In this document: piece by piece, positions 1-38,630 of the stretch
Layout of the letters: each line of letters opens with the position of its first letter
Numbering within the stretch: the stretch's first letter is position 1
Source: Oscillibacter sp.
GTDB lineage: Bacteria > Bacillota > Clostridia > Oscillospirales > Oscillospiraceae
NCBI GenBank assembly: GCA_022797935.1
Contig: JAAWLO010000015.1
Coordinates: 1 to 38,630 of the forward strand
Direction: 5' to 3'
DNA: 38,630 nt
The notes under the pieces: model-generated
Told to the model about the DNA's origin: nothing
Seen by the model: the letters and a program-made list of their open reading frames with translations, nothing else
Database searches by the model: none
Translations under genes and position numbers: made by a program

Positions 1-212
1 TTCTCTTTTGGACCGTGCACGGCCCGTTTTCTCTTTTTGGCGCAACCAAAAAGAGAAAATGGGGGGTGCAATGAACCAGCCAGCATCCTGGCTGGCATCT
101 CCCCGCCCGTCAGGGCAAGTACAAACCTCCCCGTTCGGGGAAAAACCAAACCCTCCCCTCGCGGGAGCGAGAAACGCCTCCCCCTTTCGGGGGAGAAAAG
201 GAGCCCACGGTT
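1..212. other. Hairpin-rich non-coding leader upstream of recR
   Basis: I see no gene here. The stretch contains a perfect 14-bp A/T-rich inverted repeat (27-40 with 46-59, loop CGCAA). It is followed by an 8-bp hairpin (76-83 with 88-95) and three small C/G hairpins (129-133/136-140, 153-157/163-167, 178-184/189-195), each built from a CTCCCC-type arm. The last hairpin ends just before the recR ribosome binding site at about 196-203. No T-run follows any stem, so none looks like an ordinary intrinsic terminator. The first 11 bases nearly duplicate one arm of the long hairpin. It may be a dispersed intergenic repeat or a structured leader. Confidence 0.5.
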
Positions 213-812
213 ATGGAATACTTCCCCGCCCCCCTGGAAAAACTCGTCGAGCAATTCGCCCGCCTGCCGGGCATCGGCAGCAAATCCGCCCAGCGGCTGG
301 CCTTCTTCATTCTGGGCCTTCCGGAGGAAGACGCCGCCGAATTCGCCGCCGCCATTGTGGAGGCAAAGCGCACCATCACCTGCTGTCCGGTGTGCCAGAA
401 TTTCACCAGCGGGGGCCTATGCCCCATCTGCGCATCCGCGAAGCGGGACGGTGAAACCGTCTGCGTTGTGGCCGACCCCCGGGACGTGGCCGCCATTGAG
501 CGCAGCCGGGAATTCAGCGGCCATTACCACGTGCTCCACGGCGTCATCTCCCCCATGAACCACGTGGGTCCCGACGACCTGTCCATCAAATCCCTGGTGG
601 AACGGGTCTCCCAGGGAACCGTCCGGGAAGTCATCATGGCCACCAACCCCGACACCGAGGGGGAGGCCACCGCTATGTACATCGCCCGCCTGCTGAAGCC
701 CTTCGGCGTTCGTGTGACCCGGCTGGCCTATGGCATCCCCGTGGGCGGACACCTGGAATTCGCCGACGAGGCCACCCTTACCCGGGCCCTGGAGGGACGG
801 CGGGAAATCTGA
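213..812 (+). CDS. recR: Recombination mediator protein RecR
   Basis: RecR acts with RecO (and RecF) to load RecA on single-stranded DNA at gaps during cytoplasmic recombinational repair. The 199-residue length is standard. Visible are the helix-hairpin-helix motif LPGIGSKSAQRLAF (18-31), a four-cysteine zinc motif (C58/C61 and C70/C73) and the Toprim start VCVVADPRD (83-91), with the conserved NPDTEGEATAMY further on. The start has an AAAAGGAG ribosome binding site about 9 bases upstream. In related genomes recR usually follows dnaX and ybaB; those would lie left of the window. The gap to the next gene contains that gene's own promoter, so recR probably ends its transcription unit. Confidence 0.97.
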   Translation: MEYFPAPLEKLVEQFARLPGIGSKSAQRLAFFILGLPEEDAAEFAAAIVEAKRTITCCPVCQNFTSGGLCPICASAKRDGETVCVVADPRDVAAIERSREFSGHYHVLHGVISPMNHVGPDDLSIKSLVERVSQGTVREVIMATNPDTEGEATAMYIARLLKPFGVRVTRLAYGIPVGGHLEFADEATLTRALEGRREI

Positions 813-826
813 GGGCAAGAAAGGAC

Positions 827-855
827 TTGCAAAGACCGGCCGGGCGTGGTATCAT
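827..855 (+). promoter_or_regulatory. Sigma-A-type promoter for the 926-1462 gene
   Basis: TTGCAA (827-832) and TATCAT (850-855) are separated by exactly 17 bases. The match sits just after the recR stop and about 70 bases before the next ATG. Confidence 0.55.
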
Positions 856-925
856 GGAATCGACAAAGTATGGCCAAATATTTGTCCTATTCTTGTCCAT
901 TCTGCCGCAAAAGGAGGCGCACTCC

Positions 926-1462
926 ATGCCGGACCCTGTGCCTGTTTCCGAGATGAAGCTCCGTCCAGAACTGATGCTGGCCGTCTGCCGGGCCCTGAAC
1001 TTCGACCCGGCCACCTTTGCCCTGCGCCATGCCAAGGAGTTTACCCGGCAATACCTCCGGGCAGACAAAATGCTCAGCTACGCCGGGGACGTGATCGCCC
1101 ACTACCTCGTCTGCCAGGTCAACGAATGCCTTTCCAAGGCCGAGTACGCCCTGCTGTCCTACATTGAGTACGCCGGCCGGGCAGAGGCGGACCAGGACGA
1201 GCGGGACGCCTTCAATGAGGCCGTGGCCCGCTATCTGTCCGTCCGGTGCAGCATTGGAAACGACTGGGTCTACGCCTTCGAGGGGGAAAACCCCAAGCCC
1301 CGCTGCATGGAGACTTATCCGCAGCTCTACACCATGGCCCACGCTATGCACGCCTTCTCTCAGTCCATGCAGGACCTTAAGGCCGTGGCGCAGACCGATG
1401 GACCCGACGCCTGGCCCGACCCTAAGCGCGTCATGCCCACAGCGCCCAAGGCCCGTCTGTGA
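926..1462 (+). CDS. Uncharacterised helical protein, 178 residues
   Basis: I do not recognise a family. The start MPDPVPVSEM is chosen because AAAAGGAGG lies 7 bases upstream, at 909-916; a longer reading back to 827 would overlap the promoter. The sequence is predicted cytoplasmic: no signal peptide or membrane segment is visible. The composition (many Ala, Leu, Glu, Tyr) and spacing suggest a mostly alpha-helical fold. Four of its cysteines are spread out rather than in a CxxC pair, so a zinc site is not evident. The C-terminal 25 residues are Pro/Asp-rich and probably disordered. It has its own promoter and terminator, so it seems to be a single-gene unit between recR and the cytidylate-kinase-like gene. 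Confidence 0.8.
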   Translation: MPDPVPVSEMKLRPELMLAVCRALNFDPATFALRHAKEFTRQYLRADKMLSYAGDVIAHYLVCQVNECLSKAEYALLSYIEYAGRAEADQDERDAFNEAVARYLSVRCSIGNDWVYAFEGENPKPRCMETYPQLYTMAHAMHAFSQSMQDLKAVAQTDGPDAWPDPKRVMPTAPKARL

Positions 1463-1473
1463 GCGTTTTTCTT

Positions 1474-1507
1474 CCGCCTCTGTGCCGGACGCATGGGGGC
1501 GGTTTTT
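1474..1507 (+). terminator. Intrinsic terminator after the 926-1462 gene
   Basis: A 12-bp stem (1474-1485 with 1491-1502, three G-U-type pairs) with a 5-base loop is followed by TTTTT at 1503-1507. Confidence 0.65.
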
Positions 1508-1568
1508 CCCTCTTCCGGCAGCCTGCGGAAAAATTCAGCCGCCCGCCGGAACTGGCAGGACTTTTTAT

Positions 1569-1597
1569 TTGACGGCTTCCTGAAAATGGAGTATAAT
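1569..1597 (+). promoter_or_regulatory. Strong sigma-A-type promoter for the cytidylate-kinase-like gene
   Basis: TTGACG (1569-1574) and a perfect TATAAT (1592-1597) have a 17-base spacer. The predicted start of transcription is about 1604, giving a leader of roughly 20 bases. Confidence 0.8.
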
Positions 1598-1626
1598 TAT
1601 TTTATCCTGGAAAGGAGGATACCGTC

Positions 1627-2277
1627 ATGAAAACCATCATCACCGTTGGAAGACAGTTCGGCAGCGGCGGCAAGGAAGTGGGCATCCGCGTGGCAAAGGA
1701 ACTGGGCATTCCCTTTTACGATAAAGAAATTCTTCAGGAGGCGGCCAAGAAAAGCGGCCTGTGCCAGAAGATTCTGGAGAATTTTGACGAGCGTCCCAAA
1801 AGCCTCCTCTACTCCATTGCCATGGATTCCTACATGTTTGCCCTGCCCGGCACCGGCGCCGGAGATTCCCTGGAGCAGCAGGTCTACCTGGCCACCTTCA
1901 ACACCATCCGCCAGATTGCGGATCAGGGCCCCTGCGTCATCATTGGCCGCTGCGCCGACTACGCCCTGGCAGAAAACCCCAACCACCTCAGTCTCTTCAT
2001 CCACGCGCCTCTGGCCGACCGTATCCGCCGGGTCGCCAAACGGCAGAACCTGCCCCCGGAAAAGGCCCGGACCCTCATCAACAAAACCGACAAGCGCCGG
2101 GCCTCCTACTACGAGTATTACTCCTCCCGGCGTTGGGGCGCAGTGGACAGCTACGACTTCTGTCTGGACAGCAGCTACCTGGGCCTGGGCGGCACCGTGG
2201 AGCTCATCCGGGCCATTGTGGAGCACAAGGAGCATCCGGTTCCCAGTCCCACAGAGGAGGACCCCACCCAGAAATAA
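1627..2277 (+). CDS. Cytidylate kinase-like family protein
   Basis: A 216-residue P-loop protein of the cytidylate-kinase-like family (the group Pfam calls Cytidylate_kin2). The N-terminus reads TVGRQFGSGGKEVG, which contains the modified Walker A loop. It is followed by LGIPFYDKEIL, a family hallmark, and IIGRCADYAL near residue 105. It presumably phosphorylates a small substrate with ATP, but members of this group are not proven CMP kinases and canonical Cmk is a different, better conserved protein. The start has an excellent ribosome binding site (AAAGGAGG, spacer about 8). It is flanked by a strong promoter and an intrinsic terminator, so it is a monocistronic gene. Substrate assignment is uncertain. 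Confidence 0.85.
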   Translation: MKTIITVGRQFGSGGKEVGIRVAKELGIPFYDKEILQEAAKKSGLCQKILENFDERPKSLLYSIAMDSYMFALPGTGAGDSLEQQVYLATFNTIRQIADQGPCVIIGRCADYALAENPNHLSLFIHAPLADRIRRVAKRQNLPPEKARTLINKTDKRRASYYEYYSSRRWGAVDSYDFCLDSSYLGLGGTVELIRAIVEHKEHPVPSPTEEDPTQK

Positions 2278-2282
2278 AACGG

Positions 2283-2318
2283 CCCCCGGCGGAACTTGGT
2301 TTTCCGCCGGGGGTTTTT
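2283..2318 (+). terminator. Intrinsic terminator
   Basis: An 11-bp perfect GC-rich stem (2283-2293 with 2303-2313) is followed by TTTTT (2314-2318). It ends the cytidylate-kinase-like gene 5 bases after its stop codon. Confidence 0.92.
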
Positions 2319-2348
2319 CGCGGTCCGGCCTTCCGGCAGGACGGCGGG

Positions 2349-3416
2349 TCAACAGGCCTCGAAATAAGCCCGGTTATGGAGCACAGCGGGGGAATCCGGC
2401 TTGAAGGCCGCCGCCAGTTCATTCATCTGCTTCGCCCTGGCCTGCTGGCCCATATGGCTGTAACAGACACAGAGCTGAATGCAGGGCAGATAGCCATAGC
2501 AATCCGGGCAGACAAAGCCTCCCCGGCGGTCATCCCGGGCACAGAGCAGCGCCGTCAGATACCAGTAGGCCGCCGGCTGGTACAGCTTCTGCCGGATGAA
2601 CCAGCGGCCGATTTCACAGCAAATCTCCGCGCGGGGGACGTCATAGAAAAAGGTGCGAAACAGGGCCTCCAGGGCCTCCCTGGGGCGGTCCAGACACTCC
2701 AGACAGCCCGCGCAGAGACAGCAGGCGTCAATGTTGTTCTCCACCCAGCCCCGATTCTCCGTCAGAAAGGCCTGAAAAACCTCCAAGGCCTCCTCGTACC
2801 GCTTGTGGTAGTACAGCTCCCGTCCATAATAGAACTGCTGCCGGGGATCCAGGGTCTTTCCCCGGGCCAGGAGCTTTTCGAAAATCCGAAGATTTCGGTC
2901 CGGGTCTCCGGGCCGGGTTTTCCGGTGGCTGACCGCAAACTCGCTGTAAACCACCGGTCCCACGGGGGTGATGGCCTCATGAACCGCCCCCTCCCAGCGG
3001 AGACCCGCCCGGTTCCGAATCAGCCGCTCCCGGTAATAGGAGAAGGTCACATTCCCGGCGTCGTCAAAACCGGTGTTGTACCGGGCCATGACCACGTTGG
3101 TTCCAGGGTCCAGGGTCCGCTTCAGCTCCAGGAAAACGGCGGCATCCGCCTCCTGGATGACATCGTCGGCATCCAGCCACAGACAGTAGTCTTTCTCCGC
3201 CAGGGAGAAGGCGTAATTCCGGGCGGCGGCAAAGTCGTCCTTCCAGACGTAGTCATAGACGCGGTCCGTAAAACGGGCGGCCACTTCCTTCGTCCGGTCG
3301 GCGGAACCGGTATCCACGACCACAATCTCGTCCACCAGCCCCGCCGCGCTCTCCAGGCAGCGGGCCAGTACGTCTTCCTCGTTTTTAACGATCATACATA
3401 GGCTTACGCTCACCAT
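2349..3416 (-). CDS. Family 2 glycosyltransferase with C-terminal TPR-like repeats
   Basis: A 355-residue cytoplasmic GT-A glycosyltransferase. The first 100 residues carry the family 2 signature: VSLCMIVKNEED, IVVVDTGSADRT, FAAARNYAF and the metal/nucleotide-sugar motif LWLDADD. From about residue 190 to the end, paired-helix segments of TPR type (FYYGRELYYHKRYEEALEVF and later repeats) probably hold the acceptor protein. The start has AAGGAG about 9 bases upstream. It lies directly downstream of, and on the same strand as, a broken BclA-like spore protein gene. In C. difficile a glycosyltransferase next to bclA glycosylates that protein, so I infer a role in glycosylating the spore-surface proteins here. 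The acceptor may now be the intact gene at 4285. Sugar donor unknown. Confidence 0.88.
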   Translation of the reverse strand: MVSVSLCMIVKNEEDVLARCLESAAGLVDEIVVVDTGSADRTKEVAARFTDRVYDYVWKDDFAAARNYAFSLAEKDYCLWLDADDVIQEADAAVFLELKRTLDPGTNVVMARYNTGFDDAGNVTFSYYRERLIRNRAGLRWEGAVHEAITPVGPVVYSEFAVSHRKTRPGDPDRNLRIFEKLLARGKTLDPRQQFYYGRELYYHKRYEEALEVFQAFLTENRGWVENNIDACCLCAGCLECLDRPREALEALFRTFFYDVPRAEICCEIGRWFIRQKLYQPAAYWYLTALLCARDDRRGGFVCPDCYGYLPCIQLCVCYSHMGQQARAKQMNELAAAFKPDSPAVLHNRAYFEAC

Positions 3417-3512
3417 AACAGGGTCTCCTTCCCTTCGTTGTCAGCCGTTTTCTTCCGGCAGAAACCGCCGGGAGAGCGTGCCCCGGCTGCACTCCGCACT
3501 TCGGCAAATCAC

Positions 3513-4072
3513 TTACACTTCGCTCAGACGAATACTGGCCAGAGAAGCACCAGCTCCGCCATTGATCAATACAGCTACCGTCCAGTGTCTTGGGGAACCT
3601 CTGAAGGATGACGGTGGTTCCGGCGGTGATGTCCAGAAGAATCTCGGCAGGAAGGATCTGACTGTTTGGCAGAGGCACGGGAATAGCGGCCAGTACTACG
3701 AGCAGCACAGAGCCGGAGGTATTAGCGGCATACGCAGCGGCAACGTTGACGCCGATGATGGGGGCCGTGGCTCCCGGCATGGGGGACGCCGTCAGCGCAC
3801 TTTTCATCTTTGCTTTCCGAAACATTTGATTCTGCACAGCGGATTCCATCAGGCCCTGCACGCTGTTGTTGATGGCCAGCACTTCTTCCACGGGAACCTT
3901 CCAGGCCTGGTGATGCCGGAAAGGGTTCTCAGAACGTACGGAATCTTCTTGCCCCCGGCGTTGAGAATATGGCTGAGGGCCAGTTCCTCCATGGCAATGG
4001 AGGAGAGAATTTGATTTACCGCGCCGTCCCACGCAATGGCAGGATCAGCCGCGGGAAAAATGGGTATAGACA
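3513..4072 (-). pseudogene. BclA-like spore-surface protein, frameshifted and internally deleted
   Basis: Three consecutive reading frames together encode a recognisable BclA-like protein. Frame 1 (from the ATG at 4072, AAAAGGAG upstream) gives MSIPIFPAADPAIAW and the motif SSIAMEELALSHILNA, shared with the gene at 4285. Frame 2 (about 3900 to 3590) gives EEVLAINNSVQGLMESA, then AAYAANTSGSVLLVVLAA and VPLPNSQILP, sequences typical of the C-terminal jelly-roll of collagen-like exosporium proteins. Frame 3 ends with LINGGAGASLASIRLSEV and a TAA at 3513-3515. Both shifts are +1 in type. Compared with the usual jelly-roll, the middle strands are missing, and no collagen repeat is present. The combined lesions argue for a decaying gene rather than a single sequencing error. 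The glycosyltransferase at 2349-3416 follows on the same strand. Confidence 0.85.
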
Positions 4073-4167
4073 TAAGGGATAGAACTCCTTTTAGAGCGTT
4101 GCTCCCAGAAACAGCGGTTTTTCCCGTTCCCGGCGGGGCAGCCGTTCCGCTGGGCGGCCGCCTGTCA

Positions 4168-4195
4168 CAGCTTATGCGCTTTCCCCGCCGCCGGT
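4168..4195 (-). promoter_or_regulatory. Sigma-K-like promoter match for the BclA-like pseudogene
   Basis: On the minus strand, AC (4194-4195) is followed after 17 bases by CATAAGCTG (4168-4176). This fits the mother-cell sigma-K pattern AC-N16/17-CATANNNTR. The match is about 95 bases before the ATG at 4072. The motif is short, so only the spore-related context makes it credible. Confidence 0.4.
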
Positions 4196-4213
4196 GCCCA
4201 GAGACCCAGGCGC

Positions 4214-4239
4214 ACAAACAGGGATTTTACCATAGACTA
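4214..4239 (+). promoter_or_regulatory. Sigma-K-like promoter match for the Cys-Pro repeat protein
   Basis: CATAGACTA (4231-4239) fits the sigma-K -10 pattern CATANNNTA exactly. AC lies 15 bases upstream (4214-4215), one base closer than usual. The distance to the ATG at 4285 is about 45 bases. Confidence 0.42.
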
Positions 4240-4284
4240 AACCAGCGGCCTTGGCCGTACAATCCAATCAAATGGAGTACTCCT

Positions 4285-5205
4285 ATGTCTATGCCATCCT
4301 TCCCGCCCCACGGGGCGGATATGACCCGCGAAGAGGCCCTGACCATGATTATTGCCTCTATCGCCATGGAGGAACTGGCCCTCAGCCACATTCTCAACGC
4401 CGAAGGGGAGAAACTTCAGTATTTTCTGAAGGCTCTGCCTCCCTGCGCCGAGGGACAGGAAATCCTGGAAGTCAACCGCAGTGTCAACAAACTTCTGGAT
4501 ACCGTAACCCAGACCCAGATTCTCCTCAAGGGCAAGCTGGCTCTGGCCCTTGAGGCCGGAGGCTGTCCCCCTGATCCGGGTCCTTGTCCGTCCGGTCCTC
4601 CGCCTTGTCCCCCTGACCTGGGTCCCTGCCCGTCCGGTCCCCCGCCTTGTCCCCCCGACCCGGGTCCCTGCCCGCCTTGCCCGCCGCCCTGTCCCCCCGA
4701 CCCGGGTCCTTGTCCGCCCAGTCCCCCGCCCTGCCCCCCTGACCCGGGCCCCTGCCCGCCTTGCCCGCCGCCCTGCCGGGAACGAAGCTCCATAGAACTC
4801 CTCAGCTCATGCAGCGGTCTTGTCTGGGGCAGCGGATGCGCCCTGCCCTGGAAACGATGCAGCAGCCAGGGCTGTGCCATCCGCTGGAATGACAGCGCCC
4901 CGTCCCTTATCCAGCTGGACGCCTCCAAAACCTACCTGCTTCGCTATACCATCAATACCTGCGGCTCCCCGCCCCGGGGAGAAGGCGGAAGCATCCTTCT
5001 CCGGCGCACGCCCCGGGATGCCTATCCCGACCTGCTGCCGCTGCACTTCCCGCCCCGGTGCCCCGAACGCCGCCCCGGAACCTTGCAATACAGCACGCTT
5101 CTCCTTCCGCAGGCCGGTCCGGCACAGGCGGCCCTCTCTCTGGTCCTCAGCTGCTCAGAGGGACTTTTCATAGAGCGGGCAGTGCTTCAGATGATCGAGC
5201 TGTAA
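4285..5205 (+). CDS. BclA-like spore-surface protein with Cys-Pro 14-residue repeats
   Basis: A 306-residue protein read from ATG 4285 (GGAG 8 bases upstream, and the same MSxPxFP start as its divergent sister). Residues 1-92 are a helical N-terminal domain with SIAMEELALSHILNAEGEK, the segment that precedes collagen-like regions in clostridial spore-surface proteins. Residues 94-163 are five copies of CPPDPGPCPxxPPP, giving more than ten cysteines instead of Gly-X-Y triplets. The remaining 140 residues resemble a C1q/TNF-type jelly-roll (YLLRYTINTCG, GTLQYSTLLLP, ERAVLQMIEL). No signal peptide is present, as expected for a protein made in the mother cell and assembled on the spore. I infer an exosporium or coat protein, cross-linked by disulfides. 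The function is not proven. Confidence 0.8.
   Translation: MSMPSFPPHGADMTREEALTMIIASIAMEELALSHILNAEGEKLQYFLKALPPCAEGQEILEVNRSVNKLLDTVTQTQILLKGKLALALEAGGCPPDPGPCPSGPPPCPPDLGPCPSGPPPCPPDPGPCPPCPPPCPPDPGPCPPSPPPCPPDPGPCPPCPPPCRERSSIELLSSCSGLVWGSGCALPWKRCSSQGCAIRWNDSAPSLIQLDASKTYLLRYTINTCGSPPRGEGGSILLRRTPRDAYPDLLPLHFPPRCPERRPGTLQYSTLLLPQAGPAQAALSLVLSCSEGLFIERAVLQMIEL
4564..4773 (+). repeat. Five 42-bp tandem repeats coding CPPDPGPCPxxPPP
   Basis: Five in-frame 42-base units encode 14-residue repeats. The variable pair is SG, SG, PC, PS, PC, and copy 2 has L for P at position 5. A sixth cysteine start (4774-4776) closes the array. The repeats differ mostly at third positions. Confidence 0.9.
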
Positions 5206-5306
5206 GTTCCCGCCTCATTCCATAGAACGAAGCAAACAGCGGCCATTCTAAGTCCGCTTACTTCTCATCCGCCAGACGCGGCAGACGGTTCCATTTCAAA
5301 AAACAG

Positions 5307-5340
5307 CACTCCCCAGGCTAAAAAGCCTGGGGAGTGTTTG
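5307..5340. terminator. Bidirectional intrinsic terminator
   Basis: A perfect 13-bp stem (5307-5319 with 5324-5336) has a 4-base loop. It has TTTG on the right and an A-run (5298-5303) on the left. It serves the convergent spore-surface gene (plus) and the SLH protein gene (minus). Confidence 0.88.
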
Positions 5341-5364
5341 TTCATGGCCGCCCTCCGGCGGCGC

Positions 5365-8300
5365 TCACATCAAATTGTAGAGAATTTTTGCCATCTGTCC
5401 CCGGGTAATGTTGGCCTGGGGCCGGAAGCTGCCGTCCGAGTAGCCGCTGATGACTCCCTGCGACGCCAGGGCCCGGATGTAGTACCCGGCGTAGCCGGGA
5501 ATCTCCCCGGCGTCGGTGAAGTTCAGGTCCGCCAGGGCATAGCCCCGGTCCTGGGTCCGGCCGATCATCGCCGCCGCCTGGGCCCGGGTCAGGCTGTTGG
5601 AGGGGAGGAAATAGGTCTGGCCGTCCGCCCCTTCGGAACCGTTGACAATGCCCTCGGTATACAGCGCCCGGATGGCGGGCAGGGCATAGTCGGGAATGGA
5701 AGCCAGGTCTGCGAAGGGCAGTTCCACATCCGCGTACTTCGCCTCCTCCAGCTTCAGATAACGGTAAAGCATCACAGAGAACTGGGCCCGGGTGATGTTC
5801 TGGTTGGGCCGGAAGGTTCCGTCCTCATAGCCCTTGGTAATATCCGCGTCATAGAGGAAATCGGCGTAATCCGCTCCCCAGTATCCGTTCACATCCGTGA
5901 AACGGTGACTCTGTCCCTGGGCCGGAATGTCCACCGACGCCCGGCCAAGGTTGCCCGAAGAATCCTTGGCCGTGACGGTGACCCGGCAGGCCGGGCGGTT
6001 CTCCCCCGGGTTGGGCAGGGCCACGGTAAAGGTTCCGGCGGCGGGGTCATACTCCCCGGCGGGGACGCCGCTGAGGCGGATCGACACGGCCTCCGCCGGG
6101 AGAACCCCGTCCACGGCGTCCGACACCGTGCCGGTGACGGTCCAGGCATCCTGATTCAGCTGAGCGGTGACCACCGGCGGCGTTGTATCCAGAATACCGT
6201 TGTAGGACGCGGTGAGCTGGTCCACATAGACCGTGCCGCTGCCGCTGCCGGACAGAACCAAGCCCTGAATGGCGGAAGAGGGCTTCTCCAGGGAAATCTG
6301 TTTCCAGCCCTGGAAGTCCAGCGCCGCCCCTGCCGTCTGCTGGCCATCCCCGGTCAGGAAGGAAAGGGTATTGCCGGAGCCGTCCCCATAAACCCACAGG
6401 TTCAGCTGGGTGTAGAGGTCGTTTACCAGAAGCGGCGTGAAGAAGTGCCAGACGGCCTGGCCGGTCTGGTCCAGCCGGTAGTCCAGCCGTCCGGAGCCCC
6501 GGCCCGCCTGCACGGTGGCGCTGTCCAGACGGAATTCCAGATTCTCACCCAGGACGCCGTCAAAGGCGCTGGTCTCGCCCTCAAAGTCCTCCACATTCTC
6601 CAGGGCCATATCGGAGACGGTAACCTCAATGCTGGCGGTCTGGCCGCCGGCGGAAACAATAATTCTGCCCTTGCCCGGCGTACCGGCGGTAAAGAGGCCC
6701 GCCGCGTCAACGGCGCCGATGGATCCCTCCACGGTCCAACTGAAGGCCGCCGGGTCCGCCTTCAGAGGCAGATGATGGTAGGCGGCGGAGCCGTGGAGCT
6801 GGACCGAGGCCCCGGGGGAGACATTCAGACTGGTGAGAATGGTATTCTGCTCATTGCGGATGGCCACACCATCTGGGTTGGCAATGGCGTGGACGATGGT
6901 GGTTCCGCCCTGGCCGTCCGGGCCCTGGGCGGTGACGGTGATATCCCCGCCCTCCAAGGGGGTGACCAGGAAGTTGTCCGCTATGGTTCCGGCGCTGGCA
7001 AAGAGGTCGTAACTGCTGTCCATGGGAATGAAATTGGTGTCAATGGCAGCGGCGGAAATCGCGGCGCTGCTGCCCGCCAGGACATAGCTGTGGCCGGCGC
7101 TGACGTGGAAGTGGCTCAGCTGGCCGCTGGGCTGGTTGGTGGCCACCAGGAAGACCTGATTGGACACCGCCCGCTCTCCGCCGTCCGAGGGGGTGTTGAC
7201 CCGTTTGGCTGCATAGGCCGTGGGTTGGGTGACGGAGAGGGTGGTAGACCCGCCGCCGTCCAGGCAGAGTGCGGTTACGCAGCCCAGTTCCACCAGCCGC
7301 TGGGCCACCTGGGTCATGGTGGCGCCGATGGAGTGGCCGGACTTGCGGCCGTCAATGGTGTAGAAAATCAAACTCCCGTCATAGCGCTGGCCAATGGCGG
7401 TGCGGGGCGCGGCCCCGTTCTGCAGGCCGGAGGCCACCGCGCCGTTCTCCACCAGCGAATACAGGGAACCCACCGCATACGCCACGTCATTCCAGCTGGG
7501 GTCGGCGGGGGTGAGGGTCAGACTGAGCGCCGTTCCGGCGGGGATTGCCCGGAGGGAGGCCAGAACCTCCTCCCCGGCCTTGGCGTTGGCGCTGAGGACC
7601 AGCTGGTTGGGCGCCAGGGCCGTGGCGGCAGAGGCCTCGGTCACCTGCTCCACCTGAACGGTGAGCGTGGAACCAATGGTCAGGCCCTCTCCATCGGGAA
7701 TGGTGCAGATGACATCCACGCCGGGCTGGGTACTGCCGGTGGTGTGGGCCGCGTTGAAGTCATAGGTATAGAGGAAAATTCCCGCCTCTGTCCGGGCCTT
7801 GTTGACGGCGGTGACCGTGAATCCGCGCTCCAGCAGCTGGCCCGTGCCGTCCAGCAGCGGATTGCCCAGCTCGTCCAGCAGGGGATTCCCCAACTCGTCA
7901 TAGCGGGGCTGGCCGGTGCCGTCCTGAGCAGTGTAGGCCGCCGAGACCCGGACGCCGGGTTTGCCCAAAATGGCGGTGCCGTCGGCCCGGAAGCCAATGG
8001 CATGGTAGCCGCCGTCGCTGGAGCGCAGGCGTCCCTGGGTAACGACAATGCCGATGGGCAGGCCGTTGTTGACGTTGTAAAAATCTCCGTTGATGCCCGC
8101 CACCACCCGGTAGCCCTGCGCCTCCAGAGCCTGAGCGGTGTTGGAAACCGTAGAGCGGTCCGTAAGAACACCGCCATAAGTGACCATGGGCGTGACGGCG
8201 GCGTTGGGGGTGTATGTAATCAGGTTTTCCGTCCGGTAATCGGAATAGGTCGTGCTCCAAAAGACGTTGGTGGACAATTGGGTCTGCTGGTGCAGAGGGG

Positions 8301-8418
8301 TGTCCACGGCGGTGAGATCGTCGCCCAAAGCGGGGGAGGCCAGGGCGGGAACCGCCAAGGCGCAGAGCAGCGCCAGGGACAGGCCGAGGGACAACGCGCG
8401 GTGAAAGAGCTGTTTCAT
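5365..8418 (-). CDS. SLH-anchored exoprotein with phosphodiester glycosidase (NAGPA-like) domain
   Basis: A 1017-residue secreted protein. Residues 1-28 are a signal peptide (hydrophobic core, AVPALA before the cleavage point). About 100-425 is a phosphodiester glycosidase domain (the NAGPA/DUF2233 family), seen in VVAGINGDFYNVNNGLPIG, FYTIDGR and CLDGGGSTTL; relatives remove GlcNAc or similar sugars from phosphodiesters. About 460-600 looks like bacterial Ig-type modules (FSWTVEGSIGAVDAAGLFT). About 605-745 is a beta-sandwich resembling a carbohydrate-binding module, followed by another Ig-like segment. Residues 837-1017 are three SLH repeats with ITRAQ, LTRAQ and ITRGQ, which bind secondary cell-wall polymer. 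The domain carries an inserted DELGNPLL tandem repeat near residue 175. It has its own sigma-A promoter. I infer action on cell-surface or capsular glycans; the substrate is unknown. Confidence 0.92.
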   Translation of the reverse strand: MKQLFHRALSLGLSLALLCALAVPALASPALGDDLTAVDTPLHQQTQLSTNVFWSTTYSDYRTENLITYTPNAAVTPMVTYGGVLTDRSTVSNTAQALEAQGYRVVAGINGDFYNVNNGLPIGIVVTQGRLRSSDGGYHAIGFRADGTAILGKPGVRVSAAYTAQDGTGQPRYDELGNPLLDELGNPLLDGTGQLLERGFTVTAVNKARTEAGIFLYTYDFNAAHTTGSTQPGVDVICTIPDGEGLTIGSTLTVQVEQVTEASAATALAPNQLVLSANAKAGEEVLASLRAIPAGTALSLTLTPADPSWNDVAYAVGSLYSLVENGAVASGLQNGAAPRTAIGQRYDGSLIFYTIDGRKSGHSIGATMTQVAQRLVELGCVTALCLDGGGSTTLSVTQPTAYAAKRVNTPSDGGERAVSNQVFLVATNQPSGQLSHFHVSAGHSYVLAGSSAAISAAAIDTNFIPMDSSYDLFASAGTIADNFLVTPLEGGDITVTAQGPDGQGGTTIVHAIANPDGVAIRNEQNTILTSLNVSPGASVQLHGSAAYHHLPLKADPAAFSWTVEGSIGAVDAAGLFTAGTPGKGRIIVSAGGQTASIEVTVSDMALENVEDFEGETSAFDGVLGENLEFRLDSATVQAGRGSGRLDYRLDQTGQAVWHFFTPLLVNDLYTQLNLWVYGDGSGNTLSFLTGDGQQTAGAALDFQGWKQISLEKPSSAIQGLVLSGSGSGTVYVDQLTASYNGILDTTPPVVTAQLNQDAWTVTGTVSDAVDGVLPAEAVSIRLSGVPAGEYDPAAGTFTVALPNPGENRPACRVTVTAKDSSGNLGRASVDIPAQGQSHRFTDVNGYWGADYADFLYDADITKGYEDGTFRPNQNITRAQFSVMLYRYLKLEEAKYADVELPFADLASIPDYALPAIRALYTEGIVNGSEGADGQTYFLPSNSLTRAQAAAMIGRTQDRGYALADLNFTDAGEIPGYAGYYIRALASQGVISGYSDGSFRPQANITRGQMAKILYNLM

Positions 8419-8463
8419 AGATTGCCTCCATTAGTGTAGCGCTTGGTCAGCAGAATAGCTTTC

Positions 8464-8492
8464 AGCATATCACAAAACCGCTGGAAAGTAAA
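8464..8492 (-). promoter_or_regulatory. Sigma-A-type promoter for the SLH protein
   Basis: On the minus strand TTTACT (8487-8492) and TATGCT (8464-8469) are separated by 17 bases, about 45 bases before the ATG at 8418. The match overlaps the region just past the stop of the DUF6506-like gene. Confidence 0.6.
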
Positions 8493-8517
8493 TGCCAAAG
8501 CGGAAACAATATTTTCC

Positions 8518-8826
8518 TCAGCCGTCCCCAGGACCTCCCTCCGGAAAAGCCGCCCGGTAAACCGCCTCCTGTTCCGGCAGGTGCGTGACAAATCCGATGG
8601 GAATCCGGTTTCCCGTGGCCTCGATGATTTTCCGGGCTCCCGCCTCGCCGAAGGCTCCGCAGAGCTCTATGCACTCCACGCCTTCCCGCTGCAGGCACCG
8701 TGCCGCCTCCACGGCCTCCTCCAGATTCGCAGCGCCGGCCAGCTGCGCCCAGTCCTGGTCATTGCAGATTTCCGCCTGGTCCACGGCGGCGTGAAATTGA
8801 CCCATAATCAGATACGCAAACCGCAC
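8518..8826 (-). CDS. DUF6506-like small protein, GTG start
   Basis: A 102-residue cytoplasmic protein. The GTG at 8826 is chosen as start because GGAGG lies 8 bases upstream and the resulting N-terminus, MRFAYLIMG, matches how this small family begins. Longer readings from ATG 8841 or TTG 8901 have no ribosome binding site. Features are an alternating alpha/beta pattern with EEAVEAARCLQREGVECIEL, CGAFGEAGARKIIEATG and IPIGFVTHLPEQ. I recall these as the signature of the DUF6506 family, whose biochemical role is not established. No signal or membrane segment is present. It sits upstream of, and in the same direction as, the SLH gene, but that gene has its own promoter. Confidence 0.75.
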   Translation of the reverse strand: MRFAYLIMGQFHAAVDQAEICNDQDWAQLAGAANLEEAVEAARCLQREGVECIELCGAFGEAGARKIIEATGNRIPIGFVTHLPEQEAVYRAAFPEGGPGDG

Positions 8827-8909
8827 AGCATCTTCCTCCATTCTTACCGGTATCTGGTTATTCTCGCCTCTCAGGATAACACAGTCCGTTCCTTCCGGCA
8901 AGGCGGCGC

Positions 8910-8938
8910 TTGCCTGCGGGGAAAAAATCTGCTATACT
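8910..8938 (+). promoter_or_regulatory. Sigma-A-type promoter for the helicase gene
   Basis: TTGCCT (8910-8915) and TATACT (8933-8938) have a 17-base spacer. The leader to ATG 8980 is about 35 bases and includes GAGAGGAGGA. Confidence 0.72.
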
Positions 8939-8979
8939 GCTTCTATCCATCCCGGCAGCGGAGAGAGGAGGAACCTGCC

Positions 8980-11121
8980 ATGCCGGACCTGCTGCAATCC
9001 CTCAACCCTGCCCAGCGGGAAGCCGTCACCACCACAGAGGGCTTTGTCCGCGTCATTGCCGGGGCGGGCTCCGGCAAGACCCGGGCCCTCTCCCATCGCT
9101 TCGCCTTCCTGGTAAACGACCTGGGCATTCTGCCGGGCAACATCCTCTGCGTCACCTTTACCAACAAGTCCGCCCAAGAGATGCGCCAGCGCATCCACGG
9201 CCTCACCGGCGACAATGACACCGGCTATATCAACACCTTCCACGGGTTCTGCGCCGCCATCCTCCAGGAGGACAGCTCCGCCGTTCAGTACCCCAAGCGC
9301 TTCCTGGTGCTGGACAACGGCGACATTGACGCTATGCTTCAGATGATTTACGAGGAACGGGGCCTCTCCCTGCGGGACATGACCTACGGCAAGGCGCGGG
9401 ACCTGATTGAAATCCGGAAGCTGGTGAAGCATCCGGACTACTACCAGGAGCTCATCTCCCTGAGCCTGGCAGACTTAAAGGACCAGTACGACGCCGCCCA
9501 GGAGACCGGCGACATCATCTTCTACGGCTACCTCTACCAGCAGAAGAAATGTTTCGGCCTGGACTACAACGACCTCATCCTTTTTTCCCTTCACATCTTC
9601 CGGACCTTCCCGGATATCCGTCTGAAGTGGCAGAAGCGCCTGGAATACATCATGATTGACGAGTTCCAGGACATCGACCAGCCCCAGTACCAGCTGATGG
9701 AAGTTCTCTGCGGATACCACAAAAATCTCTTTATTGTAGGGGACCCGGACCAGACGATTTACTCCTGGCGGGGCGCGGATGTCCGCTTTCTGCTGGACTT
9801 CGACCAGCGCTTTCCCGGCACGAAAACCATCTTTTTAACGGAGAACTACCGCTCCACCCCCCAGATTTTGGCGGCGGCCAACTCCCTCATCCGGAAAAAC
9901 GTCCACCGCATTCCCAAGGAACTCCGTCCCACCCTGCCGGACGGGGAACCGGTGCTCTGCCGCTACGCCGAAGACCCGGAGACAGAGGCCCAGTGGATTG
10001 CCGAACGGATTCAGGCCCTCCGCGAGGCCGGGGTTCCCTATCAAGATATCACCGTTCTCTACCGGGCGCACTATGTCACCCGCACCCTGGAGGATGCCTT
10101 TTTAAGGGAGAAGATTCCCTACACGATATACAGCGGCGTCCAGTTCTTCCAGCGGGCGGAGATCAAGGACGCGCTCAGCTATCTGCGGATGATCGCCTAT
10201 CAGGACGATCTGTCCTTCCTCCGGGTGGTCAACCAGCCCCGGCGGAACGTGGGCAAGCGCCGCATCGCCGCCCTGCAGGCCTACGCCGGGGCCCATCACT
10301 GCTCTCTCTTCCAGGCCCTGTGCGCCAATCTGGAGGAGGACCTGTTCAAGAGCTCCAAGGCCGCCCCGTTTGTCGCCCTCATCCGGCGCTTCTCCCAGGA
10401 GTACGCCCAGCGGACCGTCTCGGAGGTCCTGTCGGACATTCTGGACAAAAGCGGCTACGAAGCGGTTCTGCGTACAGAGGGCGACCAAGCGCGGCTGGAC
10501 AATCTGGCCGAGCTGAAACAGTCCGTTTACGAGTTCGAGGCCACCTGCGGCGAGGAAACCACCCTGGAACATTACCTGACCTACACGGCCCTTTTCACCG
10601 GCGCCGGGGAGGGGGAGCAGGAGCGGGTCCGCCTGATGACCATTCACGCCGCCAAGGGCCTGGAATTTCCCTACGTCTTCCTCTGCCAGATGAACGAGGG
10701 CGTCTTCCCCTCCCGCCGGACCCGGACTCTGGAAGCCATGGAGGAGGAACGGCGTCTGGCCTTCGTGGCCCTGACCCGGGCCAAGCAGGGGCTGTATCTG
10801 TCCCAGGCCTCCCAGCGGAGCCGTTCCCCCCTCTATCCCTCCCGCTTTCTGCTGGACATAGACCCGGACCTGCTGGTCTGCCTGCCTCCGCCCCCGGCAG
10901 GGGTCCTAGAGGCGGCCCGGCGGCACATCGCCGCCAGCGGACAGGCCCTTTCGCCGGAGGAGGAAGGCGTCCTCCCTGTGGGGCAGCGGGTGCGCCACGC
11001 CGTGTTCGGCCTGGGCACCGTAGTAGATGTGGACCGGGGCAAGCGGGCCCACGTCATCCGGTTCGACGGCATAGACACCCCCCGGTCCATCTCCTTTCGG
11101 GCCAGGCTGGAGCCCTGCTGA
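8980..11121 (+). CDS. pcrA: ATP-dependent DNA helicase, PcrA/UvrD family
   Basis: A superfamily 1A 3'-to-5' helicase of 713 residues, acting in nucleotide excision repair, plasmid replication and clearing proteins or RNA polymerase from DNA. Motifs in order are: NPAQREAV (Q motif), AGAGSGKTRAL (Walker A, about 25-35), MIDEFQDID (motif II), VGDPDQTIYSWRGAD (III), ENYRST (IV), MTIHAAKGLEFPYVF (V) and AFVALTRAK (VI). The last 50 residues (VGQRVRHAVFGLGTVVDV) are the Tudor-like tail that contacts RNA polymerase in PcrA. The start MPDLLQSLNPAQ follows GGAGGA; the open frame continues upstream through the promoter, so the longer reading is rejected. It stands where rpsB-tsf would normally precede pyrH. 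Confidence 0.93.
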   Translation: MPDLLQSLNPAQREAVTTTEGFVRVIAGAGSGKTRALSHRFAFLVNDLGILPGNILCVTFTNKSAQEMRQRIHGLTGDNDTGYINTFHGFCAAILQEDSSAVQYPKRFLVLDNGDIDAMLQMIYEERGLSLRDMTYGKARDLIEIRKLVKHPDYYQELISLSLADLKDQYDAAQETGDIIFYGYLYQQKKCFGLDYNDLILFSLHIFRTFPDIRLKWQKRLEYIMIDEFQDIDQPQYQLMEVLCGYHKNLFIVGDPDQTIYSWRGADVRFLLDFDQRFPGTKTIFLTENYRSTPQILAAANSLIRKNVHRIPKELRPTLPDGEPVLCRYAEDPETEAQWIAERIQALREAGVPYQDITVLYRAHYVTRTLEDAFLREKIPYTIYSGVQFFQRAEIKDALSYLRMIAYQDDLSFLRVVNQPRRNVGKRRIAALQAYAGAHHCSLFQALCANLEEDLFKSSKAAPFVALIRRFSQEYAQRTVSEVLSDILDKSGYEAVLRTEGDQARLDNLAELKQSVYEFEATCGEETTLEHYLTYTALFTGAGEGEQERVRLMTIHAAKGLEFPYVFLCQMNEGVFPSRRTRTLEAMEEERRLAFVALTRAKQGLYLSQASQRSRSPLYPSRFLLDIDPDLLVCLPPPPAGVLEAARRHIAASGQALSPEEEGVLPVGQRVRHAVFGLGTVVDVDRGKRAHVIRFDGIDTPRSISFRARLEPC

Positions 11122-11370
11122 GCCGCCGGAGTCCGGCTGGCGCGGGAAACGGTTCCGGCCGGATTGGGAAACCCGCAGGAACCGGTTCAGCCCTGCGTTC
11201 CGGTCCCTCCGCCCCGGCAGAGCGGGAAAAAACGACGCTTTCCCAGATGAAGAGCCCCCAAATTCAAGGGTATTGGGAAAATTCGGTCTACCCCCTATGC
11301 AAAAGCGGAAAAATGCGTTAGAATAGAAGCGCTGCAACATCTGCGAAACATGATAAAGGGAGGTTACGCT

Positions 11371-12087
11371 ATGGCAAAACCTGTGTACCGGCGGGTACTG
11401 CTGAAAATCAGCGGCGAAGCTCTGGCCGGCGAAAAGCATACCGGCCTGGATTTTGAGATGATCGGCCGTGTCTGCGACGTGGTGAAGGAGTGTCTGGACC
11501 TGGGCGTCCAGGTGGGCCTGGTCGTAGGCGGCGGCAACTTCTGGCGGGGTCTCAAGGACGGCGGGGACCGCATGGAACGGACCCGGGCGGACCACATGGG
11601 CATGCTGGCCACGGTGATGAACGGTCTGGCCGTGGCCGACGTGTGCGAGCAGAAAAACATCCCCGTCCGGGTGCAGACCGCCATTGAGATGCGCTCCATT
11701 GCCGAGCCCTACATCCGTTCCCGGGCCATCCGGCACCTGGAGAAAGGCCGTGTGGTCATCTTCGGCTGCGGCACCGGCAATCCCTATTTCTCCACCGACA
11801 CCGCCGCGGTCCTCCGTGCCGCGGAAATCGGCGCCGACGTCATCCTTCTTGCCAAAAATGTAGACGGCGTCTACAGTGCCGACCCCCTCAAGGACCCTCA
11901 CGCCGTAAAATACGACACCATCAGCTACAACGACGTTCTCTCCCAGCACCTCATGGTCATGGACTCCACCGCCACGTCCCTCTCCATGGACAACCACATT
12001 CCCGTTCTTCTCTTCGCCCTGAAGGACCCGCAGAACATTCTCCGGGCCCTCTGCGGCGAAAAGATCGGCACCATTGTAAAGGAATAA
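11371..12087 (+). CDS. pyrH: UMP kinase
   Basis: Hexameric UMP kinase of the amino-acid kinase fold, converting UMP to UDP with ATP. The 238-residue length is standard. Visible are LLKISGEAL (phosphate-binding lysine region), [41 protein letters not shown] and [11 protein letters not shown]. The start is the ATG with AAGGGAGG 7 bases upstream; an earlier ATG at 11350 lacks one. It is the first gene of the pyrH-frr-uppS-cdsA-dxr-rseP-ispG-polC run. A TAGAAT at 11319-11324 could be its -10, but no good -35 is visible. Confidence 0.97.
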
Positions 12088-12136
12088 CCCTCCCCCGAGG
12101 CAAGACGCCCGATATTTGGAAAGGAGTATCTCCACT

Positions 12137-12694
12137 ATGTTAAAGGACGAATACAAAGTATACGAGGACAAGATGCACAAGAGCATTGACTCCGTCGCCG
12201 CCGACTTTGCCTCCGTGCGGGCGGGCCGGGCCAACGCCTCCGTTCTGGACCGCATCCTGGTGGACTACTACGGCAGCCCCACCCCCATTCAGCAGATTGC
12301 CGCCATCTCCTCCCCCGACCCCCGGACCCTGCTCATCTCCCCTTGGGACGCCTCGGTTCTCAAGGCCATTGAGAAGGCCATTCAGAATTCGGACCTGGGC
12401 ATCAACCCCCAGAACGATGGCAAGGCCCTGCGTCTGGCCTTTCCCCAGCTGACGGAGGAGCGCCGCAAGGAACTGGTAAAGCAGATCCGCAAATACGCCG
12501 AGAACGGCAAGGTGGCCGTGCGGAACATCCGCCGGGACGCCATGGACAACTTCAAAAAGCAGGAAAAGAAGTCCGAGATCACCGAGGACGAGCTGAAGCA
12601 GGTGGAGAAGGATTTCCAGAAGCTCACCGACGAGAGCTGCAAAAAGCTGGACGAGCTGCTGGCGAAAAAAGAGAAGGAATTGATGGCGGTTTGA
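12137..12694 (+). CDS. frr: Ribosome recycling factor
   Basis: RRF of 185 residues, the standard length. It splits post-termination ribosomes together with EF-G. Conserved segments are FASVRAGRANASVLDRILV, YYGSPTPIQQIA, RTLLISPWD, LGINPQNDGKALRLAFPQLT and ERRKELVKQIRKYAE. The start MLKDEYKVYEDKM follows GGAAAGGAG with a 10-base spacer. It lies 49 bases after pyrH, and its stop shares a base with the uppS start (TGATG), so the two are translationally coupled. Confidence 0.97.
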   Translation: MLKDEYKVYEDKMHKSIDSVAADFASVRAGRANASVLDRILVDYYGSPTPIQQIAAISSPDPRTLLISPWDASVLKAIEKAIQNSDLGINPQNDGKALRLAFPQLTEERRKELVKQIRKYAENGKVAVRNIRRDAMDNFKKQEKKSEITEDELKQVEKDFQKLTDESCKKLDELLAKKEKELMAV

Positions 12695-13431
12695 TGACAG
12701 GTACAGGAAACCAGGCGGGGCGGCTTCTGCCGCCTCGCCACATTGCCATTATTATGGACGGCAATGGCCGCTGGGCCGCGAAGCGGGGCCTTCCCCGGAC
12801 GGCGGGCCACAAGGCCGGCGCGGAGAACTTCCGGAAAATCGCCACCTACTGCAAGAACATCGGCGTGAAATACCTGACGGTTTACGCCTTCTCCACGGAA
12901 AACTGGAAGCGTTCCGAAACCGAAGTGGCCGCCATCATGGCCCTGCTGAAGCGCTATCTGCTGGAGGCGGTGGACACCATGGAGCGGGACCACATCCGGC
13001 TTCACTTTTTCGGGGACATGACGCCGGTTTCCCCGGAGCTGCAGGCTCTGGCCCGGGAGACGGACGAAATCACCGAGCACCTCTCTCCGGACGACTTCCA
13101 GGCCAACGTCTGCCTGAACTACGGGGGGCGGGACGAAATCGTCCGGGCCGCGCGGCAGTTCGCGGAGGACTGCGCCGCCGGGAAGCGGAGGCCCGGAGAG
13201 CTGGACGAGGCGGTCTTTTCCAGTTATCTGGATTCCGCCGGGATTCCGGACCCGGAGCTGATTATCCGCCCCAGCGGGGAGCTGCGGCTTTCCAACTTCC
13301 TTCTGTGGCAGAGCGCCTATGCGGAGTTTTACTACACGGACACCCTCTGGCCAGACTTCGGCGAGGCGGAGCTGGACAAGGCCATCGCGGCTTATCATTC
13401 GAGAGACCGCCGTTTTGGCGGCGTGAAGTAA
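12694..13431 (+). CDS. uppS: Isoprenyl transferase (undecaprenyl diphosphate synthase)
   Basis: A cis-prenyltransferase of 245 residues that extends farnesyl diphosphate with isopentenyl diphosphate to make the C55 carrier lipid for cell-wall synthesis. It shows HIAIIMDGNGRWAAKRGLPR (catalytic Asp and diphosphate site), GHKAGAEN, YAFSTENWKR, VCLNYGGRDEIV, ELIIRPSGELRLSNFLLWQ and the terminal YSRDRRFGG-like end. The ATG at 12694 overlaps the frr stop by one base; the TTG just before it is not needed. Confidence 0.96.
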   Translation: MTGTGNQAGRLLPPRHIAIIMDGNGRWAAKRGLPRTAGHKAGAENFRKIATYCKNIGVKYLTVYAFSTENWKRSETEVAAIMALLKRYLLEAVDTMERDHIRLHFFGDMTPVSPELQALARETDEITEHLSPDDFQANVCLNYGGRDEIVRAARQFAEDCAAGKRRPGELDEAVFSSYLDSAGIPDPELIIRPSGELRLSNFLLWQSAYAEFYYTDTLWPDFGEAELDKAIAAYHSRDRRFGGVK

Positions 13432-13442
13432 CAGGAGGTCCC

Positions 13443-14243
13443 ATGAAATCGAGAGTTTTGGTGGCTGCCGTGGGCGTGCCGGCGCTGCTGTATGTGGTGC
13501 TGGCCGCACCCCCTATGGCGATGAGCTTGGCCCTGGTGATTCTGGCAAGCATCGGCGGCGTGGAACTACAGCAGTGCGTCAGCGGAAAAGACCGGAGAGA
13601 CCTGGCGGTTATGAGCGGCGTCTGCGCGGGTTTGACGGTGACCTGGTATTTCGGTATGCCGGATATGGCGGAAGGGTTCTTTTTGCTGGCGCTGCTGGTT
13701 TTCTTCGGTTATGCCATCCAAAAGGGCGGCCAAGTGAAGTTCCATCAGATTATGGCAGGGCTGTTTGGAAGCATCGCCATCGGCTACTCGTTTTCCGCCT
13801 TCCTCCGTCTGAACGCCTCCGGCGTGGGCCGCGCGTATCTCCTGCTGCCCTTCATCCTCAGCTTCGCCTGCGATACCTTCGCCTTTTTCGCCGGGCTGAC
13901 GCTGGGCAAGCACAAGCTGGCGCCCAAGGTCAGCCCCAAAAAGACCATTGAGGGCTCGGTCGGAGGCTTGGCGGGAAACGTACTCTGCGGTCTTCTGTTT
14001 GTCTGGGTGATGGAGCGCTTTTCCGGCGGCTCCGCCATCGGGTACGGACCCATGGCGGTCCTGGCCCTGGCCTGCGGCGCAGTAGCCCAGATTGGGGACC
14101 TCAGCTTCTCCCTCATCAAACGGGAATTTGGAATCAAGGACTACGGGCGTCTCTTCCTGGCCCACGGCGGCGTGCTGGACCGCTTTGACAGCGTGCTGTT
14201 TGTGGCCCCGGTAATGGAGATTATTTTCAGCTTACTGCCATAG
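13443..14243 (+). CDS. cdsA: Phosphatidate cytidylyltransferase
   Basis: A membrane enzyme that makes CDP-diacylglycerol from phosphatidate and CTP, the entry point to phospholipid synthesis. The 266 residues contain several hydrophobic helices spread along the length. The family signature lies in the C-terminal third: SPKKTIEGSVGG and SLIKREFGIKDYG, then HGGVLDRFDS. The PGHGG form common in the family is changed to LAHGG here, keeping the HGGxxDR core. The start MKSRVLVAAVG follows ACAGGAGG, 11 bases after the uppS stop. Confidence 0.94.
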   Translation: MKSRVLVAAVGVPALLYVVLAAPPMAMSLALVILASIGGVELQQCVSGKDRRDLAVMSGVCAGLTVTWYFGMPDMAEGFFLLALLVFFGYAIQKGGQVKFHQIMAGLFGSIAIGYSFSAFLRLNASGVGRAYLLLPFILSFACDTFAFFAGLTLGKHKLAPKVSPKKTIEGSVGGLAGNVLCGLLFVWVMERFSGGSAIGYGPMAVLALACGAVAQIGDLSFSLIKREFGIKDYGRLFLAHGGVLDRFDSVLFVAPVMEIIFSLLP

Positions 14244-14258
14244 AATAGAGAGGGAGAC

Positions 14259-15422
14259 ATGACGAAGACAATCGCAATTTTAGGCTCCACCGGCTCCATT
14301 GGCCGGCAGACCCTGGAGGTGGCGGAACAGCTGGGACTGCAGGTGGCGGCCCTCACTGCCCACGGCAGCATCTCTCTGGCGGAGGAGCAGGTTCGGAAAT
14401 TCCGCCCCCGTCTGGCAGTTATGGTGGAGGAGACCGCCGCCCGGGACCTGGCCGTCCGTCTGGCGGACCTGGACGTCAAAATACTGGGTGGCGCCGCCGC
14501 CCTGGAGGAGGCCGCCGCCCTGCCGGAGGCGGACACGGTGGTCACCGCCGTGGTGGGCATGGCGGGTCTGAAGCCCACCCTGGCCGCCATCCGGGAAAAA
14601 AAGCGCATTGCCCTGGCCAACAAAGAGACCCTGGTCTGCGCCGGGGAGCTGGTCATGGACGCGGCGGAACGGCATGGGGCGGAGATCATTCCGGTGGACT
14701 CGGAGCATTCCGCCATTTTTCAGTGTGTCCAGGGCTGCGGAGACCGGCGGGAACTGAAGCGCCTGCTGCTGACCTGCTCCGGCGGTCCCTTCTACGGCAG
14801 AAGCTGGGAGGAGACGGCCTCCATCACCCCCGCCGACGCCCTGCGCCACCCCAACTGGCGCATGGGGCCGAAAATCACCGTGGACTGCGCCACGCTGATG
14901 AACAAGGGCCTGGAAATCATTGAGGCCATGCGGCTCTACCGTCTGCCCCTGGAGCAGGTGCGGCCGGTGATACACCGCCAGAGCATCGTCCACTCCCTGG
15001 TGGAGTTCCAGGACGGGGCCCTGCTGGCCCAGCTGGGCACGCCGGATATGCGCCTGCCTATCCGCTACGCCCTGACCTATCCCTGCCGGGCGGAAAATCC
15101 GGCGGAGCCCCTGGACCTTCTCCGCTGTCCTCCCCTCACCTTTGCCGAGCCGGACCGGGACGCCTTTCCCTGCCTGCGGCTGGCAGAGGAGGCCGCGAAG
15201 CGGGGGGGCGCCGCCTGCACCGTACTGAATGCCGCCAACGAGGAGGCCGTCCGCCTCTTCCTGGCGGAGCGCGTAGGCTTTCAGGATATCTATCGCCGGA
15301 CGGCCCAGGCCCTGGCGGAATCGCCCGCCCCGGCGTCCCCCAGTCTGGAGGACATTTTGGAGGCGGACCGCGCGGCCCGGCAGTTCGTCCGGCAATCATC
15401 CCAAGAAGGAGCGGTTCCATGA
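14259..15422 (+). CDS. dxr: 1-deoxy-D-xylulose 5-phosphate reductoisomerase
   Basis: The second enzyme of the MEP isoprenoid pathway, an NADPH- and metal-dependent reductoisomerase forming MEP. The 387 residues include the NADPH site ILGSTGSIGRQTLEV (about 6-20), ANKETLVCAGELV, the metal/substrate motifs VDSEHSAIFQ, CSGGPF, MGPKITVDCATLMNKG and SIVHSLVEFQDGA. The start follows GAGAGGGAG. It overlaps the next gene by 4 bases (ATGA), showing coupling. Another MEP enzyme, IspG, is two genes downstream, and IspE lies elsewhere in this window at 34920. Confidence 0.97.
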   Translation: MTKTIAILGSTGSIGRQTLEVAEQLGLQVAALTAHGSISLAEEQVRKFRPRLAVMVEETAARDLAVRLADLDVKILGGAAALEEAAALPEADTVVTAVVGMAGLKPTLAAIREKKRIALANKETLVCAGELVMDAAERHGAEIIPVDSEHSAIFQCVQGCGDRRELKRLLLTCSGGPFYGRSWEETASITPADALRHPNWRMGPKITVDCATLMNKGLEIIEAMRLYRLPLEQVRPVIHRQSIVHSLVEFQDGALLAQLGTPDMRLPIRYALTYPCRAENPAEPLDLLRCPPLTFAEPDRDAFPCLRLAEEAAKRGGAACTVLNAANEEAVRLFLAERVGFQDIYRRTAQALAESPAPASPSLEDILEADRAARQFVRQSSQEGAVP

Positions 15423-16480
15423 GCATACTCTATATTCTGGCGGCAATTTTCATCTTCGGCTTCCTGGTTGCCATTCACGAGCTGGGGCACTTTCTGGCGG
15501 CCCGGCTGTGCGGCGTGGACGTGACGGAGTTTTCCATCGGCATGGGTCCCCAGGTGTGGCGGCGGGAAAGCGAGAAAACCGTCTACTCCCTCCGCCTGCT
15601 TCCCATCGGCGGCTTCTGCGCCCTGGAGGGAGAGGACGAGGACACCGGAAACCAGCGGGCTTTTGTCCGCCAGGGCTTCTGGAAGAAATTTGTCATCCTG
15701 GCCGCCGGAGCCTTTCTGAACTTCGTGGCCGGGGTGGTCATCATCCTGTTCCTCTTCGCCGGAGCAACCGGTTTTTATGTGGACCAGATCGCCGGTTTTG
15801 AAGAGGGCTTTCCTCTGGAGGGGGAAAACGGCCTGATGGTGGGGGACATCTTCTACAAGGTGGACGGCTGGCGGACCTATCTCCGGGGAGACGCGGCCCT
15901 GTTCCTCCAGTTCAACGACGGCCAGGGCATGGACCTGGAGGTCATACGGGACGGAGAGCACATTGTACTGGAGGACCTCCCCCTCTACCGGGGGACCTAT
16001 GGCGGCGTATCGGGCCGCTTCGGCCTGTCCGTGGGAGTCCAGACGGTTCCCGCCACCTTTGCCTCCCGCATACAGTACACCTGGTTCCAGGCCCTGGACT
16101 TTGTCCAGCAGGTGTGGTTCAGCCTCTACCAGCTGGTCACCGGCGGCGTAGGCGTGCAGGAGCTCAGCGGCCCGGTGGGAATCGTCTCCGCCTTCACCCA
16201 GGTAGGCGAGGCCTCGGAGACCGTGCGGCTGGCGGTGCGGAATATCGCCTACTTCGCCGCCCTGATTGCCGTCAATCTGGCGGTGATGAACCTGCTGCCC
16301 ATTCCCGCTCTGGACGGGGGACGGATCTTTCTGCTGCTGGTAGACGCGGTGGGCATGCTGCTGTTCAAGCGGACCTTGCCGGAGAAGTATCAGGCGGCGG
16401 TAAACACAGCCGGCTTCGTCCTGCTGATGGGCATTATGCTGGCGGTAACCTTCCAGGACGTCTGGAAGCTGTTTCAATGA
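15419..16480 (+). CDS. rseP: Site-2 protease, RseP/RasP family
   Basis: A membrane-embedded M50 zinc metalloprotease of 353 residues that cleaves transmembrane segments of anti-sigma factors, signal peptides and similar substrates. The first helix carries HELGHFLAARL (zinc histidines and catalytic Glu at about 20-24), followed by FSIGMGPQVWRR. A PDZ-like region occupies the middle (GLMVGDIFYKVDGW). The third ligand is in LLPIPALDGGRI near residue 300, and a final helix ends the protein. It sits between dxr and ispG as in many Firmicutes. Start overlaps dxr by 4 bases. Confidence 0.95.
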   Translation: MSILYILAAIFIFGFLVAIHELGHFLAARLCGVDVTEFSIGMGPQVWRRESEKTVYSLRLLPIGGFCALEGEDEDTGNQRAFVRQGFWKKFVILAAGAFLNFVAGVVIILFLFAGATGFYVDQIAGFEEGFPLEGENGLMVGDIFYKVDGWRTYLRGDAALFLQFNDGQGMDLEVIRDGEHIVLEDLPLYRGTYGGVSGRFGLSVGVQTVPATFASRIQYTWFQALDFVQQVWFSLYQLVTGGVGVQELSGPVGIVSAFTQVGEASETVRLAVRNIAYFAALIAVNLAVMNLLPIPALDGGRIFLLLVDAVGMLLFKRTLPEKYQAAVNTAGFVLLMGIMLAVTFQDVWKLFQ

Positions 16481-16496
16481 GAAAGGGGCGAAGGCC

Positions 16497-17534
16497 ATGA
16501 CAAAACGGTTACAGGTCGGCGGCGTCCCCGTAGGCGGCGGCGCGCCGGTGAGCATTCAGTCCATGTGCAGCACCCAAACCAGCGACGTGGAAGCCACCGT
16601 GGCCCAAATCCACGCCCTGGAAGCCGCCGGATGCCAGCTCATCCGGGTGGCCATCCCGGACCAGGCCGCGGCGGAGGCAGTGGACCGCATCAAGGAGCGC
16701 ATCTCCATTCCGCTGATTGCCGACATCCATTTCAACTACCAATACGCCCTCATCTGCGCGGAGCGGGGCATCGACGCCATCCGCATCAACCCCGGCAACA
16801 TCGGCGGGGAGGAGAAGGTCAAGGCCGTGGCGGACGCCTGCCGCCATCGGAACATCCCCATTCGCGTGGGGGTCAACGGCGGTTCCCTGGAAAAGGAGCT
16901 GCGGGCAAAATACGGCGGCGTCACCGCCGAGGCCCTGGTCGAGAGCGCCCTGGGGCAGGTTCGCCTGCTGAACCGCTTCGGCTTCGACCAGGTCTGTATC
17001 TCCGTCAAGTGTTCCGATGTGCCGCTGACTATGGCGGCCTACCGCCTGCTGAGCCAGGAGACGGACTGCCCCCTTCACCTGGGGGTCACCGAGGCCGGCA
17101 CGCCCTCCATGGGTATGGTAAAATCCGCCATGGGCATTGGCGGCCTGCTGTGCCTGGGCATCGGCGACACCATCCGGGTAACCCTCACCGCCGACCCGGT
17201 AGAGGAGGTCTACGCCGCCAAGAAGATTCTGAAGGCCGCCGGCCTGCGGAAGGAGGGGGTAAACCTGATCGCCTGCCCCACCTGCGGCCGGACCCGCATT
17301 GACCTGATCCCCATTGCCGGGGAGGTGGAGCGGCGGCTGGCAGACTGTGAAAAGAACATCACCGTGGCCGTGATGGGCTGTGCCGTCAACGGCCCCGGCG
17401 AAGCCGCCGCCGCCGACATCGGCATTGCCGGCGGCAAGGGCGAGGGCCTGCTCTTCCGCCGGGGGCAGGTGCTGTACAAGGTTCCCCAGGAGCGCCTGGT
17501 GGACGCACTGATGGCGGAAATCGAGAAACTCTGA
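16497..17534 (+). CDS. ispG: 4-hydroxy-3-methylbut-2-en-1-yl diphosphate synthase
   Basis: The [4Fe-4S] enzyme of the MEP pathway that reduces MEcPP to HMBPP. The 345-residue length fits the bacterial single-domain-pair form. Evidence: SIQSMCSTQTSDV, LIADIHFNY, IRINPGNIG, VGVNGGSLEKEL, the cluster cysteines in CPTCGRTRID and VMGCAVNGPGE. The start follows GAAAGGGGCGA 16 bases after rseP. In several Firmicutes proS or ispG occupies this slot; here it is ispG alone, directly upstream of polC. Confidence 0.97.
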   Translation: MTKRLQVGGVPVGGGAPVSIQSMCSTQTSDVEATVAQIHALEAAGCQLIRVAIPDQAAAEAVDRIKERISIPLIADIHFNYQYALICAERGIDAIRINPGNIGGEEKVKAVADACRHRNIPIRVGVNGGSLEKELRAKYGGVTAEALVESALGQVRLLNRFGFDQVCISVKCSDVPLTMAAYRLLSQETDCPLHLGVTEAGTPSMGMVKSAMGIGGLLCLGIGDTIRVTLTADPVEEVYAAKKILKAAGLRKEGVNLIACPTCGRTRIDLIPIAGEVERRLADCEKNITVAVMGCAVNGPGEAAAADIGIAGGKGEGLLFRRGQVLYKVPQERLVDALMAEIEKL

Positions 17535-17576
17535 GTCCCTCCTTCCTCAAACTCCCAATGCAAAAGCGAGGCTGCT

Positions 17577-20500
17577 ATGTCAAACAAGATTCCTTTTTTC
17601 GAAATGTTCTCCGCCCTCCGGCTGCCGGCGGCACTGCGCCTGGGGCTGGCCGGAGCCCAGGTATCCGGCGGGTGCATTGACCTGACGGCGCCGGCCATCC
17701 GCCTGCAGCTCATTCTGGAGCGCCCCCTTCCTCCGGCGGAAAAGGAGGAACTGCGGCAGGCCATTCAGGCATCATATGGCTTTTCCTCGGCGGAGCTGGA
17801 CCTGTCCCAGGCCGCTCCGCCGCCTCCGCCCCCCCCGTCCGCCGAACCCAAGGCCCCGCCCGCCCCCAAAAAGGCTCCCCCAGCGAAAAAGGGCAAGGTA
17901 CTGATGGGCAATCCCATCAAGGCCCGTCCCATGCCCATGAAGGATCTGAGCATCAAAACGGACACCGCCACGGTGGCCGGCAAGGTTTTTTCCTTCGAGA
18001 GCCGGGAAACCTGGCGGCCCGGCGTATGGCGGGTGAGCTTTGACATGACCGACGGCACCGCCTCTGTCACCGTTCAGAAAAACCTAAACGCCAAGGAAGC
18101 CCAGAACTTGGAAAGCAGCATCAAACTCGACGGGGAATTTGACACCTGGCTGACGGTGCAAGGCAAAATGGAGCTCACCTGGGACGGCAAGGACATCCAG
18201 CTGAACCCCCATCATATCAATACGCTGGAACACGAGGAGCGGATGGACAACGCCCCGGAGAAGCGGGTGGAGCTCCACCTCCACACCAAGATGAGCAACA
18301 TGGACGCCCTCACCGACACCAAGAAGGTCATCCAGCAGGCCATCCGCTGGGGCCATCCCGCCATTGCCATCACGGACCACGGCGTGGCCCAGTCCTTTCC
18401 CGATGCGTGGCACGCCGCCAAAGACAAGATCAAGATTCTCTACGGCGTGGAGGGCTATTTCCTCAACAATCTGGACGACCGCATTGTGGTCCACGGTCCC
18501 CTGGACGGCCCCCTGGAGGGCGGCATCGTCTGCTTCGACATTGAGACCACCGGCCTGAAGGTAGACCGGGAGGCCATTACGGAAATCGGCGCGGTGGTGC
18601 TGGAAAACGGAGAAATCACGGAGCGTTTTCAGACCTTTGTGAACCCTGGCCGCCGGCTGACGCCGGAGATTATCGGCCTCACCGGCATCACGGATGAGAT
18701 GCTGAAGAACGCGCCCCCGCCGGCGGAGGCCCTGGCAGACTTCCTGAAATTCGTGAACGGACGGCCTCTGGCGGCCCACAACGCGGAGTTCGACGTCAGC
18801 TTTATCCGCAAAGGCTGCCGGGAGGCGGGCCTGGACTTCCGGCCCACCTATGTCGACTCCCTGATTCTGGCCCAGAACCTGCTGCCGGACCTGGGGAAGT
18901 ACAAGCTGGATATCGTGGCGGACCGCCTGGACCTCCCCACCTTCAACCATCACCGGGCCAGCGACGACGCGGCCACTGTAGGCTATATGCTGATTCCCTT
19001 CTGGGACATGCTGCGGGAAAAGGGCGTCCGCACCCTCCAGGAAATCAACCCGGAGATGGAGAAGCTGCGCCCCCTGGGAAGCAAGTCCAACCGCTACCCC
19101 AAGCACATCATTCTCCTGGCCCGAAACAAGGTTGGCCTGAAGAATCTCTATCAGATGATCTCCGCCTCCAACCTCCAATACTTCAAGCGGGTGCCCATCA
19201 TCCCCAAGACCCTGCTGGTGGAGCACCGGGAGGGCATCATTGTCGGGGCAGCCTGCGAGGCAGGCGAGCTGTTCCGTGCGGTGAAGGAGCACAAGGACTG
19301 GGATGAGCTCCAGCGCATTGCCTCCTTTTACGACTATCTGGAAATCCAGCCCCTCTGCAACAACGCCTTCATGCTCCGGGACGGCGACGTTCAGAGCGAA
19401 GAGGACCTGCGGGAGTTCAACCGCACCATTGTCCGCCTGGGGGAGACCCTGCGCAAGCCCGTCTGCGCCACCGGCGATGTCCACTTCCAGGAGCCGGAGG
19501 ACGAGGTATACCGGCACATCCTCCTGGCGTCAAAAAAACTCCCCGACGCCAACGCGCCCCTGCCCATCTATTTCAAAACCACGGAAGAGATGCTGAAGGA
19601 GTTCGCCTACCTGGGGAAGGAGAAGGCCTATGAAGTGGTGGTGACCAACACCCGGCTGGTAGCGGACCAGGTCGAGAGCTTTGAGCTGCTGCCGAAAGAG
19701 CTCTTTCCGCCGAGGCTGGAGAACTCCGAAGAGGAGCTGAACCAGCTGGTCTGGGACAAGGTCCGCCGCCTCTACGGCGAACATCCGCCCCAGCTCATCG
19801 TTGACCGCCTGAACGTGGAACTGGGCGGCATCCTGGGGAAATACGACGTGGTCTACATGTCGGCGCAGAAGCTGGTGCAGCGCTCCCTGGAAAACGGCTA
19901 TCTGGTGGGCTCCCGGGGTTCCGTGGGCTCCTCCCTGGCGGCCTACATGTCCGGCATCACGGAGGTCAACTCCCTGCCGCCCCACTACCGCTGCCCCCAG
20001 TGCCGGAACAGCGAGTTCATCCAGGACGGGTCCTACGGCTGCGGCGCGGATATGCCGGACAAGGTCTGCCCCAAGTGCGGGACCAAATACGAGAAAGACG
20101 GCTTCGACATTCCCTTCGAGACCTTCCTGGGCTTCGGCGGCGGCAAGGTGCCGGATATCGACCTGAACTTCTCCGGCGAGTACCAGGCCCGGGCCCACCG
20201 CCACGCCATTGAGATGTTCGGCGAGACCCAGGTCTTCCGGGCGGGAACCATCGGCACCCTGGCGAAGAAGACCGCCTATGGCTTCGTAAAAAAATACCTG
20301 GAGGAAAACGAAATCACCGCTGGCCGGGCAGAGGAAAACCGCCTCACCTTAGGCTGTGTGGGAGTCCGGAAGACTACGGGGCAGCACCCCGGCGGCCTGG
20401 TGGTAGTCCCGGACGACATGTGCATGGAGGACTTCTGTCCCGTCCAGCACCCGGCGGACGCCGATGATTCCGACACCATCACCACCCATTTCGAATACCA

Positions 20501-21584
20501 CGCCATGGAGGACAACCTCCTGAAGCTGGACATGCTGGGCCATGATGACCCCTCGCTGGTGCGCATGATTCAGGATCTCACCGGTATCGCCCCCCAGGAC
20601 ATCCCGCTGGACGACCCAGATACCATGTCCATCTTCGTCTCCAGCAAAATCCTGGGCTACGAAAACGACGAAATCCTGGGGCCCACCGGAGCGGTGGCCA
20701 TTCCGGAGTTCAACACCCGCTTTACCCGGCAGATGCTGCTGGACACCAAGCCCAAGGATTTGAACACCCTCATCCGTCTTTCCGGCTTCTCCCACGGAAC
20801 CGACGTTTGGGCTGGCAACGCCCGGGAGCTGATCCTCAACGGCACCGCCAGCGTTCTGGAGACCGTAGGCTGCCGGGACGACATCATGCTCTACCTGATT
20901 TCCAAAGGTCTGGACCCTAAAATGAGCTTCAAGATCATGGAGGCCGTCCGAAAGGGCAAGGTGAAAAAGGGAGGCTTTGAAGAGGGCTGGGAGAAAACCA
21001 TGCAGGAACACGGCATCCCCGGCTGGTATATCGAGTCCCTGGCGAAGATCGGCTACCTCTTCCCCAAGGCCCACGCCGTGGCCTATGTCATGATGGCTTT
21101 CCGCCTCGCCTGGTACAAGGTCCACCACCCCCTGGCCTTCTACGCCGCCTTTTTCTCCATCCGGGCCAAGGCCTTTGACGCGGAGTACTGCTGCGCGGGG
21201 AAGGACGCGGTGAAAAAGAAAATCCAGGAGATTGAGAAGAACAAGGACTCCACCAACGTAGAGCAGAACCTGATGACCACGCTGGAGGTCTGCTACGAGT
21301 TCTACCTCCGGGGCTTCCACTTTGAGACCATTGACATCTACCGCTCCGACGCCACGAAGTTCGTGATTACCGACGGCGGCCTTCTGCCCCCCTTCACCAC
21401 GGTCCACGGCCTGGGTGAGGCGGCGGCCCTGGACACGGTGGAAAAGCGGAAGGGGAAGCAGTTCCTCTCCATCGAGGAGTTCGCCGACTGCTGCAGCAAG
21501 CTCTCCAAGACCCACATGGAGCAGCTCAAGGCCCTGGGAGCCTTTGCCGGCATGGTGGACACCAGCCAAATCTCTCTGTTTTAA
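17577..21584 (+). CDS. polC: DNA polymerase III PolC-type, replicative
   Basis: The Gram-positive replicative polymerase with built-in proofreading, 1335 residues against about 1440 in B. subtilis. Order: an N-terminal domain (1-75); a short Pro/Ala/Lys linker (about 79-107); an OB domain (about 120-225); a PHP domain starting at VELHLHTKMS (229), split by a DEDD exonuclease (FDIETTGL near 320, HNAEFDVSFIRKG near 400, HRASDDA near 460). Then come a zinc motif (CPQC...CPKCG, about 805-835) and palm residues PDIDLNFSGEYQ (about 858). The start has only a weak GAGG. It is the last gene of the run that begins with pyrH. The shorter length seems to come from the N-terminal and linker part. Confidence 0.97.
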   Translation: MSNKIPFFEMFSALRLPAALRLGLAGAQVSGGCIDLTAPAIRLQLILERPLPPAEKEELRQAIQASYGFSSAELDLSQAAPPPPPPPSAEPKAPPAPKKAPPAKKGKVLMGNPIKARPMPMKDLSIKTDTATVAGKVFSFESRETWRPGVWRVSFDMTDGTASVTVQKNLNAKEAQNLESSIKLDGEFDTWLTVQGKMELTWDGKDIQLNPHHINTLEHEERMDNAPEKRVELHLHTKMSNMDALTDTKKVIQQAIRWGHPAIAITDHGVAQSFPDAWHAAKDKIKILYGVEGYFLNNLDDRIVVHGPLDGPLEGGIVCFDIETTGLKVDREAITEIGAVVLENGEITERFQTFVNPGRRLTPEIIGLTGITDEMLKNAPPPAEALADFLKFVNGRPLAAHNAEFDVSFIRKGCREAGLDFRPTYVDSLILAQNLLPDLGKYKLDIVADRLDLPTFNHHRASDDAATVGYMLIPFWDMLREKGVRTLQEINPEMEKLRPLGSKSNRYPKHIILLARNKVGLKNLYQMISASNLQYFKRVPIIPKTLLVEHREGIIVGAACEAGELFRAVKEHKDWDELQRIASFYDYLEIQPLCNNAFMLRDGDVQSEEDLREFNRTIVRLGETLRKPVCATGDVHFQEPEDEVYRHILLASKKLPDANAPLPIYFKTTEEMLKEFAYLGKEKAYEVVVTNTRLVADQVESFELLPKELFPPRLENSEEELNQLVWDKVRRLYGEHPPQLIVDRLNVELGGILGKYDVVYMSAQKLVQRSLENGYLVGSRGSVGSSLAAYMSGITEVNSLPPHYRCPQCRNSEFIQDGSYGCGADMPDKVCPKCGTKYEKDGFDIPFETFLGFGGGKVPDIDLNFSGEYQARAHRHAIEMFGETQVFRAGTIGTLAKKTAYGFVKKYLEENEITAGRAEENRLTLGCVGVRKTTGQHPGGLVVVPDDMCMEDFCPVQHPADADDSDTITTHFEYHAMEDNLLKLDMLGHDDPSLVRMIQDLTGIAPQDIPLDDPDTMSIFVSSKILGYENDEILGPTGAVAIPEFNTRFTRQMLLDTKPKDLNTLIRLSGFSHGTDVWAGNARELILNGTASVLETVGCRDDIMLYLISKGLDPKMSFKIMEAVRKGKVKKGGFEEGWEKTMQEHGIPGWYIESLAKIGYLFPKAHAVAYVMMAFRLAWYKVHHPLAFYAAFFSIRAKAFDAEYCCAGKDAVKKKIQEIEKNKDSTNVEQNLMTTLEVCYEFYLRGFHFETIDIYRSDATKFVITDGGLLPPFTTVHGLGEAAALDTVEKRKGKQFLSIEEFADCCSKLSKTHMEQLKALGAFAGMVDTSQISLF

Positions 21585-21657
21585 TGTTGCTTTTGCACTA
21601 GCTTTTCTCCTGGAAATCCTTTATACTCTTAGAAATAAATAGAAAGGAGCATTTTTC

Positions 21658-22170
21658 ATGCTGAGTGAAAACGTCGCCGCCCTGCTGAACCAGCAGGTCA
21701 ATAAGGAGTTTTATTCCGCCTACCTCTATCTGGATTTCTCCAATTACTTTGAAGCCCGGGGCCTGGATGGCTTTGCCAACTGGTACAAAATCCAGGCGCA
21801 GGAGGAGCGGGACCATGCCATGCTCTTCTATCAGTATCTCCAGAACAACGGCGCCAAGGTGACCCTGGAGGCCATTGCCAAGCCGGACAAGGCGCTGAAC
21901 AGCGACATGGATGTGCTGAAGGCCGGTCTGGAGCACGAGCTCTACGTCACCAGCCTCATCAACGAGCTCTACGCCGCCGCCTACGCGGAAAAGGATTTCC
22001 GCACTATGCAGTTCCTGGACTGGTTCGTGAAGGAGCAGGGCGAGGAGGAGACCAACGCCAACAACCTGATCTCCAAGATGGAGCTCTTCGGCTCGGACCC
22101 CAAGAGCCTGTACATGCTCAACAGCGAACTGGCGGGCCGCGCCTACAGCGCCCCCTCCCTGTCCCTGTGA
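21658..22170 (+). CDS. ftn: Non-heme ferritin
   Basis: A 170-residue ferritin forming a 24-mer iron store with ferroxidase activity. The four-helix bundle begins NQQVNKEFYSAYLYLDFSN and carries the ferroxidase ligands in NWYKIQAQEERDHAM (E..E..H) and EQGEEETNAN. The start follows AAAGGAGC. A TATACT at 21622-21627 may be a -10 element, but the TTGCAC before it is 23 bases away, so the promoter is unclear. It is closed by a shared terminator. Confidence 0.95.
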   Translation: MLSENVAALLNQQVNKEFYSAYLYLDFSNYFEARGLDGFANWYKIQAQEERDHAMLFYQYLQNNGAKVTLEAIAKPDKALNSDMDVLKAGLEHELYVTSLINELYAAAYAEKDFRTMQFLDWFVKEQGEEETNANNLISKMELFGSDPKSLYMLNSELAGRAYSAPSLSL

Positions 22171-22213
22171 AACCAGCCGCCTTCCAAAGCTGGAGGGCGC
22201 CTCTGCGCAAAAA

Positions 22214-22244
22214 AGGACCGGCCCCAGGCCGGTCCTCTTGTTTT
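22214..22244. terminator. Bidirectional intrinsic terminator
   Basis: A perfect 10-bp GC-rich stem (22214-22223 with 22227-22236), loop CCA, has a T-rich tail on the right and an A-run on the left (22209-22214). It serves ferritin (plus) and the chemoreceptor (minus). Confidence 0.88.
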
Positions 22245-22253
22245 ATCCATTGC

Positions 22254-24200
22254 TCACTCCAGGCGGAAATGGCTTGCCAGCTCCTTCATAATCCGGGACT
22301 GGTCCGACAGCTCCTGGGAGGTAGCGGCGCTCTCCTCCGACGTGGTAGAGGTCACCTGCACCACGTTGGAAATCTGATCAATTCCCTCCGTAACCTGCGA
22401 GATCGCGGTGGTCTGGTTCTCAATGGCCTCCACCACCACCGTCATCTGCGCGGTCACGTTGGCGGCGTGGCCGCTGGTTTTGTCCAGGGCTTCCGTCACC
22501 TGGCCCACCACCCGTCCGCCCTCGGTAACGGCGGCGATCGAGCCCTCAATGAGGTCCTTGGTTGCCTTGGCGGCCTCGTCGGACTTGGACGCGAGACAGC
22601 GCACCTCGTCCGCCACCACGGCAAAGCCCTTTCCGGCGCTGCCTGCCCGCGCGGCCTCCACCGCGGCATTCAGGGCCAGGATGTTGGTCTGGAAGGCAAT
22701 ATCCTCAATGGTGGAAATAATCTTCCCAATCTCCTCCGAGGAGGAGGAAATCTTCTCCATAGCGGTATTCAATTCCTTCACGTGGTCCACACTGACACCC
22801 AGCTGGGCCCCCGCCAGGTTGACAAACCGGCCCGCCTCTTCGGCAGCGGCGGCGGTCTGCCTGGCGTTTGCGGAGATATCGGCCACCGTGGCGGACAGTT
22901 CCTCCACGGCGCTGGCCTGCTCCGTGGCTCCCTGGCTCAGGGACTGCGCACTGCTGGCCACCTGTCCCGCACTGCCGGCCACCATACCAGCGGACTGGCT
23001 CAGCTGAAGCAAGGTCTTCTTCAAAGAGCTGTGGATGGTGCGGATAGAAGCCTCCAGTGCCTGGAAATCTCCCACATACGCAACTCCGGCGTGCTGGCGG
23101 AAATCCCCCTGCGCCATCTGCCCCAGTTGACCGGTCACATCCTGCGCCACTTCGTTCAGGCGGAGGATGGTAGTGTCCAGCGCCTTTGCCAGATGGGCGG
23201 TCTCATCTTTGGAAGACACCACCGGCACCGGCGTATGCAGGTCTCCCTCCGCCAGTTGGTCTAGGCGGCGGACACAGGTTCCAATGGGGCCGGAAATGGA
23301 TTTGGCCAGGGGAACCGCCACCAGAATCGATGCCAGCACCACCAGCACCACCACCAGCACCGTCAGAAGAATACTCTGGTCCAGGGTAGACTTGAATTCC
23401 CGCTGGCTGGCCTCCAACGCAATGCTCCAATTCTGATTTCCGCCAATGGGCGCGAAACCCACGAACTTGTTATCCCCATAAAAACGGTATGTACCGAAGC
23501 CGGTTTCCCCCTGTACCATACGCTGGTTCACAGCGGCCACATCCGCCACGCTGGCGTCCGACTGGGCGGCGGCAATCATATTGGAGCCCTCTTCCACCAC
23601 CGTGCTGTCCCGGTGGCCGATCACATTACCGCGCTGGTCCAGCACATAGGCCACGCCATCCTTACCCATGGCCAAGTTCACCACGATATCCGTGAGAAAA
23701 TCCGCGCTGATGCCGCCATAGACCACACCGTCAAAGCGGCCATTGGTGAGAATGGGCACCTCCAGGAGGAAAATCATCTGTTTTCCATCGTCCATGATAT
23801 TGGAGATATAGGGAGCCTTCGTGCTTTTGCACTGCTGGAAATAGTCCTCGCCGGCATAGCTGTAGCCGGTGGAGGACATACCGGAGGCATCGATTTTCCC
23901 GGTGTACAGAAACCCGTTGCGCTGGGCAATCTCCTCCCGAACCGTTTCCAACTCCGGATCCATGGGCGCGGCATTCCGGAAGATATCCGAGGCGGCAGCC
24001 TCCTGCAGGGCCGTCCAATAGCCGTCCATCCGCCATTGGACTGCGTCCGCCGCTATCTGCGTGGCGGGGCCCAGAGTCTTTTCCATCAGCGCGTCAATTC
24101 CCCTGGCGTTCAACAGCGCGGTAATAACGCCGATAAGCACAGCGCCCGCCATTACCACCGCCAGCATTCCCATCAGAATTTTTGACTTGATTGACTTCAT
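22254..24200 (-). CDS. Methyl-accepting chemotaxis protein with Cache sensor
   Basis: A 648-residue transmembrane chemoreceptor. TM1 is at about 8-30; residues 31-275 are an outside sensor of Cache type (the segments [19 protein letters not shown] and [15 protein letters not shown] are typical). TM2 is at about 277-299, a HAMP domain follows (297-350), and the signalling helix bundle carries the tip [20 protein letters not shown] and [11 protein letters not shown]. Such proteins pass ligand signals to CheA/CheW. No flagellar or che gene is nearby. The start has GGAGGGAGG upstream and a promoter at 24264-24292. The ligand is unknown; Cache domains often bind amino acids or organic acids. Confidence 0.94.
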
Positions 24201-24263
24201 GTCTCATCCTCCCTCCATCAGGTCCCGGAAACAGGCCCGCAGGCTCTTCCGGCATACTTTTTC

Positions 24264-24292
24264 ATTATATCCCACTGGCCGGGAAAAGTAAA
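24264..24292 (-). promoter_or_regulatory. Sigma-A-type promoter for the chemoreceptor
   Basis: On the minus strand TTTACT (24287-24292) and a perfect TATAAT (24264-24269) have a 17-base spacer. There is no sigma-D-type motif. Confidence 0.75.
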
Positions 24293-24335
24293 TCCCTATT
24301 CCGGAAATTTACCCCTTCAAGCGCACCGGCAGGGC

Positions 24336-24875
24336 TCACAGCTCCACCACGGTCACCGTGTGGCCTGTAAAGGGCAGCAGCTTTTCCAGCACATCCGCCG
24401 TCTTCAGCTTCAGACTGCTGGTGCAGATACACGGGTGGCAGCTGAGGTATTCCGCCTCATAGACCTCCCGCTCCATCAAAAGCCGGACCTGGTGGTCCCG
24501 GTCGTTCATCAGTCCCAGGATCGTGGCCGAGCCGGGGGTGCAGCGGAGCCGTTCCCAAAGGGCTTCCTCCGGCGCGAAGGACAGCCGGGCACAGCCGATC
24601 TGGTGCGAGAGATCCTTGGTGTGAAAGGGCTTGTCGGGACCCATACAGAGCAGATAAAACTGCGTTTTCTGCCGGTTGCAGAGAAAGAGGTTTTTGCAAA
24701 TAGGCACGCCCAGAACCCCGCTGACGGCGGCGCACTTCTCCATGGTGTCCGCGGGTTCACTGGACACCCGGCCATAGTCCATGCCCAGGTCCTCCAGCAG
24801 GGCAAAGGCGGCCTCCTCCTGGGGCAGCAGCGGTCCTTCCGGCCGGGTATTCTGATAGTACGGGGAAATTTCCAT
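24336..24875 (-). CDS. Prolyl-tRNA deacylase / ProX-YbaK family
   Basis: A 179-residue single-domain trans-editing protein of the YbaK/ProX (PrdX) type. It hydrolyses Ala- or Cys-tRNA mischarged by prolyl-tRNA synthetase. Family features: DTMEKCAAVSGVLG, ICKNLFLCNRQKTQFYLLCM (the catalytic-lysine segment KNLF), the loop region TPGSATILGLMND and SCHPCICTSSLKL near the C-terminus. It follows murC by only 6 bases and its ribosome binding site (AAAGGA) lies in the murC end, so the two form one operon. The pairing with murC has no evident functional meaning. Confidence 0.88.
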   Translation of the reverse strand: MEISPYYQNTRPEGPLLPQEEAAFALLEDLGMDYGRVSSEPADTMEKCAAVSGVLGVPICKNLFLCNRQKTQFYLLCMGPDKPFHTKDLSHQIGCARLSFAPEEALWERLRCTPGSATILGLMNDRDHQVRLLMEREVYEAEYLSCHPCICTSSLKLKTADVLEKLLPFTGHTVTVVEL

Positions 24876-24881
24876 ATGAAA

Positions 24882-26258
24882 TCAGTCCTTTGTCAAGAGC
24901 TTCTCACCGGCCCGGTAGATATCCCCCGCGCCGATGGTGAGGATGAGATCCCCCGGCTGCGCCAGACGCCGCAGTGCCTCCGCCGTCTTGTCCAGGGTGG
25001 AGCAGTAGACGGCGCCGGGAACCTCCCTGCAGAGGTCTGCCGAGGAGATGCCCAGGGTATTCTGTTCCCGGGCGGCATAAATTTCTGCCAGCACCACCAC
25101 GTCTGCCAGACGCAGCTCCTCCGCGAAGCGGTCGAAGAGCTTGGCGGTGCGGGAGTAGGTGTGAGGCTGAAAGGCCGCAAGCAGCCGCCGGTAACCCAGG
25201 CCCTTGGCGGTGGTCAGCAGGGCGTGGAGTTCGTCGGGGTGATGGGCATAGTCATCGTAGATCTCCGCCCCCTGGAAGCATCCCTTATACTCAAAGCGCC
25301 GCCCCGCCCCGGTGAAGGCCCCCAGGCCCGTCTCCACGGCTTCCCCGGGGATGCCCAGGACGTAAGCGGCGGAGGCTGCCGCCAGGGCGTTGGACACATT
25401 GTGCCGCCCATAGACCTTCAATTCCACATGGGCGTAAAACTGGCCGCGGACCTGAACGTCGAAGGCGGGACGGCCCTTATCCTCCCGGAGATTGACCGCA
25501 GTGCAGTCCGCTCCCGGCTCCAGGCCGAAGGTAAACGTCTCCAAGCCCCGGGCCATGTCCCGGGCGCCGGCGTTGTCCGCGTTCACCACGACGCTGCCGC
25601 CGGAAGGCACCAGCTCCACAAAGCGGCGGAAAGACCGTTTGATATCCTCCAGGTCCTTGAAAAAGTCCAGATGATCCGCCTCCACGTTCAGCACCACCGC
25701 CACCGTGGGGTAGAAGCTGAGGAAGCTGTTGCAGTACTCGCAGGACTCCAGAATGATGGTGTCCCCCCGGCCCACCCGGTAGCCGGAGTGAAGAAGAGGC
25801 AAGGTCCCGCCGATCATAACCGTAGGGTCTGCCTCCGCCGCCATGAAGACATGGGTGCACATGGAGGTCGTGGTGGTCTTCCCATGGGTTCCCGCCACGC
25901 AGAGGGCGTTGGGATAGCGCTGCATGATGGCTCCCCAGGCCTGGGCCCGCTCGTAGACGGGGATGCCCCGGGCGATGGCCCCGGCAATCTCCGGGTTGCC
26001 GTCGTGGACGGCGGCGGTGCGGATCACCAGGCCGCAGTCCCCCAGGTTGTCGGCGTTATGGCCAATGGCCACTGGAATGCCCAGGGAACGGAGGCGCTTC
26101 ACGGTATCGCTCTCCGCCATATCCGACCCCTGAATGACGAGTCCTTTGTCCCGCAGGACTTCCGCCAGCGGGCACATGGACACGCCGCCGATGCCCACCA
26201 GGTGGGCCCGGGTGCCGGGAACAAAAAAATCGCTGATAGGCTTTTTATTCTGCATCAT
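24882..26258 (-). CDS. murC: UDP-N-acetylmuramate--L-alanine ligase
   Basis: The cytoplasmic ligase adding L-Ala to UDP-MurNAc in peptidoglycan synthesis. The 458 residues show the N-terminal Rossmann motif LVGIGGVSMCPLAE, the ATP loop GTHGKTTTTSM, the central EADHLDFFKD and RRFEYKG, and DDYAHHPDEL in the C-terminal part. The start is ATG 26258 with GGAAAGGAAG about 10 bases upstream; the reading extended to 26309 crosses the leader. First gene of a two-gene unit with the prolyl-tRNA deacylase. Confidence 0.95.
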   Translation of the reverse strand: MMQNKKPISDFFVPGTRAHLVGIGGVSMCPLAEVLRDKGLVIQGSDMAESDTVKRLRSLGIPVAIGHNADNLGDCGLVIRTAAVHDGNPEIAGAIARGIPVYERAQAWGAIMQRYPNALCVAGTHGKTTTTSMCTHVFMAAEADPTVMIGGTLPLLHSGYRVGRGDTIILESCEYCNSFLSFYPTVAVVLNVEADHLDFFKDLEDIKRSFRRFVELVPSGGSVVVNADNAGARDMARGLETFTFGLEPGADCTAVNLREDKGRPAFDVQVRGQFYAHVELKVYGRHNVSNALAAASAAYVLGIPGEAVETGLGAFTGAGRRFEYKGCFQGAEIYDDYAHHPDELHALLTTAKGLGYRRLLAAFQPHTYSRTAKLFDRFAEELRLADVVVLAEIYAAREQNTLGISSADLCREVPGAVYCSTLDKTAEALRRLAQPGDLILTIGAGDIYRAGEKLLTKD

Positions 26259-26320
26259 GGAAATCAGCTTCCTTTCCAGAAAACGGAACTTAAAAAAGAT
26301 TGTATCCACTGGAGTCTTTT

Positions 26321-26349
26321 ATTATAATATAGAAATCCGGGAAATGCAA
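26321..26349 (-). promoter_or_regulatory. Sigma-A-type promoter for murC
   Basis: On the minus strand TTGCAT (26344-26349) and a perfect TATAAT (26321-26326) are 17 bases apart. The -35 lies just past the end of the TmrB-like pseudogene. Confidence 0.62.
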
Positions 26350-26370
26350 CGGCGAAAGGAAAACCTTGTG

Positions 26371-26950
26371 CTATCGGATATGCCGGATCTGAAGCGCCGC
26401 CCGGTCAAGGGCCTTCCGCAGGCCGCCCCGGCAGTCTTAGCCAGGGTCAAACCGGCCAGTTCCGCTGTTTGTTCCACTACTTGGTCAATGGTCAGACCCT
26501 CGGTCTGGAGCCTGTGTCCGGCGATGTCCTCCGCAAAGGCCCGGAGACAGCGGTCCATCTGAAGCGCCGCCCAGAAACGCCGCCCCTCCAGTCTGGACGC
26601 CTGCCGTTTCCACAGGGTCTCCCGGCTGGCGCATAAAATCATGTGCCGGACGTCATACTTCTCTGACAGCCGCCCAACAATCTCCTCATAATAGTTCCTG
26701 CTTGTATAGTCAACGCAGTTGAAAGGGAGTACCCACTCCTTTTCAACCGGCGGACCAGGGGGCCGCCGGTGCGCGGAGCGCAGTTGCGTTTCCTAGGAAG
26801 CCATGCGCCGGGCGCAGCTTGGGCGGAAGATTCGCGCGAAGAAAATAGCCAACATGTTCCGGGTCGTACAAATTGGCCCCCGGCAGCCGCTGCCGGAGGG
26901 CATAGGCCGTCTGGGTCTTTCCCGCGCCAAAGGGGCAGCCAAATAATCAT
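26371..26950 (-). pseudogene. TmrB-like P-loop ATPase, multiply frameshifted
   Basis: The region encodes a nearly full-length relative of TmrB, the B. subtilis tunicamycin-resistance ATP-binding protein, but split over at least four frame segments. Segment 1 starts at ATG 26950 with MIIWLP. A shift then gives PFGAGKTQTAYALRQRLPG and NLYDPEHVGYFLRANLP (Walker A and the DPE motif). After another shift comes WVLPFNCVDYTSRNYYEEIV, then HMILCASRETLWKRQ and AALQMDRCLRAF. A last shift gives RGGLRKALDRAALQIRHIR and TAG (26371-26373). These pieces align in order with TmrB. Span (580 bp) matches the intact gene, so most coding content persists. Its phases differ at three points, so sequencing error is an unlikely sole cause. 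It precedes murC on the same strand. Confidence 0.82.
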
Positions 26951-27038
26951 GGATTCACCCGCCTGAAGAGCATGATGCCGGGGGATTTCAAATCGATTCT
27001 ATTCCACGAAACGGAAAAAAGCAAGGGAGTGGGACGCT

Positions 27039-28385
27039 ATGGAAATACCGAACTACACACAGGCCATTCTGAAAGCCCTGGAGGCGGCGGGCCACGAAGC
27101 CTGGTGCGTAGGCGGCTGCGTTCGGGACACCCTGCTGGGCCGGACTCCGGAGGACTGGGACGTGACCACCTCCGCCCTGCCGGAGGAAACGCTGGCCGTC
27201 TTCGGTTCCCAGGCCCGGCCCACGGGCTTGAAGCACGGCACCGTCACCGTCCGAACACCGGAGGGCCCTGTAGAAGTCACCACGTACCGCATTGACGGAA
27301 CCTACCGCGACCGCCGGCGGCCGGACTCCGTCGCCTTCACCGCCTCCCTGGAGGAAGACCTGGCCCGGCGGGACTTCACAGTCAACGCCATAGCGCTGAA
27401 CCTCCGCGGGGAATTCCGGGACCCCTTCGGAGGCCGGGCGGATTTGAAACGAAACAGCCTCCGCTGCGTAGGAGACCCGGACCGGCGGTTCCAGGAGGAC
27501 GCCCTCCGGATTCTCCGGGGCCTCCGGTTTGCGTCTGTGCTGCGTCTGGAAGAGGACCCGGCCACCGGCGGCGCTATGGAGCGGAACCGGGCGCTTCTGG
27601 AGGCCATCGCCCCCGAGCGCATACAAGCGGAATTGGTCAAACTCCTCTGCGGCCCCGGCGCGGGACAGGCACTGGAGCGGCACCCGAACATTCCCGGCGT
27701 TTTCTGGCCGGAAATTCTGCCTATGGTGGACTTTGACCAGCAGAATATACACCACTGTTACGACGTCTGGCGGCACAGTCTCGCCGCCTTGATTGAGACG
27801 CCGCCCATCCCGGTTCTCCGCTGCGCCGCCCTGCTCCACGACATCGGGAAACCCTCCACCTTCACGATAGACACCCAGGGGACCGGTCATTTCTACGGCC
27901 ACGCCAAGGCCAGCGCCGCTCTGGCGGACGCCATGCTCCGGCGGCTGAAATTTCCAAACGAATTCCGGGAGCGAACGGTCCGGCTGGTGGAGTGGCACGA
28001 CCGGGACATCCCCCGGACCGGCAAAGGCATCCGCCGGGCGCTCCGGGCGCTGGGCGAGGAGGACCTGCGGCTGCTGCTTGCTCTGAAACGGGGAGACAAT
28101 CTGGCCCAAGACCCGGCCTATTGGTCCCGGCAGTGGGAAATCCGCAAAGGCGAGCTCCTTTTGGACCAGCTGCTGGCGGAGGACGCCTGCTTTTCTCTCC
28201 GGCAGCTGGCCGTAAAAGGCGGCGACTTGTTAGCCCTGGGCTGGCAGGGTCCGGCGGTAGGTGCGGCGCTGAATCAGCTGCTGGAACAGGTGGTGGACGG
28301 CGCGCTGCCGAATGAGCGGGAAGCCCTGCTGGCGTATATTTGCCGTTCCGGTCCCGGCGGCCCGAAGGAAGCACCGCCGGTATGA
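27039..28385 (+). CDS. cca: CCA tRNA nucleotidyltransferase
   Basis: A class II nucleotidyltransferase of 448 residues that builds or repairs the CCA end of tRNAs. The head domain shows AWCVGGCVRDTLLGR and the catalytic DWDVTTSA (two Asp), then TVRTPEGPVEVTTYR and the ERDFTVNA-like segment RRDFTVNAIALNL. The middle has GDPDRRFQEDALRILRGLRF, and a C-terminal HD domain includes LLHDIGKP near residue 270. The start has AAGGGAG about 9 bases upstream. It stands alone; no clear terminator precedes the SASP gene. Confidence 0.95.
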   Translation: MEIPNYTQAILKALEAAGHEAWCVGGCVRDTLLGRTPEDWDVTTSALPEETLAVFGSQARPTGLKHGTVTVRTPEGPVEVTTYRIDGTYRDRRRPDSVAFTASLEEDLARRDFTVNAIALNLRGEFRDPFGGRADLKRNSLRCVGDPDRRFQEDALRILRGLRFASVLRLEEDPATGGAMERNRALLEAIAPERIQAELVKLLCGPGAGQALERHPNIPGVFWPEILPMVDFDQQNIHHCYDVWRHSLAALIETPPIPVLRCAALLHDIGKPSTFTIDTQGTGHFYGHAKASAALADAMLRRLKFPNEFRERTVRLVEWHDRDIPRTGKGIRRALRALGEEDLRLLLALKRGDNLAQDPAYWSRQWEIRKGELLLDQLLAEDACFSLRQLAVKGGDLLALGWQGPAVGAALNQLLEQVVDGALPNEREALLAYICRSGPGGPKEAPPV

Positions 28386-28420
28386 CCCGCCGCCAAGAAA
28401 AAATTACCGTCAAAAAAGCG

Positions 28421-28449
28421 GCATATTCGCGCCTTTTCGAGTCAAACTA
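28421..28449 (+). promoter_or_regulatory. Sigma-G-type (forespore) promoter for the SASP gene
   Basis: GCATA (28421-28425) fits the -35 pattern GHATR. CAAACTA (28443-28449) fits six of seven positions of CATACTA, with a 17-base spacer. The predicted leader is about 55 bases to ATG 28514. Forespore sigma-G control is the known mode for SASP genes. Confidence 0.72.
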
Positions 28450-28513
28450 TGCTCGCGATACCCAGTGACCCACAAACGCATGATTTGATGAAGATGAAAA
28501 GGAGAAATTCAAG

Positions 28514-28711
28514 ATGTCTAGTAAGAACACCAACAAGCTCAATATTCCCGAGGCCCGCAGCGCGATGGACAAGTTCAAGATGGAGGCCGCTTCCGAGGTT
28601 GGCGTCAACCTGAAGGAGGGCTACAACGGCGACCTGACCAGCCGCGAGGCCGGTTCTGTCGGCGGCCAGATGGTCAAGAAGATGATCGAGTCCTACGAGA
28701 AGTCCCTGTAA
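28514..28711 (+). CDS. Small acid-soluble spore protein, alpha/beta type
   Basis: A 65-residue DNA-binding protein that coats spore DNA, giving UV and heat resistance, and is later degraded by the GPR protease at germination. The family pattern is clear: an N-terminal half with FKMEAASEVGV (around the GPR cleavage site), and the DNA-binding second half YNGDLTSREAGSVGGQMVKKMIE. The start follows AAAAGGAG. It is single-gene, with a sigma-G-like promoter and a strong terminator shared with dpaB on the other strand. Confidence 0.97.
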   Translation: MSSKNTNKLNIPEARSAMDKFKMEAASEVGVNLKEGYNGDLTSREAGSVGGQMVKKMIESYEKSL

Positions 28712-28729
28712 CTTCCCGCTGGAACGAAG

Positions 28730-28760
28730 AAGGGGAGAGGCGTTTGCCTCTCCCCTTTTC
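28730..28760. terminator. Intrinsic terminator between SASP gene and dpaB
   Basis: A perfect 12-bp stem (28730-28741 with 28746-28757) with loop GTTT is followed by TTTTC. It lies 19 bases after the SASP stop and 5 bases before the dpaB stop. It is strongest in the plus direction. Confidence 0.88.
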
Positions 28761-28761
28761 C

Positions 28762-29337
28762 TCACCGCAGCAGCATGGGCTGAATCTGTTCCCCCCGCAG
28801 AGCGGCGTCCACGGTCTCCGGCAGCTTCGAAAAATCCGCCACCAGGGAACTGGGCTTCTGGACCGCGTTGTCCTGGCCGAAGGGCACGAAATAGTAGTTC
28901 CGCCGCACCAGCAGCTCTCCGATATTCTTCGCACCCGCTGCCAGACCATCGTTGCTGGACACCGCCACCACCACCGGCCGGCCGTTCCGCAGATGAGATT
29001 TGGCCGCCATGGTTACCGCTGTGTCCGCAATGCCTGCCGCCAGCTTCGCAATGGTGTTCCCCGTGGCCGGGGCAATCACCAGCACATCCAGCAGTCCCTT
29101 GGGACCAATAGGCTCGACTGCCGGGATATCCAGCAGTACATCCTGCCCCGTCAGATCCTCCAGCCGCTCCAGCAGGTCCTCCGACCGGCCGAAGCGGGTA
29201 TCCGTAAAGGCGGAGATGTCCGAGACAATGGGAATCACCGTCTCGTAAATCCCCGTCAAGGCCTCCAGGGCCTTCAGCACCTTCTCGTGGGTGCAGAAGG
29301 AACCGCAGACCGCAAAACCGACCCGTTCTTTCCGCAT
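28762..29337 (-). CDS. dpaB: Dipicolinate synthase subunit B
   Basis: The flavoprotein subunit (SpoVFB) of dipicolinate synthase, which oxidises dihydrodipicolinate to dipicolinic acid in the mother cell; DPA fills the spore core. The 191 residues start RKERVGFAVCGSFCTHEKV and contain LDVLVIAPATGNTIAKLA, TMAAKSHLRNGRPVVVAVSS and NYYFVPFGQDNA, all family features. The ATG at 29337 has GAGGTGA 6 bases upstream, placed at the dpaA stop with a 10-base gap. Overlap with the longer GTG reading is rejected. Convergent with the SASP gene. Confidence 0.95.
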   Translation of the reverse strand: MRKERVGFAVCGSFCTHEKVLKALEALTGIYETVIPIVSDISAFTDTRFGRSEDLLERLEDLTGQDVLLDIPAVEPIGPKGLLDVLVIAPATGNTIAKLAAGIADTAVTMAAKSHLRNGRPVVVAVSSNDGLAAGAKNIGELLVRRNYYFVPFGQDNAVQKPSSLVADFSKLPETVDAALRGEQIQPMLLR

Positions 29338-29347
29338 ACAGGTCACC

Positions 29348-30178
29348 TCATTCTTCCGTTAGGATGTAATATACCGCGTCCCGAATGGCTGCCGCCGCCG
29401 TGCGGGGAGCCAGCCGCCCCGGCAGAGACCGGGCCCAGATCACCTCCGGCCCCTTCTCCTCCGCCGCAATCCCCCGGACCGAGGCCAGATCTACCAGCAG
29501 GCAGTCCGGCGGCAGCTGGGCCAGAAGCGGCCCCTTCAGGACCGGAGCGGGGACTGTGTTGAACACGGCGCCAAAGGTTCCCAGGTGCTCTTCCAGCCGC
29601 TGAATGTGCAGCGCCTGATACCCCAGGGCCCGAATCCAGGCCAGGTCTTCCGGCTTGCGGGCAGCGGCGGCCACCCGGGCTCCCAGGCCCTGAAGGCGGC
29701 GGCTCAGCAGCTTTCCGATGCGGCCAAACCCCAGCACCAGACAGTCCAGACCCAGCAGAGTCCGGTCCAGGTGTTCCATAGCTACCTGTACCGCGCCTTC
29801 TGCCGTAGCGGCGGCATTGGCCACTGCCAGTTCCTCCCGCAGGAAGTAGTCCTCTACCGTCAGTCCCAGCGCTTCCGCCTCCCGGCGCTGCTGAGGCCGG
29901 ACCTGGCCCGCCAGAATCCGCTGGCGGGGCGACAGGCGGCGGAAGAGGTCCGCCGTGGGCACCGCGCCCTCCTCGCAGTTCAGGACGCCGTCTCCCCGGC
30001 AGAGGGGCAGCGGCAGAAGGACAACATCCGCCGCTGCGGCCCGCTCCAGGCTGTCCGTGCCCCCGCTCTTCCAGCGCTCCAGGCCGTAAGTACAAACGGT
30101 GTTTCCATCCTCCGCCAGCAGCCGGGCCAGCTCTGCCTGACGGCGGTCTCCGCCCAGGACGCCAAAGGTCTTGTTCAT
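29348..30178 (-). CDS. dpaA: Dipicolinate synthase subunit A
   Basis: The NAD(P)-binding subunit (SpoVFA) of dipicolinate synthase, 276 residues. It begins MNKTFGVLGGDRRQAELARL (dinucleotide-binding fold) and has VEDYFLREELAVANAAATAE, then the second Rossmann motif CLVLGFGRIGKLLSRRLQ. The ATG at 30178 is preceded by GGGGGGAA. First gene of the dpaAB operon. A sigma-K-like match lies immediately upstream. Confidence 0.95.
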   Translation of the reverse strand: MNKTFGVLGGDRRQAELARLLAEDGNTVCTYGLERWKSGGTDSLERAAAADVVLLPLPLCRGDGVLNCEEGAVPTADLFRRLSPRQRILAGQVRPQQRREAEALGLTVEDYFLREELAVANAAATAEGAVQVAMEHLDRTLLGLDCLVLGFGRIGKLLSRRLQGLGARVAAAARKPEDLAWIRALGYQALHIQRLEEHLGTFGAVFNTVPAPVLKGPLLAQLPPDCLLVDLASVRGIAAEEKGPEVIWARSLPGRLAPRTAAAAIRDAVYYILTEE

Positions 30179-30198
30179 CTCACATTCCCCCCTCGTTT

Positions 30199-30226
30199 CA
30201 TGGTATGGGCGGGGAGGGGAATGGGT
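30199..30226 (-). promoter_or_regulatory. Sigma-K-like promoter match for dpaAB
   Basis: On the minus strand AC (30225-30226) then 17 bases then CATACCATG (30199-30207), fitting AC-N16/17-CATANNNTR. In B. subtilis dpaAB is sigma-K dependent. The predicted leader would be only about 14 bases, with the ribosome binding site at the very 5' end, which lowers confidence. Confidence 0.42.
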
Positions 30227-30228
30227 GA

Positions 30229-30257
30229 TTGCCTTTTCCCGGCAGGCATGATACAAT
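30229..30257 (+). promoter_or_regulatory. Sigma-A-type promoter for the YjjG-like gene
   Basis: TTGCCT (30229-30234) and TACAAT (30252-30257) are 17 bases apart, about 45 bases before ATG 30303. Confidence 0.65.
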
Positions 30258-30302
30258 ACGTACCGTCTACATTCCCTCCGTTCTTCCGAAAGGAGTATGT
30301 TT

Positions 30303-30986
30303 ATGCGGTATTCCTACCTCCTCTTTGACGCCGACGACACCCTTTTTGACTTCCCCAAAGCCGCCAGCCGGGCCTTCGCCAAGATGTGCCAGATACACGG
30401 CATCCCCTACACGCCGGAGGCCTACCGGATCTACCACGAGATTAACCTAGAGCTCTGGGCAGCCTTCGACCGGGGTGAGGTAAGCAAGGACTTCGTCGTT
30501 CTGGAGCGCTGTGTCCGTTTCCTGAAGGCCATAAAACTGGAACGGGACCCTGTCCGGTGCAACCAGGATTTCCTGGAGGCCCTGGGCCGGGGCGTATATC
30601 CCCTGCCTCACGCCGAGGCGGTCTGCCGGGAACTGCGGGAGCGGGGCCATCACCTGTATATCATCACCAACGCCGTGGCCTCCGTACAGCGGAACCGCCT
30701 CCGGGGCAGTGTCTTTGCGGATTTGTTCGACGGGACCTTCATCTCCGAGGAGGCCGGGGCCGCCAAGCCGGACCGCGCCTATTTCGACTACGTCCGGCGG
30801 CGTCTCCCCTGCCTGACAGCGGAAAACGCTCTGGTTATCGGAGATTCCCTATCCACAGATATTCAGGGAGCCAACAATGCCGGACTCCCCTGCTGCTGGT
30901 TCAATCCAGCGGGCAAGCCCCGGCGGGAGGACCTGCGGGTAGACTACGAAATCCGCAGCCTGCGGGAGCTGCTGGAAATCGCATAA
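30303..30986 (+). CDS. yjjG: HAD hydrolase, YjjG-type noncanonical pyrimidine nucleotidase
   Basis: A 227-residue HAD-superfamily phosphatase. YjjG removes phosphate from noncanonical pyrimidine nucleotides and dUMP/dTMP. Motif I is LLFDADDTLFDFPKA (the DxDDT nucleophile and the DF context of the YjjG group). Motif II is YIITNAV, then the lysine in GAAKPDRAYFDYV, and motif IV is VIGDSLSTDIQGANNAG. A helical cap sits between motifs I and II. The ATG at 30303 is preferred over 30297 because AAAGGAG then has a 7-base spacer. Substrate is inferred by family. Confidence 0.85.
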   Translation: MRYSYLLFDADDTLFDFPKAASRAFAKMCQIHGIPYTPEAYRIYHEINLELWAAFDRGEVSKDFVVLERCVRFLKAIKLERDPVRCNQDFLEALGRGVYPLPHAEAVCRELRERGHHLYIITNAVASVQRNRLRGSVFADLFDGTFISEEAGAAKPDRAYFDYVRRRLPCLTAENALVIGDSLSTDIQGANNAGLPCCWFNPAGKPRREDLRVDYEIRSLRELLEIA

Positions 30987-31046
30987 GCCGCGAGGGACCG
31001 CGTGCGCGGTCCCTCGTCAGCCAGTTCCCCCTCATGGGATTTCGGT

Positions 31047-31523
31047 TCAGGTCTCCGGCGTCCCCGTCTCCTGGAGATATGCCAGAATTTCCGCCGCGTT
31101 GGCGTCCGGCTTCACCTTGGGCATGATCTTCTCAATCCGGCCATCCTCCCCAATGAGGAAGGTGGTCCGCACCACGCCCATGCTCACCTTGCCATAGAGC
31201 TTCTTCTCCTGCCACACGCCATAAGCCTGAATGGCGGTCCGTTCCGAGTCTGCCAGCAGAAGAAACGGCAGGCCGTGCTTTTCCGCAAACCGCTGATGGG
31301 AGGCAGCGGAATCCTTGCTGACGCCTATGACCACCACGCCCCGTCTCTGGAATTCCCCATAATTCTCCGCAAAAGCGCAGGCCTGCCGGGTGCAGCCAGG
31401 GGTATTGTCCCGGGGGTAGAAGTACAACACCACCTTCTTTCCCGCAAACTCCGCCAGGGATACCAAGTTCCCATCCTTGTCCGGCAGGGTAAAATCCGGG
31501 GCCTTCATTCCAACTTCCAGCAT
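31047..31523 (-). CDS. bcp: Thiol peroxidase of the Bcp/PrxQ family
   Basis: A peroxiredoxin of 158 residues that reduces hydrogen peroxide and organic peroxides with electrons from thioredoxin. The peroxidatic Cys is C44 in DNTPGCTRQACAF and the resolving Cys is C49, the C-x4-C arrangement of atypical 2-Cys Bcp. Also present are APDFTLPDKDGNLVSL and KVVLYFYPRD. The start MLEVGMKAPDF follows AAAAGGAG, and a strong promoter lies about 95 bases upstream. Confidence 0.93.
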   Translation of the reverse strand: MLEVGMKAPDFTLPDKDGNLVSLAEFAGKKVVLYFYPRDNTPGCTRQACAFAENYGEFQRRGVVVIGVSKDSAASHQRFAEKHGLPFLLLADSERTAIQAYGVWQEKKLYGKVSMGVVRTTFLIGEDGRIEKIMPKVKPDANAAEILAYLQETGTPET

Positions 31524-31615
31524 ATTCACATTCTCCTTTTGGTAAACAAAATCAAATTTCTGTTGCATCCAGCGGTTCAGGGCTCTTTTCGGCTTCTGTT
31601 CTGCTGGTTTTCTCC

Positions 31616-31644
31616 ATTATATAAGGTCTTTCCGGCTATGTAAA
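31616..31644 (-). promoter_or_regulatory. Strong sigma-A-type promoter for bcp
   Basis: On the minus strand TTTACA (31639-31644) and TATAAT (31616-31621) have a 17-base spacer. The predicted leader is about 85 bases. No PerR-box search was possible by eye. Confidence 0.78.
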
Positions 31645-31803
31645 GGCCGTTCCGTGTTCTGACTTCTCTTTTCCGCGTTTTTCCATTGCATCCCACATGG
31701 TCCGAAGGGCAAACCATCTTTGAATCCAAAGCAACGGCGCTTCTGCAGAAGGGGCTTCATCCGGCAGCGCGGGCCTCAAAAGAAAGCCCCTGGAATTTTA
31801 AGG
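31645..31803. other. Intergenic stretch between bcp and thrH promoters
   Basis: The 360-base divergent gap between bcp and thrH holds their two promoters. The central 160 bases contain no convincing gene, RNA or repeat that I can see. Confidence 0.5.
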
Positions 31804-31832
31804 GTGACAAACCGCAGAATCTCTGGTATAAT
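31804..31832 (+). promoter_or_regulatory. Strong sigma-A-type promoter for thrH
   Basis: GTGACA (31804-31809) and a perfect TATAAT (31827-31832) have a 17-base spacer, about 45 bases before ATG 31884. Confidence 0.82.
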
Positions 31833-31883
31833 GAAAATCATGTTTGTGTGCCCGCACAAATCTCAACACAAGGAGATCGTTCT

Positions 31884-32483
31884 ATGAATATCGTATGCTT
31901 AGACATGGAGGGCGTTCTGGTTCCCGAAATCTGGATTGCCTTCGCCGAGGCCAGCGGCATCCCGGAGCTCCGCCGCACCACCCGGGACGAACCGGACTAT
32001 GACAAGCTGATGAATTTCCGTCTCGGCATCCTCAAGGAGCACGGCCTGGGCCTCCGGGAGATTCAGGCTACCATTGCCAAAATCGATCCCCTCCCCGGGG
32101 CCAAAGACTTCCTGGACGAGCTCCGTTCCCTCACCCAGGTCCTCATTCTCAGCGATACCTTTGAGCAGTTCGCCAAGCCCCTGATGGAGAAGCTGGACTG
32201 GCCCACCATCCTCTGCAACACCCTGGAGGTGGCGGACAGCGGCGAGATCACCGGCTTCCGGATGCGCTGCGAAAAGTCCAAGCTCACCACCGTCAAAGCC
32301 CTCCAGTCCATTGGCTACGAGACCATTGCCGCCGGAGACAGCTTCAACGACCTGGCCATGATTCAGGCCGGCAAGGCGGGCTTCCTCTTCAAGAGCACCG
32401 AACAAATCAAGAAGGACTACCCCCAGATTCCCGCCTGCGAGGAGTTCGGCGACTTGCTGAGCGCCATCAAGGCCGCGCTGTAA
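31884..32483 (+). CDS. thrH: ThrH-type phosphoserine phosphatase / homoserine phosphotransferase
   Basis: A 199-residue HAD enzyme of the ThrH family. In Pseudomonas ThrH dephosphorylates phosphoserine and can pass the phosphate to homoserine. It begins MNIVCLDMEGVLVPEIW (motif I with the DMEG form typical of ThrH instead of DxD), has VLILSDTFEQFAKPLM (motif II), a lysine in RCEKSKLTTVKALQSIG, and AAGDSFNDLAMI (motif IV). ATG 31884 has AAGGAG about 9 bases upstream. It could supply serine in place of SerB. It is monocistronic. Confidence 0.93.
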   Translation: MNIVCLDMEGVLVPEIWIAFAEASGIPELRRTTRDEPDYDKLMNFRLGILKEHGLGLREIQATIAKIDPLPGAKDFLDELRSLTQVLILSDTFEQFAKPLMEKLDWPTILCNTLEVADSGEITGFRMRCEKSKLTTVKALQSIGYETIAAGDSFNDLAMIQAGKAGFLFKSTEQIKKDYPQIPACEEFGDLLSAIKAAL

Positions 32484-32515
32484 GCGGTTCTGACCATACG
32501 GCCTCCGGACCGCTG

Positions 32516-32684
32516 CCTAGAGTCTGTTTTAAAACCGGCGGAATGCCGGATGGGGGCAGATTTTTTCGTCAGGCAAGGCGATTGGACGCAGGAATCCTGA
32601 CGGATTTCCAGCCCAATCAACGCAGTCCTGGCGGAATCAGATACCCCAAGACGGCGTTTTGACGGTTTGAAAACAGACTCTAGG
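32516..32684. mobile_element. MITE-like element with 22-bp terminal inverted repeats
   Basis: The ends are near-perfect inverted repeats: 32516-32537 and 32663-32684 match in 21 of 22 positions (cctagagtctgtttt...aaaccg type). The interior is about 125 bases, non-coding, and contains smaller hairpins (for example 32535-32549) and an imperfect direct repeat of the GCAG...TCCTG type near 32597 and 32625. No open frame of note is present. It lies between thrH and the DUF1015 gene. No target-site duplication is evident beyond the CTAG at the tips. The size and structure fit a miniature inverted-repeat element. It could also act as a strong hairpin terminator. Confidence 0.7.
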
Positions 32685-32760
32685 GCCCGGAGAAATTCGA
32701 TTCCGGCGGCCGCCTGACGAAGGCGGACGAAACAAATAAACAACCAGAAGGGAGACGCCA

Positions 32761-34044
32761 ATGAATCCGAAATTCGAAAAGCTGGGCTTCCATCCCGCCG
32801 ACATCCTCCTTCCCAAGGAGGGCACGGACATGAGAAAATGGTCCGTGGTAGCCTGTGACCAGTTCACCTCTCAGCCCGAGTACTGGCAGGCGGTGGAGGA
32901 CACCGTGGGAGACGCCCCCTCCACCCTGCGGCTCATCCTCCCCGAGGCGGACCTGAACGCCCCGGACGTTGAAGACCGCATTGCCGGCATCAACGCCTCC
33001 ATGGACCGCTATCTGTCCGATGGTCTTTTCCGCACTCTGGAAGACAGCCTCTTCTACATTGAGCGGACGCAGTCCGACGGCAAAATCCGCCACGGCCTTA
33101 TCGGCGCGGTGGACCTGGAGCAGTATGACTTCACCCCCGGTTCCGGAGCCCTCATCCGGGCCACCGAGGGCACGGTTCTCTCCCGCATCCCCCCCCGGGT
33201 GAAGGTCCGCAAGGACGCTCCCATCGAGCTGCCCCATGTCATGCTCCTCATTGACGACCCGGAGAAAACCGTCATCGAGCCCCTGGCCCGGGCCTCCAGC
33301 GAGATGGAAAAGCTGTATGAATTCGACCTCCAGCAGGACGGCGGCCACCTCACCGGCTGGAAGCTGACGGCGGCTCAGGCAGACGCCGCGGCAGACGCCC
33401 TGGAAGCCCTCTGCTCCCCGGAGGAACAGGCCTGCAAGTACGGCGTGAAAAACGCGGCGCCTTTGCTCTTCGCCGTGGGCGACGGCAACCACTCCCTGGC
33501 CACCGCCAAGCAGTGCTACGAGGACCTGAAGAAGGTCACCCCGGAGAGCGCGTGGGCCAGTCTTCCCGCCCGGTACGCCCTGGTGGAGGTGGTGAATAAC
33601 CACGATGACGCCCTTCAGTTCGAGCCCATCCACCGGGTGGTCTTCGGCGTGCAGCCGGAAGCGGTGCTGGAGTCCCTGAAAGCCTTCTACCCCGGCGCTT
33701 ATGAGGGCCAGGGCCAGGGCCATGTGATTGCCTATACCCACGCGGGCGGCACCGGCTTCCTCACCGTGCCGGAACCCCGGGTGCAGCTGGCGGTGGGCAC
33801 GCTCCAGGCCTTCCTGGACGCCTATATAAAGGAGCATGGCGGCGAGGTGGACTACATCCACGGCGAGGACGTGACCGACCGCCTGGGCCGCCAGCCCGAG
33901 AGTATTGGCTTCAAGCTTCCCGCTATGGGCAAACAGCAGCTGTTCAAGACCGTCATGGCCGACGGTGTGCTTCCCCGGAAAACCTTCTCCATGGGCCACG
34001 CCCAGGACAAGCGCTACTATACGGAAGCCCGGAAAATCCGATAA
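32761..34044 (+). CDS. DUF1015 family protein
   Basis: A 427-residue cytoplasmic protein of the DUF1015 family. It has no signal peptide or membrane helix. Typical segments are FHPADILLPKE (start), WSVVACDQFTSQPEYW, ELPHVMLLIDDP in the middle and the conserved GDGNHSLATAKQCYE near residue 240. The function of the family is not established, although the nearby acidic and His residues suggest a hydrolase-like site. It follows AAGGGAG 8 bases upstream and is preceded by the MITE-like element, which may have separated it from its original promoter. A GC-rich hairpin (34053-34086) follows the stop. Confidence 0.88.
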   Translation: MNPKFEKLGFHPADILLPKEGTDMRKWSVVACDQFTSQPEYWQAVEDTVGDAPSTLRLILPEADLNAPDVEDRIAGINASMDRYLSDGLFRTLEDSLFYIERTQSDGKIRHGLIGAVDLEQYDFTPGSGALIRATEGTVLSRIPPRVKVRKDAPIELPHVMLLIDDPEKTVIEPLARASSEMEKLYEFDLQQDGGHLTGWKLTAAQADAAADALEALCSPEEQACKYGVKNAAPLLFAVGDGNHSLATAKQCYEDLKKVTPESAWASLPARYALVEVVNNHDDALQFEPIHRVVFGVQPEAVLESLKAFYPGAYEGQGQGHVIAYTHAGGTGFLTVPEPRVQLAVGTLQAFLDAYIKEHGGEVDYIHGEDVTDRLGRQPESIGFKLPAMGKQQLFKTVMADGVLPRKTFSMGHAQDKRYYTEARKIR

Positions 34045-34052
34045 CCGGACAG

Positions 34053-34090
34053 AAGCCCGGCCTGCGGCTTTCCGCAGGCTGGGCTTTCAC
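34053..34090 (+). terminator. Hairpin, probable terminator after the DUF1015 gene
   Basis: A 15-bp stem with one mismatch-like position (34053-34067 with 34072-34086) is followed by only TTTC. The weak T-run leaves room for read-through into the lipase-like gene. Confidence 0.55.
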
Positions 34091-34124
34091 CCTATCCCAG
34101 TTCCCAACAGAAGGGAGGTTCCCT

Positions 34125-34904
34125 ATGCCGGACTGCCGGACGCGCTATCCTCTTATGCTGATTCACGGCCTCAACTGCCGGGACGACTGGATTTTTTCGT
34201 ACTGGGGCTCTGTGGCTGAAACCCTGAAAGCCCACGGGGCCCAAGTGTATCTCAGCGGCCAGGACGCCTGGGGCAGCATCCCCGCCAACAGCGCTGCCCT
34301 CCTCCGGCGGGGTGAAGCCATTCTGGCGGATACCGGCTGTGACCGGCTCAATCTGATTGCTCATTCCAAGGGCGGCCTGGAGGCCCGGTATCTGATTTCC
34401 ACCCTGGGCTTCGGGGACCGGGCCGCCTCCCTCACCACCATCTGTACGCCTCACCGAGGCTCCAAATCGGCGGCGGAATGGCTCCGGCGGGAATGGGTGT
34501 GCCGCATGGCAGGCCGCAGGCTGGAGGCCTTCTGGCGTGCCCGAGGCGACCGGCAGCCGGATTTCCAGGCCGCCATCCAAGCCCTGACGCCAGAGACCCT
34601 GTCCCGGTTCAACGCCGAAAACCCGGATCATCCCCTGGTCTATTACCAGAGTTGGGGCGCCCGGCTGAAGAGCGGGGGCTGGGACCCTATGGACCGCTTC
34701 CAGCTGTGGCTAACCCGGGCGGACGCCCCTACCGACGGTCTGGTCTCTCCGGACTCCGCCGTCTGGGGCCTCTACCGCGGAACCCTGGAAGGCGTCTCCC
34801 ACCAGGACAGCGTGGGAGGCCGCCGCCGGCGGAAGCAAAATGGCTTTTCTCCGGAGGCGTTTTATATCCGCCTGGTGCAGGAACTGAAGGAACTGGGATT
34901 TTGA
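34125..34904 (+). CDS. Alpha/beta hydrolase, lipase-like
   Basis: A 259-residue alpha/beta hydrolase related to triacylglycerol lipases. After YPLMLIHGLNCRDDW (oxyanion-hole HG) come DAWGSIPANSAALL and the nucleophile elbow NLIAHSKGGLEARYL (Ser about residue 81, GxSxG changed to AHSKG), then TICTPHRGSKSAAEW. The catalytic Asp is probably in APTDGLVS and the His in GVSHQD. There is no signal peptide, so it should act inside the cell. The substrate is not known; a lipid or phospholipid ester is a guess. The start follows AAGGGAGG. It is 15 bases upstream of ispE and may be cotranscribed with it. Confidence 0.87.
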   Translation: MPDCRTRYPLMLIHGLNCRDDWIFSYWGSVAETLKAHGAQVYLSGQDAWGSIPANSAALLRRGEAILADTGCDRLNLIAHSKGGLEARYLISTLGFGDRAASLTTICTPHRGSKSAAEWLRREWVCRMAGRRLEAFWRARGDRQPDFQAAIQALTPETLSRFNAENPDHPLVYYQSWGARLKSGGWDPMDRFQLWLTRADAPTDGLVSPDSAVWGLYRGTLEGVSHQDSVGGRRRRKQNGFSPEAFYIRLVQELKELGF

Positions 34905-34919
34905 ACAGGAGGGAACACC

Positions 34920-35783
34920 ATGAAACAACAGCAGCAGGCCCCGGCGAAGATCAATCTGGCTCTGGATATCCTGGGTCCCCGTCCGGATGGCTACCATGAA
35001 ATGCGTATGGTCATGCAGACGGTCAGTCTCTGCGACATCGTGACCCTGGAGGAAACCGGAACTGGCTTCACCCTGTCCGCCCAAGGACTCCGTCTTTCCC
35101 CGGGCAAAACGCTGGAACAGCGGGCGGCAGAGGCCTTTTTCTCCCATTTGGGCCGTCCCCTTCCGGGCCTGCGGGTGACTTTGGAAAAGCGTACCCCGGC
35201 CTATGCGGGCCTGGGCGGCGGCAGCGCCGACGTGGCCGCCCTGCTGCGGCTGCTGCGGGAACGATACGCCCCAGACCTGTCCCCAAAAGAATTGGAGGCC
35301 ATCGGCGGGCAGATTGGCAGCGATATGCCTTTCTGCATCCGGGGCGGCACAGCTTTGGCGGAAGGCCGGGGCGGCCTGCTGACGGACCTGTCCCCTCTGC
35401 CGGACTGCCGTTTTGTAATTTGTAAGCCGGCGTTCGACCTGCCCACAGGGCCGATGTTTGCCCGTCTCTGTTTCAACTGCAGTCTCCTCCATCCGGATGT
35501 AATGGGAATGTGTTCCGCCCTGGAGCGCGGAGAAGGGAAGGGCATAGCGGCCTGCGTGGGCAACGTGTTTGAGGGGGTTCTGGAACCCGAAGAACGGCGG
35601 GAAATCGACTATATAAAGGAAGTCCTTCTCCGCTGCGGGGCGCTGAGTGCCGCCATGTCCGGTTCTGGTCCGGCGGTATTCGGCCTCTTCGCGGAAGAAA
35701 CCGGAACTGCTTGGGCTCTGGACGTGCTAAAGCAGCGATATACGCAAGTCTTCTTAGCCGAACCCGTAGGCCGTCTGCTTTAA
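34920..35783 (+). CDS. ispE: 4-(cytidine 5'-diphospho)-2-C-methyl-D-erythritol kinase
   Basis: The GHMP kinase of the MEP pathway, phosphorylating CDP-ME at the 2-hydroxyl. The 287 residues show APAKINLALDILGPRPDGYHE, the ATP loop AYAGLGGGSADVAALL (about 97-110), GSDMPFCIRGGTALAEGRG and MSGSGPAVFGLF near the end. ATG has AGGAGGG upstream, 15 bases after the lipase-like gene. With dxr and ispG elsewhere in the window the MEP route is clearly the isoprenoid pathway here. Confidence 0.96.
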   Translation: MKQQQQAPAKINLALDILGPRPDGYHEMRMVMQTVSLCDIVTLEETGTGFTLSAQGLRLSPGKTLEQRAAEAFFSHLGRPLPGLRVTLEKRTPAYAGLGGGSADVAALLRLLRERYAPDLSPKELEAIGGQIGSDMPFCIRGGTALAEGRGGLLTDLSPLPDCRFVICKPAFDLPTGPMFARLCFNCSLLHPDVMGMCSALERGEGKGIAACVGNVFEGVLEPEERREIDYIKEVLLRCGALSAAMSGSGPAVFGLFAEETGTAWALDVLKQRYTQVFLAEPVGRLL

Positions 35784-35796
35784 CAACAACACCCTA

Positions 35797-35880
35797 TCCT
35801 TCGTCTCCCGTCCTTCGTCTCCCGTCCTTCGTCTCCCGTCCTTCGTCTCCCGTCCTTCGCCTCCCGTCCCTCGTCCCCCC
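35797..35880 (+). repeat. 14-bp tandem repeat, six copies
   Basis: The unit TCCTTCGTCTCCCG is repeated at 35797, 35811, 35825 and 35839 exactly, then with one change (35853) and a degenerate sixth copy (35867). It is pyrimidine-only except for G at two positions of each unit. It lies in the gap between the convergent ispE and sfsA genes. Confidence 0.92.
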
Positions 35881-35902
35881 CCCGCAGGGGAGGGGGAATG
35901 CT

Positions 35903-35928
35903 CAAGGGGGGACGAAGGTCCCCTCTTG
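35903..35928. terminator. Possible terminator hairpin between ispE and sfsA
   Basis: The sequence CAAGG-GGGGAC / GTCCCC-CTTG forms a stem with loop GAAG. The tails are short and not T-rich, so it is a weak candidate. Confidence 0.4.
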
Positions 35929-35930
35929 AT

Positions 35931-36671
35931 TCAGGGCGGAGGGAAAGGAGCGCAATGGAGCCGCCGCGGGCGGCTGCGGAATGAAGCGGATTTTCCGACG
36001 CCCAGGACGGGAATTTCCTGGCGGATTGACAAGCTCTCCGGCGTCACAGCGCAGTCCCAGGCACACACCTGAACGCCCTTCTCCGCCGCCTCCCGCAAAG
36101 CCTCCCCAAAAGCAGGATGCGTCTCATCATTGGGCGCTACGCTCTTCATGCCCTCCATCTGCACCACAAAGAACAGCGCCGCCCCCAGTCCTGCCTCCGC
36201 CGCCCGCTGTAACTCCCGAATATGCTTCACACCCCGCTCGGTAGGCGCGTCGGGAAAGCGGGCCGCGCCGTTCTCCTCCAGCGTAACCCCCTTCACCTCA
36301 ATCAAAAAGCGGCCTCCTGCGCTCTCCACACAAAAATCCAGCCGGGAGTCCCCATATGAATACTCCCGCCGCAGCACTGCCCCCTCCGGCAGCTGCGGCG
36401 TCACCCACTCGGCGAATACCTGGTTCGGGGCCTGGGCGTCCATGTTCACCAGCAAGTCCCCTTTCCGCACCGCAATCAAGTCATAGGCCGTCTTCCGCCC
36501 CGGGTTCATTCCCCGCGCCAAATAGACCTCCGCGCCGGGCGTCAGCAGCTCCCGGCAGCGGCCCGTATTCTTAACATGGACGGTCTGAATCCCCTCCCCG
36601 GTCTCCACCTGGGCGATAAAACGGTTGGGACGGGCCACAAACCGGCCTGAACAGACAGACGAATAACGCAT
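35931..36671 (-). CDS. sfsA: SfsA family nuclease/regulator
   Basis: A 246-residue SfsA protein, a family linked to sugar fermentation regulation in E. coli and carrying a PD-(D/E)XK-type nuclease core. The order is RFVARPNRFIAQVE (N-terminal nucleic-acid domain), HVKNTGRCRELLTPG, RREYSYGDSRLDFCVE and the nuclease strand FLIEVKGVTLEENG, followed by RFPDAPTERGVKHIREL. ATG 36671 has AAGGAG 6 bases upstream; the reading back to 36704 is not needed. It is convergent with ispE. The C-terminal 35 residues are Arg/Pro-rich and look like a tail added by read-through past the usual end, since typical SfsA ends near 230. Confidence 0.92.
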   Translation of the reverse strand: MRYSSVCSGRFVARPNRFIAQVETGEGIQTVHVKNTGRCRELLTPGAEVYLARGMNPGRKTAYDLIAVRKGDLLVNMDAQAPNQVFAEWVTPQLPEGAVLRREYSYGDSRLDFCVESAGGRFLIEVKGVTLEENGAARFPDAPTERGVKHIRELQRAAEAGLGAALFFVVQMEGMKSVAPNDETHPAFGEALREAAEKGVQVCAWDCAVTPESLSIRQEIPVLGVGKSASFRSRPRRLHCAPFPPP

Positions 36672-36815
36672 AGGATTCTCCTTCAACGTGAAACTTTTCG
36701 CCATGATATCACATTTCCCCCCTTCCGTCGAGCCCCTGCCTCCGCCTTTTTCCCCGGGAGGGCCCTGCTGCGAGGAATCTCCTCATAAAAGAATGATAAA
36801 ATTTTCGCAAAGCCA

Positions 36816-36844
36816 TTGTTTTTTTTGAAAAGAGTTGATACAAT
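36816..36844 (+). promoter_or_regulatory. Promoter for the sodium-pump decarboxylase operon
   Basis: TTGTTT (36816-36821) and TACAAT (36839-36844) have a 17-base spacer, in an A/T-rich island just upstream of ATG 36876. Confidence 0.55.
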
Positions 36845-36875
36845 AGGCCTGCATCTATTTTTTAGGAGGGAGCAT

Positions 36876-37148
36876 ATGCCAGAATATTCCAGCTTATTTG
36901 TCTGCCTGATGGGCATGGGCACCGTCTTCTTCGGGCTCATCTGCCTCATCCTCCTGACGACGGTTATGGGTAAGATTGTGGGCGGCCATACTTCCGCCGT
37001 CACGCCCCCCGCCCCCGTCGTAACCGGTCCCGCCGCCGCGCCGGAGGGGAACCGTCAGGAGATTGCCGCCGCCGTGGCCGCCGCTGTTGCGGAGGAGCTG
37101 GGCACCAGCATCACAGGCATTCGCATCGTGTCTATGAAGAAACTGTAA
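36876..37148 (+). CDS. OadG-like gamma subunit of a sodium-translocating decarboxylase
   Basis: A 90-residue membrane protein. One transmembrane helix (about 8-30: LFVCLMGMGTVFFGLICLIL) is followed by a short Pro/Ala linker and a soluble tail with EIAAAVAAAVAEELG. This is the layout of the OadG/MmdD/GcdD subunits that hold the complex together at the membrane. The ATG has AGGAGGG 8 bases upstream. It is first in the operon before the biotin carrier and beta subunit. Confidence 0.9.
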   Translation: MPEYSSLFVCLMGMGTVFFGLICLILLTTVMGKIVGGHTSAVTPPAPVVTGPAAAPEGNRQEIAAAVAAAVAEELGTSITGIRIVSMKKL

Positions 37149-37175
37149 CAAGAAGAGGAAAAAGGAGAGAGCATC

Positions 37176-37514
37176 ATGAAAAAGTACAGAGTCACCGTCA
37201 ACGGCACCGCCTATGAGATTGAGCTGGAGGAGCTGACCGGAGCCGCTCCTGCTCCCGCCCCCGCCCCTGCCGCAGCGCCCGCCGCTGCCGCCCCTGCCGG
37301 AGGCGAGCAGGTCACCAGCCCCATGCCCGGCACCATTCTGGACGTGAAGGTCAGCCAGGGCGCTTCCGTGAAGAAGGGCGATGTGCTGATGATTCTGGAG
37401 GCCATGAAGATGGAGAACGAGATCATGTGCCCCTGCGACGGCAAGGTCGCTTCCCTCCATGCCGCCAAGGGCGCGGCGGTGGAGTCCGGCACGCTGCTCT
37501 GCGTCATCCAGTAA
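37176..37514 (+). CDS. Biotin carboxyl carrier protein of the decarboxylase
   Basis: A 112-residue biotinyl subunit. The N-terminus (KKYRVTVNGTAYEIELEEL) is followed by a flexible Ala/Pro linker (about 24-46). The biotin domain ends the protein, with SPMPGTILDVKVSQGASV and the biotin lysine in EAMKMEN. It carries CO2 between a carboxyltransferase and the beta subunit, which pumps sodium. ATG follows AAAAAGGAGAG. The exact complex (methylmalonyl-, glutaconyl- or oxaloacetate type) cannot be told from this subunit. Confidence 0.92.
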   Translation: MKKYRVTVNGTAYEIELEELTGAAPAPAPAPAAAPAAAAPAGGEQVTSPMPGTILDVKVSQGASVKKGDVLMILEAMKMENEIMCPCDGKVASLHAAKGAAVESGTLLCVIQ

Positions 37515-37532
37515 GGCGCTGGAGGGACACAC

Positions 37533-38630
37533 ATGGAAGCTATTCTGGATTTTGTAAACAGCTCGGGATTCGCGCTGTTTGCCCAGGGGGACAACTGGAA
37601 GTGCCTGCTGATGATTTTCATCGCCTGCGGCCTTCTGTTCCTGGGCATTGTGAAGAAATTTGAGCCTCTGCTGCTGGTGCCCATCGCCTTCGGCATGCTC
37701 ATCACCAACCTGCCCGGCGCGGAGATGTACCACGAGATCTTCTTCGCCGGCGGCCACATCCATTGGGATCTCATCGGCGGCGCACCGGTAACCCAGGAAT
37801 TCCTCAACGAGCTGGCCGCCGTGGGCGTTTCCGACGCGGTGCTGGCCACCGCCACAGCAGGCCAATCCATCACGGCGGGCCTCATTGACATCCTGTATCT
37901 GGGCGTCAAGCTGGGCATCTATCCCTGCCTGATCTTCATGGGCGTGGGCGCTATGACCGACTTCGGTCCCCTGATCGCCAACCCCAAGAGCCTGCTCCTG
38001 GGCGCGGCGGCACAGCTGGGCATCTTCATGACCTTCGTGGGCTGCCGCTTCTCCGGCATCTTCACCTCCGCCCAGGCCGGTTCCATCGGCATTATCGGCG
38101 GCGCGGACGGCCCCACCGCCATTTACGGCGCCACCAAGCTGGCCCCGGAACTGCTGGGCCCCATCGCCGTGGCAGCCTACAGCTACATGGCCCTAGTCCC
38201 CGTCATCCAGCCCCCCATCATGCGGCTGCTGACCACCGAGCGTGAGCGGAAAATCGTCATGAAGCCTCTGCGGCAGGTCTCCAAGACGGAGAAGATCATC
38301 TTCCCCATCATGGTCGCCGTATTCGTGGCGCTGCTGGTGCCCTCCGCCGCCCCCCTGATCGCCTGCCTCATGCTGGGCAACCTGTTCCGTGAGTGCGGCG
38401 TGGTGGAGCGCCTGAGCAAAACCGTGCAGAACGAGCTCATCAACATCGTCACCATCTTCCTGGGCGTGTCCGTGGGCGCAACGGCCACGGGCCGGACCTT
38501 CCTCAGCCTCCAGACCATTGCCATCATGGCTATGGGCATTGTGGCCTTCGGCTTCGGCACCGCCGGCGGCGTGGTCCTGGCCAAGATCATGAACCTGTTC
38601 CTGAAAGAGAAGATCAATCCCCTCATCGGC
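37533..38630 (+). CDS. Sodium-translocating decarboxylase beta subunit (partial)
   Basis: The sequence is open to the window end (366 codons), so the C-terminus is missing. It is the membrane-embedded, sodium-pumping beta subunit of an OadB/MmdB/GcdB-type decarboxylase, with many hydrophobic helices (for example near 25-60 and 115-160). Family motifs are LGVKLGIYPCLIFMGVGAMTDFGP, the sodium-site segment IGIIGGADGPTAIY, SYMALVPVIQPPIMRLLTT and GVSVGATATGRTFL. ATG 37533 has GGAGGG 6 bases upstream, 18 bases after the biotin carrier gene. The carboxyltransferase (alpha) gene is not in the window and is probably downstream. Confidence 0.95.
   Translation, partial: MEAILDFVNSSGFALFAQGDNWKCLLMIFIACGLLFLGIVKKFEPLLLVPIAFGMLITNLPGAEMYHEIFFAGGHIHWDLIGGAPVTQEFLNELAAVGVSDAVLATATAGQSITAGLIDILYLGVKLGIYPCLIFMGVGAMTDFGPLIANPKSLLLGAAAQLGIFMTFVGCRFSGIFTSAQAGSIGIIGGADGPTAIYGATKLAPELLGPIAVAAYSYMALVPVIQPPIMRLLTTERERKIVMKPLRQVSKTEKIIFPIMVAVFVALLVPSAAPLIACLMLGNLFRECGVVERLSKTVQNELINIVTIFLGVSVGATATGRTFLSLQTIAIMAMGIVAFGFGTAGGVVLAKIMNLFLKEKINPLIG

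Follow-up and report, generated by a model that had tools for sequence, protein, structure and literature searches.

A candidate spore-surface protein of Oscillibacter sp. with a proline- and cysteine-rich linker between two end domains

Spore hairs of the BclA type are regarded as collagen proteins. One gene in the window analysed here, the whole 38,630-nt stretch of Oscillibacter sp. DNA, raises the question of whether the collagen stretch of such a protein can be replaced by another kind of stalk. The first-pass annotation had described its product as a spore-surface-type protein in which a Cys-Pro 14-mer repeat takes the place of collagen.

The coding sequence is located at 4285..5205 on the forward strand (stop included), starts with ATG, contains no internal stops and has known orthologs. 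The encoded protein of 306 residues has a three-part architecture. An N-terminal domain (NTD, residues 1-89, 4285..4551) is followed by a Pro/Cys-rich linker (residues 90-166, 4552..4782) and a C-terminal domain (CTD) of 140 residues (4783..5202), all on the forward strand. Within the linker, five tandem repeats of 14 residues (42 bp) with the pattern CPPDPGPCPxxPPP span residues 94-163 (4564..4773), so that the repeat protein described earlier is borne out by an intact reading frame. The copies are, in order, CPPDPGPCPSGPPP, CPPDLGPCPSGPPP, CPPDPGPCPPCPPP, CPPDPGPCPPSPPP and CPPDPGPCPPCPPP, with Leu in place of Pro in one of them. The self-identity of the array at a lag of 14 is 0.89, a value that 20,000 composition shuffles, scored at every lag between 5 and 24, never reached (best 0.64), and TRF also detects periods of 42 and 84 bp in the repeat DNA. 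The linker harbours 13 of the 21 cysteines of the protein. Neither a signal peptide nor a membrane anchor was evident when the sequence was read by eye. The source genome is incomplete (158 contigs, 84% complete), and the number of 14-mer copies could reflect its assembly.

When the 14-mer copies were compared with each other, 46 silent and 18 residue-changing codon differences were counted (summed over ten non-independent pairs). For random single changes in the repeat codons, 28% silent changes are expected. Since the silent differences exceed this expectation, the 14-mers are likely under selection at the level of the protein sequence, and the array has most likely been translated and retained.

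The NTD is common to collagen-like proteins. Its signature of about 90 residues with SIA(M/L)EE..LSHI(L/I/V)NAEGEK or close variants is present in the window protein, residues 25-43 of which are SIAMEELALSHILNAEGEK. Both collagen-like proteins of the genus that were scanned for BclA_C (L008 and L007) feature a window-type NTD, then Gly-X-Y and, at their end, BclA_C (PF18573, E 1e-44 and 1e-33, respectively), which supports the earlier claim that collagen-like proteins share this N-terminal segment. A protein of Lysinibacillus telephonicus (L036) carries the window-type NTD ahead of collagen repeats (PF01391) and is without BclA_C, and a protein from a Eubacteriaceae MAG (L035) carries it ahead of a mixed Gly/Cys triplet repeat. 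In the latter (L035:3001-3750), the array consists of Gly-Pro-Thr triplets in which every second Gly is Cys over part of its length, (GPTCPT)n, which is another Cys-bearing departure from collagen. PF01391 together with a Gly-X-Y region is present in L007, L008 and L036; the window protein has no Gly-X-Y run and no PF01391 match at E up to 1. At the same threshold, no Pfam or NCBIfam family matched the NTD or any other part of the 306-residue protein, and these libraries, which may lack a leader model, showed none for a Bacillus-type exosporium leader. Among 200 family genomes, 22 encode the NTD, which in some cases makes up a short protein or adjoins other sequence. In L081, L082, L084 and L092, the NTD or a relative occurs in short proteins (about 98 residues) and next to stretches rich in Ser/Thr, so that other linker types may exist.

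For the CTD, a jelly-roll-like region had been proposed. This gains weak support from a structure model that predicts an all-beta CTD at low confidence (pLDDT 52) and suggests a jelly roll; a match at sequence level to BclA_C, Pfam or PDB was not obtained. The CTD alone had no match among PDB sequences, its profile gave chance-level scores against them (best E 0.79), and searches of the CTD family members against Pfam yielded nothing above chance. BclA_C (PF18573) had no Pfam match in the window protein or in the other CTD members. We rejected an assignment of the CTD to BclA_C on sequence, since the Gly-X-Y paralogs score at shuffle level against the CTD profile (at most 4.5 bits, shuffles reach 5.6 bits) and hhalign probabilities are 2-16%. 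Comparison of 6 CTD with 7 BclA_C sequences resulted in a probability of 2.3% (E 0.021, 63 columns), and comparison of 16 with 21 sequences in 15.8% and 7.3% (E 0.0016 and 0.0048, 48 and 49 columns), with E-values that apply to one comparison and a 21-row BclA_C set that is impure (L035 and L036, both without BclA_C, of which L036 was tested; the untested L073; and a cut-off L033 row). A distant link between the CTD and BclA_C may exist, because the aligned stretch is in matching register around GRYxxSYxIN. The protein thus contains two domains for which Pfam and NCBIfam gave no match: the NTD, which ranges from the family of Oscillibacter to Lysinibacillus, and the CTD.

The gene is patchily distributed in the genus. 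A whole-protein profile matched 20 of 86 genus genomes, with both end domains in 14 (own genome included) and the NTD part only in 6, while 66 of the 85 other genomes had no match to any part of the window protein. At family level, a 13-row CTD profile detected at least 9 of 400 genomes, again including the own genome, and the other eight belong to seven further genera. One further ortholog is located on an IMG/VR contig (L096); scans of viral contigs with other orthologs revealed no further relative. Among the up to 10 candidates scored per genome, a 6-row CTD profile found the own genome only in 394 genomes of the order and one further weak match (G814, E 1e-4, with a stop) in 398 genomes of the phylum. 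The same limit of 10 candidates applied to the family scan, and the family, order and phylum genomes were drawn from larger groups, so that absence from them is weak evidence. The resulting set comprises 23 orthologs, none of which has an internal stop.

Linkers were compared for 22 of these orthologs (G015 was dropped, as its sequence contains N; the linker of G863 was read by eye). Proline-rich linkers of 27 to 96 residues were found in 21, and the remaining one, G929, is of the Gly-X-Y type. Among these linkers, the regular 14-mer was seen only in the window protein. Other species have different short repeats or none, for example repeat units of twelve residues in G838 and G1019 (by eye) and a (PT)n linker devoid of cysteine in G1133 (L107). 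The earlier description of a Cys-Pro 14-mer as the rod consequently holds for the window protein, with its five repeats, but is not general.

This diversity bears on the view that the 14-mer array is the product of slippage in a low-complexity, fast-drifting linker without function, the end domains being all that matters. The range of linker lengths, the different or absent repeats in other species and the confinement of the regular 14-mer to the window protein are what such drift would produce. However, the differences between the copies are mainly silent, albeit counted over non-independent pairs, and proline richness is found in all but one of the linkers compared. We therefore regard this explanation as unlikely.

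Cysteine behaves differently from proline. Four or more cysteines are present in 19 of the 21 proline-type linkers (20 tabulated, plus G863 counted by eye), a single one in G937, and the Gly-X-Y linker of G929 contains three. In a six-row alignment, the positions of the linker cysteines are mostly unconserved, with one invariant Cys at the linker end, and proline richness is kept. As judged from these sequences, proline is the constant of the linkers compared, and cysteine is common yet dispensable. A coat or exosporium matrix protein, in which the repeat cysteines weld the layer via disulfides, as has been proposed for cysteine-rich proteins of the CsxA type, and proline keeps them exposed, would account for the 13 linker cysteines of the window protein and for the many cysteine-rich relatives. 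Disulfide-linked Cys-rich arrays are also described for Bacillus and Clostridium exosporia in the part of the source available (PMC7333573). The cysteine-free (PT)n linker, the single cysteine of G937, the Gly-X-Y linker of G929 and the shifting cysteine positions argue against such a matrix protein, which we consider improbable. Because the G1133 linker is Cys-free and that of G937 has one Cys, disulfide cross-linking is unlikely to be a function common to all orthologs.

The protein of G929, which belongs to another genus, bears on the question of collagen replacement. It features a window-type NTD, then GGTGPTGPTGATGATGATG flanked by cysteines, followed by a CTD that the CTD profile recognises. 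The whole protein scores 31.8 bits (E 7e-9) against this profile, compared to at most 5.6 bits among 1000 shuffles, and within the CTD fragment the highest-scoring stretch reaches 33.6 bits over profile positions 9-140. At the level of sequence homology, the same two end domains flank either a Gly-X-Y or a proline-type linker. Since G929 keeps both ends around Gly-X-Y, the notion of a replaced collagen stretch has a comparative basis, to which the Cys-free (Pro-Thr)n relative adds. The direction, with collagen first and the proline linker second, we infer from the collagen paralogs, so that this part of the earlier claim stands less firmly. A tree of the NTD (47 rows, 93 columns, G015 omitted due to N in its sequence) has 3 well-supported branches out of 44 inner ones, its bootstrap has not settled, and it is too short to show the direction of linker change. 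On this tree, the linker label changes twice, and one change suffices in 11% of 200 bootstrap trees. The linker swap may thus have arisen once or more than once.

The comparison suggests that the stalk of such spore-surface proteins is interchangeable. A more far-reaching form of this reading seems possible, albeit somewhat doubtful: in one family, a proline rod would have replaced the collagen helix, perhaps once, and its sequence would have varied freely thereafter (Pro/Cys 14-mer, 12-mers, (PT)n), with docking domain and head retained. The rod cysteines of most species could then tie adjacent stalks together in a nap that is sensitive to reductant. If this holds true, a triple helix would not be needed to display a head on the spore.

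The surroundings of the gene also contain collagen-like genes. A broken BclA-like gene (3522..4073, reverse strand) is the divergent partner of the window gene. It has a window-type NTD and remains of BclA_C in two frames, and lacks the Gly-X-Y stretch as well as the central part of BclA_C. Misassembly is a possible cause of this breakage, because repeats break assemblies and the genome is incomplete. Broken bclA genes are, according to the accessible part of the source, described for Clostridioides difficile (PMC13188886). In 14 neighbourhoods examined (13 genomic ones and the short stretch of L096), a divergent Gly-X-Y gene adjoins 11 loci, in two of which it is cut short. No open Gly-X-Y gene adjoins G033, G845 and G929, with a stop-containing remnant in G033. 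The divergent Gly-X-Y reading frame was observed to be short in G826, G863 and G1019. Such neighbours are hence broken or short in several loci; the Pro/Cys gene is free of stops in 23 of 23 orthologs. A glycosyltransferase family 2 gene is located at 2349..3416 (reverse strand), and a relative with 68-72% identity was found in 9 of the 14 neighbourhoods, one with 40% identity over 160 residues in another, and none in four. The available portion of PMC7333573 reports a similar gene group for Clostridium sporogenes, in which collagen-like genes are found together with a glycosyltransferase and a cysteine-rich protein. Beside the L096 locus (L096:3873-6408), phage-like genes were recognised by eye, among them an amidase-like one and a tail-fibre-like protein with a collagen-like stretch; a prophage may be present there. 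Elsewhere in the window, a 14-bp tandem repeat with 5.9 copies and 94% matches is found at 35797-35879.

Evidence for a link to sporulation comes from the upstream region. The sequence CATAGACTA at 4231..4239 (forward strand) is a SigK/SigE-like -10 box, and the divergent partner has a -10-like box of its own, CATAAGCTG (4168..4176, reverse strand), found in the search for upstream boxes. The pattern CATANNNTR was detected upstream of 17 of 17 orthologs and then of six of six further ones, compared to 2.7% of base shuffles and 2.5-4.2% of random 130-nt windows, although the upstream regions stem from related genomes and are not independent samples. The spore link proposed earlier is therefore supported by a sporulation-type box in 23 of 23 orthologs. 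The same pattern lies within 150 nt of 21 of 25 Gly-X-Y reading frames. A -35-like AC was found 15-18 nt from the box in 12 of 17 orthologs (spacing of 15 in the window) and in none of the other five, so that the -35 match is imperfect. For B. subtilis, the consensus table, as far as the source was available, lists GCATANNNTA and KCATANANTN (PMC3416734). The window box fits either consensus except for the first base. We take GCATANNNTA to be the SigK entry and KCATANANTN the SigE entry of that table. Because the A required by KCATANANTN is absent in 8 of 17 orthologs (by eye), SigK is favoured over SigE across the orthologs; taken alone, the window box would fit SigE as well as SigK. The own genome encodes SpoIVA, a SigE above both of its family cut-offs and a SigK above the NF004471 and below the TIGR02846 cut-off.

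Just past the -10 box, a short hairpin (4245..4258, forward strand; stem 4245-4249 / 4254-4258) is visible in the upstream alignment. This GC-rich hairpin (window 4240-4258) was observed in 14 aligned orthologs; of its five pairs, one is disrupted in a single row. A covarying RNA element of the 5'UTR was considered and rejected, as a compensatory change in one of the five pairs is insufficient. The hairpin might stabilise the 5' end or serve as an operator.

The protein could in principle be a vegetative cell-surface or secreted protein whose likeness to spore proteins is confined to the NTD. In favour of this, the support for expression during sporulation is sequence-based, and housekeeping genes such as recR, recognised by eye, lie a few kilobases from the window gene. 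Yet the mother-cell-type box is conserved and also precedes most of the Gly-X-Y reading frames, no secretion signal was found on reading the sequence, and the NTD is the same as in BclA_C proteins. We deem a vegetative role highly improbable.

Taken together, the protein is probably a spore-surface protein made by the mother cell late in sporulation, with the NTD docked in an outer layer and a proline-rich stalk holding the CTD head outward. Docking in the outer layer of the spore is also what is assumed for the collagen neighbours. In the proposed mechanism, the mother cell would transcribe the gene at a late stage of sporulation, and the NTD would probably dock the protein into the layer used by the BclA-like neighbours, because these carry the same NTD. 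The proline-rich segment would substitute for the collagen triple helix as a stiff, extended stalk of the polyproline type that keeps the CTD pointing outward, and might thus act as a filament. Stalk cysteines, where present, would probably cross-link to neighbouring stalks. The CTD would most likely be a jelly-roll head that mediates contacts from spore to spore or with the surroundings of the spore. According to the accessible text of PMC10470788, BxpB/ExsFA is the protein to which BclA docks by its N-terminus in Bacillus anthracis; for Clostridia, that of PMC7333573 reports that a homologue of BxpB/ExsFA is lacking.

The searched open-licence full-text literature yielded no published description of an NTD, Pro/Cys rod and CTD in this layout, in agreement with the first-pass annotation, which knew of no such protein. 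The same docking domain and locus combined with a proline rod separate the role of the anchor from that of the rod. Since homologous ends enclose Gly-X-Y, Pro/Cys or Pro-Thr in natural variants, it becomes testable whether a triple helix or a mere stiff spacer is required.

Compared to known systems, the window protein shares the NTD, the type of upstream box and the locus with the collagen and BclA_C paralogs of its genus. F-Anchor of Bacillus thuringiensis, described in the available part of PMC11952670 as leader, collagen and DUF4183, is similarly a BclA-like protein with one of three modules exchanged. In F-Anchor, however, the head is exchanged and collagen is kept, whereas both head and rod of the window protein differ from BclA. 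The exosporium proteins CsxA and CdeC resemble it in being Cys-rich, possibly disulfide-capable and found in spore formers. As far as they are described in the accessible portion of PMC7333573, they differ from it, since its cysteines form part of a proline repeat that separates two domains, and two relatives have few or no cysteines there. With BclA-type exosporium proteins (collagen PF01391 and BclA_C PF18573), it has in common the arrangement of an anchor, a rod and a head at the C-terminus. Unlike these, it is without Gly-X-Y and its CTD without a BclA_C match, and its NTD differs in kind, by description, from the 38-residue N-terminal domain of BclA in the part of PMC10470788 available. 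Judged by sequence, the window protein would be a BclA-like display protein by its layout, and by its defining domains it stands outside the BclA family.
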